Assembly: GCF_004959775.1 (NCBI RefSeq)
Contig: NZ_SJZG01000001.1
Span: 372,001-436,000, forward strand
Origin: Agromyces sp. H66
Lineage (GTDB): Bacteria > Actinomycetota > Actinomycetes > Actinomycetales > Microbacteriaceae
DNA: 64,000 nt
Reading direction: 5' to 3'
Both the position numbers and the translations under genes were made by a program. Under the pieces are notes generated by a model, which was not told where the DNA came from, did not search any database, and saw only the letters and a program-made list of their open reading frames with translations. Position 1 is the stretch's first letter. Each line of letters opens with the position of its first letter. Positions 1 through 64,000 of the stretch are shown here, one piece after another.

Positions 1-1161
1 TTCGACTGCTTCTGGATGCGCGAGTTCCACTGGACCGACTTCCAGTGGGACCCGGCGGTCTTCCCCGACCCGGAGGGCATGCTCGCGCGGCTGCACGACC
101 GCGGGCTGCGCGTGAGTGCGTGGCTGAACCCGTACATCGCGCAGCGGTCGCGGCTCTTCCGCGAGGGACTCGAGCGCGGGTACCTGGTGCGGCGGCCGGG
201 CGGCTCGGTCTGGCAGTGGGACCTCTGGCAGGCGGGCATGGCGCTCGTCGACTTCACCAACCCCGAGGCGACGCGCTGGTTCCAGGAGCACCTGCGCGGG
301 CTCGTCGCGCAGGGCGTCGACGCGATCAAGACCGACTTCGGCGAGCGGATCCCGATCGACGTGGTCTGGCACGACGGCAGCGACCCCGAGGCGATGCACC
401 ACCGGTACACCCAGCTCTACAACCGGGCGGTGTTCGAGGTGCTCGAGGAGTCGCGCGGCGAGGGCGAGGCCGTGCTGTTCGCGCGGTCGGCGACCGCGGG
501 CGGCCAGTCGATGCCCGTGCACTGGGGCGGCGACAACTCGTCGACGTTCACGTCGATGGCCGAGAGCCTGCGCGGCGGCCTGTCGCTCGCGATGAGCGGC
601 TTCGGCTACTGGAGCCACGACATCGGCGGCTTCGAGGGCGACCCCGACCCGGCCGTGTTCAAGCGCTGGCTCGCGTTCGGGCTGCTCTCGAGCCACTCGC
701 GCCTGCACGGCTCGACGAGCTACCGCGTGCCGTGGGCGTTCGACACGGGCGACGAGGCGCCGGGGCAGTCGGCCGTCGAGGTCGCGCGCACCTTCGCGAA
801 GCTCAAGGCGTCGCTGCGGCCGTACCTCGTGGCCGCGGGCGAGGAGGCGCACCGCACCGGCACGCCCGTGATGCGGCCCATGCAGCTGGCGTTCCCTTCG
901 GACGCTGCGGTCGCCCACCTGGACCGGCAGTACCTGCTGGGACCAGACCTGCTCGTCGCGCCGGTGTTCTCGGCGTCGGGCGACGTGGAGTACTACCTGC
1001 CTGAGGGGCGCTGGACGAACTGGTTCACGCGCGAGACCGTCGAGGGCGGCGCCTGGCGCCGTGAGCGCCATGGGTTCGACACCGTGCCGCTGTGGATCCG
1101 GGGCGGAGCGCTGATCCCGGTCGTCGACGCCGCCGGCGTCGCGGGCGAGGTGCGTGGCTGA
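1..1161 (+). CDS. Alpha-xylosidase, GH31 (5' end outside window)
   Basis: C-terminal 386 residues of a glycoside hydrolase family 31 enzyme; the reading frame is open from base 1, so the true start lies upstream. The segment KTDFGERIP holds the GH31 nucleophile Asp (codon 334-336), and HWGGDNSSTFTSMAESLRGG holds the acid/base Asp (codon 532-534). Both blocks resemble YicI-type alpha-xylosidases, which remove alpha-linked xylose from xyloglucan oligosaccharides. There is no signal peptide in the visible part, so cytoplasmic action is likely. The downstream LacI regulator and the facing ABC importer with a GH3 enzyme suggest joint use of imported hemicellulose oligosaccharides. Family certain; xylosidase versus glucosidase specificity inferred from motif resemblance. 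Confidence 0.9.
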   Translation, partial: FDCFWMREFHWTDFQWDPAVFPDPEGMLARLHDRGLRVSAWLNPYIAQRSRLFREGLERGYLVRRPGGSVWQWDLWQAGMALVDFTNPEATRWFQEHLRGLVAQGVDAIKTDFGERIPIDVVWHDGSDPEAMHHRYTQLYNRAVFEVLEESRGEGEAVLFARSATAGGQSMPVHWGGDNSSTFTSMAESLRGGLSLAMSGFGYWSHDIGGFEGDPDPAVFKRWLAFGLLSSHSRLHGSTSYRVPWAFDTGDEAPGQSAVEVARTFAKLKASLRPYLVAAGEEAHRTGTPVMRPMQLAFPSDAAVAHLDRQYLLGPDLLVAPVFSASGDVEYYLPEGRWTNWFTRETVEGGAWRRERHGFDTVPLWIRGGALIPVVDAAGVAGEVRG

Positions 1162-1326
1162 CCGATGAGCACCGACGCAACCCCCGACTCCCGCAACACC
1201 CTCGCGACGGCGATCTCGCCGCGATCCGCCAGCCGCTCGACGTCTGGGCGTCGACGACTTCTCCACCGTGACGGTGCGCCGGTGCCTCGCCGAGCTCATC
1301 CGCTCCCGACGCATCCCCGTCGGGAG

Positions 1327-1346
1327 TTTCGGCGCTAGCATCGAAA
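1327..1346. promoter_or_regulatory. Operator-like inverted repeat over a leaderless promoter
   Basis: TTTCG and CGAAA separated by 10 bp enclose the -10 box TAGCAT (1336-1341), which lies 6 nt before the ATG of the LacI gene. This is the geometry of an autoregulated leaderless promoter. A site of the same form lies at 9304-9323, in front of the sugar-binding-protein operon. Confidence 0.55.
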
Positions 1347-1347
1347 C

Positions 1348-2376
1348 ATGGAAACGGATGCCGCACCCGAGCGCGTGACGCTCGCACTCGTCGCCGAGGA
1401 GGCGGGCGTCTCGCTCTCCACGATCTCGAAGGTGCTGAACGGCCGGGCGGATGTCGCGGCGGCGACCCGCGCACGCGTCGAGGGGCTCCTGCAGCATCAC
1501 GGGTACGAGCGGCGCGGCGCCCGTGCCCAGCCGAAGGCGGAGCTCATCGAACTCGTCTTCCACGAACTCGACAGCGTGTGGTCGATGGAGGTCATCGCGG
1601 GCGTCGAGGCCGTCGCGAAGGAGCACGGACTCAGCGTGGTGCTGACGGTCAGCGGCAGCCGGCACGCGCCCGATCCCGATTGGATCGAGGCGGTCATGCG
1701 CCGACGTCCCGTCGGCGTCGTGCTGGTCTTCTCCGACCTCGCGCCCGAGTACCGCGAGCGGCTGCGCTCCCGGGCCATCCCGTTCGTCATCGTCGACCCC
1801 GCGGGCGACCCGTCGCCCGACGCTCCGTCGGTCGGCTCCGCCAACTGGTCGGGCGGGCTCATGGCCACCCGCCACCTCATCGAGCTCGGGCACCGGCGCA
1901 TCGCCGCGATCACGGGTCCCGAGGACATGATGTGCTCCCTCGCCCGCCTCGACGGGCTGCGCTCGGCGATGAACTCCGCCGGGCTCGAGATCCGGCCCGA
2001 CTGGATCCGCTTCGGCGACTTCCACATGAGCGGCGGGCGCGACCACGCGCGCGAGCTCCTCTCCTCGCCCGACCGCCCGACCGCGATCTTCGCGGGCAGC
2101 GACCTCCAGGCGCTCGGCGTCATCGAGGCGGCGCGGACGCTCGGCCTCCGGGTGCCCGAGGATGTCTCGATCGTCGGCTACGACGACATTCCGCTGGCGC
2201 AGTGGATGACGCCGCGGCTCACGACCGTGCACCAGCCGCTCCGGCGCATGGGCGAGGAGGCGACCCGGCTCGCCATCCGGATGAGCGAGGGATCGGTGGG
2301 TGCGACACCGCGCATGGACCTCGCGACGAGCCTCGTCGTGCGCGACAGCACGGCGCCGCCCCCGACCGACTCCTGA
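1348..2376 (+). CDS. LacI-family transcriptional regulator
   Basis: 342-residue regulator. An N-terminal LacI helix-turn-helix (LALVAEEAGVSLSTISKVLNG, residues about 12-32) is followed by a periplasmic-binding-protein-like ligand domain with the family's C-terminal block DVSIVGYDDIPLAQWMTPRLTTV. Such proteins bind palindromic operators and release them when a sugar is bound. The ATG at 1348 has no ribosome-binding site but has TAGCAT 6 nt upstream, so the mRNA is probably leaderless. It follows the GH31 gene by 186 bp. The palindrome over its promoter resembles one in front of the binding-protein gene at 9288, suggesting it controls itself and that operon. Ligand unknown; an oligosaccharide is likely. 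Confidence 0.93.
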   Translation: METDAAPERVTLALVAEEAGVSLSTISKVLNGRADVAAATRARVEGLLQHHGYERRGARAQPKAELIELVFHELDSVWSMEVIAGVEAVAKEHGLSVVLTVSGSRHAPDPDWIEAVMRRRPVGVVLVFSDLAPEYRERLRSRAIPFVIVDPAGDPSPDAPSVGSANWSGGLMATRHLIELGHRRIAAITGPEDMMCSLARLDGLRSAMNSAGLEIRPDWIRFGDFHMSGGRDHARELLSSPDRPTAIFAGSDLQALGVIEAARTLGLRVPEDVSIVGYDDIPLAQWMTPRLTTVHQPLRRMGEEATRLAIRMSEGSVGATPRMDLATSLVVRDSTAPPPTDS

Positions 2377-2477
2377 CCGACGGTGACCGGCCCGCACCGC
2401 CGCCGCCGACGACCGAACCCCGGCCGCCCATGTTCGAGCCCCGATCGGGGATATTGACGCCGACCACAGGGGGAGGG

Positions 2478-3695
2478 ATGCTGAGGCGTCCCGCAACGAC
2501 GGGCATTCGGGAGGCGATCGACATGGCCATGTCCGCACGAGCCGTCGCGGCGAAGGGGTCGGTCGACACGGTCACGACGTTCTTCTCGAGCATCCAGGAC
2601 GCGGCGGGCGACCCCGACGCGCTCGATTTCACGTTCGGCAACCCGCACGAGATGGCACTCCCGGGGCTCACGAACGCGATGCGCGCGCAGCTCGAGCCGC
2701 GGTCGGTCGACTGGTTCGCCTACAAGACCAACGAGCGACCCGCCCAGGAGGCCGTTTCCGCCGGCCTGCGCACCGAACTCGCCCTCGACTTCGAACCCGA
2801 CGACATCGCGATGACGCAGGGCGCCTTCGGCGCGATCTCCCTCGCGCTCGCGATGCTCGCGGACGCCGGCGACGAGGTCGTCATTCCCGTGCCGGGCTGG
2901 TTCTGCTACGCGCCCATGCTCCACGCGGTGAACCTCGTGCCCGTCGGGGCCGCACTCGACCCCGTCGACTTCTCCCTCGACCTCGACGCGATCGCCCGTT
3001 CGCTCACCCCGCGCACCCGGGTGGTCATCGTGAACTCGCCGGCCAATCCCACGGGACGCGTCTATCCGAAGGAGACGTGGGACGCGCTCGCCGAACTCCT
3101 CGACGAGACATCCAGGCGACACGGGCGGCGCATCTGGATCCTCTCGGACGAGCCGTACCGCCGCATCCGATTCGACGGCATCGGCTTCACGACACCCGCG
3201 GCCTCCTACCCGTGGACGGTCATCGACTACAGCTACGGCAAGGTCCTGCTGGCCCCCGGGCAGCGCCTCGGATACCTCGCCCTCTCGCCACTGCTCCCGA
3301 GCGCGGAGCGCGCAGAACTCAGGGCCGCCCTCATGCCGCTGCAGCTCGCGATCGGCTGGGGATTCCCGGATGCGCTCATGCAGTACTCCGTCCCCGCCCT
3401 CGAGGGCGTGTCCATCGACGTGGCGGAACTCACCCGCCGGCGGGATCGCCTCTACGGCGCGCTGCGGGACGCCGGATACACGCTCACCCGGCCCGAGGGC
3501 ACGTTCTACCTCTGGGGCCGGGCGCCCGGGGGCGACGGCGCGGCGTTCTGCGCGGCGCTCGCCGCCCGCGGCGTGTACCTCATGCCGGGCACGCTGTTCG
3601 ACCAGCCCGAGCACTTCCGCATCTCGCTCACCCCGACGATGGACATGATCGAGCGCGCCCTCCCGACCCTCGTCGAGGCCGGCGAGCCGGGTTAG
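2478..3695 (+). CDS. PLP-dependent aminotransferase, class I/II
   Basis: 405-residue fold-type I aminotransferase. The Schiff-base lysine is K255 in SYGKVLLAPGQRLGYLA. Other family marks are the NPTG segment (VNSPANPTGRVYP) and the aspartate of SDEPYRRI. The C-terminal half contains RISLTPTMDMIERALPTL, whose arginine would bind the substrate carboxylate. I chose the ATG at 2478, directly after a GGGGGAGGG run, because the residues that follow (TTGIREAIDMA) look like a normal N terminus; the ATG at 2523, with GGGAGG about 9 nt upstream, is the alternative. It overlaps the GH3 gene tail to tail by 4 bp. Substrate not recognisable, and no pathway link to the sugar genes is evident. Confidence 0.88.
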   Translation: MLRRPATTGIREAIDMAMSARAVAAKGSVDTVTTFFSSIQDAAGDPDALDFTFGNPHEMALPGLTNAMRAQLEPRSVDWFAYKTNERPAQEAVSAGLRTELALDFEPDDIAMTQGAFGAISLALAMLADAGDEVVIPVPGWFCYAPMLHAVNLVPVGAALDPVDFSLDLDAIARSLTPRTRVVIVNSPANPTGRVYPKETWDALAELLDETSRRHGRRIWILSDEPYRRIRFDGIGFTTPAASYPWTVIDYSYGKVLLAPGQRLGYLALSPLLPSAERAELRAALMPLQLAIGWGFPDALMQYSVPALEGVSIDVAELTRRRDRLYGALRDAGYTLTRPEGTFYLWGRAPGGDGAAFCAALAARGVYLMPGTLFDQPEHFRISLTPTMDMIERALPTLVEAGEPG

Positions 3696-6070
3696 TCCAC
3701 GGACACGATCGCGACGTCGGGGTGCAGCCGCCGGGTGTGATCCACCCTGCGCGTCGCGCCGACCAGCCGCACCGTGTGCGCGAACGGCAGGTCGCCGCTC
3801 GAGCGGCCGGCGCTCAGCACGATCTCGCCGGGCTCCACGATCCGCTCGCCCGAGCGTCCCGTGAACGACGCGAGTTCGGCCGGAACCGTGAAGCGCACCT
3901 CGGCCTCCTCGCCGGGCCCGAGCTCGACCCTCGTGTAGCCGATGAGACGTTGCACGGGTCGCACGACCGACGCCACCGGGTCGTGCAGGTAGAGCTGCAC
4001 GACCTCGGTGCCGGCACGGTCGCCCGAGTTTCGCAGCCGCAGGCGCACGTTCGCCTCGCCGTCGACGCCGATCTCATCCTCGTCGCCAGTGAACGACTCC
4101 CACTCGAACGCCGAGTAGCCGAGGCCGTGGCCGAACGGGAAGGCCGGCGTCGGGTCCACGTTCGACACGCCGTTCGCCCGCGCGAGCGGCGCCGCGAGGT
4201 AGGTGGTGGGCTGCGAGCCCGGCGTCGCGGGGATCGACACCGGCAGGCGACCGCTCGGGTTCACGCGTCCGCTCAGGACGCCCGCGATCGCCGGTGCGCC
4301 CTCCTCGCCGGCGAAGAACGCCTGCACGATGGCCGCGGCATCCGTCACGGCGCGACCGAGGGCGTACGGCCGCCCGGTGAGCAGCGTCACGACGGTCGGG
4401 GTTCCCGTCGCAAGCACGGCGTCGACGAGCTCCTGCTGCGCGCCGGGCAGGTCGAGTGCCTCCGCGTCGCAGCCCTCGCCGCTCGTGCCGCGGCCGAAGA
4501 GGCCGGCGCGGTCGCCGAGTGCGAGGATCACGACGTCGGCGGATGCCGCGAGCGCCGCGGCATCCGCGATGCCCTCGGTCTCACCGCCGTCGACCGACGT
4601 GCCCGTGGCGTGACGGATGTCACTGCCCGGGAACTCCGCCCGGAGCGCCTCGAGCAGCGTCGGGATCTCGATGCCCATGGCGACGCCGGGGTGCTGCACG
4701 ACGACGTGCGCGGGGAACGAGTAGCAGCCGAGCATGGCGTACGGGTCGTCGGCGTTCGGGCCGATGACCGCGATCGTGCGAGGAGAAGATGGCGCGATCG
4801 GCAGCGTGCCGTCGTTCTTCGCGAGCACCACCGCCTCCTCGGCGAGCCGCGCCGCCAGCGCGCGGTTCTCCGGGGAGTCGAGGTCGATGCGGCCGCGGAG
4901 CGCGTCGGCGTCCGTGACCCCGACGCCCTCGAGGGCGCTCGGCACCGGCGACCAGTCGGCATCGAGCATGCCGAGTTCCGCCTTCTGGCGGAGCACCCGG
5001 CGCAGCGCCGTGTCGATGGTCGACTCCGCCACGGCGCCGGCCTCGACCGCTCGGCGCAGCGGCTCGCCGAACGTCTTCACCGTCGGCAGCTCGACATCGA
5101 TGCCCGCCTCGAGCGCCGCCCCCGCGGCATCCGCCCACGACTCGGCCGTGCCGTGCAGGAGCTTCAGGAACGCGATCGTGAAGTAGTCGGCGACGACCGT
5201 GCCCTCGAAGCCCCACGTGTCGCGGAGGAGCTCCGTGAGCAGGGTGCGGTCGGCGGCCGTGGGCACGCCGTCGAGGTCGGTGTACGCGTTCATGACGCTG
5301 CGCGGGCCGCCCTCGCGCACGGCCATCTCGAACGGCGGCAGCAGCACGTCGGCGAGTTCGCGCGGTCCGACCGACACGGGCGCGAGGTTGCGTCCGCCCT
5401 TCGAGGCCGAGTAGCCGACGAAGTGCTTCAGCGTCGCGATGACCCCGGATGCCTCGAGCCCGCGCACGTACGCGGTGCCGATCGTGCCGACCAGGTACGG
5501 GTCCTCGCCGATGGTCTCCTCGGTGCGGCCCCACCGGGCGTCGCGCACGACGTCGAGCACGGGGGCGAGGCCCTGGTGCACGCCCACCGATCGCATGTCG
5601 GCGCCGATGCGCCGTGACATCCGCTCGACGAGCTCGGGGTCGAACGTCGCCCCCCACGACAGGGGGACCGGGTAGGCGGTCGCGCCCCAGGCGGCGAAGC
5701 CCGCGAGGCACTCCTCGTGCGCGAGGGCCGGAATGCCGAAGCGGTTCGCCGCGACGATGCGCTCCTGGGTGCGCACGAGGGAGAGCGCGCCGGAGGCGGC
5801 ATCGATGGGTGCCGTGCCGAACTGGCGCGTGAGCTGACCGAGGCCCGAGGGGAGCAGCCCGTCGAGGTCGATGTGATCGTCCATCTCGTGCTGGTGCGGC
5901 GCGACGTCGGCGCCGCCGTCGTCGGATGCCCCGACCCACACGCCGTAGAGCTGGGCGAGCTTCTCGTCGAGGGTCATCTCGGCCACGAGCGCGTCGACGC
6001 GCTCGTCGACCGGCCGGGCGGCGTCTTGCCAGGGCCGGATGTCGCGTGCGGCAGCGAGTTCCTGCGTCAT
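3692..6070 (-). CDS. Beta-glucosidase/beta-xylosidase, GH3
   Basis: 792-residue glycoside hydrolase family 3 protein. The N-terminal TIM-barrel domain carries the KHF substrate-binding motif (215-217) and the nucleophile D295 in TVVADYF. A C-terminal alpha/beta sandwich (from about residue 370) and a fibronectin-III-like domain (LRNSGDRAGTEVVQLYL onwards) follow, as in BglB/XylB-type enzymes. There is no signal peptide, so it probably cleaves oligosaccharides brought in by the two permeases encoded just upstream. The start overlaps the permease stop as ATGA (6067-6070), giving translational coupling as the last gene of the operon. The DY in place of the common DW after the nucleophile is a variant. 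GH3 certain; glucose versus xylose specificity cannot be read from sequence. Confidence 0.93.
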   Translation of the reverse strand: MTQELAAARDIRPWQDAARPVDERVDALVAEMTLDEKLAQLYGVWVGASDDGGADVAPHQHEMDDHIDLDGLLPSGLGQLTRQFGTAPIDAASGALSLVRTQERIVAANRFGIPALAHEECLAGFAAWGATAYPVPLSWGATFDPELVERMSRRIGADMRSVGVHQGLAPVLDVVRDARWGRTEETIGEDPYLVGTIGTAYVRGLEASGVIATLKHFVGYSASKGGRNLAPVSVGPRELADVLLPPFEMAVREGGPRSVMNAYTDLDGVPTAADRTLLTELLRDTWGFEGTVVADYFTIAFLKLLHGTAESWADAAGAALEAGIDVELPTVKTFGEPLRRAVEAGAVAESTIDTALRRVLRQKAELGMLDADWSPVPSALEGVGVTDADALRGRIDLDSPENRALAARLAEEAVVLAKNDGTLPIAPSSPRTIAVIGPNADDPYAMLGCYSFPAHVVVQHPGVAMGIEIPTLLEALRAEFPGSDIRHATGTSVDGGETEGIADAAALAASADVVILALGDRAGLFGRGTSGEGCDAEALDLPGAQQELVDAVLATGTPTVVTLLTGRPYALGRAVTDAAAIVQAFFAGEEGAPAIAGVLSGRVNPSGRLPVSIPATPGSQPTTYLAAPLARANGVSNVDPTPAFPFGHGLGYSAFEWESFTGDEDEIGVDGEANVRLRLRNSGDRAGTEVVQLYLHDPVASVVRPVQRLIGYTRVELGPGEEAEVRFTVPAELASFTGRSGERIVEPGEIVLSAGRSSGDLPFAHTVRLVGATRRVDHTRRLHPDVAIVSVD

Positions 6071-6957
6071 CCCTTCACCGCCCCGGTCAGGCCGCCGACG
6101 ATCCGGCGCTCGAACACGCTGAAGAAGATGAGCGCTGGGATCATCGACAGCGAGGTGAACGCGAGCACCTTCGCCGTGTCGACGGAGTACTCGGAGGAGA
6201 ACGCCTGCACGCCGAGCGGCAACGTGAAGGCCGCCTGGTCGTTGAGGATGAACAGCGGGAGCAGATAGCTGTTCCAGCTTCCGACGAACGCGAGGATGCC
6301 GACGGTCACCACGCCCGGGATCGAGAGCGGGAGCACCATTCGCCAGAAGAAGCCAAGTCGGCTGCAGCCGTCGATCGCGGCCGCCTCCTGGATCTCCTCG
6401 GGGATCGCGCGCAGGAACGGCACCAGGATGATGATCGTCACGGGGAGCGCGAACGCGATCTGCGGGAGGATGACGCCGCCGAGCGAGTTCATGAGGCCGA
6501 GCGAGCGCACCACGATGTACAGGGGCGTGATCGCCACCGTGAGCGGGAACATCAGGCCGGCGGCGAAGAGGGCGTACAGCGCCCCGCGCCCGGCGAAGCG
6601 GTAGCGCGCCAGGACGAAGCTCGCCATCAGGCCGAGCACGATGACACCGAACGTGGTGGCGAGGCCGACGATGGTGGAGTTCAGCACCTCGCGCCAGAAC
6701 ACGTCGCCGGTCAGCACGTCGAGGTAGTTCACGGAGACCCAGGGGTCGGGCATCCCCGACGGGTCCACGGTGATCTGCGAGTTCGTGCGGAAGCCGCCGA
6801 TGATGATGTACGCGATCGGCACGAGCATCACGCCGATCACGAGCACGGCGACGAGGTAGACGATCGGGCTCGCGGCCCGGAGGCGCGGCGACGTCGATCG
6901 CCGGCCGCGTCCGTCGACGGGGAGCACCGCGGCCGCGGTCTCGGGGTAGGCGGTCAT
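6067..6957 (-). CDS. Sugar ABC transporter permease, MalG/AraQ type
   Basis: 296-residue inner-membrane permease with six predicted transmembrane segments. The first is IVYLVAVLVIGVMLVPIAYI; the EAA loop that docks the ATPase is EEIQEAAAIDGCSRLGFFWR. This is the second permease of a CUT1 oligosaccharide importer. It is third in the operon binding protein - permease - permease - GH3, overlapping the preceding gene and the following one by 4 bp each (ATGA). No ATPase gene is nearby; CUT1 systems of Gram-positives often share one MsiK-type ATPase encoded elsewhere. Confidence 0.94.
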   Translation of the reverse strand: MTAYPETAAAVLPVDGRGRRSTSPRLRAASPIVYLVAVLVIGVMLVPIAYIIIGGFRTNSQITVDPSGMPDPWVSVNYLDVLTGDVFWREVLNSTIVGLATTFGVIVLGLMASFVLARYRFAGRGALYALFAAGLMFPLTVAITPLYIVVRSLGLMNSLGGVILPQIAFALPVTIIILVPFLRAIPEEIQEAAAIDGCSRLGFFWRMVLPLSIPGVVTVGILAFVGSWNSYLLPLFILNDQAAFTLPLGVQAFSSEYSVDTAKVLAFTSLSMIPALIFFSVFERRIVGGLTGAVKG

Positions 6958-7985
6958 CGCTGGAACCGGCCCTTCTTCTGGTCTCCGGTGATCGCGCCTT
7001 CGGTGTCGCGTCGGAGGACGAATCGCTGGTAGACGAGTGCCACCACGAGCGAGATGACGAACAGGACGACGGCGACGGCGTTGCCGTAGCCGAAGTTGCC
7101 GGCATTCCTGCCCTCGGACACCATGTATGTCGCCATGGTGGAGGTGCCGGCCGTCGAGGCGACGTACTGGCCCCAGATGATGTACACGAGGTCGAACAGC
7201 TGGAGCGATCCGATGATCGACAGGAAGGCCCAGATCCGGAGCGTCGGGCCCATCAGCGGAAGCGTGATGTGGCGCTGGATCTGCCAGAACGTCGCGCCGT
7301 CGATCGCGGCGGCCTCGTTGAGTTCGTCCGGGATGCCCTGCAGGCCCGCGAGGAAGAGGATCACGGCGAAGCCGATGTACTTCCAGGTGATGATGCCCAT
7401 GAGCGTCCAGATGGCGAGGTCGGGATTGCTCAGCCAGTCCTGGGCCAGGAAGCCGAGGCCCATCTTCTCGAGCAGGTCGTTGACCGCGCCGTTGGTCTGG
7501 AGCATGAGGCTCCAGCCGGTGCCGACCACGACCTCGGCGATCACGTAGGGGACGAAGATGAGGACTCGGATGATCGACTGGCCGCGCATCCGGCGATTGA
7601 GGAGCAGTGCCAGCAGGAACGCCGCGGGCCCCTGGAGGATCAGGGAGAGCACGACGATCGTGAAGTTGTGCAGGACCGCCTCCTGGAAGGCCGGGTCCTG
7701 GAGGATCGTGACGTAGTTCCGGAATCCGATGAAGTCGGTGGGCGGTCCGTAGCCCTTCCAACTGAAGAAGCCGTAGTAGGCGGCCATCACGACCGGGAAG
7801 ATCACCAGGCCGAGAAACACGATCAGGGCGGGGCCGACGAGGAGCGCGATCTCGAGCCTGGCGCCCCAACCGGTGCCGCGACGGCGCCGGGGGGAGGGGG
7901 GCGTCGCCTGGGCGACGCCCCCGTCGTGGTGCGCGGGCCCTGCCGGCACGTCGATCTCCGTCGCAGAGTCCACGCGAGCGGTCAT
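6954..7985 (-). CDS. Sugar ABC transporter permease, MalF type
   Basis: 343-residue permease, first of the pair. A charged N-terminal extension of about 45 residues precedes transmembrane segment LEIALLVGPALIVFLGLVIF; the EAA loop is DELNEAAAIDGATFWQIQRH near the C terminus. I chose the ATG at 7985 because GGAG stands 10 nt upstream and the binding-protein stop is only 7 bp away; an upstream in-frame start would run into that gene. A 12-bp-arm inverted repeat (7897-7922) lies inside the first codons and could form an mRNA hairpin, a plausible way to lower permease output relative to the binding protein. Confidence 0.93.
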   Translation of the reverse strand: MTARVDSATEIDVPAGPAHHDGGVAQATPPSPRRRRGTGWGARLEIALLVGPALIVFLGLVIFPVVMAAYYGFFSWKGYGPPTDFIGFRNYVTILQDPAFQEAVLHNFTIVVLSLILQGPAAFLLALLLNRRMRGQSIIRVLIFVPYVIAEVVVGTGWSLMLQTNGAVNDLLEKMGLGFLAQDWLSNPDLAIWTLMGIITWKYIGFAVILFLAGLQGIPDELNEAAAIDGATFWQIQRHITLPLMGPTLRIWAFLSIIGSLQLFDLVYIIWGQYVASTAGTSTMATYMVSEGRNAGNFGYGNAVAVVLFVISLVVALVYQRFVLRRDTEGAITGDQKKGRFQR

Positions 7986-7992
7986 CGCCGGA

Positions 7993-9288
7993 TCACTCCT
8001 TGGCGGCGGCCGCGTCGACGGCCTCGATGATCTGCTCGGGCGAGCCACTGCCCGCGAGCATGTCGACGACCGCGACGTTCAGCGCGTTGCCGACGTTCTG
8101 CCCGTAGACCGTGTCGAGCCACTGCGACGCGTACGGTGCGGCGTTGTACGCCTCGAGGATCTGCTGGAGGTAGGGCTCGGTGACCGCCTCCTGCGCGACC
8201 GTGTTCACGGGCGGCGCGTTGAACGCCTTGTAGTAGGCCTCCTGCACGGCGGCGGTGCCGATGTAGTTCAGGAAGTCCACGCAGGCGTCGGGGGCGTCCA
8301 CCGAGCACGAGTAGCCGTCGACGCCGCCCATCATCGAGCCGGGCTCGCCCTCGCCGCCGTCGACCTCGGGGAAGGGGAACCACGCCAGGTCGGGCAGCGG
8401 CTTCTGGTCGGGGGTGAGCGAGGCGATCACGCCCGGGTCCCACGCGCCCATGAGCTCCATCGCGGCCTGGTGGTTCGCGACGAGGCCGGCCGAGCTGCCC
8501 GCGCCCTGCTGGGCGGAGGTGGTGAGGAAGCCATCGTTGAAGGGCTCGGTTGCGGCGAAGTCCTGCAGATCCTCGCCCGCGCGGATCCAGCACTCGTCAC
8601 TGAAGTCGCGCTCGTCGGCGGCCTTCGCGAGCGTGTCGGGGCTGCACTCGCGGAGGGCGAACCAGTAGTACCAGTGCGCAGCGGGCCAGGCGTCCTTGGC
8701 GCCGAGCGCGACCGGGGCGACGCCCGAGTCCTTCAGCTTCGCGACGGCGTCGTCGAACTCGTCGATCGTGGTCGGGTTCTCCGTGATGCCGGCCGCGTCG
8801 AACAGGTCCTGGCTGTAGAACATGCCGCCGGGCAGCACCGCGATCGGCATCGCGTAGATCTTGCCGTCGAGGGTGTTCGCCGAGTAGGCGGCGTCCGGGA
8901 TTTCCTCCGCGGCCGGGCCGGCGATGCCGTCGGTGAGGTCCTTGACCTGGCCGGCCTCGACCATGGCGGCCATCTTGCCGCCGCCGCGCTGGAGGAAGAT
9001 GTCCGGTGCGTCGCCCGCGTTGAGTGCCGTCTGGAGCTTGCCGTCGAGGTCCTCGTTCTGGATCGACTGGATGTCGATGGTGACCCCGGGGTTCTCGGCC
9101 TCGAAGTCGGCGACCGTCGACTCCCAGAATTCCTTGCCGGGACCCGTCGAGGCGTTGTGCCAGAACGTCAGTTCGACGTCTCCGCCGTCCTGCGAGTCTC
9201 CGGCACTGCACCCCGCCAGGGCGCCGGCTGCCAGGAGTGCGCTGGCTCCGACCACCGCGATCCTGCCGATGCTGCGTCTGTTCATCAT
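7993..9288 (-). CDS. Sugar ABC transporter substrate-binding lipoprotein
   Basis: 431-residue extracellular solute-binding protein of family 1. A basic N terminus and a hydrophobic stretch end in the lipobox ALAGC at about residue 26, so it should be lipid-anchored outside the membrane. The mature part reads as a normal CUT1 binding protein (VELTFWHNASTGPGKEFWES at its beginning). Tandem ATGs stand at 9288 and 9285; GAGAGG lies 4-7 nt upstream of them. It is the first gene of the four-gene operon behind a strong promoter (9341-9369). Its likely ligands are short glucosides or xylosides, judging by the GH3 and GH31 neighbours; this is inference. Confidence 0.95.
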   Translation of the reverse strand: MMNRRSIGRIAVVGASALLAAGALAGCSAGDSQDGGDVELTFWHNASTGPGKEFWESTVADFEAENPGVTIDIQSIQNEDLDGKLQTALNAGDAPDIFLQRGGGKMAAMVEAGQVKDLTDGIAGPAAEEIPDAAYSANTLDGKIYAMPIAVLPGGMFYSQDLFDAAGITENPTTIDEFDDAVAKLKDSGVAPVALGAKDAWPAAHWYYWFALRECSPDTLAKAADERDFSDECWIRAGEDLQDFAATEPFNDGFLTTSAQQGAGSSAGLVANHQAAMELMGAWDPGVIASLTPDQKPLPDLAWFPFPEVDGGEGEPGSMMGGVDGYSCSVDAPDACVDFLNYIGTAAVQEAYYKAFNAPPVNTVAQEAVTEPYLQQILEAYNAAPYASQWLDTVYGQNVGNALNVAVVDMLAGSGSPEQIIEAVDAAAAKE

Positions 9289-9296
9289 TGAACCTC

Positions 9297-9369
9297 TCGA
9301 AAGTTTCGACGCTGATGTCGAAAGTGATCTGGACGTCTCGAATATACGACGGTTCCGATATGCGGTCAA
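9297..9369 (-). promoter_or_regulatory. Promoter and operators of the binding-protein/GH3 operon
   Basis: On the minus strand TTGACC (9369-9364) and TATATT (9346-9341) are separated by exactly 17 bp, a near-consensus housekeeping promoter. Downstream of the expected start site lie two overlapping palindromes: TCGAAAGTTTCGA (9297-9309) and TTTCGAC-N6-GTCGAAA (9304-9323). They sit where a repressor would block elongation or initiation. Candidate binders are the LacI protein at 1348, whose own promoter has a similar site, or the divergent ROK protein. Confidence 0.75.
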
Positions 9370-9429
9370 GCGCAACAAATTCGGCGTGGCGTCGCTCCGG
9401 GCCCGCGGACGCACGCCTAGAGTGGACGC

Positions 9430-10605
9430 GTGAATGACCGGGGCGGGACGTTCGACGGGGTGCATCGTCGAAACCTCTCGAAAGTGCTGCGTCTCGTGCA
9501 CCTCGAGGGAGCGATGTCACGTGCGCGCCTCACCGGGCTCACCGGACTGAATCGCTCGACCGTGGCGACACTCGTCGCCGAGCTGGTCGAGCTGGGGCTC
9601 ACGGTCGAGCAGCCGCCGGACCCCACCAACCGCGTCGGGCGCCCGTCGCCGGTGGTGGCCGCCGACCCGCACGTGCTCGCGCTCGCCGTGAACCCCGAGG
9701 TCGACGCGATCACCATGGCCGCCGTCGGCCTGGACGGCCGCATCCCGATCCGCGAGCGCATCGAGGTCGATCGCCTGCCGAGCCCCGAGGAGACTGCCGA
9801 CCTCGTCGCCGCGACTCGCGACCGCTGGATGGCCGGCGAACTGCGTCGGGCCCGCCTCATCGGGGTCGGGCTCGCCGTGCCCGGGCTCGTCCGTGCGTCG
9901 GACGGCCTCGTGCGCTGGGCGCCGCACCTCGAGTGGACGGATGCCCCGCTCCGCGCGCTCGTCGAGGAGGCCACCGGGCTGCCCGCCGCCGTCGGCAACG
10001 ACGCGAGCTTCGGCGCGCACGCCGAGCACCTGTTCGGCGCCGGGCGCGGCGTCGACGACCTCGTCTACCTCAACGGCGGCGCGAGCGGCATCGGCGGCGG
10101 ACTCGTCGTGCACGGCCGGCTCGTGGGCGGCACGGGCGGCTACGCGGGGGAGTTCGGGCAGAACCGGCCGGGCATCGCGGACCCCGCCGATCGTCGCGCC
10201 GACGGCGGCGTGCTCGAAGACGAGGTCAGCCGCGCCCGCCTGCTCGAGGTCGCCGGACTCGCGAGCGCCGACGAGCCGTCGCTCGCGGCCGCGCTCGCCG
10301 CATCGAAGGCGCCCGAGGCGGCGGCGGAGCTCGCCAGGCAGCGACGGATCCTCGCGACCGCCCTCGGGAACGCCATCAACGTGCTGAACCCGTCGCTCGT
10401 CGTGCTCGGCGGCTTCCTCGCAACGGTCGCCGAGAGCGATCCGGCCGATCTCGAGCAGGCGGTCGGCGCGCAGACCGTGGCGGCCGCATTCGAGGAGGTC
10501 TCGATCCGCGTCGCGGCGCTCGGTGAGGACCGGCTCATGATCGGAGCGGCCGAGGCCGCACTCTCGCCGCTGCTCGCCGACCCGCTGTCGGCAACGCGCG
10601 ACTGA
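9430..10605 (+). CDS. ROK-family transcriptional regulator
   Basis: 391-residue protein with an N-terminal winged helix (LSKVLRLVHLEGAMSRARLT, then LTGLNRSTVATLVAELVELG) and a ROK kinase-fold domain. The GND motif with the catalytic-type Asp is at residues 189-191, and the glycine-rich block GGASGIGGGLVVHG follows. The zinc-binding CxCGxxGCxE motif typical of ROK proteins is absent: the expected region reads QNRPGIADPADRRADGG. It is therefore probably a sugar-sensing repressor of NagC/XylR type that may not be a kinase. GTG is the start; there is no clear ribosome-binding site. Divergent from the binding-protein operon with a 141-bp shared control region, it is the positional candidate for its regulator. 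Confidence 0.9.
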   Translation: MNDRGGTFDGVHRRNLSKVLRLVHLEGAMSRARLTGLTGLNRSTVATLVAELVELGLTVEQPPDPTNRVGRPSPVVAADPHVLALAVNPEVDAITMAAVGLDGRIPIRERIEVDRLPSPEETADLVAATRDRWMAGELRRARLIGVGLAVPGLVRASDGLVRWAPHLEWTDAPLRALVEEATGLPAAVGNDASFGAHAEHLFGAGRGVDDLVYLNGGASGIGGGLVVHGRLVGGTGGYAGEFGQNRPGIADPADRRADGGVLEDEVSRARLLEVAGLASADEPSLAAALAASKAPEAAAELARQRRILATALGNAINVLNPSLVVLGGFLATVAESDPADLEQAVGAQTVAAAFEEVSIRVAALGEDRLMIGAAEAALSPLLADPLSATRD

Positions 10606-10655
10606 GCGCCGGTCGCCGACGTTCGACGCCGACGGGCCCTGGTCGCCGACCTGGA

Positions 10656-10763
10656 CTTGATTCCGCACGGGGTGCTGCCGATAGACTGAACGGCAGTCGA
10701 ATCGATTCGAGGCCCCTCGGCCGAGATCACTCCACGACGGCGTCCGCACTGGCGCCGTCGTTT
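10656..10763 (+). promoter_or_regulatory. Promoter, palindrome and leader hairpin before the MFS gene
   Basis: TTGATT (10657-10662) and ATAGAC/TAGACT (10681-10687) form a plausible promoter. A perfect 14-bp palindrome TCGAATCGATTCGA (10697-10710) sits at the expected transcript start and could be an operator. Further down, ACGACGGCG (10734-10742) pairs perfectly with CGCCGTCGT (10753-10761) across a 10-nt loop and is followed by TTT, about 60 nt before the MFS start codon. The hairpin could act as an attenuator; it is too short of T residues for a convincing intrinsic terminator. Confidence 0.5.
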
Positions 10764-10821
10764 CCGTCTCCCGGCGCCCGATGATGCGCGTCGCCACCCC
10801 CCAGCACGCCCGGGAACACGC

Positions 10822-12102
10822 ATGTCCTCCACCACCTCCATCCCCATCATCAGGCCCGACGACCACACGACGTCGGCATCCGCGCACCCCGGCGACCTCC
10901 TCACACGCCGCCAGCGCCTCGTCTACGTGCTCGTGCTCGGCGCGCTCACGGCGCTCGGGCCGTTCACGGTCGACCTCTACCTGCCCGCGTTCCCCGTGCT
11001 GCAGGACGAGCTCGGCGTCTCGGCCGCCGCCGTGCAGCTCACGCTCACGGGCACCATGGTCGGCTTCGGCTTCGGCCAGCTCATCGTGGGCCCCTGGAGC
11101 GACAAGGTCGGGCGCAGGCTCCCGCTCATCCTGGCCACGGTGCTGCACATCGCGGCATCCATCGGTGCGGCGCTGGCGCCCGACATCGTCTGGCTGAGCG
11201 CGTTCCGCCTGCTGCAGGGCTTCGGCGCCGCCGCCGGCGGCGTGGTCGCGATGGCGATGGTGCGCGACCTGTTCGGCGGCAAGCCGCTCGTGCGCATGCT
11301 CTCGCGGCTCGCGCTCGTCAACGGCCTCGCGCCGGTGCTCGCGCCCGTCATCGGCTCGCAACTGCTCGCCGTCATGGACTGGCGCGGCGTGTTCTGGGTG
11401 CTCGGCGCCTACGCCGTCGTCGTGGTCACCGCCGTCGCGTTCCTCATCGTCGAGACACTGCCCGAGTCGCGCCGGCACGTCGCCGGGCACTCGACCCTGC
11501 GCGACCGTTACGGCGCGCTCTTCCGCGACCGCGTCTACCTCGGCGCCGCGGTCATCGGCGGCATGACGTTCACGGGCCTGTTCGGCTACCTCTCGACGTC
11601 CTCGTTCCTCTTCCAGGAGTTGTACGCCTTCACGGCACAGGAGTACGGACTGCTGTTCGCGGTGAACTCGATCGGCGTCATCGTCGGCGTGCAGACGAGC
11701 GCCCGGCTCATGCGCGGTCCCGTGCCCCCGCAGTGGATCCTCGCCGCGACGACGTTCGTGCACCTCGCCATGGCGGTGTCCATCATGGTGCTCGACTCGA
11801 ACGGCGCCGGCTTCTGGGGCACCGCGATCCCGCTCTGGATCTACATCCTCGCGTGCGGGTTCTCGTTCCCGGCGGTGCAGGTGCTCGCGCTCGCGCACCA
11901 CGGCGCGGAGGCCGGCACGGCCGCCTCGCTCCTCGGTGCGCTGAACTTCGGGCTCGCGGGCCTCATCTCGCCGCTCATCGGCCTGCTCGGCGTGGGCAGC
12001 GCCGTGCCCATGGCATTCGTGATGCTGCTCGCCGCGATCGTCGCCATCGCCGCGCTCTGGGCGCTCGTACGCCCCATGACCGTGCCGCCGCTCAGCGACT
12101 GA
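10822..12102 (+). CDS. MFS drug-resistance transporter, Bcr/CflA family
   Basis: 426-residue inner-membrane protein with about 12 predicted transmembrane segments after a 30-residue cytoplasmic tail. The opening segment LGALTALGPFTVDLYLPAFP has the Bcr/CflA signature with the membrane-embedded Asp. The loop between helices 2 and 3 is GPWSDKVGRRLPL (MFS motif A), and RLLQGFGAAAGGVVAMAMVRD is helix 4. Members export drugs or small metabolites by proton antiport. The leader with an operator-like palindrome and hairpin suggests regulated expression. No neighbouring gene points to a substrate. Confidence 0.93.
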   Translation: MSSTTSIPIIRPDDHTTSASAHPGDLLTRRQRLVYVLVLGALTALGPFTVDLYLPAFPVLQDELGVSAAAVQLTLTGTMVGFGFGQLIVGPWSDKVGRRLPLILATVLHIAASIGAALAPDIVWLSAFRLLQGFGAAAGGVVAMAMVRDLFGGKPLVRMLSRLALVNGLAPVLAPVIGSQLLAVMDWRGVFWVLGAYAVVVVTAVAFLIVETLPESRRHVAGHSTLRDRYGALFRDRVYLGAAVIGGMTFTGLFGYLSTSSFLFQELYAFTAQEYGLLFAVNSIGVIVGVQTSARLMRGPVPPQWILAATTFVHLAMAVSIMVLDSNGAGFWGTAIPLWIYILACGFSFPAVQVLALAHHGAEAGTAASLLGALNFGLAGLISPLIGLLGVGSAVPMAFVMLLAAIVAIAALWALVRPMTVPPLSD

Positions 12103-12123
12103 CGGCGCGCGGCGTGGCCGGGC

Positions 12124-12318
12124 GGATGCCTCGAGCCGGGCGGATGCCGCGTGGTGCGTGCCGCGGCATCCACGTGCACATTCCTGCGGATATACGATCC
12201 GGCATGCCGCGCGATCGGCGACATTCGCGGCGCGTCCGATCGTATATCCGCCATGTCGTGCAGGTGAGGTGGATGCCTCGAGCCGGGCGGATGCCGCGTG
12301 GCGCGTGCCGCGGCATCC
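12124..12318. repeat. Composite repeat: two 48-bp direct copies around a long inverted repeat
   Basis: The same 48-bp sequence, beginning GGATGCCTCGAGCCGGGCGG, occurs at 12124-12171 and 12271-12318 with one difference. Inside each copy GGATGCCGCG pairs with CGCGGCATCC (10-nt loop). Between the copies GCGGATATACGATC (12186-12199) and its exact reverse complement (12238-12251) form a 14-bp-arm inverted repeat. The arms recur at 60299-60364. The 244-bp spacer holds no gene apart from the promoter of the next one. Confidence 0.85.
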
Positions 12319-12346
12319 GCTCGCGTCCGTTGGCTAACGTGGTGGG

Positions 12347-13180
12347 ATGACGGAACGCGACGAACCGGCGACGCCGCCCGCCGAGGCGCCGGACACCGCG
12401 CAGGAGGCGACGGGCCACGACCTCACGCCGACGGTGTCCGATGACCTGCGTCCCGAGCAGCGCGAGGCCAAGGCGCAGCGCCTGGGGCGGCGCATCCCCG
12501 TCGTGAGCGGGATCTCGGCCGTCATCGCGGCGGCGCTGCTCGGACTCCTCGTCACGGTCAGATCGGGTGAGCTCGCCTTCGAGTTCGACGAGGAGTGGGC
12601 CGAGGACGTCCTCGAGTTCCGCGGGCCCATCGGCGACGTGTTCTCGTTCTTCATGAACGGACTCGGGGGAGGGATCGTCGGGGTCTTCGTCGTGCCGATC
12701 GCGGTCGCGTCGGCGTTGCTCATCGCACGGCGACCGTGGGCGGCCCTGTACTTCGTCGCGGCGTCGGCGGTGAGCGCGGGCGTCGTGCAGCTCCTCAAGA
12801 ACCTGTTCGGACGGGCCCGACCCGAGGACATCATCGTGCTCAGCGACTTCGGATCATTCCCGTCGGGGCATGTGGCGAATGCGGCGACCATCGCGGTGAC
12901 CATCGGCATCATCGTGCCCTACACCTGGGTGTGGGTGCTCGGGGGCGCCTACACGCTGCTGATGGCCGTCAGCCGCACCTATCTCGGCGCGCACTGGCTC
13001 TCGGACACGATCGGCGGGATCCTCGTCGGCGTGGCGGCCGCGCTGCTCATGTGGGCCGCCTTCGCGGCGCCGCTCGAGCGCGAGCGCCTGCAGCGGTTGA
13101 CGGAGGTGTCGGCGCGCAACGCCGCGCGCGCGCAGGCGCACGTGACGCCGCCGGCGCGGTCGCGCGACACGGGGGAGTGA
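12347..13180 (+). CDS. PAP2-family phosphatase, membrane
   Basis: 277-residue membrane protein with the three phosphatase motifs of the PAP2 superfamily: KNLFGRARP (K151, R158-P159), PSGH (172-175) and SRTYLGAH (209-216). H175 is the expected general acid and H216 the nucleophile. It is predicted to hydrolyse lipid phosphates or undecaprenyl pyrophosphate on the outer face of the membrane. An acidic, proline-rich tail of about 45 residues precedes the first membrane segment. TAACGT lies 6 nt before the ATG with no ribosome-binding site, indicating a leaderless mRNA. Confidence 0.92.
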   Translation: MTERDEPATPPAEAPDTAQEATGHDLTPTVSDDLRPEQREAKAQRLGRRIPVVSGISAVIAAALLGLLVTVRSGELAFEFDEEWAEDVLEFRGPIGDVFSFFMNGLGGGIVGVFVVPIAVASALLIARRPWAALYFVAASAVSAGVVQLLKNLFGRARPEDIIVLSDFGSFPSGHVANAATIAVTIGIIVPYTWVWVLGGAYTLLMAVSRTYLGAHWLSDTIGGILVGVAAALLMWAAFAAPLERERLQRLTEVSARNAARAQAHVTPPARSRDTGE

Positions 13181-13205
13181 ATGGTCGCTCGCGGCGATCG
13201 GCCAG

Positions 13206-13221
13206 TACAACGTTGTAGACT
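13206..13221 (+). promoter_or_regulatory. Operator TACAACGTTGTA and -10 box of the arabinan repressor gene
   Basis: A perfect 12-bp palindrome TACAACGTTGTA (13206-13217) overlaps the -10 candidate TAGACT (13216-13221) 23 bp before the ATG. The same palindrome occurs at 14409-14420 upstream of the binding-protein gene, which strongly suggests autoregulation by the LacI protein at 13245. Confidence 0.8.
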
Positions 13222-13244
13222 CGGCGCAACCACTGGGAGGGTGC

Positions 13245-14327
13245 ATGGCGTCGACACTGCATGACGTGGCGAGGCTCGCCGGGGTCTCGATCAAGACCGT
13301 GTCGAACGTGATCAACGACTACCCGCACGTGCGACCCGCGACGAGGGAGCGCGTGGAGCAGGCGATCGCCGAGCTCGGGTACACCCCGAACCTCACCGCG
13401 CGCAGCCTCAGGTCCGGTCGCACCGGGGCGATCGCGCTGGCGGTGCCCGAACTCGGGCTCAGCTACTTCGCCGAGCTCGCGGCATCCGTCATCGAGGCGG
13501 CCGAGGAGGCGGGCGTCGTGGTGCTCGTCGAGCAGACCGGCGGCGACCGGGACCGTGAGCTGGAGCTCCTGCGCAGTCCTCGACTGAAGATGACCGACGG
13601 GCTCATCTTCAGTCCGCTCGGCATGGGGCAGGACGACGTCGATCGACTGGACGTGCCGTACCCGCTCGTGGTCCTCGGCGAGCGCATCTTCGACGGCCCG
13701 GCCGATCACGTGACCATGCGCAACATCGAGGCGGCGCGTGCCGCCACCGAGTTCCTGCTGCGTACGGGTCGTCGTCGCATCGCCATCGTCGGGGCGCACG
13801 AGGGCGAAGTGATCGGTTCCGCCGGGCTGCGCCTGCGCGGCTACCGCGAGGCGCTCGACGCGGCCGGCGTTCCCTTCGACGAGTCGATCATCGGCTACAC
13901 CACCCTCTGGCATCGTTCCAACGGTGCACGATGCATGCGCGAACTCCTCGATCGCGGCGCGGAGTTCGACGCCGTCTTCGGGCTGAACGACACGCTCGCG
14001 CTCGGTGCCATGCGCGTGCTGCAGGAGGCCGGGCTGCGGGTGCCCGGCGACGTGGCCGTCGTCGGGTTCGACGATCTCGACGAGGCACGCTATTCGATCC
14101 CGTCGCTGACGACCATCGACCCGGGCCGCGAGTGGATTGCGGCGACGGCCGTGCGCACGCTCCTGGAGCGCATCGAGCACCCCGACGCCGAGCAACCTGC
14201 ACGTCTCCTGCTCGCGGATTTCCGCATCGCGGAGCGCGAGTCGGCGGGCGCCGCCCTCGATTCGGCGAGCGCAGCCCTCGAGTCGGCGGGCGCGATCCTC
14301 CATCAGGGCGCCGGTGCGGACGCCTGA
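13245..14327 (+). CDS. LacI-family repressor of the arabinan operon
   Basis: 360-residue regulator with a LacI helix-turn-helix (TLHDVARLAGVSIKTVSNVI, residues 4-23) and a sugar-binding domain that ends in the usual VAVVGFDDLDEARYSIPSLTTI block. GGGAGG 8 nt before the ATG fixes the start. The C-terminal 30 residues (ESAGAALDSASAALESAGAI) form a low-complexity alanine/serine repeat, probably disordered. Identical palindromes stand before this gene and before the adjacent transporter operon, so it most likely represses both and is released by arabinose or an arabino-oligosaccharide. That inducer is inferred from the GH51 and GH43 genes. Confidence 0.94.
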   Translation: MASTLHDVARLAGVSIKTVSNVINDYPHVRPATRERVEQAIAELGYTPNLTARSLRSGRTGAIALAVPELGLSYFAELAASVIEAAEEAGVVVLVEQTGGDRDRELELLRSPRLKMTDGLIFSPLGMGQDDVDRLDVPYPLVVLGERIFDGPADHVTMRNIEAARAATEFLLRTGRRRIAIVGAHEGEVIGSAGLRLRGYREALDAAGVPFDESIIGYTTLWHRSNGARCMRELLDRGAEFDAVFGLNDTLALGAMRVLQEAGLRVPGDVAVVGFDDLDEARYSIPSLTTIDPGREWIAATAVRTLLERIEHPDAEQPARLLLADFRIAERESAGAALDSASAALESAGAILHQGAGADA

Positions 14328-14360
14328 CGCGATCTGCCGGCCGTGAGTCCGAACTTCGGC

Positions 14361-14420
14361 TTGACAGGTCGCCGCAGTCGCGCCAACATGTCTTTACAAC
14401 GTTTACTTTACAACGTTGTA
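14361..14420 (+). promoter_or_regulatory. Promoter and tandem operators of the arabinan operon
   Basis: TTGACA (14361-14366) with CAACAT (14384-14389) 17 bp downstream is a reasonable promoter. Immediately after it lie TACAACGTTTAC (14395-14406, a degenerate site) and the perfect palindrome TACAACGTTGTA (14409-14420). Placement over the start region fits repression. About 100 nt of leader follow before the binding-protein ATG. Confidence 0.8.
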
Positions 14421-14517
14421 CAGACTCGGAACTCGCCGCGGAGTCCCCCTCGTGGCGGCCCTCGAGCCCATTGCCAGAGACAACGGTGTCCAACACCGCG
14501 AGAGGAAGCACACAGCT

Positions 14518-15846
14518 ATGAAGTCGAAGCTCTTGGCCGCGTCCGGCGTCGTCGCCGTCGCCGCGGCCGCGCTGACCGGCTGCTCCGCCGGTTCGTCAGA
14601 GGAAACCTGCACCAACGAGATCGTGAATCCCGACGCGACGCAAGTGAGCGTCTGGGCGTGGTACCCCGCCTTCGAGGACGTCGTCGACCTCTTCAACGAG
14701 ACGCACGACGAGATCCAGGTCTGCTGGACAAACGCCGGGCAGGGCAACGACGAATACACGAAGTTCTCCACCGCCATCGAGTCGGGCTCGGGCGCTCCCG
14801 ACGTCATCATGCTCGAGGCCGAGGTGCTCTCGAGCTTCTCGATCCGCGACGCGCTCGTCGACCTGACCGAATACGGCGCCGACGAGGTGAAGGGCGACTA
14901 CTCCGAGGGCGCGTGGAAGGACGTCTCGAGCGGCGACGCGGTCTACGCGATTCCCGTCGACGGCGGCCCCATGGGCATGCTCTACCGCCAGGACATCCTC
15001 GACCAGTACGGCATCGCCGTGCCCACCACGTGGGACGAGTTCGCGGCGGCGGCACAGGCCCTGAAGGACGCGGGTGCCCCCGGAGTCATTGCCGACTTCC
15101 CGACCAACGGCCGCGCGTACAACCAGGCGCTCTTCGCCCAGGCCGGCTCGGTGCCGTTCGACTACGACAATGCGAAGCCCACCGAGATCGGCATCGAGGT
15201 GAACGACGAGGGCTCCAAGCGGGTGCTGGCGTACTGGAACGATCTGGTCGCCCGCGGCCTCGTGGCCACCGACGACGCGTTCACGGCCGACTACAACACG
15301 AAGCTCGTCGACGGCAGCTACGCCATCTACGTGGCCGCCGCGTGGGGCCCGGGGTACCTCGGCGGGCTGTCGGACGCCGACGCCGACGCCGAGTGGAAGG
15401 CGGCGCCGGTTCCGCAGTGGGACGCCGCGAACCCCGTGCAGATCAACTGGGGCGGCTCCACGTTCGCCGTGACGAGCCAGGCGAAGGACCCGGAGGCCGC
15501 CGCCGTCGTCGCCAAGGAGATCTTCGGCACCGAGGAGGCATGGAAGCTCGGCATCGAGAAGGCGGCGCTGTTCCCGCTCTGGAAGCCGATCCTCGAGTCC
15601 GACTACTTCCGTGACCTCGAGTACCCGTTCTTCGGAGGCCAGCAGATCAACAAGGACGTCTTCCTCGAGGCGGCCGCGGGCTACACGGGCTTCACCTTCA
15701 GCCCCTTCCAGAACTACGCCTACGACCAGCTGACCGAGCAGCTCTACGCCATGGTGCAGGGCGAGAAGGCCTCCGACCAGGCCCTCGACGACCTGCAGGC
15801 CTCCCTCGAGCAGTACGCCACCGAGCAGGGCTTCAGCCTGAAGTGA
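14518..15846 (+). CDS. Arabino-oligosaccharide ABC transporter binding lipoprotein
   Basis: 442-residue solute-binding protein, family 1. The signal peptide MKSKLLAASGVVAVAAAALT ends at the lipobox LTGC (Cys22), so the protein should be lipid-anchored. The mature part opens with a beta strand (TQVSVWAWYPAFEDVVDLFN) like other CUT1 binding proteins. The ATG at 14518 was chosen because it begins the signal peptide and is preceded by GAGAGGAAG; a longer frame upstream lacks a signal sequence. First gene of the arabinan operon. A strong hairpin after the stop separates it from the permeases. Ligand assignment rests on GH51/GH43 linkage, as in AraNPQ systems. Confidence 0.94.
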   Translation: MKSKLLAASGVVAVAAAALTGCSAGSSEETCTNEIVNPDATQVSVWAWYPAFEDVVDLFNETHDEIQVCWTNAGQGNDEYTKFSTAIESGSGAPDVIMLEAEVLSSFSIRDALVDLTEYGADEVKGDYSEGAWKDVSSGDAVYAIPVDGGPMGMLYRQDILDQYGIAVPTTWDEFAAAAQALKDAGAPGVIADFPTNGRAYNQALFAQAGSVPFDYDNAKPTEIGIEVNDEGSKRVLAYWNDLVARGLVATDDAFTADYNTKLVDGSYAIYVAAAWGPGYLGGLSDADADAEWKAAPVPQWDAANPVQINWGGSTFAVTSQAKDPEAAAVVAKEIFGTEEAWKLGIEKAALFPLWKPILESDYFRDLEYPFFGGQQINKDVFLEAAAGYTGFTFSPFQNYAYDQLTEQLYAMVQGEKASDQALDDLQASLEQYATEQGFSLK

Positions 15847-15848
15847 GC

Positions 15849-15888
15849 GGATGCCGCGTCCCGGCCTCTCCGCCGGGGCGCGGCATCC
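15849..15888 (+). other. Strong intercistronic hairpin after the binding-protein gene
   Basis: GGATGCCGCGTCCCGG (15849-15864) pairs with CCGGGGCGCGGCATCC (15873-15888), 16 bp with one G-U pair and an 8-nt loop. It starts 2 bp after the stop codon. There is no U tract, so it more likely protects the upstream mRNA from 3' decay, or partly terminates, giving more binding protein than permease. Confidence 0.7.
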
Positions 15889-15934
15889 CCGATGCCCGAC
15901 CCGACCGGCCCGTCCGACCTAGGAATCGACGCCA

Positions 15935-16891
15935 ATGACCATGCAGACCACACTGCCGGCGCAGCCGGCGCCCGCAGCGCCCGCGCGGGGGAACCGCCCG
16001 TCGGGCGGGTCGAGCCTCGAGCGCCGACGGCAACGCTGGGGCTGGCTTTTCGTGACCCCGTTCCTCGTCGTGTTCGCGCTCTTCCTCGTCTTCCCCCTGT
16101 TCTACGCCTTCGGCATGAGCCTGTTCACCTCGACGCTGGCCACCGGCACCCGGTTCACGGGCGCGGAGAACTACGTCAAGGCGTTCACCGATCCGCTCTT
16201 CCTCGAAGGGCTCCTTCGGGTGGCCGCCTATGCGATCGTCATGATCCCCGTGCAGCTCATCGTGGCGACGGCTGCGGCGCTCGTGCTCGACACGCTCGCG
16301 ACGCGGCTCGCGAAGGCCTCGCGCCTGTTGATCTTCGCGCCGTATGCCATCCCCGTGGTCATCGGTGCCCTCATGTGGAGCTTCCTCTACAGCCCGCGAT
16401 TCGGGCCGAGCGCCACGCTCTTCGACGTCGTCGGGTTGCCCTCACCCGACTTCCTCGCCGCAGACACGGTGTTCGGCAGCCTCGTCAATGTGGTCACGTG
16501 GCAGTGGTCGGGCTACTACATGGTCGTCATCTACGCCGCACTGCGCTCGATCGACCCGGCGATCTACGAGGCCGCCCGCATCGACGGCGCGAACGGCTGG
16601 CAGACGGCCCTGCGCATCAAGGTGCCCCTCATCTCGTCGTCGATGGTGATGGCCATCACGTTCGCGCTCATCGGCACGCTGCAGTTCTTCACGGAGCCCG
16701 TCGTGCTCCGCAACATCGCCCAGGGTGCCATCGACGCCGCCTACACGCCGAACATGTACGCGTACTCGCTGGCGTTCTCCTACAGCCAGTTCAACTACGC
16801 CTCGGCGATCGCGTTCTCGCTCGGCATCCTCGTGTTCGCCGGCTCCTACGTCTTCCTGTTCCTGACTCGCAAGCAGAGCGGATTGAAGTGA
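15935..16891 (+). CDS. Sugar ABC transporter permease, MalF/AraP type
   Basis: 318-residue CUT1 permease. A 35-residue proline/alanine-rich tail precedes transmembrane segment WGWLFVTPFLVVFALFLVFP; six membrane segments are predicted in total. The EAA loop is PAIYEAARIDGANGWQTALR. It pairs with the next permease, whose ATG overlaps this stop codon by one base. The ATPase is not encoded here and is presumably a shared MsiK-like subunit. The start at 15935 follows a weak AGGAATCGACGCCA region. Confidence 0.93.
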   Translation: MTMQTTLPAQPAPAAPARGNRPSGGSSLERRRQRWGWLFVTPFLVVFALFLVFPLFYAFGMSLFTSTLATGTRFTGAENYVKAFTDPLFLEGLLRVAAYAIVMIPVQLIVATAAALVLDTLATRLAKASRLLIFAPYAIPVVIGALMWSFLYSPRFGPSATLFDVVGLPSPDFLAADTVFGSLVNVVTWQWSGYYMVVIYAALRSIDPAIYEAARIDGANGWQTALRIKVPLISSSMVMAITFALIGTLQFFTEPVVLRNIAQGAIDAAYTPNMYAYSLAFSYSQFNYASAIAFSLGILVFAGSYVFLFLTRKQSGLK

Positions 16892-17835
16892 TGAGCGTCT
16901 TCGCACCCCGTACCGACCTGCGCGACGAGCCGGCCACGACCGCGACCGGCGTGCCCTCCCACGCCGACCGCAGCGCGGGCGACCGCCGCCGCCGCGGCGG
17001 CCGTCGCATCGGCTCGCACGCGTTCCTCGTGATCCTCGCGATCTACTTCGTCATCCCGATCTGGTGGCTCGTCGTCGCGGCGACGAAGAACACCTCGGGG
17101 CTGTTCGGCAGCCCGGCGTTCTGGTTCGACGACCATTTCGCCCTGTTCGAGAACATCGCCGGGCTCTTCACACACCAGGGCGGCATCTACTGGCGGTGGC
17201 TCGGCAATTCGTTCCTGTACGCGTTCGCCGGCGGCCTCGGCGCCACCGCGCTCGCGATCCTCGCGGGCTACGGCTTCGCGAAGTACCGGTTCCGAGGCCG
17301 CGGCGCGGTGTTCACGGTCATCCTCGGTTCGGTCATGGTGCCGCTCACGGCACTCGTCATCCCGACGTTCATGCTGCTCAGCCAGTACGGCATCATCAAC
17401 ACGCCGTGGGCCGTCATCCTGCCCAGCCTGCTGAGTCCCTTCGGCGTCTACCTCATGCGCGTCTACACGCAGGACGCCGTGCCCGACGAAATGCTCGAAG
17501 CCGCCCGCATCGACGGCGCCGGCGAGCTGCGCACCTTCTTCCAGGTCGCGCTTCCGTTGCTGAAGCCCGCCATCGTCACCGTGCTACTGCTCTCGGTGGT
17601 GGGCACGTGGAACAACTTCTTCCTCCCGCTCGCGGTGCTCACCGACCCTCAGCTGCTCCCCGTCACGGTCGGGCTCAATCGCTGGACGGCACTCTCCAAC
17701 GCCGGCGCGGGCGGCGAGCAGGTCTGGAACCTGATCACGTCGGGCGCCTTCGTCTCGGTGCTTCCGCTGATCCTCTCCTTCCTCTTCCTCCAGCGTTACT
17801 GGCAGGGCGGCCTCTCGATCGGCAGCATCAAGTAG
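16891..17835 (+). CDS. Sugar ABC transporter permease, MalG/AraQ type
   Basis: 314-residue CUT1 permease with an N-terminal charged region and six predicted membrane segments. The first is FLVILAIYFVIPIWWLVVAA; the EAA loop is DEMLEAARIDGAGELRTFFQ. The start codon shares its A with the stop of the upstream permease (TGATG), a clear case of translational coupling. Together with the binding lipoprotein it forms the importer for the arabinose oligomers released by the enzymes encoded next. Confidence 0.93.
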   Translation: MSVFAPRTDLRDEPATTATGVPSHADRSAGDRRRRGGRRIGSHAFLVILAIYFVIPIWWLVVAATKNTSGLFGSPAFWFDDHFALFENIAGLFTHQGGIYWRWLGNSFLYAFAGGLGATALAILAGYGFAKYRFRGRGAVFTVILGSVMVPLTALVIPTFMLLSQYGIINTPWAVILPSLLSPFGVYLMRVYTQDAVPDEMLEAARIDGAGELRTFFQVALPLLKPAIVTVLLLSVVGTWNNFFLPLAVLTDPQLLPVTVGLNRWTALSNAGAGGEQVWNLITSGAFVSVLPLILSFLFLQRYWQGGLSIGSIK

Positions 17836-17859
17836 CCCTGCACCCGACTCCACGACCGC

Positions 17860-17883
17860 CGGATGCCTCGCCCGGGGCATCCG
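17860..17883 (+). other. Intercistronic hairpin before the GH51 gene
   Basis: CGGATGCC (17860-17867) and GGCATCCG (17876-17883) form an 8-bp stem with an 8-nt loop in the 82-bp gap between permease and GH51 genes. It is another inverted pair of the GGATGCC word and may modulate mRNA stability within the operon. Confidence 0.5.
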
Positions 17884-17917
17884 TCACCACACCGCACACC
17901 GAAACAGAAAGCAGTAC

Positions 17918-19429
17918 ATGCCCACCGCACGCCTGACCATCGACCCGCACTTCAGGATCGGGCCGGTTCACCGGCGCGTGTTCGGCGGATTCGTCGAGCA
18001 CCTCGGCCGTCACGTCTACGACGGCATCTACGAGCCCGGACATCCCACCGCCGACGCCGACGGGTTCCGCGCCGACGTCATCGAGCTCGTGAAGGAGCTC
18101 GGGGTCTCGACGATCCGCTATCCAGGCGGCAACTTCGTCTCGGGGTTCCGCTGGGAGGACAGCGTCGGCCCACGCGCCGAGCGACCGCGCCGCCTCGACC
18201 TCGCGTGGCACTCGACCGAGACGAACGAGGTTGGCCTGCACGAGTTCGCCGACTGGCTCGACAAGGTCGGCAGCGACCTCATGCTCGCGGTGAATCTCGG
18301 CACGCGGGGTACGCTCGAGGCGCTCGATCTGCTCGAGTACGCGAACATCACGGGTGGCACGGCGCTCTCGCAGCGTCGCATCGACAACGGCCGCACCGAT
18401 GCCTTCGGCGTGAAGATGTGGTGCCTCGGCAACGAGATGGACGGACCGTGGCAGCTCGGCCATCGGTCGGCCGACGACTACGGCAAGCTCGCGTCGCGAA
18501 CCGCCAAGGCCATGCGACAACTGGATCCCTCGGTCGAACTCGTGGCGTGCGGCTCGTCGAGCGCGCACATGCCGACGTTCGGCGAGTGGGAGCGCGTCGT
18601 GCTGTCGCACACCTACGACGACGTCGACTACATCTCGTGCCACGCCTACTACGAGGAGAAGGACGGAGACCTCGGCAGCTTCCTCGCGTCGGCGGTCGAC
18701 ATGGACCGCTTCATCGAGACGGTCGTCGCCACCGCCGACCATGTCAAGGCGGTGCTCGGCAGCGAGAAGAACGTGAACATCTCGTTCGACGAGTGGAATG
18801 TCTGGTACATCTCGCGGTTCCAGAACGTCGACAAGATCGAGGGAATCGACAACTGGCCGGTCGCTCCGCGCCTCCTCGAAGACGTCTACTCGGTCGCCGA
18901 CGCCGTGGTGTTCGGCAACCTCCTGATCTCGCTCATCAAGCACGCCGACCGGGTGACGAGCGCCTCGCTCGCGCAACTCGTGAATGTCATCGCGCCCATC
19001 ATGACCGAGCCCGGCGGCCCGGCGTGGCGCCAGGCCACGTTCTTCCCGTTCTCGATCACGTCGCGCCTCGCGCAGGGCGAGGCGCTCGAACTGAAGCTGG
19101 ACGCCCCCACATACACGACCAGGGAGTACGGCGAGGTGCCGATCGTCGATGCCGTGGCAACGCACGACCCCGAGACCGACCGCACGGCCGTCTTCCTCGT
19201 GAATCGCAGCCAGGACGAGGCCGTGACGCTCACCGTGGACATCGCGACGCTCGGGGCGCGCACGGTGCTGGAGTCGCACACGCTCGCCGACGACGACGTG
19301 TACGCGAAGAACACCCTCGAAGAGCCCGAGCGCGTCGCCCCGAAGCCGAACGACTCCGTTCGCGTCGAGGACAGCGAGCTCACGATCACCCTGCCGCCGG
19401 TCTCGTGGACCGCGCTGTCGCTCGGGTGA
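17918..19429 (+). CDS. abfA: Alpha-L-arabinofuranosidase, GH51
   Basis: 503-residue intracellular GH51 enzyme of usual length. The acid/base is E173 in CLGNEMDGPW and the nucleophile E292 in NISFDEWNVW; the N-terminal block VHRRVFGGFVEHLGRHVYDG is typical. It removes terminal alpha-L-arabinofuranosyl residues from arabino-oligosaccharides with retention of configuration. There is no signal peptide, so it acts on oligomers brought in by the ABC system encoded just upstream. A C-terminal beta-sandwich domain follows the barrel. Identification firm; polymer preference not readable. Confidence 0.96.
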   Translation: MPTARLTIDPHFRIGPVHRRVFGGFVEHLGRHVYDGIYEPGHPTADADGFRADVIELVKELGVSTIRYPGGNFVSGFRWEDSVGPRAERPRRLDLAWHSTETNEVGLHEFADWLDKVGSDLMLAVNLGTRGTLEALDLLEYANITGGTALSQRRIDNGRTDAFGVKMWCLGNEMDGPWQLGHRSADDYGKLASRTAKAMRQLDPSVELVACGSSSAHMPTFGEWERVVLSHTYDDVDYISCHAYYEEKDGDLGSFLASAVDMDRFIETVVATADHVKAVLGSEKNVNISFDEWNVWYISRFQNVDKIEGIDNWPVAPRLLEDVYSVADAVVFGNLLISLIKHADRVTSASLAQLVNVIAPIMTEPGGPAWRQATFFPFSITSRLAQGEALELKLDAPTYTTREYGEVPIVDAVATHDPETDRTAVFLVNRSQDEAVTLTVDIATLGARTVLESHTLADDDVYAKNTLEEPERVAPKPNDSVRVEDSELTITLPPVSWTALSLG

Positions 19430-19455
19430 CGCCCGGTGCGGCGCGGCGGTCGTCC

Positions 19456-20469
19456 ATGCCGCCGCGCCGCATCGGTCGGATGCCGCGGCGCGGACGCCCG
19501 GCCGCGGTCGCCGCGGCCGTGGCATCCGTCGCCGCCCTGCTCCTGGCGGGATGCGCGCCGCCCGGCGTGTGGGACCTCACCGGCGATCTCTCAACGCACG
19601 ATCCGGCGATCGCGAAGGACGACGGCACCTGGTACGTCTACTCCACCGGAAACGGCACTGTCGCCGACGGGAACATCCAGGTGCGCTCCTCCAGCGACGG
19701 GCGGGCCTGGCGTTACGAAGGCGAGGTGTGGGACGAGAAGCCCGAGTGGATCGGCGAGACCGTGCGCGGCGTCGACAACCTGTGGGCGCCCGAGCTCGTC
19801 GAGCACGACGGCACATGGTACCTCTACTATTCGGCGTCGACGTTCGGCAAGAACACCTCGGTCATCGCGCTCGCGACGAACACCACCCTCGATCCCGACG
19901 ACCCGGCCTACGACTGGGTCGACCGGGGACCCGTGATCGCATCGGAGCCGGGCGACGACTTCAACGCCATCGACCCCGGTGTCGCGACCGACGACGAGGG
20001 CACGCCATGGCTCGCGTTCGGCTCGTTCTGGAGCGGCATCCGCATGGTCGAGCTCCAGTGGCCGAGCGGGCTCCGCGCCGACGCCGCCGAGCCGCTGCGG
20101 CTCGCCGACCGCGGCGCGCCGCCGAACGCGATCGAGGCGCCGTACCTCGTCGAGCACGACGGCGACTGGTTCCTCTTCGTCTCGCGCGACAGCTGCTGCC
20201 AGGGAGCCGACAGCACCTACAAGATCGCGGTCGGGCGAGCGGATGCTCCGACCGGCCCGTTCGTCGACCGCGACGGCGTTCCCCTCCTCGACGACGGCGG
20301 CACCGTGCTGCTCGAGACCGAGGGGTCGCGCGTCGGGCCCGGCGGCCAGTCGATCGCCGATGGGATGATGGCGCTGCACTACTACGACCGGGATCTCAAC
20401 GGGCAGTTCCGGCTCGCGCTCGTGCCGATCGACTGGGACGGCGACGGATGGCCCGTGCTGCATTGGTGA
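19456..20469 (+). CDS. Secreted arabinan endo-1,5-alpha-L-arabinosidase, GH43
   Basis: About 337 residues. A twin-arginine-rich, hydrophobic leader ends in LLLAGC, a lipobox (Cys about residue 33), so it should be a surface lipoprotein. The five-bladed propeller shows the GH43 base Asp in STHDPAIAKDDGTWYVYST, the pKa-modulating Asp in NAIDPGVA and the acid Glu in NAIEAPYLV. It should cut alpha-1,5-arabinan outside the cell and feed the importer. The start is uncertain: ATG 19456 is preferred for signal-peptide length; GTG 19426 (overlapping the abfA stop as GTGA) and ATG 19480 are alternatives, none with a good ribosome-binding site. Confidence 0.92.
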   Translation: MPPRRIGRMPRRGRPAAVAAAVASVAALLLAGCAPPGVWDLTGDLSTHDPAIAKDDGTWYVYSTGNGTVADGNIQVRSSSDGRAWRYEGEVWDEKPEWIGETVRGVDNLWAPELVEHDGTWYLYYSASTFGKNTSVIALATNTTLDPDDPAYDWVDRGPVIASEPGDDFNAIDPGVATDDEGTPWLAFGSFWSGIRMVELQWPSGLRADAAEPLRLADRGAPPNAIEAPYLVEHDGDWFLFVSRDSCCQGADSTYKIAVGRADAPTGPFVDRDGVPLLDDGGTVLLETEGSRVGPGGQSIADGMMALHYYDRDLNGQFRLALVPIDWDGDGWPVLHW

Positions 20470-20479
20470 GAGGAGACAC

Positions 20480-22156
20480 GTGACCGAGCCCGTGGGGCCC
20501 ATTCCGGTGCGGCTGTTCGCCGACCACGCGTCGAGCCCGATCTGGCTCGGGTACGACCCCGTGCCGTTCGACCACACCCGACTTTCGCCGGGCCTCGTCG
20601 CCGACCTGACGGCGTGGGCACGGGAGGTCGAGGATCGGGCGCTCGCCGACGACCGGCCGGCGGTCGCGTCAACGGCGGAATCCGACGATCGGGTCGGCCT
20701 CGACGATCGCGGCGCGCGGCTGGCCCGCCGGCTCGCGACCGAGCTCGGCGCGGACTTCGAGGTCGAGACGAGTCGGCGGCCGGTACGCGAGCGTTTGCGT
20801 TCCGACGAAATCGCCACCAACCGCGCCGCCGCCGATGCGTTCAGGGTGCTTGCTGCGGGCGGCGTTCCGGGACCCGCCGAACCCGGCGACGCAGCCGACC
20901 GCCGCAACTGGGCCGGCAACCTCGCATACCGTGCAGCCCGAGTGGTGCACCCGACGTCGATCGGGGAGCTGCGGCGCATCCTCGCCGAGGGCGGGCCGAT
21001 CCGCTACCTCGGCACCCGCCACACCTTCAACGACCTCGCCGACACCGACGGCACGCTCATCGCGACCGATCGGCTGCCGACGCACGTCGACACGGGCAGC
21101 GCCGAGGGCGTGGTGCGACTGACCGGCGGGCTCCGCTACGGCGACCTCGCGCCGCGGCTGCACGAACGCGGGCTCGCGCTCGCCAACCTCGCCTCACTGC
21201 CGCACATCTCGGCCGCCGGGGCCATCGCCACCGGAACGCACGGCTCGGGCGATCGCATCGGCTCGCTCGCGACCGCGGTGCGGGCGATCGGGTTCCTGAC
21301 GCCTGACGGAGAACACCGCCTCCTGCAGCGCGGCGACGACGACTTCGCCGGCGCCGTCGTGCACCTCGGCGCGTTCGGACTCGTCACCGCCCTCGAGCTC
21401 GAGGTGGAGCCGACCTACGACGTGGCGCAGACGGTGTTCGAGGGGCCCGGATGGGACGCGATCCTCGATGACCTCGACGCGGTCACGTCGCTCGGCACGA
21501 GCGTCAGCATCTTCACGACGTGGGCACGCACCGACGTCGCCGACCAGCTCTGGGTGAAGCAGCGGCTTCCGATCGACGGGGATGCCGCGGCGCAGCGCCG
21601 CGCGGTCGTCGCGCGTCTCGGCGCCCGCGCGGCGACGGTGCCGAGGCATCCGATCATCGGCCTTCCCGCCGACGCCTGCACGACCCAACTCGGCGCACCA
21701 GGACCGTGGCACGAGCGCCTGCCGCACTTCCGGCTCGAGTTCACGCCGTCGGCGGGGGAGGAGCTGCAGTCGGAGTACCTCGTGCCGCGGGTCGATGCGG
21801 TCGCCGCGATCGAGGCGGTGCGGAGCCTCGCCGGTCGCATCGCGCCGCTGCTGCAGGTGTGCGAGGTGCGCACGGTGCGCGCCGACGACCTCCGGCTGAG
21901 CCCGGCGTACGGCACCGACGTCGTGGCCGTGCACTTCACGTGGAAGCCCGACCAGCCCGCGGTCATGGCCCTGCTGCCCGACCTCGAAGCCGCGTTGCCC
22001 GTGACGGCTCGCCCGCACTGGGGCAAGCTCTTCACGCTGCCCGGCGAGGAACTGCGCCGCCGCTACCCGCGCTTCGACGATTTCGCCGCCCTGCGCGCAC
22101 GGTTCGACCCCGAGGGCCGGCTGCGCAACGCGTTCCTCACGCGGCTGGGCCTCTGA
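20480..22156 (+). CDS. FAD-linked alditol/aldonolactone oxidase with extra N-terminal domain
   Basis: 558-residue flavoprotein. Residues about 140-558 match the alditol oxidase / D-arabinono-1,4-lactone oxidase family: FAD-binding PCMH domain with H181 in YLGTRHTFNDLAD as the likely covalent flavin attachment site, ISAAGAIATGTHGSG as flavin loop, and an ALO-type C-terminal domain ending FDPEGRLRNAFLTRLGL. Known alditol oxidases are about 420 residues; here some 140 residues are added in front, reading like a separate small domain (VRLFADHASSPIWLGYDPVP...). GTG start with GGAG 9 nt upstream. Last gene of the arabinan operon, so oxidation of an arabinose-derived polyol or lactone is a reasonable guess. 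Confidence 0.88.
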   Translation: MTEPVGPIPVRLFADHASSPIWLGYDPVPFDHTRLSPGLVADLTAWAREVEDRALADDRPAVASTAESDDRVGLDDRGARLARRLATELGADFEVETSRRPVRERLRSDEIATNRAAADAFRVLAAGGVPGPAEPGDAADRRNWAGNLAYRAARVVHPTSIGELRRILAEGGPIRYLGTRHTFNDLADTDGTLIATDRLPTHVDTGSAEGVVRLTGGLRYGDLAPRLHERGLALANLASLPHISAAGAIATGTHGSGDRIGSLATAVRAIGFLTPDGEHRLLQRGDDDFAGAVVHLGAFGLVTALELEVEPTYDVAQTVFEGPGWDAILDDLDAVTSLGTSVSIFTTWARTDVADQLWVKQRLPIDGDAAAQRRAVVARLGARAATVPRHPIIGLPADACTTQLGAPGPWHERLPHFRLEFTPSAGEELQSEYLVPRVDAVAAIEAVRSLAGRIAPLLQVCEVRTVRADDLRLSPAYGTDVVAVHFTWKPDQPAVMALLPDLEAALPVTARPHWGKLFTLPGEELRRRYPRFDDFAALRARFDPEGRLRNAFLTRLGL

Positions 22157-22976
22157 CCGCCGCCGACTCCTCGATGAGCTGCAGTATGCGCGCCGCCACG
22201 CTCACCGCGATCGCGGCCGGGTCCTTCGAGCGGATGCCCGGAATCCCGATCGGCGTGGTCACCCGTGCCAGCGCCGCGTCGTCGTGACCCGCCTCGCGGA
22301 GCTGCTGCTGGAATCGCGCCCACTTCGACCGCGAGCCGATGAGCCCGATCGACGCGAGGCCGTCGGTGCGCAGCGCGGTGTCGCAGATGGCGAGGTCCTC
22401 GACGTGGTCGTGGGTCATGATGAGCACGTGCGCGCCCGGCGGCAGGTCGGCGAGCGCCGACTCCGGCACCGGCAGGTGATGTACCTGCACGTCGGCCACG
22501 GCGTCGGCGAGGATGCCGCGCTCGCCCGGCACGCCGAGGCGATCGGGCGCCAGCATCTCCGATCTCGAGTCGATCAGGTCGAGCCGCAGCGGCTGCCGGC
22601 TCAGGATGCGCGCGAGCTCCAGCCCGACGTGCCCGAGGCCGAAGATCGCGACCGTCGGCACGACGCGCACGGGTTCCAGCAGCATGGTGACCTCTCCTCC
22701 GCAGCACTGCACGCCGTACTCGGTCGTGGTCTTGTCGCTGAGCGTCAGCGTCAGCAGTTCGGGTTCGGATGCCCCGTCGACGAGCAGCTCGCGCGCGCGG
22801 GCGATCGCGGTGGCCTCGAGATTGCCGCCGCCGACCGTGCCGAAGAGCCCGTCGGCCGAGACGACCATCTTGGCGCCGCCGTTGCGGGGCGCGTGTCCGC
22901 GCACCATGGCGAGCGTGACGAGCACCGACGGCGTGCGCTCCGTCCGAAGGCGCTGCAGGGCGTCGACCCAGTCCAC
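22137..22976 (-). CDS. xdhC: Xanthine dehydrogenase accessory protein XdhC
   Basis: 279-residue molybdenum-cofactor chaperone of the XdhC/CoxI family. It has the N-terminal XdhC_CoxI domain (GHAPRNGGAKMVVSADGLFG, then VQCCGGEV) and a Rossmann domain (AIFGLGHVGLELARIL). XdhC binds and sulfurates the molybdenum cofactor for insertion into XdhB. The GTG at 22976 is chosen because GGGAG lies 8 nt upstream and xdhB ends 13 bp before. The 3' end overlaps the facing oxidase gene by 20 bp. Last gene of xdhABC. Confidence 0.93.
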   Translation of the reverse strand: MDWVDALQRLRTERTPSVLVTLAMVRGHAPRNGGAKMVVSADGLFGTVGGGNLEATAIARARELLVDGASEPELLTLTLSDKTTTEYGVQCCGGEVTMLLEPVRVVPTVAIFGLGHVGLELARILSRQPLRLDLIDSRSEMLAPDRLGVPGERGILADAVADVQVHHLPVPESALADLPPGAHVLIMTHDHVEDLAICDTALRTDGLASIGLIGSRSKWARFQQQLREAGHDDAALARVTTPIGIPGIRSKDPAAIAVSVAARILQLIEESAAVRGPAA

Positions 22977-22989
22977 GGCGAGTCTCCCG

Positions 22990-25425
22990 TCAGCGGTCGA
23001 AGGGCACGAGCGGGCGTTCGGCGTCGGCCGCAGTCCCGCGCCCCGAGGCATCCGCTCGCTCGTCGTCGCCGCCATCGCCATCGCGGCCGCCCGCCGTCGC
23101 CGCACGGCGCGACGCCTCGATCGCCCAGAACACCGCTTCGGGCGTCGCGGGCGAGGCGAGCTCGACGCTGTGCCCGGCCGGGCCGAACGCCGCGACGGCC
23201 TCGCGGATCGACTCGCGCACGCTGAACGCGAGCATGAGCGGGGGTTCGCCGACGGCCTTCGAGCCGTAGACGACGCCGTCCTCGGTGGCCCGCTCGAAGA
23301 AGTGCACGTTGAACTCCTCGGGCATCTCCGAGAAGCTGGGCAGCTTGTAGGTGCTCGCCGACTGGGTGAGGAGGCGCCCGCGCCCGGGTCCGTCGCTCTC
23401 GTCCCAGCGCAGGTCCTCGAGCGTCAGCCACCCGGCGCCCTGCACGAAGCCGCCCTCGACCTGGCCGAGGTCGACGACGGGCGAGAGCGAGTCGCCCACG
23501 TCGTGCACGATGTCGACCCGGCGGATGCGGTACATGCCGGTGAACCCGTCGACCTCGACCTCGCACGCGGCGGCGCCATAGGCGAAGTACTTGAACGGCG
23601 AGCCCTGCATGGCCTCGGTGTCCCAGTGCAGTCCCTCGGTGCGGTAGTACCCGGCGGCGAAGAGCTGCACGCGCTGCTCGTAGGCGGCCCGGACGACCTC
23701 GGCGAACGGCACCGAGGGGCCCGTGGTGCCGATGCCCGACACCCGGCCCCGGGAGAAGCGCACGTCGCGCGCGTCGATGCCGAGCAGGCGCCCGGCGACC
23801 GCGGCCATCCGCTCGCGGATCTGCTCGCACGCGTGCTTGACCGCGCCGCCGTTGAGATCGGCGCCCGATGACGCGGCCGTCGCCGAGGTGTTCGGCACCT
23901 TGTCGGTGCGCGTCGGCGCGAGGCGAACCGTCTCGAGGGGGACGCCGAGGGCGGTGGCCGCGACCTGCAGCATCTTCGTGTGCAGGCCCTGCCCCATCTC
24001 GGTGCCGCCGTGGTTGATGAGCACGGAGCCGTCCTGATAGACGTGCACGAGTGCGCCGGCCTGGTTGTAGGCGGTGAGCGTGAACGAGATGCCGAACTTC
24101 ACCGGCGTGATGGCGAGCGCACGCTTCGTGTCGGGATGCCGGGCGTTGAACGCCGCGATCCGCACGCGACGCTCGTCGAACGCGCTCTCGTGTCGCACGC
24201 GGGCCCACACCTCGTGCAGGCGCTCGGCGTGGCGCACCGGCTGTCCGTAAGGCGTCGTCTGGCCCGCCACGTAGAAGTTGTGCTCGCGGAGCGCGGCCGC
24301 GTCGATCCCGAGGATCGGCGCCACCCGCCCCAGGATGTCCTCGATCACGAGCATGCCCTGGGGACCGCCGAATCCACGGAACGCCGTCTGCGACGTCGTG
24401 TTCGTCTTCGCGATGCGACCCTGGATGACGACGTCGGGGATCCAGTACGCGTTGTCGACGTGCATGAGCGCGCGGGCCGTGACGGGCTCCGAGAGGTCGA
24501 GGCACCAGCCGCCGTCGGAGGTGAGGGTCGTCGCGAGGGCCAGGATGCGCCCGTCGTCGTCGAACCCGGCCTTCCATTCCACATGGAACGGATGCCGCTT
24601 GCCGGTCATCGTGAGGTCCTGCGTGCGGGTGAGTCGCACGCGCACCGGTCGGCCCGTGAGCGTCGCCCCGAGGGCGGCGATCGCGGCGAATCCGTGCGGC
24701 TGCACCTCCTTGCCGCCGAACCCGCCGCCCATGCGGAGCGACTGCACCGTGACGCGGTTGCTCGGCACGCCGAGCACGTGCGCCACGATGTGCTGCGCCT
24801 CACTGGGGTTCTGCGTGCTGCAGTCGACGAACACCTGCCCCTCGGAGTCGACGTGCGCCAGCGAGGCGTGCGTCTCGAGGTAGAAGTGCTCCTGCCCACC
24901 GATGAGCGTGGTGCCCTCGAACACGTGCGGTGCGGCGGCGAGCGCACGCTCGGGATCGCCACGGCGGATCGTGCGGGGGATGCCCTGGAACGAGCCCGCC
25001 TCGATCGCCTCGGCCGCGGTCACGATCGACGGGAGCGGGTCGTACGCCACCTTCACCGCCGCCGCGCCCAGCCGAGCGGACTCGGCGTCCTCGGCAAGCA
25101 CCCACGCGAGTGCGTGCCCGTGGAACATCGCCTCGCTCGGGAACAGCGGCTCGTCGCCCGAACTGCCGGCGTCGTTGGCACCGGGCACGTCGGCGGCGGT
25201 GAGCACCCGCACGACGCCGGGAACGGTGAGGGCGTCGCGCACGTCGAGGGACACGAGGGCATGCGCGTGCTCGGACTGCACGGGCCACGCCGTGAGCACG
25301 TCGCGCCGCCGGATGGCGAGGTCGTCGGTGTACGCGGCGGCACCCGTGGCGTGCAGCGCCGCGCTCTCGTGCGGAAGCGGCTGCCCGACGGCGGGATGCG
25401 CCGGGCGTGCGGCGAGTTCGCTCAT
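22990..25425 (-). CDS. xdhB: Xanthine dehydrogenase, molybdopterin-binding subunit
   Basis: 811-residue large subunit. It shows the aldehyde oxidase/xanthine dehydrogenase N-terminal hammerhead (SAALHATGAAAYTDDLAIRR) and the cofactor-binding block MGGGFGGKEVQPHGFAA. Near the C terminus is KAVGEPPLMLAFSVRESIRE, with the catalytic glutamate that activates the Mo-bound hydroxyl. It oxidises hypoxanthine or xanthine to urate with electrons passed to XdhA. The start overlaps the xdhA stop as ATGA. The urate, allantoin and ureidoglycine genes on the other side of xdhA support xanthine as substrate. Confidence 0.95.
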   Translation of the reverse strand: MSELAARPAHPAVGQPLPHESAALHATGAAAYTDDLAIRRRDVLTAWPVQSEHAHALVSLDVRDALTVPGVVRVLTAADVPGANDAGSSGDEPLFPSEAMFHGHALAWVLAEDAESARLGAAAVKVAYDPLPSIVTAAEAIEAGSFQGIPRTIRRGDPERALAAAPHVFEGTTLIGGQEHFYLETHASLAHVDSEGQVFVDCSTQNPSEAQHIVAHVLGVPSNRVTVQSLRMGGGFGGKEVQPHGFAAIAALGATLTGRPVRVRLTRTQDLTMTGKRHPFHVEWKAGFDDDGRILALATTLTSDGGWCLDLSEPVTARALMHVDNAYWIPDVVIQGRIAKTNTTSQTAFRGFGGPQGMLVIEDILGRVAPILGIDAAALREHNFYVAGQTTPYGQPVRHAERLHEVWARVRHESAFDERRVRIAAFNARHPDTKRALAITPVKFGISFTLTAYNQAGALVHVYQDGSVLINHGGTEMGQGLHTKMLQVAATALGVPLETVRLAPTRTDKVPNTSATAASSGADLNGGAVKHACEQIRERMAAVAGRLLGIDARDVRFSRGRVSGIGTTGPSVPFAEVVRAAYEQRVQLFAAGYYRTEGLHWDTEAMQGSPFKYFAYGAAACEVEVDGFTGMYRIRRVDIVHDVGDSLSPVVDLGQVEGGFVQGAGWLTLEDLRWDESDGPGRGRLLTQSASTYKLPSFSEMPEEFNVHFFERATEDGVVYGSKAVGEPPLMLAFSVRESIREAVAAFGPAGHSVELASPATPEAVFWAIEASRRAATAGGRDGDGGDDERADASGRGTAADAERPLVPFDR

Positions 25426-26930
25426 GCCGGCACCTCCATACGGGCTCCCGAGCCGGCGCGGTACAGCTTCTCGATCGCGGTGCCCAGCATGCGCGACCGG
25501 TACTGCGCGCTCGCCCGGTGATCCGACATGGGGCTGCCCTCCGAGGCGAGCACGGATGCCGCCTCCTGCACGGTGTCGAGGTCCCACGGGCGTCCCGCCA
25601 GCACCGCCTCGGTCGCGCGGGCGCGAAGCGGGGTCGCGGCCACGCCGCCGAGGCCGATGCGCGCCGAGGCGACGATCCCGTCGTCGAGGTCGAGGGCGAA
25701 CCCCACGGCGACGCTCGAGATGTCGTCGAAGCGCCGCTTCGCGATCTTGTGGAAGGCGGTGAACGGCGCGAGCGGCAGCGGGATGCGCACCGCTCGGATG
25801 AGTTCGCCGTCGCGCCGGAGCGTCTGACGGTACCCGGTGAAGAACTCCGCGAGGTCGACCTCGCGCTCGCCCTCGCCCGTGACGAGCACGACGCGCGCCT
25901 CGAGTGCGAGGAGCGCGGGAGCCAGGTCGCCGATGGGCGAAGCGGTGCCGAGGTTGCCGCCGATCGTGGCGCGGTTGCGGATGAGGGGCGATGCGAACTG
26001 CGGGAAGAGGTCGGCGAGCAGCGGCACCCGGCCGTCCAGGCGGCGTTCGACGTCGGTCAGCGGCAGCGCGGCGCCGATCTCGACCGAGGCGTCGCCGAAG
26101 GTGACGGCGCGCAGCTCGGGGAGGTGGTCGATCGCCAGCGTGAGGGGTGCGCGCCGCCCGCGGAGGTTCACCTCGACGCCCCAGTCGGTCGAGCCCGCGA
26201 CGACGACGGCCTCCGGCTCCTCGGCGAGCACCCGCAGCGCCTCGTCGAGCGAGGAGGCGCGGATGAACCGTTCTCCGTCGAACTCGAGGAGCGTCGTGCT
26301 CGGCTCGGGTGCGGGCCGGGCACGTCGCTCGGCGAGGGGGTCGCCGGCCTCGGGGGCGCCGAGCGCGAACGCGGCGTCCCGGATGGGACGGTAGCCCGTG
26401 CACCGGCACAGGTTGCCGCTGAGGGCGTGCAGGTCGAACCCGTTCGGCCCGTGCGCGGCGTCGGCTGCGGCATCCGTCTCGCCGGCGACATCCTGCCCAC
26501 CCGTGGCATCCGTCGTGCCCGTGGCATCCGTCGTGCCCCTGGGTACCCGATCCGCGCGGTAGAACTCGGCCGCCATGCTGCACGCGAACCCCGGTGTGCA
26601 GTAGCCGCACTGCGATCCGCCCGCCTCCGCGAGCCGGGCCTGCACGGGGTGGAGGTGCTCGGGGGTGCCGAGGCCCTCCGCCGTGACGACCTCCTGGCCG
26701 TCGAGGGCGGCGGCCGGCACGAGGCACGCGTTGACCGCCGTCCACCGCGTGCCGCCCTGTTCGTCGGGCGTCGCGAGCAGCACGGCGCAGGCACCGCACT
26801 CGCCCTCGGCGCACCCCTCCTTCGACCCGGTGAGCCCCTGCTCGCGCAGCCAGTCGAGCGCCGTCGTGTGCGCGGAGACACCTCGCAACGGGCGGCGCTG
26901 CCCGTTGACCGTCACGGCGATGTGATCCAT
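25422..26930 (-). CDS. xdhA: Xanthine dehydrogenase, Fe-S/FAD subunit
   Basis: 502-residue fused electron-transfer subunit. The plant-type [2Fe-2S] cluster cysteines are C40, C45, C48 (EGCAEGECGACAV) and C69; the second cluster uses C108, C111 (QCGYCTPG) and C175, C177 (CRCTGYRP). From about residue 200 a CO-dehydrogenase-type FAD domain and its C-terminal lobe follow. An alanine/threonine/aspartate-rich insert at about residues 131-163, partly coded by an 18-bp tandem repeat, separates the two halves of the second cluster motif. AAGGGGAG 8 nt upstream fixes the ATG at 26930. First gene of xdhABC; a TAGACT -10 box lies at 26959-26954. Confidence 0.94.
   Translation of the reverse strand: MDHIAVTVNGQRRPLRGVSAHTTALDWLREQGLTGSKEGCAEGECGACAVLLATPDEQGGTRWTAVNACLVPAAALDGQEVVTAEGLGTPEHLHPVQARLAEAGGSQCGYCTPGFACSMAAEFYRADRVPRGTTDATGTTDATGGQDVAGETDAAADAAHGPNGFDLHALSGNLCRCTGYRPIRDAAFALGAPEAGDPLAERRARPAPEPSTTLLEFDGERFIRASSLDEALRVLAEEPEAVVVAGSTDWGVEVNLRGRRAPLTLAIDHLPELRAVTFGDASVEIGAALPLTDVERRLDGRVPLLADLFPQFASPLIRNRATIGGNLGTASPIGDLAPALLALEARVVLVTGEGEREVDLAEFFTGYRQTLRRDGELIRAVRIPLPLAPFTAFHKIAKRRFDDISSVAVGFALDLDDGIVASARIGLGGVAATPLRARATEAVLAGRPWDLDTVQEAASVLASEGSPMSDHRASAQYRSRMLGTAIEKLYRAGSGARMEVPA
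26503..26538. repeat. 18-bp tandem duplication inside xdhA
   Basis: GTGGCATCCGTCGTGCCC occurs twice in a row (26503-26520, 26521-26538), with a partial third copy just before. In the minus-strand frame it encodes the repeating peptide GTTDAT in an insert of XdhA. Slippage expansion is the likely origin. Confidence 0.85.
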
Positions 26931-27060
26931 GGTCGAACTCCCCTTGTCTCGCGAGTCTACGCCGCGATGCACAGCATGTTCCGGTTACGCCGCGTGCGCA
27001 TCTGCGCGAAGATGAGGCTGAGCGTGTGGACCCACAGCCCGGAGGGGAGCGGCAGACCGC

Positions 27061-28662
<1,602 letters not shown>

Positions 28663-28664
28663 GC

Positions 28665-29927
28665 ATGCGCACCGCGCTCACGCCCCGTGACGTCGCCGCC
28701 GTCGACGTGCGCCTCGCCGAGACCGACGAGCTGCTCGCGCGCGCCTACCCCGGCGACGACGGTTCCCGCCAACCCGTGCACACCGTCTACGTGCCCGCCG
28801 ACCGGTACGCGCCCGAGCTCCCCGCGGTGTGGGGTCGCGCCGCGCTCGCCGCGGTCGACGCGGCCGGCGGCGTCGAGGCGGTCGCCGTCGCCGCGGGGCT
28901 CGACGACGGGCTCGCGGCCGCCGTCGCGCCCCGCGTGCGGGACAAGCTCGCACGCGAGCCCATCGAGGACCTGCGCATCGACTTCGAGGACGGGTACGGC
29001 GACCGCGGCGACGACCTGGAGGATGTCGACGCCGTCCGCGCCGCCAAGCGCGTCGCCGCCGCGGCCGGCGCGGGGTTCGCGCCGCCGTTCATCGGCATCC
29101 GGTTCAAGTCGTTCGAGGCCGCGACCCGGGCTCGGGGCATCCGCACCCTCGACCTGTTCGTCACCGCCCTGCTCGAGCACGGCGGCCTGCCCGACGGGCT
29201 CGCACTCACCCTGCCGAAGGTCTCGACGGTCGCCCAGGTCGAGGCGATGGCGGACGTCGCCGCAGCTCTCGAGCGCGCGCACGGACTGCCCGACGGTCGG
29301 CTCAGGTTCGAGGTGCAGGTCGAGACCCCGCAGCTCATCCTCGGCGCCGACGGCACCTCGCCGGTCGCCCGGCTCCCGCTCGCCGCGCCCGGTCGGATCA
29401 GCGGGTTGCACTACGGCACCTACGACTACAGTGCGGCGCTCCAGATCGCGGGGCCCTACCAGTCGATGGAGCACCCCGCCGCCGACCTCGCGAAGGGCGT
29501 CATGCAGGTCGCGGTGGCGGGCACCGGCATCCGCCTCTCCGACGGATCGACGAACGTCCTGCCGATCGGCGAGCACGCCCCCGAGGCGTGGCGACTGCAC
29601 GCGCGCCTCGTGCGCCGATCGCTCGAACGCGGCTTCACCCAGGGCTGGGACCTGCACGCCAACCAGCTGCCCACGCGCTTCATCGCGACCTATGCGTTCT
29701 ACCGCGAGGGATACCCCGAGGCATCCGCGCGCCTGCACGACCACGTCGCCGGGACATCCGGTGCCGTCCTCGACGAGCCGGCCACCGTGCGCGCGCTCGC
29801 CGGGTTCGTGCTGCGGGGCGTGCGGTGCGGCGCCATCTCCCGCGACGAGGTGGCCGCCGACACCGGACTCGACGAGCGCGTGCTCGCCGTGCTCGCCCGT
29901 CCGAGACTCGCCGAGGAGACGAGATGA
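28665..29927 (+). CDS. DUF6986-type protein, HpcH/HpaI-like aldolase fold
   Basis: 420-residue protein of the phosphoenolpyruvate/pyruvate-binding barrel superfamily, as I read it from LRIDFEDGYGDR, GIRFKSFEA, LPKVSTVAQVEAM, FEVQVETPQLILG and SGLHYGTYDYSAAL. These give acidic metal-ligand candidates and a barrel strand order like that of citrate lyase beta chains and malate synthase. Close relatives are, from memory, annotated DUF6986 and recur in actinobacterial allantoin clusters; the reaction is not known to me. It starts 2 bp after the aceB stop (GTG 28659 is an in-frame alternative) and overlaps the next gene as ATGA, so it is made together with the ureide enzymes. Confidence 0.8.
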   Translation: MRTALTPRDVAAVDVRLAETDELLARAYPGDDGSRQPVHTVYVPADRYAPELPAVWGRAALAAVDAAGGVEAVAVAAGLDDGLAAAVAPRVRDKLAREPIEDLRIDFEDGYGDRGDDLEDVDAVRAAKRVAAAAGAGFAPPFIGIRFKSFEAATRARGIRTLDLFVTALLEHGGLPDGLALTLPKVSTVAQVEAMADVAAALERAHGLPDGRLRFEVQVETPQLILGADGTSPVARLPLAAPGRISGLHYGTYDYSAALQIAGPYQSMEHPAADLAKGVMQVAVAGTGIRLSDGSTNVLPIGEHAPEAWRLHARLVRRSLERGFTQGWDLHANQLPTRFIATYAFYREGYPEASARLHDHVAGTSGAVLDEPATVRALAGFVLRGVRCGAISRDEVAADTGLDERVLAVLARPRLAEETR

Positions 29928-30754
29928 GCTACTTCACGCCGCAGGGGGGCCTCCCCGACCAGACCGAGCTCGTCTCCGGCCGGGCCATCGTGACCGAGGC
30001 CTACACGGTCATCCCGAAGGGGGTGCTCCGCGACATCGTCACGAGCAAGCTGCCGGGCTTCACGAACACCCGGTCGTGGATCCTCGCCCGGCCGATCTCG
30101 GGGTTCGCGACGACGTTCTCGCAGCTCATCGTCGAGATCGGGCCCGGCGGCGGCGCCGAGCGACCCGAGCAGGAGCTCGGGGTCGAGGGCGTCGTGTTCG
30201 TCACGGCGGGCGAGCTCACCCTCACGATCGAGGGTGCGACGCACGTGCTCGGGCCGGGCGGCTACGCGTACCTCGCGCCCGGAGCGCCCTGGTCGGTCGC
30301 GAACGAGGGCGCGGAGTTCGCGAGCTTCCACTGGATCCGCAAGGCGTACGAGCCCGTCGACGGGGTCGGGCTGCCCGCCTCGTTCGTCACGAGCGACGTT
30401 GACATGGAACCGCAGCCGATGCCCGACACCGAGGGCGCCTGGGCCACCACGCGGTTCGTGGATCCCGACGACCTCGCGCACGACATGCATGTGAACATCG
30501 TGACGTTCCAGCCGGGCGGCAAGATCTCGTTCGCCGAGACGCACGTGATGGAACACGGGATCTTCGTGCTCGAGGGCACGGGCGTGTACCGGCTGAACGG
30601 CGACTGGGTCGAGGTCGAGGCGGGCGACTTCATGTGGCTTCGCGCGTTCTGCCCGCAGGCGTGCTACGCGGGCGGACCCGGGCCGTTCCGCTACCTCCTC
30701 TACAAGGACGTGAACCGCCAGGTTCGGCTCACCGGCCGGGACGCGATCCGATGA
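29924..30754 (+). CDS. allE: (S)-ureidoglycine aminohydrolase
   Basis: 276-residue bicupin. It has the YlbA/AllE look: an N-terminal cupin (ELTLTIEGATHVLGPGGYAYLAPG) and a C-terminal cupin carrying metal ligands in HVNIVTFQPGGKISFAETHVMEHGIF. It releases ammonia from (S)-ureidoglycine, giving (S)-ureidoglycolate, the step after allantoate hydrolysis. Overlaps of 4 bp with the genes on both sides (ATGA) place it firmly in the ureide operon. Its presence implies the allantoate amidohydrolase route rather than allantoicase, although that enzyme is not in the window. Confidence 0.9.
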   Translation: MSYFTPQGGLPDQTELVSGRAIVTEAYTVIPKGVLRDIVTSKLPGFTNTRSWILARPISGFATTFSQLIVEIGPGGGAERPEQELGVEGVVFVTAGELTLTIEGATHVLGPGGYAYLAPGAPWSVANEGAEFASFHWIRKAYEPVDGVGLPASFVTSDVDMEPQPMPDTEGAWATTRFVDPDDLAHDMHVNIVTFQPGGKISFAETHVMEHGIFVLEGTGVYRLNGDWVEVEAGDFMWLRAFCPQACYAGGPGPFRYLLYKDVNRQVRLTGRDAIR

Positions 30755-32133
30755 CGGATGCCTCGGGCGTCGACCTCGTGGAGTACGACCTCGTGATCCG
30801 CGGCGACCGGGTGCTCGTCGACGGCGCGTTCGTGCCCGCCGAGATCGGGGTGCGCGGCGGCGTCATCGTGCGCGTCGCGCCGCCCGGCGCCGGGCTCGAG
30901 GGTGCGCGCGTCGAGGGACTCGGCGGCGACGAGGTGCTCATCCCGGGACTCGTCGACACGCACGTGCACGTGAACGAGCCCGGACGCACCGAATGGGAGG
31001 GTTTCGAGACCGCGACCCGGGCGGCCGCGGCGGGCGGGGTCACGACCATCGTCGACATGCCGCTCAACAGCATCCCGCCGACGACCACCGTCGCCGCGCT
31101 CGACGAGAAGCGCCGCGCCGCCGAGGGCCGGGTGTTCGTCGACGTCGGATTCTGGGGCGGCGTGGTGCCCGGCAACCTCGCCGAGCTCGAGCCGCTCGCC
31201 GAGGCCGGCGTGTTCGGCTTCAAGTGCTTCCTCGTGCACTCGGGCGTCGACGAGTTCCCGCCCGTGACAGCCGACGAGCTGGAGCAGGCGATGGGCGTGC
31301 TCGCGGGCAGCGGCGACTCGCTCATGGTCGTGCACGCCGAGGACGCCGCCCTCATCGACGGCGCGCCGCATCCGCACAGCCGCGACTACGCCGACTTCCT
31401 CGCCTCCCGCCCGCGCGAGGCGGAGGGCGTCGCCGTCGGCGTCGTCATCGAGCGCGCCGCGCGCACCGGCGTTCGGGCGCACATCCTGCACCTGAGCTCC
31501 GCCGACGCCCTCGACCGCATCGCCGCCGCGAAGCGGCACGGCGTCCGGCTCACCGTCGAGACGTGTCCGCACTACCTCACGCTCTGCGCGGAGGACGTGC
31601 CGTCGGGGGCGACCGCGTTCAAGTGCTGCCCGCCGATCCGCGAGGCCGGCAACCGCGACGCGCTCTGGCGCGGGCTGGAGTCGGGCGTCATCGACTTCAT
31701 CGTCTCCGACCACTCGCCGGCTCCCGCCGAGCTCAAGACGGCGGGCGGCGGCGACTTCGCCGCGGCGTGGGGAGGCATCGCGTCACTCCAGCTCGGGCTG
31801 CCGCTCGTCTGGACCGAGGCGCGGGCTCGGGGCATCCGGCTCGAACAGGTCGTCGAGTGGATGTCGGCGGCGCCCGCGCGGCGCGTCGGACTCACCTCGA
31901 AGGGGCGCATCGCCGAGGGCGCCGCGGCCGACCTCGTGGTCGTCGCCCCCGACGAGACGTTCACCGTCGACGCCACGGCGCTCGAGCACCGGCATCCGAT
32001 CTGCGTGTACGACGGCCGCGAACTGGCCGGCGTCGTGCGCACCACATACCTGGCCGGCATCCCCGTCGAACGGACGATCCCGCGCGGGCGGCTCCTCCGC
32101 CGCGCCGCACCGAACGGACGTGCCGCCGCATGA
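30751..32133 (+). CDS. allB: Allantoinase
   Basis: 460-residue amidohydrolase-superfamily enzyme. The metal-binding motif is DTHVHVNEPGRTEWEGFETA, the carboxylated-lysine candidate lies in GVFGFKCFLVHSG, further histidines in VVHAEDAAL and AHILHLSSADAL, and the catalytic Asp in IVSDHSPAP. Length and motifs fit allantoinase rather than dihydropyrimidinase. It hydrolyses allantoin to allantoate. The start overlaps the allE stop as ATGA and its own stop overlaps the next start. Confidence 0.94.
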   Translation: MTDASGVDLVEYDLVIRGDRVLVDGAFVPAEIGVRGGVIVRVAPPGAGLEGARVEGLGGDEVLIPGLVDTHVHVNEPGRTEWEGFETATRAAAAGGVTTIVDMPLNSIPPTTTVAALDEKRRAAEGRVFVDVGFWGGVVPGNLAELEPLAEAGVFGFKCFLVHSGVDEFPPVTADELEQAMGVLAGSGDSLMVVHAEDAALIDGAPHPHSRDYADFLASRPREAEGVAVGVVIERAARTGVRAHILHLSSADALDRIAAAKRHGVRLTVETCPHYLTLCAEDVPSGATAFKCCPPIREAGNRDALWRGLESGVIDFIVSDHSPAPAELKTAGGGDFAAAWGGIASLQLGLPLVWTEARARGIRLEQVVEWMSAAPARRVGLTSKGRIAEGAAADLVVVAPDETFTVDATALEHRHPICVYDGRELAGVVRTTYLAGIPVERTIPRGRLLRRAAPNGRAAA

Positions 32134-32477
32134 CGAGTTCCCGGATCACGACGCAGGTGCTCGAGGCCGCCACGGGCGTTCCCGCCGAGGGCATGCACGT
32201 CGTGCTCTCGATCCGAGACGGGGCCGCCTGGCGGGTGCTCGCCGACGGCACCACCGACGCCGACGGCCGGATCATCCGGCTCGGCGGCGACGAGCTGCCC
32301 GCGGGGGAGTACCGCATCCGCTTCGACACCGGCGCGTGGTACCGCGCCCGCAACGTCGCGACGACCTACCCCGAAGCCGTCGTCACCTTCATCGTCACCG
32401 ACGACGGGCGGCACGTGCACGTGCCGCTCCTCCTGAGCCCGTTCTCGTATTCCAGCCATCGAGGGAGTTCAACATGA
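32130..32477 (+). CDS. 5-Hydroxyisourate hydrolase-like protein with altered active site
   Basis: 115-residue transthyretin-like protein of normal length. ITTQVLEAATGVPAEGMHVV matches the family N terminus, DADGR (R47) the central block, and HVHVPLLLSPFSYSSHRGS the C terminus. Two hallmark residues differ: the histidine of the usual T-H-V-L-D motif is Q9, and the tyrosine of the C-terminal YRGS signature is His (HRGS). The family's role is hydrolysis of 5-hydroxyisourate to OHCU after urate oxidase, encoded next with an ATGA overlap. Position argues for that role; the changed residues make activity uncertain. Confidence 0.88.
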   Translation: MTSSRITTQVLEAATGVPAEGMHVVLSIRDGAAWRVLADGTTDADGRIIRLGGDELPAGEYRIRFDTGAWYRARNVATTYPEAVVTFIVTDDGRHVHVPLLLSPFSYSSHRGSST

Positions 32478-33373
32478 CCGAGCCCGCCATCGTCCTCGGG
32501 GCGAACCAGTACGGCAAGGCCGAGGTGCGCGTGGTCAAGGTGACCCGCGACACCGCGCGGCACGAGATCGAGGACCTGGGCGTCACCTCGCAGCTGCGGG
32601 GCGACTTCGCGGCGGCGCACCTCGCGGGCGACAACGCGCACGTGGTGCCCACCGACACCCAGAAGAACACGATCTTCGCGTTCGCGCGCGACGGCGTCGG
32701 CTCGCCCGAGGCGTTCCTGCTGCGGCTCGCCGACCACTTCACGGGCTCCTTCGAGTGGGTGACGGGCGGACGCTGGGCGGCCGAGCAGTTCGCATGGCAG
32801 CGCATCCCGGTGGGCGGCGCCGAACACGACCACGCGTTCGTGCGCACCGGCCAGGAGGTGCGCACCGCGGTCGTCGTCGCCGACGGCTCCGACCGCCACG
32901 TGATCGCCGGGCTGAGGGAGCTCACGGTGCTGAAGACCACCCTGTCGGGCTTCGAGGGGTACCCGAAGGACCGGTACACGACGCTGCCCGAGACATCCGA
33001 CCGCATCCTGGCCACGGATGTCGCCGCCAGATGGCGGTACGGCACGCTCGACGTCGACTACAACGACGCGTACGCGAGCGTGCAGGCACTGCTCCTCGAG
33101 GCGTTCGCGGCGAAGTACTCGGCGGCGTTGCAAACCACGCTCTTCGACATGGGACGCGCGGTGCTCGAGGCGCACCCCGAGATCGCCGAGATCCGCTTCT
33201 CGATGCCGAACAAGCACCACTTCGTCGTCGACCTCGCGCCGTTCGGCCTCGACAACCCGAACGAGGTCTTCTTCGCGGCCGACCGTCCGTACGGGCTCAT
33301 CGAGGCGTCGGTCGAGCGCGACGGGGTCACCGCTCCGGCCGTCGCCTGGGAGGGCGTCGCCGGCTTCTGCTGA
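32474..33373 (+). CDS. Urate oxidase (uricase)
   Basis: 299-residue cofactor-free uricase. The catalytic lysine region is ANQYGKAEVRVVKV (K14), followed by the threonine motif VVPTDTQKNTIFAF and the C-terminal blocks IRFSMPNKHHFVVDL and NPNEVFFAADRPYG. It oxidises urate to 5-hydroxyisourate with O2. The protein lacks an obvious C-terminal SKL-like tail and should be cytosolic. Final gene of the aceB-to-uricase operon; it receives urate from XdhABC encoded on the other strand. Confidence 0.95.
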   Translation: MTEPAIVLGANQYGKAEVRVVKVTRDTARHEIEDLGVTSQLRGDFAAAHLAGDNAHVVPTDTQKNTIFAFARDGVGSPEAFLLRLADHFTGSFEWVTGGRWAAEQFAWQRIPVGGAEHDHAFVRTGQEVRTAVVVADGSDRHVIAGLRELTVLKTTLSGFEGYPKDRYTTLPETSDRILATDVAARWRYGTLDVDYNDAYASVQALLLEAFAAKYSAALQTTLFDMGRAVLEAHPEIAEIRFSMPNKHHFVVDLAPFGLDNPNEVFFAADRPYGLIEASVERDGVTAPAVAWEGVAGFC

Positions 33374-33413
33374 GCGGATGCCGCGGCCGCTCGCCGCTCG
33401 CGTCGGTGGCGCG

Positions 33414-33523
33414 GTGGGCTCCTCCCATCCGCGCCGTGGGTTCCTCTCACCCCCGCTGCGGGCTCCTCCCATCCCCGCCGTGGGCTCCTCCCATTCGCGC
33501 TGCGGGCTCCTCTCACCCCCGCC
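33414..33523. repeat. Five tandem 22-bp repeats
   Basis: Five contiguous copies of a 22-bp unit of the form GYGGGYTCCTCYCAYYCSCG plus two bases fill 33414-33523. The units alternate slightly (CCCATCC versus CTCACCC). They follow the urate oxidase gene by 40 bp and run directly into a large hairpin. There is no spacer structure of a CRISPR. Confidence 0.9.
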
Positions 33524-33670
33524 GAGAGTGCACTTCGCGCCCTCGTTCGGGCGGCGAGTGCACTCTCGAGGTCGCGTCCCGGGCGCCGCGCGCCCGTCGC
33601 GCGGACGCCAGCGTTGCCTTCGCCGCCAAGAGTGCACCTCGCGCCCTCCTTCGGGCGGCGAGTGCACTCT
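33523..33670. repeat. Two GTGCAC-type stem-loop repeats
   Basis: Two long inverted repeats: 33523-33568 (20-bp arms with three mismatches and a 6-nt loop) and 33629-33670. Both carry AGAGTGCAC at one end, GCGCCC...GGGCG around the loop and GAGTGCACTCT at the other end. The remaining part of the 448-bp gap between urate oxidase and the next gene (33671-33821) shows nothing beyond a ribosome-binding site. Related hairpins occur at 34743-34880, 53021-53188 and 56652-56699. Confidence 0.85.
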
Positions 33671-33821
33671 CGATGAGAGCGGGCTCGCCCTCGGAGCGCG
33701 CCGCCGCTCGGCGCTCTGGCCCAAAGCACGCACTCGTCCTCAACATCCGGGATCCCAGAGGAGCCGTGACAGGTTCCGCGAGGACGGATCCACCGAATCT
33801 CGCAGCCGGGAGACTCTGCGC

Positions 33822-34724
33822 ATGAGTCCCCGCACCCCGCTCCCGCTCGACTTCGCACTCGCCCCGTTCACCACGCACGACGCCCGTGCGCGGGGTCTCA
33901 CCGTCAAGCGCCTTCGCGGGTCGGATCTCGTGATCCCGGTGCGCGGCGTGCGGCTCCCGCGCGCGGAGGAGGCGTCGCTCACGGCGCGCTGCCATGCCCT
34001 GCAGCTGCACGTGACCCATGCGGACTGGGCCTTCAGCCACGTCACGGCGGCCGCCCTCTGGGGTCTTCCTCTTCCATGGCGTCTGGAGTCGTCCACGACG
34101 CTCCACGTCACGGTGTGGGGCGGGAAGTATCCGCCGCGCGTGCGGAATGTCGCCGGACACCGAGCCGTCGAAGCGCCGCCGACGCGCCGGCATCGAGCGC
34201 TCCGGCTCGTCGCAGCGAGCGACGTCTGGTGCCAGCTGTCCCCGGTCCTGCTCGAACTCGAACTCATCGAGGCGGGTGATCGGCTGCTCGGCCGCCCGGC
34301 ACCTCTCGCCACCGTCGACGAGATCGACGAGGCGATCGAGCGCTACGGGAAGCGCCGCGGATGCCGCGGGCTGCGAGCCGCGCGTGAGCATCTCGATGTC
34401 GGTTCCGAGTCGCCGAAGGAGACCGAACTGCGACTCCGGGTGATCGAAGCGGGATTCCCCGAGCCCGAGTCGAACGGCGTCATCGAGCTGCGATCCGGCC
34501 GTTCCACGCACGGAGATCTCGTCTTCCGCCGCTGGAAGGTGCTGCTCGAATACGACGGCGAGCATCATCGCGAAGACGGGCAGTGGGCGAAGGACGTCGA
34601 CCGGTTGAACGAACTCGCGGGCAACGGCTGGTTGGTCATTCGGGTCAACAGGCATTCGGATTTCGAGGTGATCGCGCGTCAGCTCGCGGATGCGCTCGAA
34701 CTGCGTGGCTGGGCGCGCGCGTAA
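33822..34724 (+). CDS. AbiEi-like / DUF559 nuclease-fold hypothetical protein
   Basis: 300-residue protein, function not established. The N-terminal two thirds resemble AbiEi antitoxin-like or transcriptional-regulator-like proteins (FSHVTAAALWGLPLPW). The C-terminal about 100 residues look like the DUF559/VSR endonuclease fold: ETELRLRVIEAGFPEP, then HGDLVFRRWKVLLEYDGEHH with acidic residues at nuclease positions, and NGWLVIRVNRHS. Such proteins are common in actinobacteria, often in several copies, and are not usually paired with a toxin. GGGAG 10 nt before the ATG supports the start. It is enclosed by spacers full of stem-loop repeats. Confidence 0.75.
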   Translation: MSPRTPLPLDFALAPFTTHDARARGLTVKRLRGSDLVIPVRGVRLPRAEEASLTARCHALQLHVTHADWAFSHVTAAALWGLPLPWRLESSTTLHVTVWGGKYPPRVRNVAGHRAVEAPPTRRHRALRLVAASDVWCQLSPVLLELELIEAGDRLLGRPAPLATVDEIDEAIERYGKRRGCRGLRAAREHLDVGSESPKETELRLRVIEAGFPEPESNGVIELRSGRSTHGDLVFRRWKVLLEYDGEHHREDGQWAKDVDRLNELAGNGWLVIRVNRHSDFEVIARQLADALELRGWARA

Positions 34725-34742
34725 GCCGGTGGAGCCGTTCGC

Positions 34743-34880
34743 GAGCGTGCAGTCGTCGCCCGTGCGAGGGCGGAGAGTGCGCGTTCGAGCGATGTCGGGG
34801 CGGCGGGCGGATGCCGCGAGCTCGGCGCCTCTCGCGAGCGTGCAGTCGTCGCCCACGCGGGGGCAGGGAGTGCACGCTCG
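34743..34880. repeat. Two more GTGCAC-type stem-loop repeats
   Basis: 34743-34787 and 34834-34880 both read GAGCGTGCAGTCGTCGCCC, a short loop, a GGGCG-like block and GAGTGC(A/G)CG(C/T)TCG. They belong to the same family as the hairpins at 33523-33670. The rest of this 298-bp gap contains GGATGCC/GGATGTC words and the promoter of the next gene (TAGCGT at 35011-35016). Confidence 0.8.
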
Positions 34881-35022
34881 GCGGATGTCGCGGGGCGGGC
34901 CGATGCCGCGGGGCAAGCGCATGCCGCGAGCGCGCGGCCCGCCGACACTCCGTGCGGAATCCGCCCGACGCCGCGACACCCACCCGTCGACTCGGCGCCG
35001 CGTGCCGCGATAGCGTCGTGGG

Positions 35023-36297
35023 ATGCGGATCCTCCTCGTCGGCGCCGGTGGCGTCGGAGACGCCATCGCGAAGATCGCGGCGCGTCGTGACTTCTTCGAA
35101 CTCCTCGTCGTGAGCGATTACGACCCGTCCCGGGCCGAGCGCACGGTCGACTGGATCAGGGCCAGGCACGGCGACGACGTCGCCGCCCGGTTCGCCACGG
35201 CGCAGATCGATGCGAGCGATCCCGAGGTCGTGGCATCCGTCGCCCGCGACCACGGGGCGACCCACGTCATGAACGCCGTCGAGCCGAAGTTCGTGCCGTC
35301 GATCTTCGCCGGCGCGCTCGCCGCCGGGGCCGACTACCTCGACATGGCCATGAGCCTCTCGGAGCCGCATCCGACCGATCCGTACGCGCAGACCGGCGTG
35401 AAGCTCGGCGACGACCAGTTCGCGCAGACCACCGACTGGGATGCCGCCGGGCGCCTCGCGCTCGTCGGCATGGGGGTCGAGCCCGGGCTCAGCGACGTGT
35501 TCGCCCGCTTCGCCGCCGACCACCTGTTCAGCGAGATCGACGAGCTCGGCGTGCGCGACGGCGCGAACCTCGTCGTGCGCGACGAGGCCGGCAACGAGAT
35601 CTTCGCACCGTCGTTCTCGATCTGGACCACCATCGAGGAGTGCCTGAACCCGCCCGTCGTGTGGGAGGAGGAGCGCGGCTGGTACACGACGCCGCCGTTC
35701 TCCGAGCCCGAGGTGTTCGTCTTCCCCGAGGGGATCGGCCCGGTGGAGTGCGTGAACGTCGAGCACGAGGAGGTGCTCCTCATGCCGCGCTGGGTCGACG
35801 CGAAGCGCGTGACCTTCAAGTACGGCCTCGGCGAGGAGTTCATCAACGTGCTGCGCACGCTGCACCTGCTCGGCCTCGACTCGACGACGCCGATCCGCGT
35901 GCGCAGCGAGGACGGGCCCGTGCACGTCGCCCCCCGCGACGTCGTGGCCGCGGCATTGCCCGACCCCGCCACGATCGGCCCGCGGATGACCGGCAAGACG
36001 TGCGCCGGCCTCTGGGTCACCGGCACCGGCACCGACGGCACGCCGCGCGAGTCGTATCTCTACCACGTGTCCGACAACGAGTGGACGATGGCCGAGTACG
36101 AGTCGCAGTGCGTCGTGTGGCAGACGGCCCTGAACCCCGTGATCGCGCTCGAGCTGCTTGCGACGGGCGTCTGGGAGGGCCGTGGCGTGCTCGGCCCCGA
36201 GGCGTTCGACGCGGCGCCGTTCCTCGAGCTCATGGCGCGGCCCGTCGCCGACGGCGGATACGGGCAGCCGTGGCACGTGGAGGACCGGTCGGCGTGA
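35023..36297 (+). CDS. Saccharopine dehydrogenase-family protein
   Basis: 424-residue NAD(P)-dependent oxidoreductase of the saccharopine dehydrogenase/homospermidine synthase superfamily. It opens with a Rossmann motif MRILLVGAGGVGDAIAKIAA and has the family's second-strand acidic residue region LLVVSDYDPSRAE. The middle and C-terminal portions (VGMGVEPGLSDVFARFAADH) match Lys9-type folds. TAGCGT lies 6 nt before the ATG, so the transcript is probably leaderless. It overlaps the following acetyltransferase gene as GTGA. Substrate unknown; polyamine or amino-acid metabolism would be the family's range. Confidence 0.85.
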   Translation: MRILLVGAGGVGDAIAKIAARRDFFELLVVSDYDPSRAERTVDWIRARHGDDVAARFATAQIDASDPEVVASVARDHGATHVMNAVEPKFVPSIFAGALAAGADYLDMAMSLSEPHPTDPYAQTGVKLGDDQFAQTTDWDAAGRLALVGMGVEPGLSDVFARFAADHLFSEIDELGVRDGANLVVRDEAGNEIFAPSFSIWTTIEECLNPPVVWEEERGWYTTPPFSEPEVFVFPEGIGPVECVNVEHEEVLLMPRWVDAKRVTFKYGLGEEFINVLRTLHLLGLDSTTPIRVRSEDGPVHVAPRDVVAAALPDPATIGPRMTGKTCAGLWVTGTGTDGTPRESYLYHVSDNEWTMAEYESQCVVWQTALNPVIALELLATGVWEGRGVLGPEAFDAAPFLELMARPVADGGYGQPWHVEDRSA

Positions 36298-37154
36298 CGG
36301 TGCCGGCGGGCGGCGTGCCGGCGTCGGTCGTCGCCGACGCGGAGCAGGCAGCGGATGCCGCGGACGCGCGTGCCGGGATCCGCACGCGCCCGGCGCATCC
36401 CGATGAGCTCGACGGCGTGCTCGCCCGGTTCGAGGCGACCTGGGGAGCCGGTCGCGGCCCCGACCGGGCGATGGTGCAGGCGCTCGACCACGCGGGCAAC
36501 ACCGTGCTCGTGGCGGTCCCGGCAGCCGAGCCGGCCGACGCGGTTGCGGGCCCGCAACGGCACCCTTCGACGGGCTCAGCGACCGGGCGCCCGCTCGGCG
36601 CGACCCTCGGATTCCTCGGCTGGTCGGACGGGCTCCACCTGCACTCGCACATGAACGCGGTCGATCCCGCCGCACGCGGTCGGGGTGTCGGCGTCGCCCT
36701 GAAGCTGCGGCAACGGGCCGTGTGCCTCGCGCACGACGTCACCGAGATGCGCTGGACCTACGACCCCCTCATCCGGCGGAACGCGCGGATGAACCTGGTG
36801 CGCCTCGGCGCGGAGATCATGGCGTTTCTCCCCGACTTCTACGGCGAGCTCGGCGACGCCATCACGGGCGCCGATCGCAGCGACCGGTTCGAGGTGCGCT
36901 GGCGGCTCGACTCGCCGCGCACCGCCCGAGCGCTCGCGCGCGGTCCGGTGCCGAGCTGGAGGGCGGAGGGCCGGCTGCCGCTCGTGGCCGACTACGAGCG
37001 GGTACGTGCGGAGGATCCGCGCGTGGCCGCGCGACTGCGGGACGCGTCCCGGGACGCGTTCGCCGTGCTCGCGCGCGACACCGGCCTGCGCGTCGAGCTC
37101 GACGCCGATGGCGACTACGTGTTCACGCGCGACGAGGCCGATCGGTCGCCCTGA
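36294..37154 (+). CDS. GNAT-like N-acetyltransferase
   Basis: 286-residue protein with a GNAT fold: the acetyl-CoA loop is AVDPAARGRGVGVALKLRQR, followed by MRWTYDPLIRRNARMNLVRLGA. This resembles uncharacterised acetyltransferase-like proteins of actinobacteria that carry an extra C-terminal domain. GTG start overlapping the previous stop (GTGA). A loop of the form QRHPSTGSATGRP is encoded by a copy of the dispersed CCCTTCGACGGGCTCAG motif (36563-36579). Its coupling to the saccharopine-dehydrogenase-like gene suggests a joint pathway, unknown. Confidence 0.75.
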   Translation: MTVPAGGVPASVVADAEQAADAADARAGIRTRPAHPDELDGVLARFEATWGAGRGPDRAMVQALDHAGNTVLVAVPAAEPADAVAGPQRHPSTGSATGRPLGATLGFLGWSDGLHLHSHMNAVDPAARGRGVGVALKLRQRAVCLAHDVTEMRWTYDPLIRRNARMNLVRLGAEIMAFLPDFYGELGDAITGADRSDRFEVRWRLDSPRTARALARGPVPSWRAEGRLPLVADYERVRAEDPRVAARLRDASRDAFAVLARDTGLRVELDADGDYVFTRDEADRSP

Positions 37155-37200
37155 CTCGCGCGGCCTCCCAGCCCCGGTTCGTCCGCGTTACCATACAGGC

Positions 37201-38826
37201 ATGTCTGAGGCGGCAGAGCTCGACGACGCTCGGCTCGCCTACGCGAACCGGCAGTGGCGGGCCGCGATATCCGGCTTCGAGCGCGCTCGCGCCACCGAGC
37301 CGCTGAGCCCCGACGACCTCGTGCTCTGGAGCAGGAGCGCATGGTGGCTCGGCCTTCCCGCGCAGAGTGTCGCGCTGGCGGAGGAGGCGTTCGCCGGGTT
37401 CCGGGATGTCGGCCGCACCGCCGACGCGGCGGGGACGGCGCTTCGCATCTCGCTCCTCCGGCTGACCGGGGGCGAGGTGACGCTCGGCACCGCCTGGATG
37501 CGACGTGCGCGCTCGCTGCTCAGCGACCAGCCCGACCATGTGCTGCAGGCCTACCTGATCTACCTCGAGACGTCGGCGGGGCTGCTGCCCGACGGCAGCG
37601 GCGCCTGGTCCCCCGAGAGCGCCGCGCGCCTCCGCGACCTCGCCCAGCGCGTGCCCGACCAGTCGGTCGCCGCGCTGAGTCTCGTGGTGTCGGGCATGGC
37701 CGACCTGCGCACCGGTGAGACCGGCCGAGGGTTCGCCCAACTCGATGAGGCGATGCTCGGGGTCCTCGCCGACGAGATCGAACCCGAGTGGGGCGGCGAC
37801 ATCTTCTGCACGACGATCCACGCGTGCCACGAGCTGGCCGACTACCAGCGCATGGCCGACTGGACGCGGGCGACCGAGGAGTGGGTCGGCCGGTTCGGCA
37901 GCGACGCGATCTACGCCGGCGTCTGCCGTGTGCACCGTCTCGAACTGCGCTCGGCGGCCGGTGACTGGGACTCGGTCGAGGATGCGCTCACCGATGTCTG
38001 CAGCTCGCTCGCCGCGGGCAACCGCTGGGTCGCGGGCGAAGGCTGGTACCAGCTCGGCGAGTTGCGTCGGCTCCGCGGCGACGCGACGGGGGCCCGTGAC
38101 GCGTTTGCGCTCGCGCGCGAGTCGGGCATCGACCCCGTGCCCGGAGAGGCCATGCTCGAGTTGCAGGAGGGCGCGCCCGCACGGGCGTGGAACCTCATGA
38201 CGACGGCCCTCGACGGTCGCGATCGCCTCGCCCGCACCCGCCTGCTCCGGACCGCCGTCGAGATCGCGCTGGCGACCGATCGTCGCGACGCGGCGGTCGC
38301 GTTCCGCGACGAGCTGCGCGCCGTCGCCCGCGACTTCGACAGCCCGGGATTCCGCGCGTGGGCCGATCATGCCGACGGCATGCTCGCCCTCTCGAACGGG
38401 CAGGTGACCGCCTCGATCGTGGCGCTGCGGTCGGCGCTCGACTACTTCCGCAGGCACCGGCTGAGGTGCGAGCACGCCCGCGTGCTCGCCTGGCTGGCGG
38501 CCGCGTTCGAGCAGTCCGGTGACGCCGCGCAGGCCGAACACCTCCGGGCCGAGGCATCCGCCATCTTCGAGGGGATGGGCGCTCGCGCGCACCTGGAGGT
38601 CGTGGGGAGCCGTGCGGAGGAGGAGAGCGGCCCGCTCACGCCGCGCGAGCGCGAGGTGCTCGAGCAGGTCGCCCGCGGAGCGAGCAATCGCGAGATCGCC
38701 GACCGCCTGTTCATCAGCGAGAAGACGGTCGGGCGCCACCTCGCGAACGTCTACCTCAAGCTCGGCGTGGGATCGCGCACGGCGGCCGCGGCGTGGTGGC
38801 GCGACGAGCGGCCCGCGGTGCGCTGA
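37201..38826 (+). CDS. TPR-containing LuxR-family transcriptional regulator
   Basis: 541-residue regulator. Residues 1-460 form a helical TPR-like array (FERARATEPLSPDDLVLWSRSAWWLGL and similar repeats); the C-terminal 65 residues are a LuxR helix-turn-helix (PLTPREREVLEQVARGASNR, then LFISEKTVGRHLANVYLKLG). There is no ATPase domain. TACCAT (37189-37194) precedes the ATG by 6 nt, indicating a leaderless transcript. The last 10 codons are part of a 37-bp tandem duplication that continues past the stop. The adjacent methyltransferase gene, with a palindrome in front, is a likely target. Confidence 0.88.
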   Translation: MSEAAELDDARLAYANRQWRAAISGFERARATEPLSPDDLVLWSRSAWWLGLPAQSVALAEEAFAGFRDVGRTADAAGTALRISLLRLTGGEVTLGTAWMRRARSLLSDQPDHVLQAYLIYLETSAGLLPDGSGAWSPESAARLRDLAQRVPDQSVAALSLVVSGMADLRTGETGRGFAQLDEAMLGVLADEIEPEWGGDIFCTTIHACHELADYQRMADWTRATEEWVGRFGSDAIYAGVCRVHRLELRSAAGDWDSVEDALTDVCSSLAAGNRWVAGEGWYQLGELRRLRGDATGARDAFALARESGIDPVPGEAMLELQEGAPARAWNLMTTALDGRDRLARTRLLRTAVEIALATDRRDAAVAFRDELRAVARDFDSPGFRAWADHADGMLALSNGQVTASIVALRSALDYFRRHRLRCEHARVLAWLAAAFEQSGDAAQAEHLRAEASAIFEGMGARAHLEVVGSRAEEESGPLTPREREVLEQVARGASNREIADRLFISEKTVGRHLANVYLKLGVGSRTAAAAWWRDERPAVR

Positions 38827-38897
38827 CGGCCTGTGGCGCGACGAGCGGCCCGCGGTGCGCTGACGGCCTGTGGCGCGACGAGCGGCCCGCGGTGCGC
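38797..38897. repeat. 37-bp tandem repeat across the luxR stop codon
   Basis: The 37-bp unit starting TGGCGCGACGAGCGGCCCGC occurs at 38797, 38834 and (truncated) 38871-38897. The first copy encodes the final WRDERPAVR-stop of the regulator; the other copies repeat that end outside the gene. 37 is not a multiple of 3. Confidence 0.92.
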
Positions 38898-38900
38898 CGA

Positions 38901-38918
38901 CTGCATGGATTGATGCAG
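38901..38918. promoter_or_regulatory. Operator-like palindrome before the methyltransferase gene
   Basis: CTGCAT and ATGCAG with a 6-bp spacer form a perfect 6-bp-arm inverted repeat; a further TTGCAT half-site is at 38933-38938, beyond the palindrome CGCGATCGCG. TAGCGT (38973-38978) is a possible -10 box downstream. The upstream LuxR regulator is the obvious candidate binder, by position only. Confidence 0.45.
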
Positions 38919-39008
38919 ACGCGATCGCGAGATTGCATGCTTCCGCCGACGCGGACCTGCACCGCGGCTACGTAGCGTCGGGTCGTACCCCGACCGGAAG
39001 GAAGTTCC

Positions 39009-40118
39009 ATGTCAGACTCCGCAGTCCTCACGCCGCCCGCTCCCGCCACCCAGAGCGCCGACGCGTTCGCTGAACGCGTGCTCGAATCTTCCCTCGGCTG
39101 GATCGAGACCATGTCGATCCACCTCGGCACCCAGCTCGGCTGGTACGACGCGCTCGTCGCGGAGGGACCGCTCACCGCCCCCGAGCTCGCCCGATACACC
39201 TCGACGGCGCCTCGCTATGCGCGCGAGTGGCTCGAGCAGCAGGCCGCGTTCGGCATCGTCGACGTGGTCGGCGCAGTGGACGCGGCGGCCGACGACCGCC
39301 GATACGAGCTTCCGGCCGGCGCGGCCGAGGTGCTCGCCGACCGGTCGAGCCTCGCGTATGCGGCTCCGCTGGCCCGCATCCTCGCCGCCGCGGGCGCACA
39401 GATGCCGGAGCTCCTCGCGGCATACCGCACGGGCGGCGGCGTGAGTTGGGAACAGCTCGGCGTGCACGCACGGGAGGCCCAGGCCGACATGAACCGCCCG
39501 TGGCTCGAGACGGCGCCGTCGGTGTTCGCACGGCACCCGCACGTGCACGAGCGGCTCAGCCGGCCCGGCGCCCGCGTGGCCGACATCGGCATGGGCGAGG
39601 GCTGGTCGTCGATCGCGCTCGCGAAGGCCTACCCGGGGCTCCGGGTCGAGGGATTCGACGTGGATGCCCCGTCGGTGCAGGCCGCCCGCGCGCACGCGGC
39701 GGAGGCCGGCGTCGGCGATCGGGTGCGCTTCCACGTCGAGGATGCCGCGAACCTCGCAGCTCACGGACGCTTCGACGCCGTGGTCGGCTTCGAGTTCCTG
39801 CACGACCTGCCGCACCCGCAGGCCGTGCTGACCGCGATGAACGACGCGACCGGCGACGACGGGGTCGTCGTGATCATGGACGAGGCCGTCGGCGACGAGT
39901 TCACGCCGAACACCGAGGGCATCGATCGCATGATGTACGGCTTCAGCCTCTTCGTCTGCCTGCCCGACGGTCTCTCGCACGAGCCGAGCGCCGGGACCGG
40001 CACGGTCATGCGCCCGTCGACGCTGCGACGCTACGCCGGTGAGGCGGGCTTCGCGGGCGTCGAGGTGCTCGAGGACGACTTCGGCTTCTGGCGGTTCTAC
40101 GAGCTCGTGCGTTCCTGA
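39009..40118 (+). CDS. SAM-dependent methyltransferase with N-terminal winged helix
   Basis: 369-residue class I methyltransferase. The N-terminal about 100 residues read as a helical/winged dimerisation domain (GLWETMS-type start SSLGWIETMSIHLGTQLGWY). The SAM-binding glycine motif is VADIGMGEGWSSIALAKAYP, and acidic residue D in VEGFDVDAPSV should bind the ribose. It resembles the Rv2258c group of mycobacterial methyltransferases. GGAAGGAAG 6 nt before the ATG fixes the start. Substrate not known. Placed after the LuxR regulator on the same strand with a 182-bp control region. Confidence 0.88.
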   Translation: MSDSAVLTPPAPATQSADAFAERVLESSLGWIETMSIHLGTQLGWYDALVAEGPLTAPELARYTSTAPRYAREWLEQQAAFGIVDVVGAVDAAADDRRYELPAGAAEVLADRSSLAYAAPLARILAAAGAQMPELLAAYRTGGGVSWEQLGVHAREAQADMNRPWLETAPSVFARHPHVHERLSRPGARVADIGMGEGWSSIALAKAYPGLRVEGFDVDAPSVQAARAHAAEAGVGDRVRFHVEDAANLAAHGRFDAVVGFEFLHDLPHPQAVLTAMNDATGDDGVVVIMDEAVGDEFTPNTEGIDRMMYGFSLFVCLPDGLSHEPSAGTGTVMRPSTLRRYAGEAGFAGVEVLEDDFGFWRFYELVRS

Positions 40119-40140
40119 CGCGGGGACGTCGGCGAGGCGC

Positions 40141-40180
40141 GCCGCCCGCCGCCCGCCGCCCGCCGCCCGCCGCCCGCCGC
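40141..40180. repeat. 7-bp microsatellite
   Basis: About five and a half copies of GCCGCCC in tandem in the 133-bp spacer between the methyltransferase and menC genes. Probably a simple slippage repeat; no coding role. Confidence 0.9.
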
Positions 40181-40251
40181 TCGGCGCGGCAGCGGGGAAC
40201 GCCGGGCTACGCCAGACTGGAGTCGTCGACGACCCCGACCGAGAGGCCACG

Positions 40252-41547
40252 ATGACCCCGACCCCGACCCCGACCCTCGAACGCATCGAGCTGCACCGGC
40301 TCGAGGTGCCGCTCGTGCGGCCCTTCGAGACCTCGTTCGGACGTGAGACGGTGCGCGAGGTGCTCCTCGTCCGCGCCGTCACCGACGCGGGCGACGGCTG
40401 GGGCGAATGCGTCGCCGGCCGTGACCCGTTCTACTCGTCGGAGTACGTCGACGGCGCGGCATCCGTCATCGAACGCTACCTCGCGCCCGCGCTGCTGCGC
40501 CGCCACGCGGCGTCGGTCGAGGACGACGGCCACATGTCGGGCGTGCTCATCGACGACCCGTCGCGCTCGGCGGGCGTCTGGGTCGACGACCGGGAGCAGC
40601 GCGCGTCCGGCGACGCCGCGGTCGCAGCCCAGGAGGGCGGGGCGGCGGCGTCGATCGCGAGCGTTCCGCTCGCGGCATCCGTCGCGGCGGACCTGTCGTT
40701 CGTCGCCGGCCATCGCATGGCGAAGGCCGCACTCGAAGCGGCCGTGCTCGACGCCGAGCTGCGCGCACAGGGCCGGTCGATGGCGGAGTGCTTCGGTGCG
40801 GTGCGCGATTGGGTCGACTGCGGCGTCTCGGTGGGCATCGCCCCCACGCTCGAGGAACTGCTCGACGAGGTCACCGGATACCTCGAGCAGGGCTATCGTC
40901 GCATCAAGCTGAAGATCAAGCCCGGCTGGGATCTCGTGCCCGTCGGTGCGGTGCGCGAACTCATGGGACGCGACGGCCTCCTGCAGGTGGATGCGAACAC
41001 GGCCTACACGCCCGACGACATCCCGTTGCTCGCGAGTCTCGACGCGTTCGGGCTGCTGCTCATCGAGCAGCCGTTCGCCGAGGAGGACCTCGCCACGCAC
41101 GTGCGTCTCGCGGAGGCGTGCGAGACGCCCGTGTGCCTCGACGAGTCCATCCTCGACGTCACGACCGCCGTGGATGCCATCGACCGCCGTGCGACGAGCA
41201 TCGTGAACATCAAGCCCGGCCGCATGGGCGGGTACCTCGAGGCGCTTCGCGTGCACGACGCGTGCCGCACGCTCGACGTGCCCGTCTGGTGCGGCGGCAT
41301 GCTCGAGACCGGAGTCGGTCGGGCGGCCAACGTCGCGCTCGCCGCGCTCCCCGGATTCACCCTGCCCGGCGACACGTCGGCCTCGTCGCGGTACTTCGCC
41401 GAGGACCTCACGGAACCGTTCGTGCTCGGCGAGGGCGAGCATCGCGGGCAGCTTCGGGTGCCGGATGCCGCGGGCTCCGGTGTCACCGTGCGCGCCGATC
41501 TCGTGCGCGAGTGGGCGAGCGCCGAGGCCGTGGTCATCAGTCGTTGA
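40252..41547 (+). CDS. menC: o-Succinylbenzoate synthase / N-acylamino acid racemase type
   Basis: 431-residue enolase-superfamily enzyme of the MenC2/NSAR group. Catalytic KxK is K219-L-K221 in RRIKLKIKPGWD; metal ligands are in LLQVDANTAYT, LLLIEQPF and PVCLDESIL; the second base is in IVNIKPGRMGGY. MenC makes o-succinylbenzoate for menaquinone; some relatives racemise N-acyl amino acids. No other men gene is near, so either role is open. A disordered-looking insert at about residues 84-146 (acidic, then alanine-rich) makes it longer than the usual 370. GAGAGG 6 nt before the ATG supports the start. Confidence 0.87.
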   Translation: MTPTPTPTLERIELHRLEVPLVRPFETSFGRETVREVLLVRAVTDAGDGWGECVAGRDPFYSSEYVDGAASVIERYLAPALLRRHAASVEDDGHMSGVLIDDPSRSAGVWVDDREQRASGDAAVAAQEGGAAASIASVPLAASVAADLSFVAGHRMAKAALEAAVLDAELRAQGRSMAECFGAVRDWVDCGVSVGIAPTLEELLDEVTGYLEQGYRRIKLKIKPGWDLVPVGAVRELMGRDGLLQVDANTAYTPDDIPLLASLDAFGLLLIEQPFAEEDLATHVRLAEACETPVCLDESILDVTTAVDAIDRRATSIVNIKPGRMGGYLEALRVHDACRTLDVPVWCGGMLETGVGRAANVALAALPGFTLPGDTSASSRYFAEDLTEPFVLGEGEHRGQLRVPDAAGSGVTVRADLVREWASAEAVVISR

Positions 41548-41591
41548 CCCTGTCGAAGCGAACTGCGTCCGAGCCTGCCAGAATCGGCGAC

Positions 41592-42059
41592 GTGGGATAC
41601 TTCGAACGCGCTCGCGCCCGGTATCCGGGCGGCCGGCCCAACGAGGAGGCGCGGGAGATCCAGCGCCGGTTCATGCGCATCGTGGAGCGTGGGCTCGCTC
41701 CGTTCTCGGTGGTGCTCGAGACGCGAGGCCGCACGAGCGGGCAGCCCAGGCGCGTGCCGCTCGTGATGGTGCGGCGACGGGGCATCCGCTACCTCGTGTC
41801 CATGCTGGGGCCTGACGTCGGCTGGGTGCGCAACGCGCGCGCGGCCGGCGGGCGCGCGGCGATCATCCGCCGCCGGCGCGAGGAGGTCGTGCTGACCGAG
41901 GTCCCGACCGCCGAGCGCGCCCCCATCCTGCGCCGGTACCTGCTCCTCGCGCTCGGCGCGCGGCCGCACATGTCGGTGCGGTGGAACTCGCCGTTGCGCG
42001 AGTTCGAGCGGGTCGCGGGGGAGTACCCGGTGTTCCGCGTGGATCGCGCCACCGACTGA
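41592..42059 (+). CDS. Deazaflavin (F420)-dependent nitroreductase-family protein
   Basis: 155-residue DDN-like protein. The family core is FSVVLETRGRTSGQPRRVPLVMVRRRGIRYLVSMLGPDVGWVRNARAAGG (split barrel), with a C-terminal helix region. Relatives bind F420 or FMN and reduce quinones or activated nitro groups. GTG start; CAGAAT 7 nt upstream suggests a leaderless message. It lies alone between menC and the facing phosphotransferase. Function within the family cannot be narrowed. Confidence 0.85.
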   Translation: MGYFERARARYPGGRPNEEAREIQRRFMRIVERGLAPFSVVLETRGRTSGQPRRVPLVMVRRRGIRYLVSMLGPDVGWVRNARAAGGRAAIIRRRREEVVLTEVPTAERAPILRRYLLLALGARPHMSVRWNSPLREFERVAGEYPVFRVDRATD

Positions 42060-42100
42060 GGTCCGGGGGCGTCAGGGGTCGCCGGTCGCCGCGAGCGAGG

Positions 42101-42952
42101 TCACTCCACCAGGCCGAGCGCGAGCTCGCCGATCGCCGCGGCGGACTCCGCATGCGCCGGGTCGTCGTCGAGCGCGAACCAGGTCGACGAGAGGGCGCAC
42201 CAGGAGACGAGCCACCGGGCGAGGCGTCCGCGCTCGAGTCCGGCCTCGGCGACGACGATGCCGAGCTGGTGCTCCAGGCGCCCGGGTGCGAGGGCACGCT
42301 CGTGCGACGGGTTGCAGAGCAGGTTGCAGTAGTCGAACGCGCGTTCGCCGAGCAGGCCCTTCGGATCGATCGCGAGCCAGCCGCGGTCGCCGAAGTCGAG
42401 CACGTTGCCGTGGTGCAGGTCGCCGTGCAGCACGACCTCGTCGCGCGCGTCGTCGAGGAGCACCGCCGCGAACTCGGCACCGCGCCGGTGCAGCGGGGTG
42501 AGCTCGTCGGCGTGGGCGAACAGGTGCCGGTACCAGGTGCGCAGCTCGATGAGCAGGGGCGGATCGTCGCCGTCGAGGACGTGCGCGGATGCCGCGTGGA
42601 AGCCCGCCGCCGCAGCGCAGAGGATGTGCGTGGCCTCATCGTCCCGCCCCGACCGCACCAGGTCGACGAGGTTCGCGGGCCCGGTGGCGCGCTCGATGAG
42701 CGACGCCTCGCCATCGCGCCGGAGCATCCGCGCCGCACCGTGACCGTCGAGGGCCGCGAGGAGGTCGGCGCCGCGTGCCTCCTCCTCGGTGCGCGCGATC
42801 TTCAGCATCGCGGGCGCGCCGTCGTCGGTGACGACCGCGATGAGCGTGCTCGACGCCGTGGTGTGGGGGTCGCCGACCTGGCGCAGCCGCCAGCGGCGGA
42901 GCCATGCGGCGTCGGCCGCGTGTCCGGGGTCGACGGGTCCGAGGTCGCTCAC
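42101..42952 (-). CDS. Aminoglycoside/hydroxyurea-type antibiotic phosphotransferase family protein
   Basis: 283-residue APH-fold kinase. The Brenner motif is VVLHGDLHHGNVLDFGDRGW with catalytic Asp and Asn, followed by the metal-binding AIDPKGLLGE. An N-terminal lobe lysine lies in APAMLKIARTEEEA. The sequence is closest to the streptomycin/hydroxyurea kinase group. GTG overlaps the stop of the LigD gene (GTGA). Whether it confers resistance is unknown; chromosomal members often have other substrates. Confidence 0.85.
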   Translation of the reverse strand: MSDLGPVDPGHAADAAWLRRWRLRQVGDPHTTASSTLIAVVTDDGAPAMLKIARTEEEARGADLLAALDGHGAARMLRRDGEASLIERATGPANLVDLVRSGRDDEATHILCAAAAGFHAASAHVLDGDDPPLLIELRTWYRHLFAHADELTPLHRRGAEFAAVLLDDARDEVVLHGDLHHGNVLDFGDRGWLAIDPKGLLGERAFDYCNLLCNPSHERALAPGRLEHQLGIVVAEAGLERGRLARWLVSWCALSSTWFALDDDPAHAESAAAIGELALGLVE

Positions 42953-44220
42953 GACTGCGGTCGCTCCGGATGCTCGGGATGCCCCGCCCGCTCGGCCTCG
43001 CGGTACGCCGCCCACGGGTCGTAGTCCACCTCGAGCTCGGCCTGCGCGGGCCGCTGCGACTCGGGCACGTGCTGCAGGTTCACCCGGATGCGGTACCACA
43101 GCGAGCTCGAGCCGCGCATGCCGTCGACGAGCACGTCGGCCGGCTGGAGCAGCGGCACGACGTCGGGATGCCTCGCCTTCCAGCGCTCGAGCCCCTCGAG
43201 CGCCTCGGGCTTGGTCTTCGCGCGCGCGATCTCGATGAGCGGCATCGTGGACCGCCGGCGCCCGCTGCCGTCGGAGGACTTCGGGGGCTTCTCGGCGGGG
43301 CCGAGCTCCTCCGCGAGCCGGAGCAGCCCGTCGAGGCTGCCGACCGCATCGTCGATGCCCGCCGCGATGTCGCCGCGCTCGGCGAAGCGCTGCAGCATGG
43401 TCGGCACCGTGAACTGCTCGGGTCGGCTGCCGCGCACCTCGGCCCATTCGAGCGGCGTGGAGACCCTCGCGTCGGGGAGCGGCCGCACCGAGTAGGCGGA
43501 GGCGACGGTGCGGTCCTTGGCGTTCTGGTTGAAGTCGACGAACACGCTCTCGCCGCGCTCCTCCTTCCACCAGCGCGCCGTCGCGAGGCCGGGAGCGCGC
43601 CGTTCCACCTCGCGGGCGAGGGTCTCCGCCGCGAGGCGAACCTCGCGGTAGGTCCAGCGCGGTTCGATGCGCGCGTAGATGTGCATGCCGCGCGATCCGG
43701 AGGTCTTCGGCCAGCCGACGAGTCCGTGGTCGGTGAGCACGTCGCGCACGACCATGGCGACGTCGACGATCTGCGCCCAGTCGACGCCCGGCATGGGATC
43801 GAGGTCGACCCTGATCTCGTCGGGGTGGTCGAGGTCCTCGGCGCGCACGGGGTGCGGGTTCAGGTCGAGGCATCCGAGGTTCACGACCCAGGCGAGCCCC
43901 GCGGCATCCCGAACCACCGCCTCCTCGGCCGACGTGCCCGACGCGTAGTGCAGCGTCGCGGTCTCGAGCCACTCGGGACGGTTCTCGGGTACCCGCTTCT
44001 GGAAGAACGCCTCGGCCGCGATGCCCTTCACGAACCGCTTCAGCACCATCGGCCGACCGGCCACGTGCCGCACGGCGCCGTCGGAGACGGCGAGGTAGTA
44101 CCGCACGAGGTCGAGCTTCGTGATCCCCGGCTCGGGGAACACGACCTTGTCGGGGCTCGAGATCCGCACCTCGCGGCCGTCGACCTCCAGCATCGTGGCC
44201 TTGCTCGTCGTGGGGCTCAC
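42949..44220 (-). CDS. Stand-alone LigD polymerase/primase domain protein
   Basis: 423-residue archaeo-eukaryotic primase-fold polymerase as in the NHEJ protein LigD. The catalytic metal Asp pair is D139/D141 (RVDLDPMPGVDW), the triphosphate-binding motif is SGSRGMHIYARI (174-185), and the third Asp is D229 in ESVFVDFNQNAKDRT. There is no ligase or phosphoesterase domain, and no Ku gene in view. The C-terminal about 100 residues include an acidic tail after LLQPADVLVDG. The GTG at 44220 is favoured because TAGGGT lies 7 nt upstream on this strand (leaderless); ATG 44193 is the alternative. Confidence 0.9.
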   Translation of the reverse strand: MSPTTSKATMLEVDGREVRISSPDKVVFPEPGITKLDLVRYYLAVSDGAVRHVAGRPMVLKRFVKGIAAEAFFQKRVPENRPEWLETATLHYASGTSAEEAVVRDAAGLAWVVNLGCLDLNPHPVRAEDLDHPDEIRVDLDPMPGVDWAQIVDVAMVVRDVLTDHGLVGWPKTSGSRGMHIYARIEPRWTYREVRLAAETLAREVERRAPGLATARWWKEERGESVFVDFNQNAKDRTVASAYSVRPLPDARVSTPLEWAEVRGSRPEQFTVPTMLQRFAERGDIAAGIDDAVGSLDGLLRLAEELGPAEKPPKSSDGSGRRRSTMPLIEIARAKTKPEALEGLERWKARHPDVVPLLQPADVLVDGMRGSSSLWYRIRVNLQHVPESQRPAQAELEVDYDPWAAYREAERAGHPEHPERPQS

Positions 44221-44225
44221 GCCTT

Positions 44226-45152
44226 TCACCCTAGGACGGCCGGTGCGGATTCGGGACCCCTTGCGCCCGCGCGGCGCGCGTATCGGCGGGGTGTCTCGCC
44301 GATGACCGCGCGGAACTCGCGGCCCAGGTGCGCCTGGTCGGCGAAGCCGAGCGACGCGGCGAGTTCGGCGAGCGGCGGCGGGTCGGATTCGGCGAGCGCG
44401 GCCGCGGCCTCCTGCATGCGGTACCGGCGGATGAGCCATTTCGGCGTGAGTCCGAGCTCGTCGCGCACGAGCCGCTGCAGCGACCGCAGCCCTAGGCCGC
44501 TCGCTCGTGCCAGGTCGTCGGCGCGGAGGATCGACCGGTCGGACTCGGCGAGCTCGACCACCTCCCGCACGAGCGCGGCATCGGCGTCGAGCACGATCTC
44601 CTGCGCACCGATCCACTGCTCGAGGTAGGTGACGGCGGATGCCTCGTCGCCGATCTCCATGGCCCGACGCACGTCGGCGGCGAACGGGGCGGCGCCGTGC
44701 GCCCGAAGCTCGTGCAGGTGCACGAGGCTGCCGACGATCGATCGCATCGGAACCCCGGCGAGCCGCCGCGCGACGCCGGGCTGCAGCAGGGCGCCGAACG
44801 CCCACCCCGAGCCCTCGAGGCGCTCGTCGCTGCGACCGGGCGCCGGTCCATACAGGCCGGCGGCGTGCGCCTCGACGACGAGGTTCGCCGACGGATACTC
44901 GAGCACGCCCTGCTCGACGACGACGCCCGGCGGGAGCCGCCAGCGCGGCACCCACACGTGCCGCACCAGATGGGCGACCGCCGGGCCGACGGGGAGCCTG
45001 GAGAGGCGGACCGGCGCGTCGCCGGAGGCCGCCTGCAGGTCGGCCGCCGCGGCGTGTGGGGCGATCCCGGGTGCGCCCGGCTCGGGCGCCAGGATCCCCT
45101 TCGAGGCGGGGAGGGCCGCGCGGGCGCGCCAGTGCTCGGTGGAGGTCGGCAT
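44226..45152 (-). CDS. AraC-family transcriptional regulator
   Basis: 308-residue regulator with a C-terminal AraC double helix-turn-helix: LARASGLGLRSLQRLVRDEL and LAELAASLGFADQAHLGREFRAVIGETPRRY. The N-terminal part (DUF6597-like, PVGPAVAHLVRHVWVPRWRL) would sense an unknown effector. The ATG at 45152 has GATACT 6 nt upstream, typical of a leaderless gene. It is divergent from the SRPBCC gene by 76 bp and probably regulates it; five bp after its stop the LigD polymerase gene begins. Confidence 0.9.
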   Translation of the reverse strand: MPTSTEHWRARAALPASKGILAPEPGAPGIAPHAAAADLQAASGDAPVRLSRLPVGPAVAHLVRHVWVPRWRLPPGVVVEQGVLEYPSANLVVEAHAAGLYGPAPGRSDERLEGSGWAFGALLQPGVARRLAGVPMRSIVGSLVHLHELRAHGAAPFAADVRRAMEIGDEASAVTYLEQWIGAQEIVLDADAALVREVVELAESDRSILRADDLARASGLGLRSLQRLVRDELGLTPKWLIRRYRMQEAAAALAESDPPPLAELAASLGFADQAHLGREFRAVIGETPRRYARRAGARGPESAPAVLG

Positions 45153-45228
45153 GCGATCAGTATCGTGGGCACCACCGATGTCGCGTTTCTCCAAGACGCG
45201 CAGCACGCGGCATCCGTAGGTTCGACGC

Positions 45229-45708
45229 ATGGAGAAGGAGACGAACATGCAGGACTTCGTGATGACCATCTACATCAAGGCCGACCCGCAGGTCGTGTGG
45301 GATGCGATCACCGGCGACGAGGGCAACCGCGCCGTGATGTGGGGATCGGTGCTGCGCGGCGATCTCGTGCCGGGCGGCCACTTCGAGTACGTCGGGCCGG
45401 GCATCGGCGGCGACGAGACCGTGCACGTCTACGGCGACGTGGTGCAGGCCGACCCCGGCGACATCCTGCGGCTCATCGAGCATCCCGGTCCGCTCTATCG
45501 CGAGAACCACGCCGAGCTCTCGAGCCGCATGACCTGGCGCCTCGAGCAGGCCGCGATCGGTCTCACCAAGCTCACGTTCACGAACGACCAGTGGAGCCCG
45601 GGGCATCCGTCGCATGCCGACACCGTGGAGAGCTGGCCGATGGTGCTCTCGAGCCTGAAGTCGTGGATCGAGACGGGAGAGGCCATCCCGCCCATCGATC
45701 CCTCGTAG
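45229..45708 (+). CDS. SRPBCC (AHSA1-type) domain protein
   Basis: 159-residue hydrophobic-pocket protein of the START/AHSA1 superfamily (MTIYIKADPQVVWDAITGDEG at the N terminus, SWPMVLSSLKSWIETGE as the last helix). Members bind lipids or other small hydrophobic ligands. Two starts are credible: ATG 45229 with TAGGTT 6 nt upstream (leaderless) and ATG 45247 with AAGGAG 6 nt upstream. Divergent from the AraC regulator, a typical regulator-target arrangement. The stop is one bp from the stop of hipA. Confidence 0.85.
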   Translation: MEKETNMQDFVMTIYIKADPQVVWDAITGDEGNRAVMWGSVLRGDLVPGGHFEYVGPGIGGDETVHVYGDVVQADPGDILRLIEHPGPLYRENHAELSSRMTWRLEQAAIGLTKLTFTNDQWSPGHPSHADTVESWPMVLSSLKSWIETGEAIPPIDPS

Positions 45709-45709
45709 G

Positions 45710-46918
45710 TCAGGCGAACTCCCCGCGGCGCAGCCGGAGCTCGCGGAGGGCGCCGTTCAACGGTGAACCCTCGAAGCCGACCCCGGCGAGGTCGACGGAT
45801 GCCGCCGCGTTCAGCGCCACCGCCTCGGCCGAGCGGGCCGCACGTTCGGGCAGGCCGATGGCCGCGGCGAAGGCGTGCCAGTGCCGTGCGCGGAGGTTGC
45901 GGGTGCGGCCGTCGATGGGCAGGGCCATCGACGTGTCGCCGTACACCAGGGTGCAGAGCACGTCGTAGATCGGCGCCACCGCCCAGGTGCCCGGCCGGGT
46001 CTCGAGCACCGAGAGGTTCTTCGCGTGCAGGTCGCCGTTGCCGGTGAGCCAGGCGAACAGGAACTGCAGGTAGAGGTTGCGGGTCGCGACGAGCGGCGCC
46101 GAGGCGACGGATGCCAGTGACCGCACGACCTCCTCGGCGGGGATCGCGTACTTCGAGGCCGGCGGTACCGCGAGCACCTGGGTCGCGTCCTCGAGTGCGA
46201 GCCGATCCCACGAGCCGTCGGAGCGCGGAACCCGGTCGAAGCGTTCGACGAGCAGGCCCGTGACCTCGTTCCGGTCGTGGACCAGCGTGGAACGCTCGAC
46301 CGGCACCTTCAGCGTCTTCGCCGCCCGGAGGTGGGCCGCCTCGTTCTGCACCAGCAGGGGGTACTCCGGTGGCGACACCTTGAGGATGAATCGGCCCGCG
46401 CGGGTGGCGAGCGGCGTGCTGATCATCGACGCGCTGGCCTTGCGCTGCACGCCGGGGATCGCATGCCGGTCGATGCCCTCGACGAGCTCGGCGAAGTCCA
46501 TGGCGTCGGGTGCGGTGGCGCCGATCAGGGGCGCCGGGTCGGCCGGGGCCGTGCCCGCGACGACGACCTGCACGTCGCCGGGCACGTCCTGGCCGACGGC
46601 GAGCAGCAGGCTGAGTTCGTCGCTGGCGCTCGTCTTCACCGCGCGCTGCAGCACCGACAGGCGATGGCCCTCGGGCAGCAGCCCGGCGAAGAACGGCGGC
46701 AGGGCGCCGGCGGGCGTGACGACCTCGCGGTCGTCGACGGGGAGCGAGGTCGCGATCGGTCGCGGGTGCTCGTCGTCGCGCGCACGGTTCAGGTACTCGG
46801 GCAGGTAGCGGAACAGCGTCGACCCGTCGTCGCTCCGCTCGATGCGTGCGGCGAGGACGCCCGCCTTGTAGACGTCGGCGGCTCGGGTGAACCGCAGCCG
46901 CTCGAGGTCGTCGGTCAT
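45710..46918 (-). CDS. hipA: HipA-family serine/threonine kinase toxin
   Basis: 402-residue HipA-like kinase. The N-terminal subdomain (VYKAGVLAARIERSDDGSTLFRY) is followed by the phosphorylatable glycine-rich loop PGVQRKASASM (155-165), the ATP lysine K180 in RFILKVSPPEYP, the catalytic D296 and N301 in NGDLHAKNLSVL and the metal Asp D319 in PIYDVLCT. HipA phosphorylates a tRNA synthetase and causes dormancy. All catalytic residues are present, so it is probably active. It overlaps hipB by 4 bp (46915-46918), antitoxin first, in the usual order. Confidence 0.94.
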   Translation of the reverse strand: MTDDLERLRFTRAADVYKAGVLAARIERSDDGSTLFRYLPEYLNRARDDEHPRPIATSLPVDDREVVTPAGALPPFFAGLLPEGHRLSVLQRAVKTSASDELSLLLAVGQDVPGDVQVVVAGTAPADPAPLIGATAPDAMDFAELVEGIDRHAIPGVQRKASASMISTPLATRAGRFILKVSPPEYPLLVQNEAAHLRAAKTLKVPVERSTLVHDRNEVTGLLVERFDRVPRSDGSWDRLALEDATQVLAVPPASKYAIPAEEVVRSLASVASAPLVATRNLYLQFLFAWLTGNGDLHAKNLSVLETRPGTWAVAPIYDVLCTLVYGDTSMALPIDGRTRNLRARHWHAFAAAIGLPERAARSAEAVALNAAASVDLAGVGFEGSPLNGALRELRLRRGEFA

Positions 46919-47118
46919 CCGTCGGCCACCAGCCGCAGCCCGACGACCTCCGCCACGCGGGCGACGATGCCGAGGCTCGTCGTGCCCGTGCCCTTCTCGA
47001 TGTCGCGCACCGTGCGCGTCGAGGTGCCGGCGAGTTCGGCGAGTTGTTCCTGGGTGAGACCAGCCGACTTCCGCGCCTCGCGGATGCGCGCGCCGATGGT
47101 GCGCGATGCCTCTTCCAT
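46915..47118 (-). CDS. hipB: HipB-type Xre-family antitoxin
   Basis: 67-residue DNA-binding protein with a Cro/CI helix-turn-helix (RIREARKSAGLTQEQLAELAGTSTRTVRDIEKG). It should neutralise HipA and repress the operon. The ATG at 47118 is chosen because GGAGG lies 5 nt upstream; the ATG at 47130 would overlap operator O1. Three near-identical palindromes lie upstream, matching its expected operators. Shorter than E. coli HipB (88 residues), which has a longer C terminus. Confidence 0.92.
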   Translation of the reverse strand: MEEASRTIGARIREARKSAGLTQEQLAELAGTSTRTVRDIEKGTGTTSLGIVARVAEVVGLRLVADG

Positions 47119-47129
47119 TCGCGCCTCCA

Positions 47130-47271
47130 TTCGGCGGTATCCTGCCGAATCACCGTGGGACTGCATCCCACCGGCGCTCGCGCCATGTATTTCGGCAGGA
47201 TACTGCCGATTTCGAATGCCGGCAAGAGCAGGCCATCCGTTCGCGCGCATATTCGGCAGTATCCTGCCGAC
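47130..47271. promoter_or_regulatory. Three evenly spaced HipB operators
   Basis: O1 47130-47149 (TTCGGCGGTATCCTGCCGAA), O2 47191-47210 (TTCGGCAGGATACTGCCGAT) and O3 47252-47271 (TTCGGCAGTATCCTGCCGAC) are 16-20 bp palindromes of one pattern. Their centres are exactly 61 bp apart in both intervals, close to six helical turns. O1 adjoins the hipB start; O3 contains TATCCT (47260-47265), a possible -10 box for the rightward gene at 47316. Confidence 0.88.
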
Positions 47272-47315
47272 ACAGTCCGCGGTGGTTGCACCCCGGCGCG
47301 AGCGAAAGCAGGAAC

Positions 47316-47798
47316 ATGCGGCGCATCTTGGACCTCCGGATCATCCGGTGGGAGTTGAAGCTGCTCTACGTCATCGGCGCCCTGTTCGTCGGCTGGTTCG
47401 TCGTCGGAGCGGGGATGCGGGCGATCGGGATTCCGGACGTGGCGGTGAGTATCGTCGGCACGATCATCGAGGTGGCTGCGCTCCTCCTCGGCGCGCGGAT
47501 CTTCCGCGGTCGAGGCGAGCCGATCGCCCCGCCACGTGCGTGGTGGCGGATGACGGCGCGGCCGGCACTCAGCCGACGGCTCGGCGTGCTCTTCCTCGTG
47601 CCGGCGGTGGTCGGTCTCTTCGGCGTCGCAGCCTTTCCGCTCGAGTGGTCGCCCGGTGAGCTGGCGTCCGCGATCATGTCGGTCATCGAGTTCTCCGTGG
47701 TCGCCGCTCTCTATCTCAACTCGGCCGTCCGCCTGGGGCGGCTGCCGATGCCGCCGAAGGAGCCGAAGTTTCGACCGAAGGTGCGCCTGAAGCCGTAG
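47316..47798 (+). CDS. Four-segment membrane protein divergent from hipBA
   Basis: 160-residue protein of unknown function with four predicted membrane segments: LYVIGALFVGWFVVGAGM, VAVSIVGTIIEVAALLLGA, LGVLFLVPAVVGLFGVAAF and MSVIEFSVVAALYLNSAV. The C terminus is lysine/proline-rich. AGGA 5 nt before the ATG fixes the start. Its promoter region lies between HipB operators O2/O3 and the gene, so it is likely to be controlled together with hipBA. I do not recognise a family. Confidence 0.75.
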   Translation: MRRILDLRIIRWELKLLYVIGALFVGWFVVGAGMRAIGIPDVAVSIVGTIIEVAALLLGARIFRGRGEPIAPPRAWWRMTARPALSRRLGVLFLVPAVVGLFGVAAFPLEWSPGELASAIMSVIEFSVVAALYLNSAVRLGRLPMPPKEPKFRPKVRLKP

Positions 47799-47844
47799 CG
47801 GTGTTGTCGACGGATGCCGCCGCGTCCGTCGCTAGGATCGGCTC

Positions 47845-49755
47845 ATGTCCGACGACGCGGTGAAGCAAGCACAGGAGGCGGCCGCTGCAGCGGCCGCGGC
47901 GGCGGAAGCGCTGCAGGCGCAGGCCCAGGAGGCGATCCGCAAGGCGGAGGAGGCGGCGGCGCTCGCGCAGGCGGCACTCGACGCGCAGCAGCGGGCCGCA
48001 GAGGAGGTCGCTGAGCCTGTCGAAGCAGGCGAGACCGACGCATCCGCCCCTTCGGCGAGCTCTGGGAACGGAAGCACGGCCACCGCCGCCGGCGCTCGGC
48101 CCGCGACATCCGGCCCGCTCGACGATGCCCAGGTCTCCGCGATCCGCGACGGCTACGCGTTCGAGGCCGCGGCCCTCGAGATGGGCGCGCTCGTGAACGG
48201 CGAGGCCATGCCGGATGTCCCGGTGCGCATCCCGATCGCGATGACGAACCGGCACGGGCTCGTCGCGGGCGCCACCGGCACGGGCAAGACGCGCACGCTC
48301 CAGCTGCTCGCCGAGCAGCTCGCTGCGCACGGCGTCGCGGTGTTCGCGGCCGACATCAAGGGAGACCTCTCGGGCCTCGCGACTCCGGGTGCGGCGAGCG
48401 ACAAGCTGCTGCAACGCACCGACAGCATCGGACAGGCGTGGGGCGCGGCATCCTTCCCGGTCGAGTTCTTCTCCCTCGGCGGCATCGGTCGCGGCGTGCC
48501 GATCAGGGCGACGATCTCGGGCTTCGGCCCGCTGCTGCTCAGCAAGGTGCTCGGCCTCAACGACACGCAGGAGTCGAGCCTCGCGCTCGTCTTCCACTGG
48601 GCCGAGGACGCCGGCATGGCGCTCCTCGACCTCGAGGACCTCCGCGCCGTGCTGCAGTACCTCGTGAGCGACGAGGGCAAGGCCGAACTCGAGCACCTCG
48701 GCGGGCTCTCGAAGGCGACCGTCGGTGTCATCCTCCGCGAGCTCGTCGCGTTCGCCGAGGCCGGCGCCGACGTCTTCTTCGGCGAACTCGAGATCGACAC
48801 CGCGGAGTTCCTGCGCGTGGCGTCCGACGGCCGTGGCATCGTGAGCCTGCTCGAGGTGCCGGGCGTCGCCGACCGGCCCGCGCTGTACTCGACGTTCCTC
48901 ATGTGGTTGCTCGCCGACCTCTTCAACGACCTGCCCGAGGTCGGCGACCTCGACAAGCCCAAGCTCGTGTTCTTCTTCGACGAGGCGCACCTGCTCTTCA
49001 AGGACGCCTCGAAGGACTTCCTCGCGCAGGTCGTGCAGACCGTGCGGCTCATCCGCTCGAAGGGCGTCGGCGTCTTCTTCGTCACCCAGACCCCGAAGGA
49101 CGTGCCCGGCGACGTGCTCGCGCAGCTCGGCTCGCGCGTGCAGCACCAACTGCGCGCGTTCACGCCCGACGACGCGAAGGCGCTGCGCGCCACCGTCTCG
49201 ACGTACCCGAAGTCGGGCTACGACCTCGAGGAGACGCTCACCATGCTCGGCACGGGCGAGGCCATCATCACGGTCATGAACGAGAAGGGCGCACCCAGCC
49301 CCGTCGCCTGGACCCGGATGCGGGCACCGCAGGCGTCGATGTCGCCGAGCCCGGATGCCACGATCGAGGCTGCCGTGGCGGCATCCCCCCTGCAGGCGAA
49401 GTACGGCACGCCGATCGACCGTGAGTCGGCGCACGAACTCCTCACGGCGAAGATGAACGCCGCCGCGGCGGCCGAGAGGGCCGCTGAGGATGCCGCCGCC
49501 AAGGCGAAGGCCGATGCCGAGTTCGCGAAGCAGCAGGCCGCGATCGAGAAGCAGCGCGAGAAGGAGCGGAAGGCCGCGCAGGCCGAGTACGAGCGGCTCA
49601 TGAAACGCACCTCGGGCTCGTCGCGGTCGCGGTCGCGCAGCACGTCGACCCGTCGCGAGAAGTCGGCGCTCGAGGAGGTGCTCGGCTCTCGCACGACCCA
49701 GAAGGTGCTGACCGGGGTCCTGGAGGGCATCTTCGGCACGCGGCGCCGCCGATGA
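47845..49755 (+). CDS. HerA-like (DUF853) ATPase
   Basis: 636-residue P-loop ATPase. A coiled-coil, alanine-rich N terminus (residues 1-60) leads to the Walker A motif GATGTGKT and DIKGDLSGLA; the Walker B is KLVFFFDEAHLLF and sensor-like motifs follow in VGVFFVTQTPKDVPGDVL. A second charged coiled coil (residues about 530-600) and a basic serine/arginine tail end the protein. It matches the DUF853 proteins related to the HerA translocase/helicase family; the physiological role is unknown. TAGGAT 6 nt before the ATG indicates a leaderless mRNA. Residues AEPVEA come from a repeat copy (48011-48026). Confidence 0.9.
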   Translation: MSDDAVKQAQEAAAAAAAAAEALQAQAQEAIRKAEEAAALAQAALDAQQRAAEEVAEPVEAGETDASAPSASSGNGSTATAAGARPATSGPLDDAQVSAIRDGYAFEAAALEMGALVNGEAMPDVPVRIPIAMTNRHGLVAGATGTGKTRTLQLLAEQLAAHGVAVFAADIKGDLSGLATPGAASDKLLQRTDSIGQAWGAASFPVEFFSLGGIGRGVPIRATISGFGPLLLSKVLGLNDTQESSLALVFHWAEDAGMALLDLEDLRAVLQYLVSDEGKAELEHLGGLSKATVGVILRELVAFAEAGADVFFGELEIDTAEFLRVASDGRGIVSLLEVPGVADRPALYSTFLMWLLADLFNDLPEVGDLDKPKLVFFFDEAHLLFKDASKDFLAQVVQTVRLIRSKGVGVFFVTQTPKDVPGDVLAQLGSRVQHQLRAFTPDDAKALRATVSTYPKSGYDLEETLTMLGTGEAIITVMNEKGAPSPVAWTRMRAPQASMSPSPDATIEAAVAASPLQAKYGTPIDRESAHELLTAKMNAAAAAERAAEDAAAKAKADAEFAKQQAAIEKQREKERKAAQAEYERLMKRTSGSSRSRSRSTSTRREKSALEEVLGSRTTQKVLTGVLEGIFGTRRRR

Positions 49756-50402
49756 GCGCGCCGTTCATCCGCCCCTACCGGCCGGCCGATCGCGACGACG
49801 TGTTCGAGATCTGCCTGCGCACGGCCGCCGGCGGCGGGGACGCGACCGGGGTCTACTCCGACGACGCGCTCATGCCCGAGGTGTTCGCGCTGCCGTACCT
49901 CGAGTACGCACCCGACCTCGCGTTCGTGGTCGACGACCCTTCGACGGGCTCAGGGCCGCGCGGCAGCGGCCGGCGGGTGCTCGGCTACGTGATCGGCGTG
50001 GCAGACACGCGCGCCTTCGCCGAGTGGTGGAATCGCGAATGGGGCCCGGGCTTCCGCGAGCGGCATCCGCATCCGGGCCCGCCCACCGGGCGCAACCCGG
50101 GGTTCACCGAGGCGCAGCTGCTCGACGCCGGCGTCCACCCCGAACGCATGCTCATCGCCGAGGTCGACGAGTATCCGGCGCACCTGCACATCGACCTGCT
50201 GCCCGAGTTGCAGGGGCAGGGCTTCGGACGGCGGCTCATCGACACGTTGCGTGCTGCACTCGCCGAGCGCGGCGTGACGGCCGTGCATCTCGGCATGGAC
50301 GCGGCGAACACCGGTGCCCGGGCGTTCTACGACCGGCTGGGATTCCACGAGCTCCCGTCGAGCCGGCCCGACGCGCCGCTGCTCGGGATCGCCACGCGCT
50401 GA
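49752..50402 (+). CDS. GNAT-family N-acetyltransferase
   Basis: 216-residue acetyltransferase. The acetyl-CoA-binding motif is LLPELQGQGFGRRLIDTLRA and the C-terminal motif is AANTGARAFYDRLGFHEL. The architecture resembles YycN or glucosaminide-type GNATs with an insertion at residues 90-115. An insert (DPSTGSGPRGSGR) is encoded by a perfect copy of the dispersed CCCTTCGACGGGCTCAGGG motif. Start overlaps the HerA-like gene as ATGA, so the two are translated together. Substrate unknown. Confidence 0.88.
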   Translation: MSAPFIRPYRPADRDDVFEICLRTAAGGGDATGVYSDDALMPEVFALPYLEYAPDLAFVVDDPSTGSGPRGSGRRVLGYVIGVADTRAFAEWWNREWGPGFRERHPHPGPPTGRNPGFTEAQLLDAGVHPERMLIAEVDEYPAHLHIDLLPELQGQGFGRRLIDTLRAALAERGVTAVHLGMDAANTGARAFYDRLGFHELPSSRPDAPLLGIATR

Positions 50403-50448
50403 CGTCGCTCCGATCCCTGAGCGGGCGTGCCGCAGCGCGCCCGGCAGC

Positions 50449-51057
50449 TCAGCGGCTGAGCGACCGCCGCTCGAACCAGTAGAGGAGCTTCGGGTCGGTG
50501 CGGCGCAGCTCGGCGAGCGTGACCGGATCCGGTCGTACGATCTCCTCCACGCCGAGGATGCCGGCGACGCGGTCCATCGTCTCCGTGTCCCAGAACCGTC
50601 CGCGCATGCGGAAGACGCCCCGCCCCGCGCGATTCACCACGAAGAGCTCCTGGCTCGTGTCCAGGCTGTTGCCGCGGTAGAGCTGGATGCGCAGCACACC
50701 CGCGATGTCGCGCGCCGGGACGGTGTAGGTGCCGCCGAAGAATCCGCGTTCCACGATGCCGTAGCCGCTCAACTCCGCCTGGGTGCGCTGGTACGAGATC
50801 CATGCGGCGGCGATGAGCGCCGCCATGACGACGGCCGTCGAGGCGACGATGGGCCAACCACCGCGTGGATCGAGCAGCCACAGTTCCACCGCGAGCAGCG
50901 GGAGCACGAGCGCCACGACCGGCAGGCCGATGCTCCAGCCGAGGGTGCGACGCGGCCTCAGGGTGATGACCCTGAGGCCGGCGCCCCTTGCTGCCGTCGG
51001 CCCGGGGGAGGAGTCCCCTGCGTCCCCGCTCCTCGTGTCCATCGGTGCCGTTGACAT
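50449..51057 (-). CDS. Two-segment membrane protein with C-terminal PH-like domain
   Basis: 202-residue protein of unknown function. After a 38-residue basic, glycine-rich tail come two membrane segments (GLPVVALVLPLLAVELWLL and GWPIVASTAVVMAALIAAAW). The following part (ELSGYGIVERGFFGGTYTVPARDIAGV) has the strand pattern of bacterial PH domains, which is inference. ATG 51057 chosen; ATG 51042 is possible. Alone on its strand between the GNAT and the patatin. Confidence 0.75.
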   Translation of the reverse strand: MSTAPMDTRSGDAGDSSPGPTAARGAGLRVITLRPRRTLGWSIGLPVVALVLPLLAVELWLLDPRGGWPIVASTAVVMAALIAAAWISYQRTQAELSGYGIVERGFFGGTYTVPARDIAGVLRIQLYRGNSLDTSQELFVVNRAGRGVFRMRGRFWDTETMDRVAGILGVEEIVRPDPVTLAELRRTDPKLLYWFERRSLSR

Positions 51058-51250
51058 CTCTCATATCTTCCGCGCCCGCTCTCGGTATGCGCTATTCGGC
51101 ATTAATGAGGACATGGGGGCGGATGCCGCGGGATGCCCCGCGGTTCCGCGTGGGCGCCGCAGCCCCGACGTGGGCCCGGAGTAGCGTGGTTCGCAGCCGC
51201 GATGCCACGCCGATCCGGCGCGGCGCCGGAACGCGTGAGGAGTCGGCCCG

Positions 51251-52255
51251 ATGCCAGAGCCCACACGAGTCGCACTGGCGCTCGGCTCCGGCGGCGCCCG
51301 CGGGTACGCGCACATCGGCGTCATCCAGGTGCTCGAGGAGCGCGGTTACGAGATCGTCGCGGTTGCGGGGAGCTCGATGGGTGCGGCGGTGGGCGGGCTG
51401 TACGCGGCGGGCGCACTCGCGGAGTACACCGACTGGGTCCGCACGCTGACGCAGCGGGACGTGCTGCGGCTGCTCGACCCGAGGCTCAAGGCCCCCGGGG
51501 CGATCCAGGCGGAGAAGATCATGTCACGCGTGAGCGACCTGCTCGGCGGCGCCCGCATCGAGGATCTGCCCATCGCGTTCACGGCGGTCGCCACCGACCT
51601 GATCGCCCGCCGGGAGGTGTGGTTCCAGCGCGGACCGGTCGACGTCGCGATCCGGGCTTCGATCGCCCTCCCGAGTTTCATCACGCCGGTCATGCTGAAC
51701 GGCCGACTGCTCGCCGACGGCGGACTGCTCAATCCGGTGCCGGTGGCCCCCACCGCCGCGGCGCGAGCCGACCTCACGATCGCCGTGGTGCTGTCGGGCG
51801 AGGCCGCGACCGGCTCGGTGGTGCCGCAACGCGAGTCGGCCGAGCCGCAGCCGTTCGAGGACTGGTTCGATCGCTTCCGGCGCACGGCGGCCGGCGTGCT
51901 CGATCGGGACATCGTGCGGATGGTGACGAAGCGATTCTCCGGGGGAAAGGCCTCCGCGCCGCCCGCCGCCGAGCAGGGTGTCGAGGACGTGTTCGGCGAA
52001 CTTCCCGCCGGGCTGCGCATGTTCGACGTCATGCAGCTGAGCATCGAGGCGATGCAGGCGATCGTCGGCAACTACCGACTCGCGGGATATCCCGCGGACC
52101 TGTACGTGACCGTGCCGAAGAACTTGGCCCGCGTGCTCGACTTCCACCGCGCCGACGAGCTCATCGCGCAGGGTCGCGAGTTGGCCATCGCCGCGCTCGA
52201 CGGCCTGGCAGCGCGGGGCAACGGCGAGCCGGCACCGACGTTCGACGAGCGCTGA
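51251..52255 (+). CDS. Patatin-like phospholipase (RssA/YlbK-type)
   Basis: 334-residue serine lipase fold. The oxyanion loop is GSGGARGYAHIG, the nucleophile Ser lies in AGSSMGAAVGG and the dyad Asp in LLADGGLLNPVP. These define patatin-like hydrolases that cleave lipid acyl esters. There is no signal peptide. GAGGAG 9 nt upstream supports the ATG; TAGCGT at 51183-51188 may be its -10 box. A perfect 8-bp-arm palindrome follows the stop (52278-52295). Confidence 0.9.
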   Translation: MPEPTRVALALGSGGARGYAHIGVIQVLEERGYEIVAVAGSSMGAAVGGLYAAGALAEYTDWVRTLTQRDVLRLLDPRLKAPGAIQAEKIMSRVSDLLGGARIEDLPIAFTAVATDLIARREVWFQRGPVDVAIRASIALPSFITPVMLNGRLLADGGLLNPVPVAPTAAARADLTIAVVLSGEAATGSVVPQRESAEPQPFEDWFDRFRRTAAGVLDRDIVRMVTKRFSGGKASAPPAAEQGVEDVFGELPAGLRMFDVMQLSIEAMQAIVGNYRLAGYPADLYVTVPKNLARVLDFHRADELIAQGRELAIAALDGLAARGNGEPAPTFDER

Positions 52256-52277
52256 CGGCTGGGATGGGAACGGCTGT

Positions 52278-52295
52278 GCCCGCGGTTCCGCGGGC
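52278..52295. terminator. Short palindrome between patatin and tRNA-Ser genes
   Basis: GCCCGCGG and CCGCGGGC are separated by 2 bp. It lies 22 bp after the patatin stop and 31 bp beyond the tRNA 3' end on the other strand, so it could end transcripts from both sides. There is no T run, so the call is tentative. Confidence 0.4.
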
Positions 52296-52326
52296 TCAGT
52301 CGTTCACAATGTGCTGAGACATCACA

Positions 52327-52414
52327 TGGCGGAGGATGGGGGATTCGAACCCCCGAGGGCTTTCACCCAACACGCTTTCCAAGCGTGCGCCATAGGCCAC
52401 TAGGCGAATCCTCC
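52327..52414 (-). tRNA. tRNA-Ser (anticodon GGA)
   Basis: On the minus strand the sequence begins GGAGGAT and ends ATCCTCC-G-CCA, a complete 7-bp acceptor stem with discriminator G and encoded CCA. The anticodon stem CACGC/GCGTG encloses the loop TTGGAAA, giving anticodon GGA (serine, UCC/UCU codons). A long variable arm, as in all tRNA-Ser, and the T arm with GGTTCGAATCC are present. Total 88 nt including CCA. Confidence 0.97.
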
Positions 52415-52537
52415 GTGGGCGCGGCATCCGGGAACGCGCGCGACCTCATGAAATCGTACCCGACTTCCGGGGTGCCCATGTTCGCCCTGCTCCGAGCGAC
52501 GGCGCTCCCGGGGTGCGCGGGCACCGTGCCGAGCGGG

Positions 52538-52543
52538 TAGACT
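52538..52543 (+). promoter_or_regulatory. -10 box of the SRP RNA gene
   Basis: TAGACT lies 8 bp before the predicted 5' end of the SRP RNA, the correct distance for a housekeeping promoter. No clear -35 element was identified. Confidence 0.6.
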
Positions 52544-52550
52544 TGACGAC

Positions 52551-52640
52551 GGCTCCTCACGTGGCGCCATCCAGGCCAACTCCCCCAGGGCGGAAACGCA
52601 GCAAGGGTAACCGGGCTCTGGCGGGTGCGTGAGGGGTCTT
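52551..52640 (+). ncRNA. ffs: Small signal recognition particle RNA (4.5S type)
   Basis: A single long hairpin: GGCTCCTCACG at the 5' end pairs with CGTGAGGGGTC at the 3' end. The Ffh-binding apical part contains the hallmark GGCGGAAACGCAGCAAGGG, with the GGAA tetraloop-like apex and the conserved asymmetric loop (A-rich strand CAGCA). Length near 90 nt equals other small bacterial SRP RNAs. It works with Ffh in co-translational membrane targeting. A TTTCTTG stretch after the stem may aid termination. Confidence 0.95.
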
Positions 52641-52680
52641 TCTTGTTTCCGGCAGCGGGAGAGGTCCGTTGGATGCCGGC

Positions 52681-52965
52681 GGTCGGCCGCTCAGGCCGAG
52701 TGCAGCGTGCAGGGATGCGGGGTGGGGCCGATGCTCGCGCAGCCAGTTCTCGGTCTGCACGACGTGGGATGCCACGGCCGTCGCGGCGGCGGCAGGATCA
52801 CATGCGACAAGGGCGTCGAGGATCTCGGTGGCTGCGGTCGCTCTGCGCCGTGATCGGGGGTCCGGCCGGAAGGTCGAAGAGCTGGTACGAGCGGGATCGT
52901 GATCGGAAGACGCGCAGCAACTCGGTGAGTGCGTCGTTCTCGCCGCTCATCGAGCGGCGCCGTCG
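52681..52965 (-). pseudogene. Remnant of a GntR-family regulator (FCD domain), frameshifted
   Basis: On the minus strand one frame reads DALTELLRVFRSRSRSYQLF up to ITAQSDRSHR; after a one-base slip near 52823 another frame continues EILDALVACDPAAAATAVAS and then HVVQTENWLREHRP. The joined sequence has the layout of the end of an FCD ligand domain, including the H..IL.AL...D segment. The helix-turn-helix half is missing and the upstream DNA is replaced by 84-bp repeats. No intact gene is present in 52640-53207. Confidence 0.5.
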
Positions 52966-53020
52966 CGAACGGCGTCGCTGAGCGGCCGGCATCCCGCTCC
53001 GCCCGACGTCGCGCCGGACG

Positions 53021-53188
53021 GTGCGGATGTCGCGGGGCGTCGAGTGTACGGTTGGCGCCCCATGCAGGGCGGCGAGTGCACGCTCGACGCGGATCGAGCG
53101 GGCGGTGCGGATGTCGCGGGGCGTCGAGTGTGCGGTTGGCGCCCCGTGCAGGGCGGGGAGTGCACGCTCGACGCGGATCGAGCGGGCG
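53021..53188. repeat. 84-bp tandem repeat with GTGCAC-type hairpin
   Basis: Two consecutive 84-bp copies (53021-53104, 53105-53188) begin GTGCGGATGTCGCGGGGCGT and differ at only a few positions. Each contains GTCGAGTGT(A/G)CGGTTGGCGCC followed by GGGCGG(C/G)GAGTGCACGCTCGA, an inverted repeat related to those at 33523, 34743 and 56652. Confidence 0.9.
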
Positions 53189-53207
53189 TCGCGTCGGCGA
53201 CGCCCCC

Positions 53208-54158
53208 TCAGCGGCCGGCGCGCACCGCCAGGTACGCGTCGAACGCCTCGCGACTCGTCTTGGCCGGCGTGTACCCGAGCACCCGCTTCAGGCGCGTGTT
53301 GTCGAGCACGGGCCGGTAGCGCAGGAACCCCACGCGCTCGGGGCCGTGCACCGTGAGCCGCAGCGCATGGCCGACGCCGAGCACCGCCGTGAGCAGCCCG
53401 GACGGCACCGTGATGGCGCGTTTGCCCAGCGCCGCCGCGATCTCGGTCACCGTCACCCGGCCGTCGCCCGCGACGTTGAACGCGCCCGTCACGTCGCCCG
53501 TCGCGCCGCGCACGATCGCACCCACGACGTCGTCGACCCACACGAAGACGAACGGGCTCTCCGAGCCCGAGATCCGCAGGATGCGCGGTCCGTCCCAGAG
53601 GGCCGTGATCTGGTTGGCGACGGTCGGTCCGAGGATGGTTCCGATCCGCAGCACCACCTGTCCGAGCGACGGATGGTCCGTGCGATACGTCGCGAGCACC
53701 TCCTCGACGAGCCGCTTGTGCCGCGAGTAGCTGAACTCCTCGTTGCCGCGGATCGCGTCATCCTCCGTGAGCCACTCGGGGTTGTCGGCGTGGTAGCCGT
53801 ATGCCGCACCCGACGAGGACACGACGATGCGCGTGACGCCGCCCGCCACCGCGGCATCGAGCACGTTTCTCGTGCCCTCCACGTCGACGCGGTACTCGAC
53901 GTCCTCGCTCAGCCCGCCGGGATTCACGATGGCGGCGAGGTGCACGATCGTGTCGATCGCGTGGCGCTCGACCACCGAGGCGACGGCCGCGGCATCCGTC
54001 ACGTCGCACGCCTCCACGACGACCCCGTCGGGCACGGATGTCGCGGGCGGCCGCACATCGCCCGACACGACGAGCCCGACCCCAGGATGCGCCGCGAGCG
54101 CGCGCACGGCGTTCGAGCCGAGGAACCCGCTGCCGCCGGTGACGAGGACGCGCCTCAC
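53208..54158 (-). CDS. NAD-dependent epimerase/dehydratase (extended SDR)
   Basis: 316-residue extended short-chain dehydrogenase. The NAD-binding motif is RVLVTGGSGFLGSNAVRAL; the active-site motif FSYSRHKRL has Tyr and Lys four residues apart, with the Ser in RIVVSSSGAAYG. Substrate unknown. GTG start overlapping the stop of the transporter gene (GTGA), third gene of the FMO-BASS-epimerase operon. A role in processing a small lipid or steroid-like compound with the neighbouring monooxygenase would be consistent but is inference. Confidence 0.88.
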   Translation of the reverse strand: MRRVLVTGGSGFLGSNAVRALAAHPGVGLVVSGDVRPPATSVPDGVVVEACDVTDAAAVASVVERHAIDTIVHLAAIVNPGGLSEDVEYRVDVEGTRNVLDAAVAGGVTRIVVSSSGAAYGYHADNPEWLTEDDAIRGNEEFSYSRHKRLVEEVLATYRTDHPSLGQVVLRIGTILGPTVANQITALWDGPRILRISGSESPFVFVWVDDVVGAIVRGATGDVTGAFNVAGDGRVTVTEIAAALGKRAITVPSGLLTAVLGVGHALRLTVHGPERVGFLRYRPVLDNTRLKRVLGYTPAKTSREAFDAYLAVRAGR

Positions 54159-55126
54159 GAGGCGACCCCGGACGCGGCCGCCGGGTCGCCGGGCGCGCCC
54201 GGTCCGGAGGAGCGCGCGGCTGCGGCATCCGCTCGCCTCGTGCGCCGCGCCCACAGGGTCGCGAGCGTGAGGCCCGCGATGATGTCCCAGATGCCCCACC
54301 AGCCGGCGACGATCGCCATGCCGCCGAGTCCGCCGAAGAACGAGAAGACGAGCCCGAGCCCGAGGCCGGCGTTGCGGATGCCGACCTCGAACGTGATCGC
54401 CTTGCGGTCGCGCACGTCGAGCCCGCCGACGCGTGCGCTCACGTAGCCGAGGCCGAGGGCCACGGCGTCGTGCAGGAACACGGCGAGCAGCACGATGCCG
54501 ATGTAGGCCATGAAGATCGCCCAGTTGCCGGCGAGCGCCGCGACGATGAAGCCGACGAGGCCGATGAGGCTCACCCACCGCGCGTAGGGCTGCACCCGCG
54601 CGGCGAACCTCGGCCACAGCGCGCGGATGCCGAGGCCGGCGAGGAACGGCAGGCCGATGATGAGGAAGATGTCGAGGAGCATCTGCCAGCCGTCGAGGCT
54701 CACGGCGCGCACGAGCTCGCTCGCGGTCGGGTGGAGGCTGCCCCAGAACGCGAGGCTCAGCGGGAGCAGGAAGATGTAGATGACGTTCGCCACGGCCGTC
54801 ATCGACACCGAGAGGGCGACGTTGCCGCGCGCTCGGTAGGTGAGCACCTGCGAGATGTTGCCGGGCGGGCAGCACGCCACGAGGATCATGCCGAGCGCGA
54901 TCGATCCCTGCACGTTCAAGAGCAGCGTGAGCCCGAACGTGACCGCGGGCAGCAGCACGATCTGCGCGAGCAGGGCGATGATCATCGCCTTCGGCGCGCG
55001 CGCCACCGCCTTGAAGTCCGAGGGCGACGTGTCGAGCGCGATGCCGAACATGATGAGCCCGAGCACGATGTTCAGCGCGATCAGCGAGCCCGGCGTGAAG
55101 TTGAGGATGACGTCGTCGATGTTCAT
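54155..55126 (-). CDS. Bile acid:sodium symporter family (BASS) transporter
   Basis: 323-residue membrane protein with about nine to ten predicted helices. The BASS/SBF features include GLIMFGIALDTSPSDFKAV, the CCPPGNISQVLTYRARGN sodium-site region and FEVGIRNAGLGLGLVFSFF. It is predicted to carry an organic anion with Na+. The C-terminal 30 residues are alanine/proline-rich. Start overlaps the monooxygenase stop (ATGA). Substrate unknown; co-expression with an FMO and an SDR hints at uptake of an oxidisable organic acid. Confidence 0.9.
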   Translation of the reverse strand: MNIDDVILNFTPGSLIALNIVLGLIMFGIALDTSPSDFKAVARAPKAMIIALLAQIVLLPAVTFGLTLLLNVQGSIALGMILVACCPPGNISQVLTYRARGNVALSVSMTAVANVIYIFLLPLSLAFWGSLHPTASELVRAVSLDGWQMLLDIFLIIGLPFLAGLGIRALWPRFAARVQPYARWVSLIGLVGFIVAALAGNWAIFMAYIGIVLLAVFLHDAVALGLGYVSARVGGLDVRDRKAITFEVGIRNAGLGLGLVFSFFGGLGGMAIVAGWWGIWDIIAGLTLATLWARRTRRADAAAARSSGPGAPGDPAAASGVAS

Positions 55127-56544
55127 GAGCGGGTCCCCGCGGTCGAGGCGGACTGGTCGGATGCCGCGGGGCGACCACCGGATGCCGCGGGGCGACCACC
55201 GGATGCCGCGGGGCGGTCGGATGCCGCGGCGGCACCCGTCGCCGCGGGCAGCGTGCGGAGCATCCGCTTCATCGTGCGCCGGTAGGCGTCCTTGTTCACG
55301 TAGTACGACATGCGATCGAGCCCGAGGTACCGGTAGCCGCCCGTGAGGTCGGGCCACGGGGCATCCGCCGCCGTACGGAACCGGGCCGCCGCCTGGGGAG
55401 CCCGGCGCTCGGCCGCGAGGTAGGCCGCGATGAGCTCTGCCTGCTCGTAGCGGCCCTGCCAGCCGATGCCCGACGCCTCGATCATGCCGAGCACGAAGAG
55501 CCCGTTGAACGACGGCGGGAAGATGTTGAGGAACAGCTTCGGGGCCGCGGCGGTCCAGTCGAGGTGGGCGCGGTCGACGAACGGGTAGTCGAGCTTGTAG
55601 CCCGTGGCGAGCACCACGAGGTCGTAGTCGCCCGAGGTGCCGTCCGTGAAGTGCACGGTCTGCCCGTCGAAGCGGTCGATATCGGGCACGACCCGCAGGT
55701 CGCCCTGCCCGAGGTGATTGAGGATGAGCGTGTTCACGATGGGGTGCGACTCGTAGATGCGGTAGTCGGGCTTCGGGAAGCCGAACCGCACCGGATCGCC
55801 CGTGAACGCCCGCAGCACGCGCGTGTCGATGAACTGCTTGAGCCGTGCGGGCAGCGGCCGGCCCTGGTTGAGCGTGTCGGACGGGCGGCCGAACAGGTAC
55901 CGGGGCACGAAGTAGTAGCCGCGCCGCACCGAGAGGTCGACGGATGCCGCGTGGTGCACCGCGTCGACGGCGATGTCGCAGCCCGAATTGCCGGCGCCGA
56001 TGACGAGCACCCGTTTGCCGTCGAAGACCTTCGCCGACTTGTAGGCGCTCGTGTGCATGAGTTCACCCGCGAACTCGCCGCGGAAGGCCGGCACGTTCGG
56101 CTCGGCGAGCGTGCCGTTGGCGAGGATGACGCTCGAGTACTCGCCCGTGACGGTCTCGCCGTCGGCGGTCTCGGCCGTGACGCGCCAGCCGCTCGCCCCG
56201 CTCGCGTCGCCGTCGATCGGCTCGACCGCGGTCACGCGCGTGTCGAGGCGGAAGTGCTCGCGCAGCCCGTAGGCGTCGGCGTACGCCCGGAAGTAGTCGA
56301 GCAGCTCGCGATGGCCCGGGTAGTCGGCGGTCGAGGCCATCGGGAACTCGGCGAACTCGGTCGTGGTGCGCGACGAGATGAGGTGCGCCGACTCGTACAT
56401 CGTCGAACGCGGGTTGTCGATGTTCCAGAGGCCGCCGACGTCGGGGCCGGCTTCGAACCCGTGGAAGGGGATGCCGGCGCGGGAGAGGGCGCGGGCGCCG
56501 GCGAGTCCGGACGGGCCCGCTCCGATGAGGGCGATGGGGTTCAC
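55123..56544 (-). CDS. Flavin-containing monooxygenase
   Basis: 473-residue class B flavoprotein monooxygenase. The FAD motif is ALIGAGPSGLAGARAL, the NADP motif VLVIGAGNSGCDIAVDAV, and an ATG-type motif appears in DLVVLATGYKLDYPF. The conserved FMO-type WNIDNPRSTMYESAHLISSR block follows the FAD domain. It oxidises soft nucleophiles or ketones with NADPH and O2. The GTG at 56544 is used with AGGA 6 nt upstream. The last 30 residues repeat RPAASGG, coded by a 21-bp tandem repeat, and are probably disordered. First gene of its operon. Confidence 0.9.
   Translation of the reverse strand: MNPIALIGAGPSGLAGARALSRAGIPFHGFEAGPDVGGLWNIDNPRSTMYESAHLISSRTTTEFAEFPMASTADYPGHRELLDYFRAYADAYGLREHFRLDTRVTAVEPIDGDASGASGWRVTAETADGETVTGEYSSVILANGTLAEPNVPAFRGEFAGELMHTSAYKSAKVFDGKRVLVIGAGNSGCDIAVDAVHHAASVDLSVRRGYYFVPRYLFGRPSDTLNQGRPLPARLKQFIDTRVLRAFTGDPVRFGFPKPDYRIYESHPIVNTLILNHLGQGDLRVVPDIDRFDGQTVHFTDGTSGDYDLVVLATGYKLDYPFVDRAHLDWTAAAPKLFLNIFPPSFNGLFVLGMIEASGIGWQGRYEQAELIAAYLAAERRAPQAAARFRTAADAPWPDLTGGYRYLGLDRMSYYVNKDAYRRTMKRMLRTLPAATGAAAASDRPAASGGRPAASGGRPAASDQSASTAGTRS
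55159..55230. repeat. 21-bp tandem repeat encoding the monooxygenase tail
   Basis: GGATGCCGCGGGGCGACCAC plus one C repeats at 55159, 55180 and 55201 (third copy diverging), with a further GGATGCCGCGG after it. In the minus-strand frame each unit encodes the heptapeptide GRPAASG. Confidence 0.9.
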
Positions 56545-56651
56545 GGTGGTTCCTGGGTCGGGTTCACGCCGTGAGGGATCGGCACGGCGATGTGCCCGAT
56601 CAGCATAGGCGAACCGCGCACGGGATTCCGCACGGGGCATCCGACGTCGGC

Positions 56652-56699
56652 GTCGAGCGTGCAGTCAGCGCCCGGCGAGGGGCGTCGAGTGCACGTTCG
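56652..56699. repeat. GTGCAC-type stem-loop repeat
   Basis: GTCGAGCGTGCAGTCAGCGCC and GGCGTCGAGTGCACGTTCG halves surround a short GC loop. Same family as the repeats at 33523-33670, 34743-34880 and 53021-53188. It lies in the 191-bp divergent gap between the monooxygenase and pta genes. Confidence 0.8.
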
Positions 56700-56735
56700 G
56701 AGGGTGGCGCCGAGGCGGCTCGATAGGCTGGGCGC

Positions 56736-58988
56736 GTGGCGCACCGCATCTACATCTGCTCCGCCGAGGGCAACACGGGCAAGTCCACCGTCGCGCTCGG
56801 CACGCTCGACACCCTCGCGAGGCGGGCCACGCGCGTCGGCGTGTTCCGGCCGATCTCCCGCTCCACCGAGGAGCGCGACTACGTGCTCGACCTGCTCCTC
56901 GCCCACGACGGTGTCGTGCCGCTCGACTACGAGGACGCGATCGGCGTGGGCTACGACGACGTGCACGCCGACCCCGACGGGGCGCTCGCCACGATCGTGC
57001 GGCGGTTCAAGGCCGTCGAGGACCGCTGCGACGCCGTCGTCATCATCGGCTCCGATTACACGGATGTCGGGAGTCCGACCGAGCTCGGCTACAACGCGCG
57101 CATCGCCGCGAACCTCGGCGCACCCGTGCTGCTCGTGCTCGGCGGCCGGGTGAGCCAGGGGAGCGGCCGGTCCGAGCGTCTCGGCTACTCCGACGCCCGC
57201 ACGCCCGAGGAACTCGCGCAGATCACCGAGCTGGCGCTGGAGGAGCTCGACCGCGAGCATGCGACGCTCCTCGGCATCGTCGTGAACCGTGCCGACCCCG
57301 ACCGGCTCGACGAGATCGTCGAGCGTGTCGACGCCGCGTCGGCGGATGGGGCGGGGACGGCCGCACGAGGGGGCGCGTCCGCCGAGGCATCCCCTCGACA
57401 GGCTCACGACGGCGCTGCCGCCGTCTGGGCGATCCCCGAGGACCCGTTCCTCGTCGCCCCGTCGATGCGCACCGTCATGCAGGCCGTCGACGGCGAGCTG
57501 TATGCCGGCGATCCCGACCTGCTGAGCCGCGAGGCGCTCGGCGTCGTCATCGCGGCGATGTCGATGGAGAACGTGCTCACGCGGCTCATCGAGGGATCGG
57601 TCGTGGTCGTGCCGGGCGATCGCAGCGAGGTGCTGCTCGGCGTGCTCACGGCGCACGCGGCGGCGACGTTCCCCTCGATCTCGGGCATCGTGCTCAACGG
57701 CGGGTTCCCCCTGTCGGAGGCCATCGAACGACTCGTCGACGGGCTCAAGGCCGACCTCCCGATCATCCGCACCGAGCTCGGCAGCTACGACACGGCGCTG
57801 GCGATCACCCGGACCCGCGGACGACTGGCGGCCGAGTCGCAGCGCAAGCGCGACACGGCCCTCGCGCTCTTCGAGCGGCACGTCGACGGGCACGCGCTGC
57901 TCGACCTCCTCGACGTGGCCCGCGCCGAGGTCGTCACCCCGCTCATGTTCGAGTACGGGCTGCTCGAGCGTGCCAGGCGGGAGCGCAAGCACATCGTGCT
58001 GCCCGAGGGCTACGACGACCGCATCCTGCGCGCCGCGGCCACGCTGCTCGCGCGCGACGTCGCCGACCTCACGATCCTCGGCGAGGAGATCGAGATCCGC
58101 GCCCGCGCGATCGGGCTCGGCCTCGACATCTCGCGCGCGACCGTGCTCTCCAACCACGACCACGTGCTCGTCTACCGGTTCGCCGACGAGTACCAGCGCC
58201 GGCGGGCGCACAAGGGCGTCACGCTCGAGCAGGCGCGCGAGACGGTGCAGGACGTGTCGTACTTCGGCACCATGATGGTCGCGCTCGGGCTCGCCGACGG
58301 CATGGTGTCGGGGGCGATGCACACGACCGCGCACACCATCCGGCCCGCATTCGAGGTCATCAAGACCAAGCCCGGCGTCGACGTCGTGTCGAGCGTGTTC
58401 CTGATGGCGCTCGCCGACCGCGTGCTCGTCTACGGCGACTGCGCCATCGTTCCCGACCCCACCGCCGAGCAGCTCGCCGACATCGCCATCTCGTCGGCGC
58501 ATACGGCGGCGCAGTTCGGCATCGAGCCGCGCATCGCGATGCTCTCGTACTCGACCGGCGAGTCGGGCACCGGTGCCGACGTCGACAAGGTTCGCCGCGC
58601 CACGGAGCTCGTGCGCGAGCGAGCGCCCGAGCTGCCGGTCGAGGGCCCGATCCAGTACGACGCCGCGGCCGACGTCGCGGTCGCCCGCACGAAGCTGCCG
58701 GAGTCGACGGTCGCCGGTCGCGCGACGGTGTTCATCTTCCCCGACCTGAACACCGGCAACAACACGTACAAGGCGGTGCAGCGATCGTCGGGCGCCGTCG
58801 CGATCGGCCCCGTGCTGCAGGGGCTCAACAAGCCCATCAACGACCTCTCCCGGGGTGCGCTCGTGCAGGACATCGTGAACACCGTCGCGATCACGGCGAT
58901 CCAGGCGGCGGATGCCTCGGGGGGCGCGCTCCCCGAGGGTCGAGGAGGCCCGGAGGGCCGTCTCGAGACCCGAGCGGATGCCTCGTGA
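56736..58988 (+). CDS. pta: Phosphate acetyltransferase
   Basis: 750-residue three-domain Pta. An N-terminal DtbS-like P-loop domain (ICSAEGNTGKSTVALGTLDT) is followed by a DRTGG domain and the C-terminal PTA_PTB catalytic domain (RKHIVLPEGYDDRILRAAAT; ALADRVLVYGDCAIVPDPTA; STGESGTGADVDKVRRATEL). It interconverts acetyl-CoA and acetyl phosphate. GTG start 6 nt behind TAGGCT, a leaderless arrangement. An internal insert (ASPRQAHDGAA) and the 26-residue tail after AITAIQA are coded by dispersed repeat sequences (57392-57410 and 58934-58972). Coupled to ackA by a GTGA overlap. Confidence 0.95.
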   Translation: MAHRIYICSAEGNTGKSTVALGTLDTLARRATRVGVFRPISRSTEERDYVLDLLLAHDGVVPLDYEDAIGVGYDDVHADPDGALATIVRRFKAVEDRCDAVVIIGSDYTDVGSPTELGYNARIAANLGAPVLLVLGGRVSQGSGRSERLGYSDARTPEELAQITELALEELDREHATLLGIVVNRADPDRLDEIVERVDAASADGAGTAARGGASAEASPRQAHDGAAAVWAIPEDPFLVAPSMRTVMQAVDGELYAGDPDLLSREALGVVIAAMSMENVLTRLIEGSVVVVPGDRSEVLLGVLTAHAAATFPSISGIVLNGGFPLSEAIERLVDGLKADLPIIRTELGSYDTALAITRTRGRLAAESQRKRDTALALFERHVDGHALLDLLDVARAEVVTPLMFEYGLLERARRERKHIVLPEGYDDRILRAAATLLARDVADLTILGEEIEIRARAIGLGLDISRATVLSNHDHVLVYRFADEYQRRRAHKGVTLEQARETVQDVSYFGTMMVALGLADGMVSGAMHTTAHTIRPAFEVIKTKPGVDVVSSVFLMALADRVLVYGDCAIVPDPTAEQLADIAISSAHTAAQFGIEPRIAMLSYSTGESGTGADVDKVRRATELVRERAPELPVEGPIQYDAAADVAVARTKLPESTVAGRATVFIFPDLNTGNNTYKAVQRSSGAVAIGPVLQGLNKPINDLSRGALVQDIVNTVAITAIQAADASGGALPEGRGGPEGRLETRADAS

Positions 58989-60247
58989 GCGTCATCCTCG
59001 TCATCAACTCGGGCTCGTCATCGCTGAAGTACCGGCTCATCGACGTGGCTGCGGGCGAGACACTCGCGTCGGGACTGATCGAGCGCATCGGCGAGGGGAC
59101 CGGGCGCGCTGCGCACACCGCTGCGTCCCCTGGGCCGGTCGACGGGAGCGAACTCGCTTCGACGGGCCCAGCGAGCTCATCCGAATCGACGCGCGAGCTC
59201 CCGATCCGCGACCACACGGCGGCGTTCCAGGTGATGCTCGAGGCGTTCGCCGAGCACGGCCCGTCGCTCGAGGAGCATCCGCCCGTCGCGATCGGCCACC
59301 GGGTCGTGCACGGCGGCAAGCGGTTCTTCGAGCCGACGATCATCACCGACCTCGTGAAGATCAACATCGACGACCTCTCCGAGCTCGCCCCGCTGCACAA
59401 TCCCGCCAACCTGCAGGGCATCGAGGCCGCCCAGACGATGTTCCCCGGCGTGCCGCACGTGGCCGTGTTCGACACGGCGTTCCATCAGACGCTCCCGCCG
59501 GCCGCCTACACCTACGCCATCGACGCCGACGTGGCCGAGAAGTACCGCGTGCGGCGCTACGGATTCCACGGAATCTCGCACAAGTACGTGTCCGAGCAGG
59601 CCGCCGAGTTCATCGGCAGGCCGCTCGCGGCGGTGAAGCAGCTCGTGCTGCACCTCGGCAACGGCGCGTCGATCACGGCGGTCGACGGCGGTCGTTCGGT
59701 CGAGACCTCGATGGGGCTCACGCCGCTCGAGGGGCTCGTGATGGGCAGCCGATCGGGCGACCTCGACCCCGCGGTGCTGTTCCACCTCCACCGCAAGGCC
59801 GGCCTCTCGTTCGACGAGCTGGACACGCTGCTCAACTCGCGCAGCGGACTGGTCGGCCTGTCGGGCACCCGGGACATGCGCGACGTGCTCGAGCGCCGCG
59901 GCCGGGGCGACGAGGCGGCGACCCTCGCCTTCGACGTGTACGTGCATCGCCTGAAGGGCTACGTCGGCGCGTACTACGCGCAGCTGGGCCGGGTCGATGT
60001 CATCTCCTTCACGGCGGGCGTCGGCGAGAACGCGGCGCCGGTTCGCGCCGCCGCGCTCGCGGGGCTCGAGCGACTCGGCATCGAGATCGACGCCGAACGC
60101 AACGCCGAACGGTCGGACGGGATCCGGAGGATCTCGACGGATGCCTCGGAGGTGACCGTGCTCGTCGTGCCCACCGACGAGGAGCTCGAGATCGCGCGCG
60201 AGACGCTCGCCGTCGTCGAGGCCGGCCCGCCGGGAGCCGGCAGCTGA
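58985..60247 (+). CDS. ackA: Acetate kinase
   Basis: 420-residue ASKHA-fold kinase. The signature VINSGSSSLKY starts the protein (Asn8), HRVVHGGKRF and GFHGISHKYV carry the active-site histidine and arginine regions, and HLGNGASITAV and GVGENAAPVRAAAL bind phosphate and nucleotide. It makes ATP and acetate from acetyl phosphate. A serine/alanine-rich insert of about 30 residues (about 40-70) is absent from standard AckA and contains the repeat-derived segment at 59156-59176. GTG start overlapping the pta stop. Last gene of the pta-ackA operon. Confidence 0.95.
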   Translation: MSVILVINSGSSSLKYRLIDVAAGETLASGLIERIGEGTGRAAHTAASPGPVDGSELASTGPASSSESTRELPIRDHTAAFQVMLEAFAEHGPSLEEHPPVAIGHRVVHGGKRFFEPTIITDLVKINIDDLSELAPLHNPANLQGIEAAQTMFPGVPHVAVFDTAFHQTLPPAAYTYAIDADVAEKYRVRRYGFHGISHKYVSEQAAEFIGRPLAAVKQLVLHLGNGASITAVDGGRSVETSMGLTPLEGLVMGSRSGDLDPAVLFHLHRKAGLSFDELDTLLNSRSGLVGLSGTRDMRDVLERRGRGDEAATLAFDVYVHRLKGYVGAYYAQLGRVDVISFTAGVGENAAPVRAAALAGLERLGIEIDAERNAERSDGIRRISTDASEVTVLVVPTDEELEIARETLAVVEAGPPGAGS

Positions 60248-60298
60248 CGAGCGGCGTGCGTCGTACGGTGCGGGCGGCCCCCCGACATGTCCACTCCA

Positions 60299-60364
60299 GC
60301 GGATATACGATCCGCCGCGCCGCGGCGCGGCGGTGCCGCCCGGGGTGGCGGATCATATATCCGC
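60299..60364. repeat. Palindromic repeat GCGGATATACGATC type
   Basis: GCGGATATACGATCCGCC (60299-60316) and GGCGGATCATATATCCGC (60347-60364) form 18-bp arms with one mismatch; the loop holds a smaller GC palindrome. The arm shares 14 exact bases with the element at 12186-12251. It lies between the convergent ackA and flavoprotein genes, in a 142-bp gap that holds nothing else I can see, and may serve as a bidirectional terminator. Confidence 0.85.
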
Positions 60365-60389
60365 AGAATCGTTCGCGGCTGCAGCGCGG

Positions 60390-61622
60390 TCACGCCGTGA
60401 GCGACGCCGAGGCGCGGGCGTGCGCCAGTTCGGCCACCATCGCGGCATCCGCCCCCACGCCGTCGATGAGGCTCGAGCGGCGCGTGCGCTGGAAGCGGAG
60501 GCCGAGGGCCATGAGCCCGGGCAGCTCGGTCACGCCGTAGCGGTGCCGGAGCTCGCCGTGCGCGTCGAGGACGCCCGGCGGCAGCCAGCGGTAGTCGCGG
60601 CGATAGCCCGAGGCCCAGATGACGGTGCGGATGCCGCCGCCGACGAGGTCCACGGATGCGGGCGCCTCGGGCGGGATGAACGGCACCGGACGAGAAGCGG
60701 CGGCGACGTCGAGCCGGTCGCGATCGATGACGCGGTCGATCCGGTCGAGCGTTCGATGCATGCGGCGGTCGGCGGCCGCCACCCGATCGCGGAGGCCCGC
60801 GTCGAAGTGGGCGGCACGCCCGTCGGCGCCGACGAAGCGACCGACGAGCTCGACGCCGTGGGCCGCGAGGGAGGGCAGGTCGATCGTGCGCAGCTCGCCG
60901 CCGACGAGTTGCATGGACGGCTCGCGCAGTGCCGCGACCGGATCCGGCATGTCGTCGATGCGACGGTCGAGTGAGCCCATCAAATCGAGCCACTCCATGA
61001 TGTCGGCGCCCCGGTAACGGCGCGGCAGGCGCAGGTGGCCGCCGACGGCCAGGACCACGCGGCGGCCGGCGCGTCGCAGTTCGTCGGCGAGCTGCACGCC
61101 CGTCGCGGACGCGCCCACCACGAGCACTCCGCCCGCGGGAAGCGACGCCGGGTTGCGATACCGGTCGGGCGTGATGGAGTGGATCGACGGATGCAGGCGC
61201 GTCGCCTCGGCCGGACGCGCCGGCACGTCGCACCATCCGGTCGCGATGATCACGTTGCGAGCCCGCCGGAGACCGGATGTGCTCGAGACCTCGAGCCATC
61301 CTCCGCGGAACCGCAGCGCCTCGACCGTGACCCCGGATTCGACGGGGGCGGCGAAGCCACGGGCGTAGTCCCGCAGCAGCGTGGCGAACTCGGCCGTGGA
61401 CATGAACCGGTCGGGATGGGGGCCCGCGTACCGGTGACCCGGCAGTCGCGTCATCCAATTCGGCGTCAAGAGCGTCTGGGAGTCCCAGCGGCGACCCAGC
61501 CAACGCTCGCCGACCGCGCTGCGCTCGAGCACGACGTGCTCGTGGCCGCGGCGGGTCAGTTCGTGGCTCGCGGCGAGGCCGGCCTGGCCGGCCCCGATGA
61601 TGACGGTGTCGATGTGTCGCAT
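60390..61622 (-). CDS. FAD-dependent NAD(P)-binding oxidoreductase (CzcO/FMO-like)
   Basis: 410-residue two-dinucleotide-domain flavoprotein. FAD motif TVIIGAGQAGLAASHELTRR; conserved WDSQTLLTPNWMTRLPGH after it; NAD(P) motif VLVVGASATGVQLADELRRAG; and VIWASGYRRDYRWL near the C terminus. This is the layout of putative flavin monooxygenases often annotated CzcO. GAGGAG 9 nt before the ATG at 61622. It follows the OsmC gene, from which a perfect hairpin (61650-61686) separates it. Substrate unknown. Confidence 0.9.
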   Translation of the reverse strand: MRHIDTVIIGAGQAGLAASHELTRRGHEHVVLERSAVGERWLGRRWDSQTLLTPNWMTRLPGHRYAGPHPDRFMSTAEFATLLRDYARGFAAPVESGVTVEALRFRGGWLEVSSTSGLRRARNVIIATGWCDVPARPAEATRLHPSIHSITPDRYRNPASLPAGGVLVVGASATGVQLADELRRAGRRVVLAVGGHLRLPRRYRGADIMEWLDLMGSLDRRIDDMPDPVAALREPSMQLVGGELRTIDLPSLAAHGVELVGRFVGADGRAAHFDAGLRDRVAAADRRMHRTLDRIDRVIDRDRLDVAAASRPVPFIPPEAPASVDLVGGGIRTVIWASGYRRDYRWLPPGVLDAHGELRHRYGVTELPGLMALGLRFQRTRRSSLIDGVGADAAMVAELAHARASASLTA

Positions 61623-61649
61623 GGCAGTGGCTCCTCTTCGGATTCCGCG

Positions 61650-61686
61650 GGATCGAGGAGCGGCCCGAGAGGCCGCTCCTCGATCC
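61650..61686 (-). terminator. Perfect 16-bp hairpin between osmC-like and flavoprotein genes
   Basis: GGATCGAGGAGCGGCC (61650-61665) and GGCCGCTCCTCGATCC (61671-61686) pair without mismatch around a 5-nt loop, starting 11 bp after the OsmC stop. There is no T tract on the minus strand, so partial termination or mRNA stabilisation is likely. Confidence 0.6.
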
Positions 61687-61697
61687 GTGCGGCCGAC

Positions 61698-62306
61698 TCA
61701 GTCGGTGACGACGTCGATGCTGATGGGCACGCCGTTGGTGAGCACGTCGTACACCGCCGAGCGGCGCACGGACTGCTCGAGCACGGAACGCAGCTTCTCG
61801 GGCTCGTCGCCCTTCATCGTGAAGGTGAGGCGCAGGCCCGAGTAGCCGTTGCGCACGTCGTTGTCGAGGCCGAGGAGCCCCAGCACGTTGATGTCGCCCT
61901 CGACCGTCGACGAGACCTCGGTGAGGTTCACGCGCCGGGCGGCGGCGATGTTCGCGATACCCGCGGTGAGGCAGGCCGCGATCGCGTGCAGCAGGTACTC
62001 GACCGGGGTCGGGGCGTTGTCGGCGCCGACGAGCACCGTCGGGTGGTCGGCCTCGAGGACCGTCGGCCGGCGGTGCTCCATCTCCTGCTTGGCGCCGTAG
62101 AAGCCGTGGATGACCGAGCGGTTGTGGGTCCCCTTGAGCCAGGTGTTCTCGGCGCGGAACTGGAACTGGGCGATCTCCGGGTCGCTCTTCACGACGTCCA
62201 GCGTCGCGAAGAGTGCCGTCGTGTCGACGCCGTTGCGGACGCCCGACTGCGGCGCGGTCGCCTCGGCGGTGTCCACGGTCTCGGTGGTGATGGTGTCGGT
62301 GGTCAT
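61698..62306 (-). CDS. OsmC-family protein
   Basis: 202-residue OsmC/Ohr-fold protein. The region VEYLLHAIAACLTAGIANIA carries a conserved cysteine; the second typical peroxidase cysteine motif is not obvious, and the first 25 residues are a threonine/glutamate-rich tail. Ohr/OsmC proteins reduce organic hydroperoxides; members with a single visible Cys (YhfA-like) may have other roles. GAGGAG 6 nt upstream supports the ATG at 62306. Probably co-transcribed with the small peptide gene before it and the flavoprotein after it. Confidence 0.88.
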   Translation of the reverse strand: MTTDTITTETVDTAEATAPQSGVRNGVDTTALFATLDVVKSDPEIAQFQFRAENTWLKGTHNRSVIHGFYGAKQEMEHRRPTVLEADHPTVLVGADNAPTPVEYLLHAIAACLTAGIANIAAARRVNLTEVSSTVEGDINVLGLLGLDNDVRNGYSGLRLTFTMKGDEPEKLRSVLEQSVRRSAVYDVLTNGVPISIDVVTD

Positions 62307-62397
62307 GGTGTTCTCCTCGGTTCGGTGTGTTGTTCGGTGGTAGGTGTTCGGTGGTGCGGTCGGCCGGCAGGCGCCGCGGCGGCCGTGACGAGGTCCG

Positions 62398-62517
62398 TCA
62401 CGGCATCCGCATGCGGTCGACGGGCATCCGGCGGAATCCGTCGGTGGCGACCGCGCGCACGGTGGCGCCGATCGCGGCGAGGGCCAGGAGGCCCACGATG
62501 GTCTCTGCGATGAACAT
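62398..62517 (-). CDS. Small membrane peptide, hypothetical
   Basis: 39 residues: a single hydrophobic helix (ETIVGLLALAAIGATVRAVA) followed by a basic tail DGFRRMPVDRMRMP. Small actinobacterial proteins with a helix and a VRAVATDG-type tail are familiar, but without known role. TACCGT 7 nt before the ATG on this strand suggests a leaderless transcript. It is the first frame of the osmC operon. Coding status rests on these features only. Confidence 0.55.
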   Translation of the reverse strand: MFIAETIVGLLALAAIGATVRAVATDGFRRMPVDRMRMP

Positions 62518-62550
62518 GTCGACGACGGTACGGATGCCGCATTCCCGCGC

Positions 62551-62585
62551 CCTTCCCGGCGGAGGGAAGGATCGGGGAAGGATCC
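62551..62585. promoter_or_regulatory. Direct repeats of 11-bp period, SARP-type operator
   Basis: GGGAAGGATCG (62564-62574) is followed immediately by GGGAAGGATCC (62575-62585), and CCTTCCC (62551-62557) mirrors the first copy. Heptamer direct repeats at 11-bp spacing are the classical binding pattern of SARP regulators. The site lies between the divergent regulator (62683) and the small-peptide/osmC operon (62517). Confidence 0.65.
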
Positions 62586-62682
62586 GTGACGCCGCGCGAC
62601 CGCCCGGGCTATCGCTCCGCGGCCGTGGAGACGATAATTCCTCACAGGCGGACGACCCGATCGCCGTGGAGGTCGATGAGCC

Positions 62683-64000
62683 GTGCCCGACGTCAGGATC
62701 GAGCTGTTGGGACGTTTCGACGTACTCATCGACGGCACGGTCACCGCGGCCGGCACCATGGGGCGCCGCCACGCCTCCGCCCTGCTCAAGCTGCTCGCCC
62801 TCGCGCCCGGTCACGCCATGCACCGCGAACGCCTGCTCGATGTGCTGTGGCCCGAGGACGACCCCGAGACGGCCCTCCCCAAGCTCCACAAGGCGGCCCA
62901 CTTCGCGCGGCGGGCGTGCGATCACCTCGATGCCGTGGTCTTCCGCGGCGACCTGGTGCAGCTGTTCCCCGGCATCGAGGTCGTCGTGGATGCGGAGCGG
63001 TTCGAGGGCCTCGCGCGCCGCGCCCTCGAGTTGCACGACTCGGCGTCGGCTCGCATGGCGCTCACGATCTACCGCGGCGAGCTCCTCCCCGAAGAGCGCT
63101 ACGAGGAATGGGCCGAGTCCGACCGCGGCCGACTCGCCGACCTGCACCTGCAACTCCTGCGACTCGCCGAGCGCTGGGAGGAACTCGTCGCGCTCGACCC
63201 GAGCGACGAGCTCGCCCACATCGAGGTCATGCGGCGGCATCTGGCCGCGGGCGACCGGCACGCGGCGTTGCGTCAGTTCGAACGCCTCGATCGGGCGCTC
63301 CGGCGCGAACTCGGCGTGGCGCCGAGTGACGAGGCGATGCGGCTGCGTGCCCGGGCCCTCGCCGATGAGATGGTCGCGCCTGCCCGGCGCGTCGACGCCG
63401 AGGCGCCGTTCCTCGGTCGTGAGCAGCATGTGGCGCTCATCGACGAGCTCCTCGGCGACGCCGAGGCCGGTCGCGAGCGCGTCGCGATCGTGACCGGGGC
63501 GCCGGGGGTCGGCAAGTCGACACTGCTCGCGACATGGCGCCGGACGGCGGAGGAGCGCGGCTTCCGCATCGCGGCCGGCAGCGCCGTGCCGGCCGAGGGC
63601 TCGTGGCCGTACGCGCCCGTGACCGAGGCGATCGCCGACCTCTGCCGGCGGAATCCGTCGCTCGTCGAGCGCCTCGACGCGCCGTTCCGCGAGGAGATCG
63701 AGCGGGTCATGGCGTCGCTGCCGTCGCCGTGGTCGGGCGCCGACGCGCACCAGCGCCTGCTCGTGGCCGCTGCAGCGCTCTTCCGGCTCGCGGCATCCGA
63801 TGGCGGCGTGTTCCTGGTCATCGACGACCTCCACGACGCCGACGAGGCGAGCCTGCGCCTCGTGCGCTACCTGGTCAGGGTCCTGCACGGCGAGCGCGCG
63901 GTGCTCGCGTTCGGCGTGAAGGCACCGCCCCTGCCGGCGGAGGTCGTCGAACTCTGCCACAGCCTGCGCACGCGGTTCGGGGCGGTGTCGGTGGAGCTCG
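62683..64000 (+). CDS. SARP-type regulator with BTAD and AAA ATPase domain (3' end outside window)
   Basis: At least 439 residues; the frame is still open at the window end. An N-terminal OmpR/SARP winged helix (VRIELLGRFDVLIDGTVTAA) leads to a bacterial transcriptional activation domain (LHLQLLRLAERWEELVALDP, then RQFERLDRALRRELGVAPSD). A STAND-type ATPase follows with Walker A GAPGVGKST and Walker B VFLVIDDLHDADEAS. Large SARPs of this kind activate secondary-metabolism or stress genes. The GTG at 62683 has GGAGG 10 nt upstream. The direct repeats at 62564-62585 suggest autoregulation and control of the divergent osmC operon. Confidence 0.88.
   Translation, partial: MPDVRIELLGRFDVLIDGTVTAAGTMGRRHASALLKLLALAPGHAMHRERLLDVLWPEDDPETALPKLHKAAHFARRACDHLDAVVFRGDLVQLFPGIEVVVDAERFEGLARRALELHDSASARMALTIYRGELLPEERYEEWAESDRGRLADLHLQLLRLAERWEELVALDPSDELAHIEVMRRHLAAGDRHAALRQFERLDRALRRELGVAPSDEAMRLRARALADEMVAPARRVDAEAPFLGREQHVALIDELLGDAEAGRERVAIVTGAPGVGKSTLLATWRRTAEERGFRIAAGSAVPAEGSWPYAPVTEAIADLCRRNPSLVERLDAPFREEIERVMASLPSPWSGADAHQRLLVAAAALFRLAASDGGVFLVIDDLHDADEASLRLVRYLVRVLHGERAVLAFGVKAPPLPAEVVELCHSLRTRFGAVSVEL

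Follow-up and report, generated by a model that had tools for sequence, protein, structure and literature searches.

The window analysed here, a stretch of 64,000 nucleotides from Agromyces sp. H66, contains a hipBA toxin-antitoxin (TA) cassette that is preceded by three palindromes located at regular distances from each other. HipBA is a classic persistence module, and the comparative data make it likely that the cassette is autoregulated and set between resident genes, and that HipB and HipA on three register-fixed sites would form one repressing assembly. The features of the region are as follows.

45229..45708, plus strand: AHSA1-domain gene (PF08327), resident left neighbour
45710..46918, minus strand: hipA, predicted Ser/Thr-kinase-type toxin of 402 aa with HipA_C and Couple_hipA domains
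46915..47118, minus strand: hipB, XRE-family antitoxin/repressor (HTH_3, 51.1 bits)
47130..47149: O1, 20-bp palindrome nearest hipB, just 5' of the hipB Shine-Dalgarno sequence, exact motif match
47191..47210: O2, 20-bp middle palindrome, 61 bp from O1, exact motif match, with matching sites in relatives
47252..47271: O3, 20-bp distal palindrome, 61 bp from O2, exact motif match
47316..47798, plus strand: MP, membrane protein of 160 aa, a resident neighbour and not a proven part of hipBA
47845..49755, plus strand: HerA-like ATPase gene (PF05872, 614.8 bits), resident right neighbour of MP

The two proteins are ordinary members of the HipBA family. HipB is an XRE helix-turn-helix protein with a score of 69.4 bits against TIGR03070 (couple_hipB), narrowly under the cut-off of 71.65; its better start is at 47118, preceded by GGAGG and giving 67 aa, and the alternative start at 47130 gives 71 aa. 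The gene lies directly upstream of hipA, with the stop codon of the former and the start codon of the latter overlapping in ATGA (46915-46918). HipA scores above the cut-offs for both PF07804 HipA_C (137 bits) and PF13657 Couple_hipA (65.7 bits), and the catalytic Asp and the Mg-loop Asp are conserved in an alignment with the NGR234, Klebsiella and E. coli C-terminal sequences, the roles of these residues being assigned in part from PMC7180214. The closest named relative of hipA among the matches listed is from Agromyces bauzanensis (94%). A PADLOC search matched HipB and HipA to nothing beyond generic HTH and weak candidate models, and gave no match to MP.

A preliminary description of this DNA had placed three palindromes between hipB and a 160-residue four-helix membrane protein, with two successive centre-to-centre distances of 61 bp. 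This is confirmed: a scan of the window for TTCGGCRG-N4-CTGCCGA yielded zero-mismatch matches starting at 47130, 47191 and 47252, with centres at 47139.5, 47200.5 and 47261.5, and the predicted model of MP consists of four long helices. The distance from O3 to the MP start codon is 44 bp. Several predicted palindromic operators thus precede hipB, as is typical of HipBA. With the centre fixed as NATN, a search of the genome (4,228,930 bases in 33 contigs) that tolerated up to one mismatch retrieved O1 to O3 and nothing else. With 3 mismatches allowed, the 64-kb window is mildly enriched (21 matches versus a shuffle mean of 11.8), a number reached by 2 of 100 shuffles. A looser operator pattern had exact matches at single places in 26 of the 60 genomes of the genus (0 for the reversed control), and in five of the 26 the match is located at hipBA or at its scar, described below. 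The comparative evidence for the operator array is much stronger than these single-site statistics.

Close relatives of hipA (E<=1e-30) were present in 8 of the 60 genus genomes, and a triple array at 60-61 bp was identified upstream of all eight, five of which are located beside genes other than MP. A site in the O1 position is present at each of the eight loci, and O3 is also found where MP is missing. The sites in G058 are weak, with 5 departures each from the consensus, and gave no confident pair when the spacing was left free. The expectation that the palindromes go with hipBA was borne out by the relatives, in which the spacing is kept while the letters change.

To examine the spacing more widely, we used a consensus-free test that scores three equidistant sites for how palindromic and how alike they are. 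The dataset of 64 actinobacterial loci included 37 of the 40 loci in one hipA match set (the partial loci L135, L142 and L144 were left out), 6 loci from Agromyces, 12 of 13 family hipA matches (the duplicate L157 was dropped) and 9 further loci. The best of 15 spacing windows was 61±2 bp at 50 of the loci, with a margin of <=1.5 at 2 of these, one of them a tie, and another window was best at the remaining 14. When any spacing of 20-150 bp was permitted, two consecutive intervals of 60-62 bp were obtained at 40 of the 64 loci and one such interval at 12; 6 loci had a confident pair but no 60-62 bp interval and 6, including G058, had no confident pair. Over a set of 91 loci, 36 had a spacing of 61 bp and 30 a spacing of 60 bp, as compared to at most 2 loci per spacing in 20 Markov controls. 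Similarly, in a set of 56 loci that includes the 8 genus loci, palindrome pairs at 60 bp were present in 20 and at 61 bp in 15, with control means of about 0.33 for both spacings and maxima of 3 and 2, respectively. An earlier blind scan for triples (43 loci, spacing <=110 bp with slack) was noisy, with 61-62 bp ranked first at many loci and other spacings elsewhere. Since the loci are related, none of these counts represent independent observations.

We also aligned 36 loci, at which both intervals are 60 bp (21 loci), 61 bp (14 loci) or 62 bp (1 locus), values that are close to 60 by construction since the search was restricted to 59-63 bp. The spacer columns in this alignment contain little information or conserved sequence. 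Distant members have operators with few letters in common with those in the window, as exemplified by ACGCACGATCGTGCGC in G623, GCTTGCGTCAGCAAGC in G627 and TTATGTGTG-N2-CGCACATAA in G089, yet their spacing is still 60-62 bp. The genes beyond O3 also differ. According to rough calls with a GC-position heuristic, the nearest gene is divergent at 20 of 43 loci and co-directional at 21, with none at 2. Ten of the 43 loci were scanned for domains: seven of the eight divergent genes encode NUDIX, AMP-binding, RibD_C, alpha/beta hydrolase, cytidylyltransferase, SDR and pirin proteins and the eighth had no Pfam match at 1e-5, and the co-directional genes include isochorismatase and glyoxalase. Judging from these loci, the triple operator is part of hipBA and not of the neighbouring gene. 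The persistence of the spacing across the phylum despite operator drift suggests that the geometry of a multi-operator assembly may itself be under selection, and the spacing rule offers a cheap means of finding HipB operators in unstudied genomes.

The position of the promoter provides one alternative explanation for the fixed distance. Matches to TANNNT peak weakly at 33-35 bp before the centre of O1 (16 matches in 36 loci), which would put the -10 element of hipBA near the middle of the O1-O2 interval and its -35 element at O2; in the window itself, no TANNNT stands out where one would be expected. Such -10-like elements are what would be seen if O1 and O2 simply flanked RNA polymerase and promoter geometry alone fixed the spacing, with no contact between complexes. 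However, the O2-O3 interval, which contains no hipBA promoter, is also 60-62 bp at the 40 free-spacing loci with both intervals. The similar constraint on this interval argues for a distance set by contacts between complexes and not by RNA polymerase only, and we regard the promoter explanation as unlikely.

Another alternative is that the spacing is alike merely through descent from a single ancestral cassette. TA cassettes are mobile, and the patchy occurrence of hipBA (8 of 60 genus genomes) is in line with this idea. Yet, HipA relatives with only 39-46% identity retain 60-62 bp despite quite different operators, and the spacer letters are little conserved. We therefore give common descent alone a rather low probability, somewhat below that of the promoter explanation.

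The preliminary description had further suggested that MP may act as the module's third component, with a role in export, membrane stress or immunity, and that it is co-repressed with hipBA through a HipB loop. MP does face the operators in three species, and there are two indications from promoter positions that it could be repressed from O3. A TANNNT hexamer, mostly TAGGTT or TAGCGT, is located 30-61 bases before the MP start at all 18 close MP loci without hipBA. In G010, TATGGT is located 40 bases before the MP start and O3 occupies the adjoining upstream stretch, thereby covering the expected, and likely, -35 position of MP. In the window, the upstream hexamer of the relatives has been lost, and a scan of the 75 bases before the MP start yields a single TANNNT, the TATCCT inside O3. 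Because this sole nearby hexamer sits within O3, HipB at O3 could repress MP.

The distribution of the two genes argues against a functional module. Matches to MP were obtained in 24 of the 60 genus genomes (E<=0.001), and 21 of these are close (E<=7.1e-28). MP and hipBA adjoin in only three genomes, the window genome (G000), G010 and G002, which corresponds to 3 of the 21 close MP loci and to 3 of the 8 close hipBA loci (2 of 7 if the window locus is not counted). The consistent linkage expected of a three-component TA system is thus missing: 18 of the 21 close homologues lack hipBA and 17 of these also lack the array, and conversely 5 of the 8 close hipBA loci lack MP. Varied divergent genes take its place at other hipBA loci (8 scanned). 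In the wider family, MP was identified in 44 of 299 genomes (E<=1e-8) and hipA in 13 (E<=1e-40); both were present in two, the window genome and G070, on separate contigs in the latter. By the refuting criterion that the preliminary description itself had set, synteny has thus largely refuted the idea of a third component, which we now consider very improbable. A more general caution is that the divergent neighbour of a TA locus need not be a new component.

The neighbourhood of MP is also conserved where hipBA is missing. The AHSA1 gene is located upstream of MP in 13 of the 18 close-MP genomes in which MP is not paired with hipBA, and the gap between the two genes is 61-142 bp in 11 of them, 314 bp in G048 and 1371 bp in G045. 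Downstream of MP, the matched part of a HerA-like gene begins within 2.3 kb in 20 of the 21 genomes, including 17 of the 18 without adjacent hipBA. Since the order AHSA1-MP exists without hipBA in 11 genomes, we conclude that hipBA sits between resident genes. Of the 18 close MP loci that lack hipBA, 17 have no operator array; a solitary site that agrees at 14 of 18 positions lies upstream of MP in one of these, G035. In G045 (L075 6125-7495), an insertion of about 1.4 kb separates AHSA1 from MP; it has no operator array and contains a long open frame that by eye resembles a GntR-type regulator.

The exception is G048 (L077 5835-6148), which has no hipA match but contains the end of hipA and three operators between AHSA1 and MP. 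The alignment of this DNA to G002 covers the AHSA1-hipA junction with the last approximately 45 bp of hipA (78 of 103 columns) and the operator block as far as MP (153 of 218 columns). The O2-O3 interval in this scar is reduced to 47 bp. Since both the end of hipA and the operators are retained, hipBA was once present at this site and subsequently deleted. In a tree inferred from four flanking proteins, G000, G010, G002, G048, G045 and G052 form one clade with a support of 0.99. This fits a single gain of hipBA followed by losses within the clade, although there may instead have been two gains. The sites and their spacing, conservation, synteny and scar can all be read directly from the sequences.

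An origin of the palindromes with the resident MP gene, with hipBA arriving later beside them, would account for the operators and MP in G048, where hipA has no match, but it is refuted by the array-less MP loci (17 of the 18 close loci without hipBA) and by the hipA end in G048, which marks the operators as a remnant, and we give it practically no weight.

MP itself belongs to a family in which the motifs RIxxW, RxFRGxxE, RxWWxMT, LSxxLG and YLNSA are conserved. The AlphaFold2 model has a mean pLDDT of 78.7 and a pTM of 0.52, and had no fold match in the PDB at E<=0.001 (best E 1.8). PspM/Rv2743c was considered as a candidate and rejected, with matches below the thresholds (17.5 of 27.7 bits and 18.5 of 80 bits).

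Taken together, we favour an autoregulated cassette over these alternatives. HipB dimers, together with HipA, would bind the three palindromes 60-61 bp apart in one helical register, and adjacent HipB-HipA complexes would touch each other, either directly or through bending of the intervening DNA. The assembly would shut the hipBA promoter, with the -10 element approximately midway between O1 and O2 in relatives and O2 over the -35 element. Selection would maintain the register, so that the letters of operators and spacers drift while the distance barely changes. MP would be an unrelated chromosomal gene with a promoter that now abuts or overlaps O3, and its co-repression may arise as a by-product in the three species in which it faces this operator. 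The preliminary description had placed the HipB dimers on one helical face of the DNA. The spacing is kept in a register that agrees with a fixed helical phase, but 61 bp corresponds to 5.8 turns at 10.5 bp per turn, and one face is therefore not literally right: the register seems constant, and not a whole number of turns. We infer HipB binding, HipA contacts, bending or looping and repression of hipBA or MP from E. coli; since the operators there differ in sequence and spacing, the mechanism is carried over by analogy.

The E. coli hipBA promoter complex is reportedly known in detail from work by Schumacher in 2015, and a Shewanella HipBA-operator complex is also cited in the literature. As in the window, E. 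coli K-12 has hipB before hipA, several palindromic operators and HipA and HipB domains. The differences are that its four operators have the consensus TATCCN8GGATA (PMC3376134) and spacings of 28/39/28, as opposed to TCGGCAG-N4-CTGCCGA at 61/61, and that its HipA is about 25% identical to the window HipA over the E. coli C-terminal part. Pairs of TATCCN8GGATA at 28 bp are lacking at the window hipBA. The same paper describes autorepression of the operon by E. coli HipB, which binds the four operators cooperatively, and a bend of 70 degrees that HipA-HipB introduces into the operator (PMC3376134). Two other papers consider dimerisation of HipA in the HipA-HipB-operator complex important for repression and neutralisation (PMC7029023, PMC7180214).

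For Caulobacter crescentus hipBA1 and hipBA2, three operator sites are described in PMC8545095, and PMC7029023 mentions identical inverted repeats that recur at intervals "consistent with" the complex of E. coli. In Y4mF-type hipBA (for example y4mEF on pNGR234a), an XRE antitoxin and HipA are likewise preceded by three palindromes at even distances, but these are 49-51 bp apart and, in NGR234, of the type TTTCCCGNNCGGGAAA. NrdR boxes are repressor site pairs with spacings that vary by about one helical turn between species, and the phase dependence of the spacing has been shown experimentally (PMC12051234); NrdR differs in being an unrelated protein family with an unrelated function. Operator spacing is not discussed in the sections consulted of a phylogeny of Hip kinases (PMC8262856). 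Our literature searches turned up neither described HipB operators from actinobacteria, nor a spacing rule of 60-61 bp for their HipBA, nor any account of spacing classes that span families. We therefore count the 60-61 bp array as a probable new form of HipBA autoregulation.

Ala153 of the window HipA is aligned with the serine that precedes the Gly-rich loop of HipA in NGR234 and Klebsiella, the two sequences used for this comparison since the E. coli loop falls outside the aligned stretch. The window HipA thus lacks the autophosphorylated serine before the loop that is typical of E. coli HipA, where we take it to be Ser150. The aligned residue in the 50 loci with 61 bp ranked top is A in 27, G in 16, S in 4, R in 2 and T in 1. 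With Ala or Gly at 43 of the 50 loci, autophosphorylation at this site may be absent from the 61-bp class of HipA.

To place the 61-bp spacing among other HipBA families, we selected 20 of 38 plasmid records and 8 of 1550 further records from outside Actinomycetota, hand-picked so as to be diverse. Six of the records (L179, L190, L191, L192, L197 and L202) are unannotated, and their hipB starts were placed by analogy; L196 was dropped since its antitoxin and toxin are identical to the L188 proteins, and L177 was left out. The measured spacing in E. coli K-12 hipBA is 28/39/28, and relatives of E. coli HipA in Rahnella, Klebsiella michiganensis, an IncHI2 plasmid and two Leisingera plasmids have spacings of 27-28 bp. 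Seven alphaproteobacterial plasmid loci (BG4, NGR234, Roseibium, Novosphingobium, T136, R. tumorigenes and Microvirga) have 49-51 bp twice; a single pair at 49 bp was seen in Tistrella and a pair at 99 bp in Mesorhizobium. There was a weak pair alone, at 47 bp, in L175, and no regular array at L180, L181, L187, L191, L192, L193, L202 and L224.

A second hipBA was identified in the window genome (L174, G000:C1:173000-181000; hipA at 3204-4472, minus strand). It has three TGACTACGAANNCGTAGT-like operators at 27/27 bp, and its HipA is about 25% identical to the first; a similar system with 28/28 spacing is present in G056. Since 27/27 and 61/61 coexist in one genome, the spacing follows the HipBA system and not simply the host.

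A confident pair was obtained at 78 of the 91 loci, with spacings concentrated at 27-28, 49-50 and 60-61 bp. Class values of 27.3, 39, 49.6, 60.5 and 71 fit a line with a step of 10.9-11.0 bp, about one helical turn, with the 39-bp class resting on E. coli (other 39s look accidental) and the 70-72 class on three loci. The 28 + 11n fit was made post hoc, and random sets equalled it once in 1500 trials with four classes and never in 1500 with five. Off-class spacings were also observed: 26/26 in Alteromonas, 54 in Pseudosulfitobacter and 75, 79/81, 58 and 30 elsewhere. If the contact is rotationally fixed and the intervening DNA is bent, the register would be expected to stay constant while the number of whole turns varies. 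Our tentative suggestion, to which we assign slightly less than even chances, is that neighbouring HipB operators across phyla are 28 + 11n bp apart, with n ranging from 0 to 4 mainly by HipBA family, and share the same rotational register. If so, this would imply a common contact between complexes and bending or looping that takes up the extra turns. The intervals at L115, L136 and L179 are 70, 71 and 72 bp, respectively, about one helical turn above the usual 60-61 bp.
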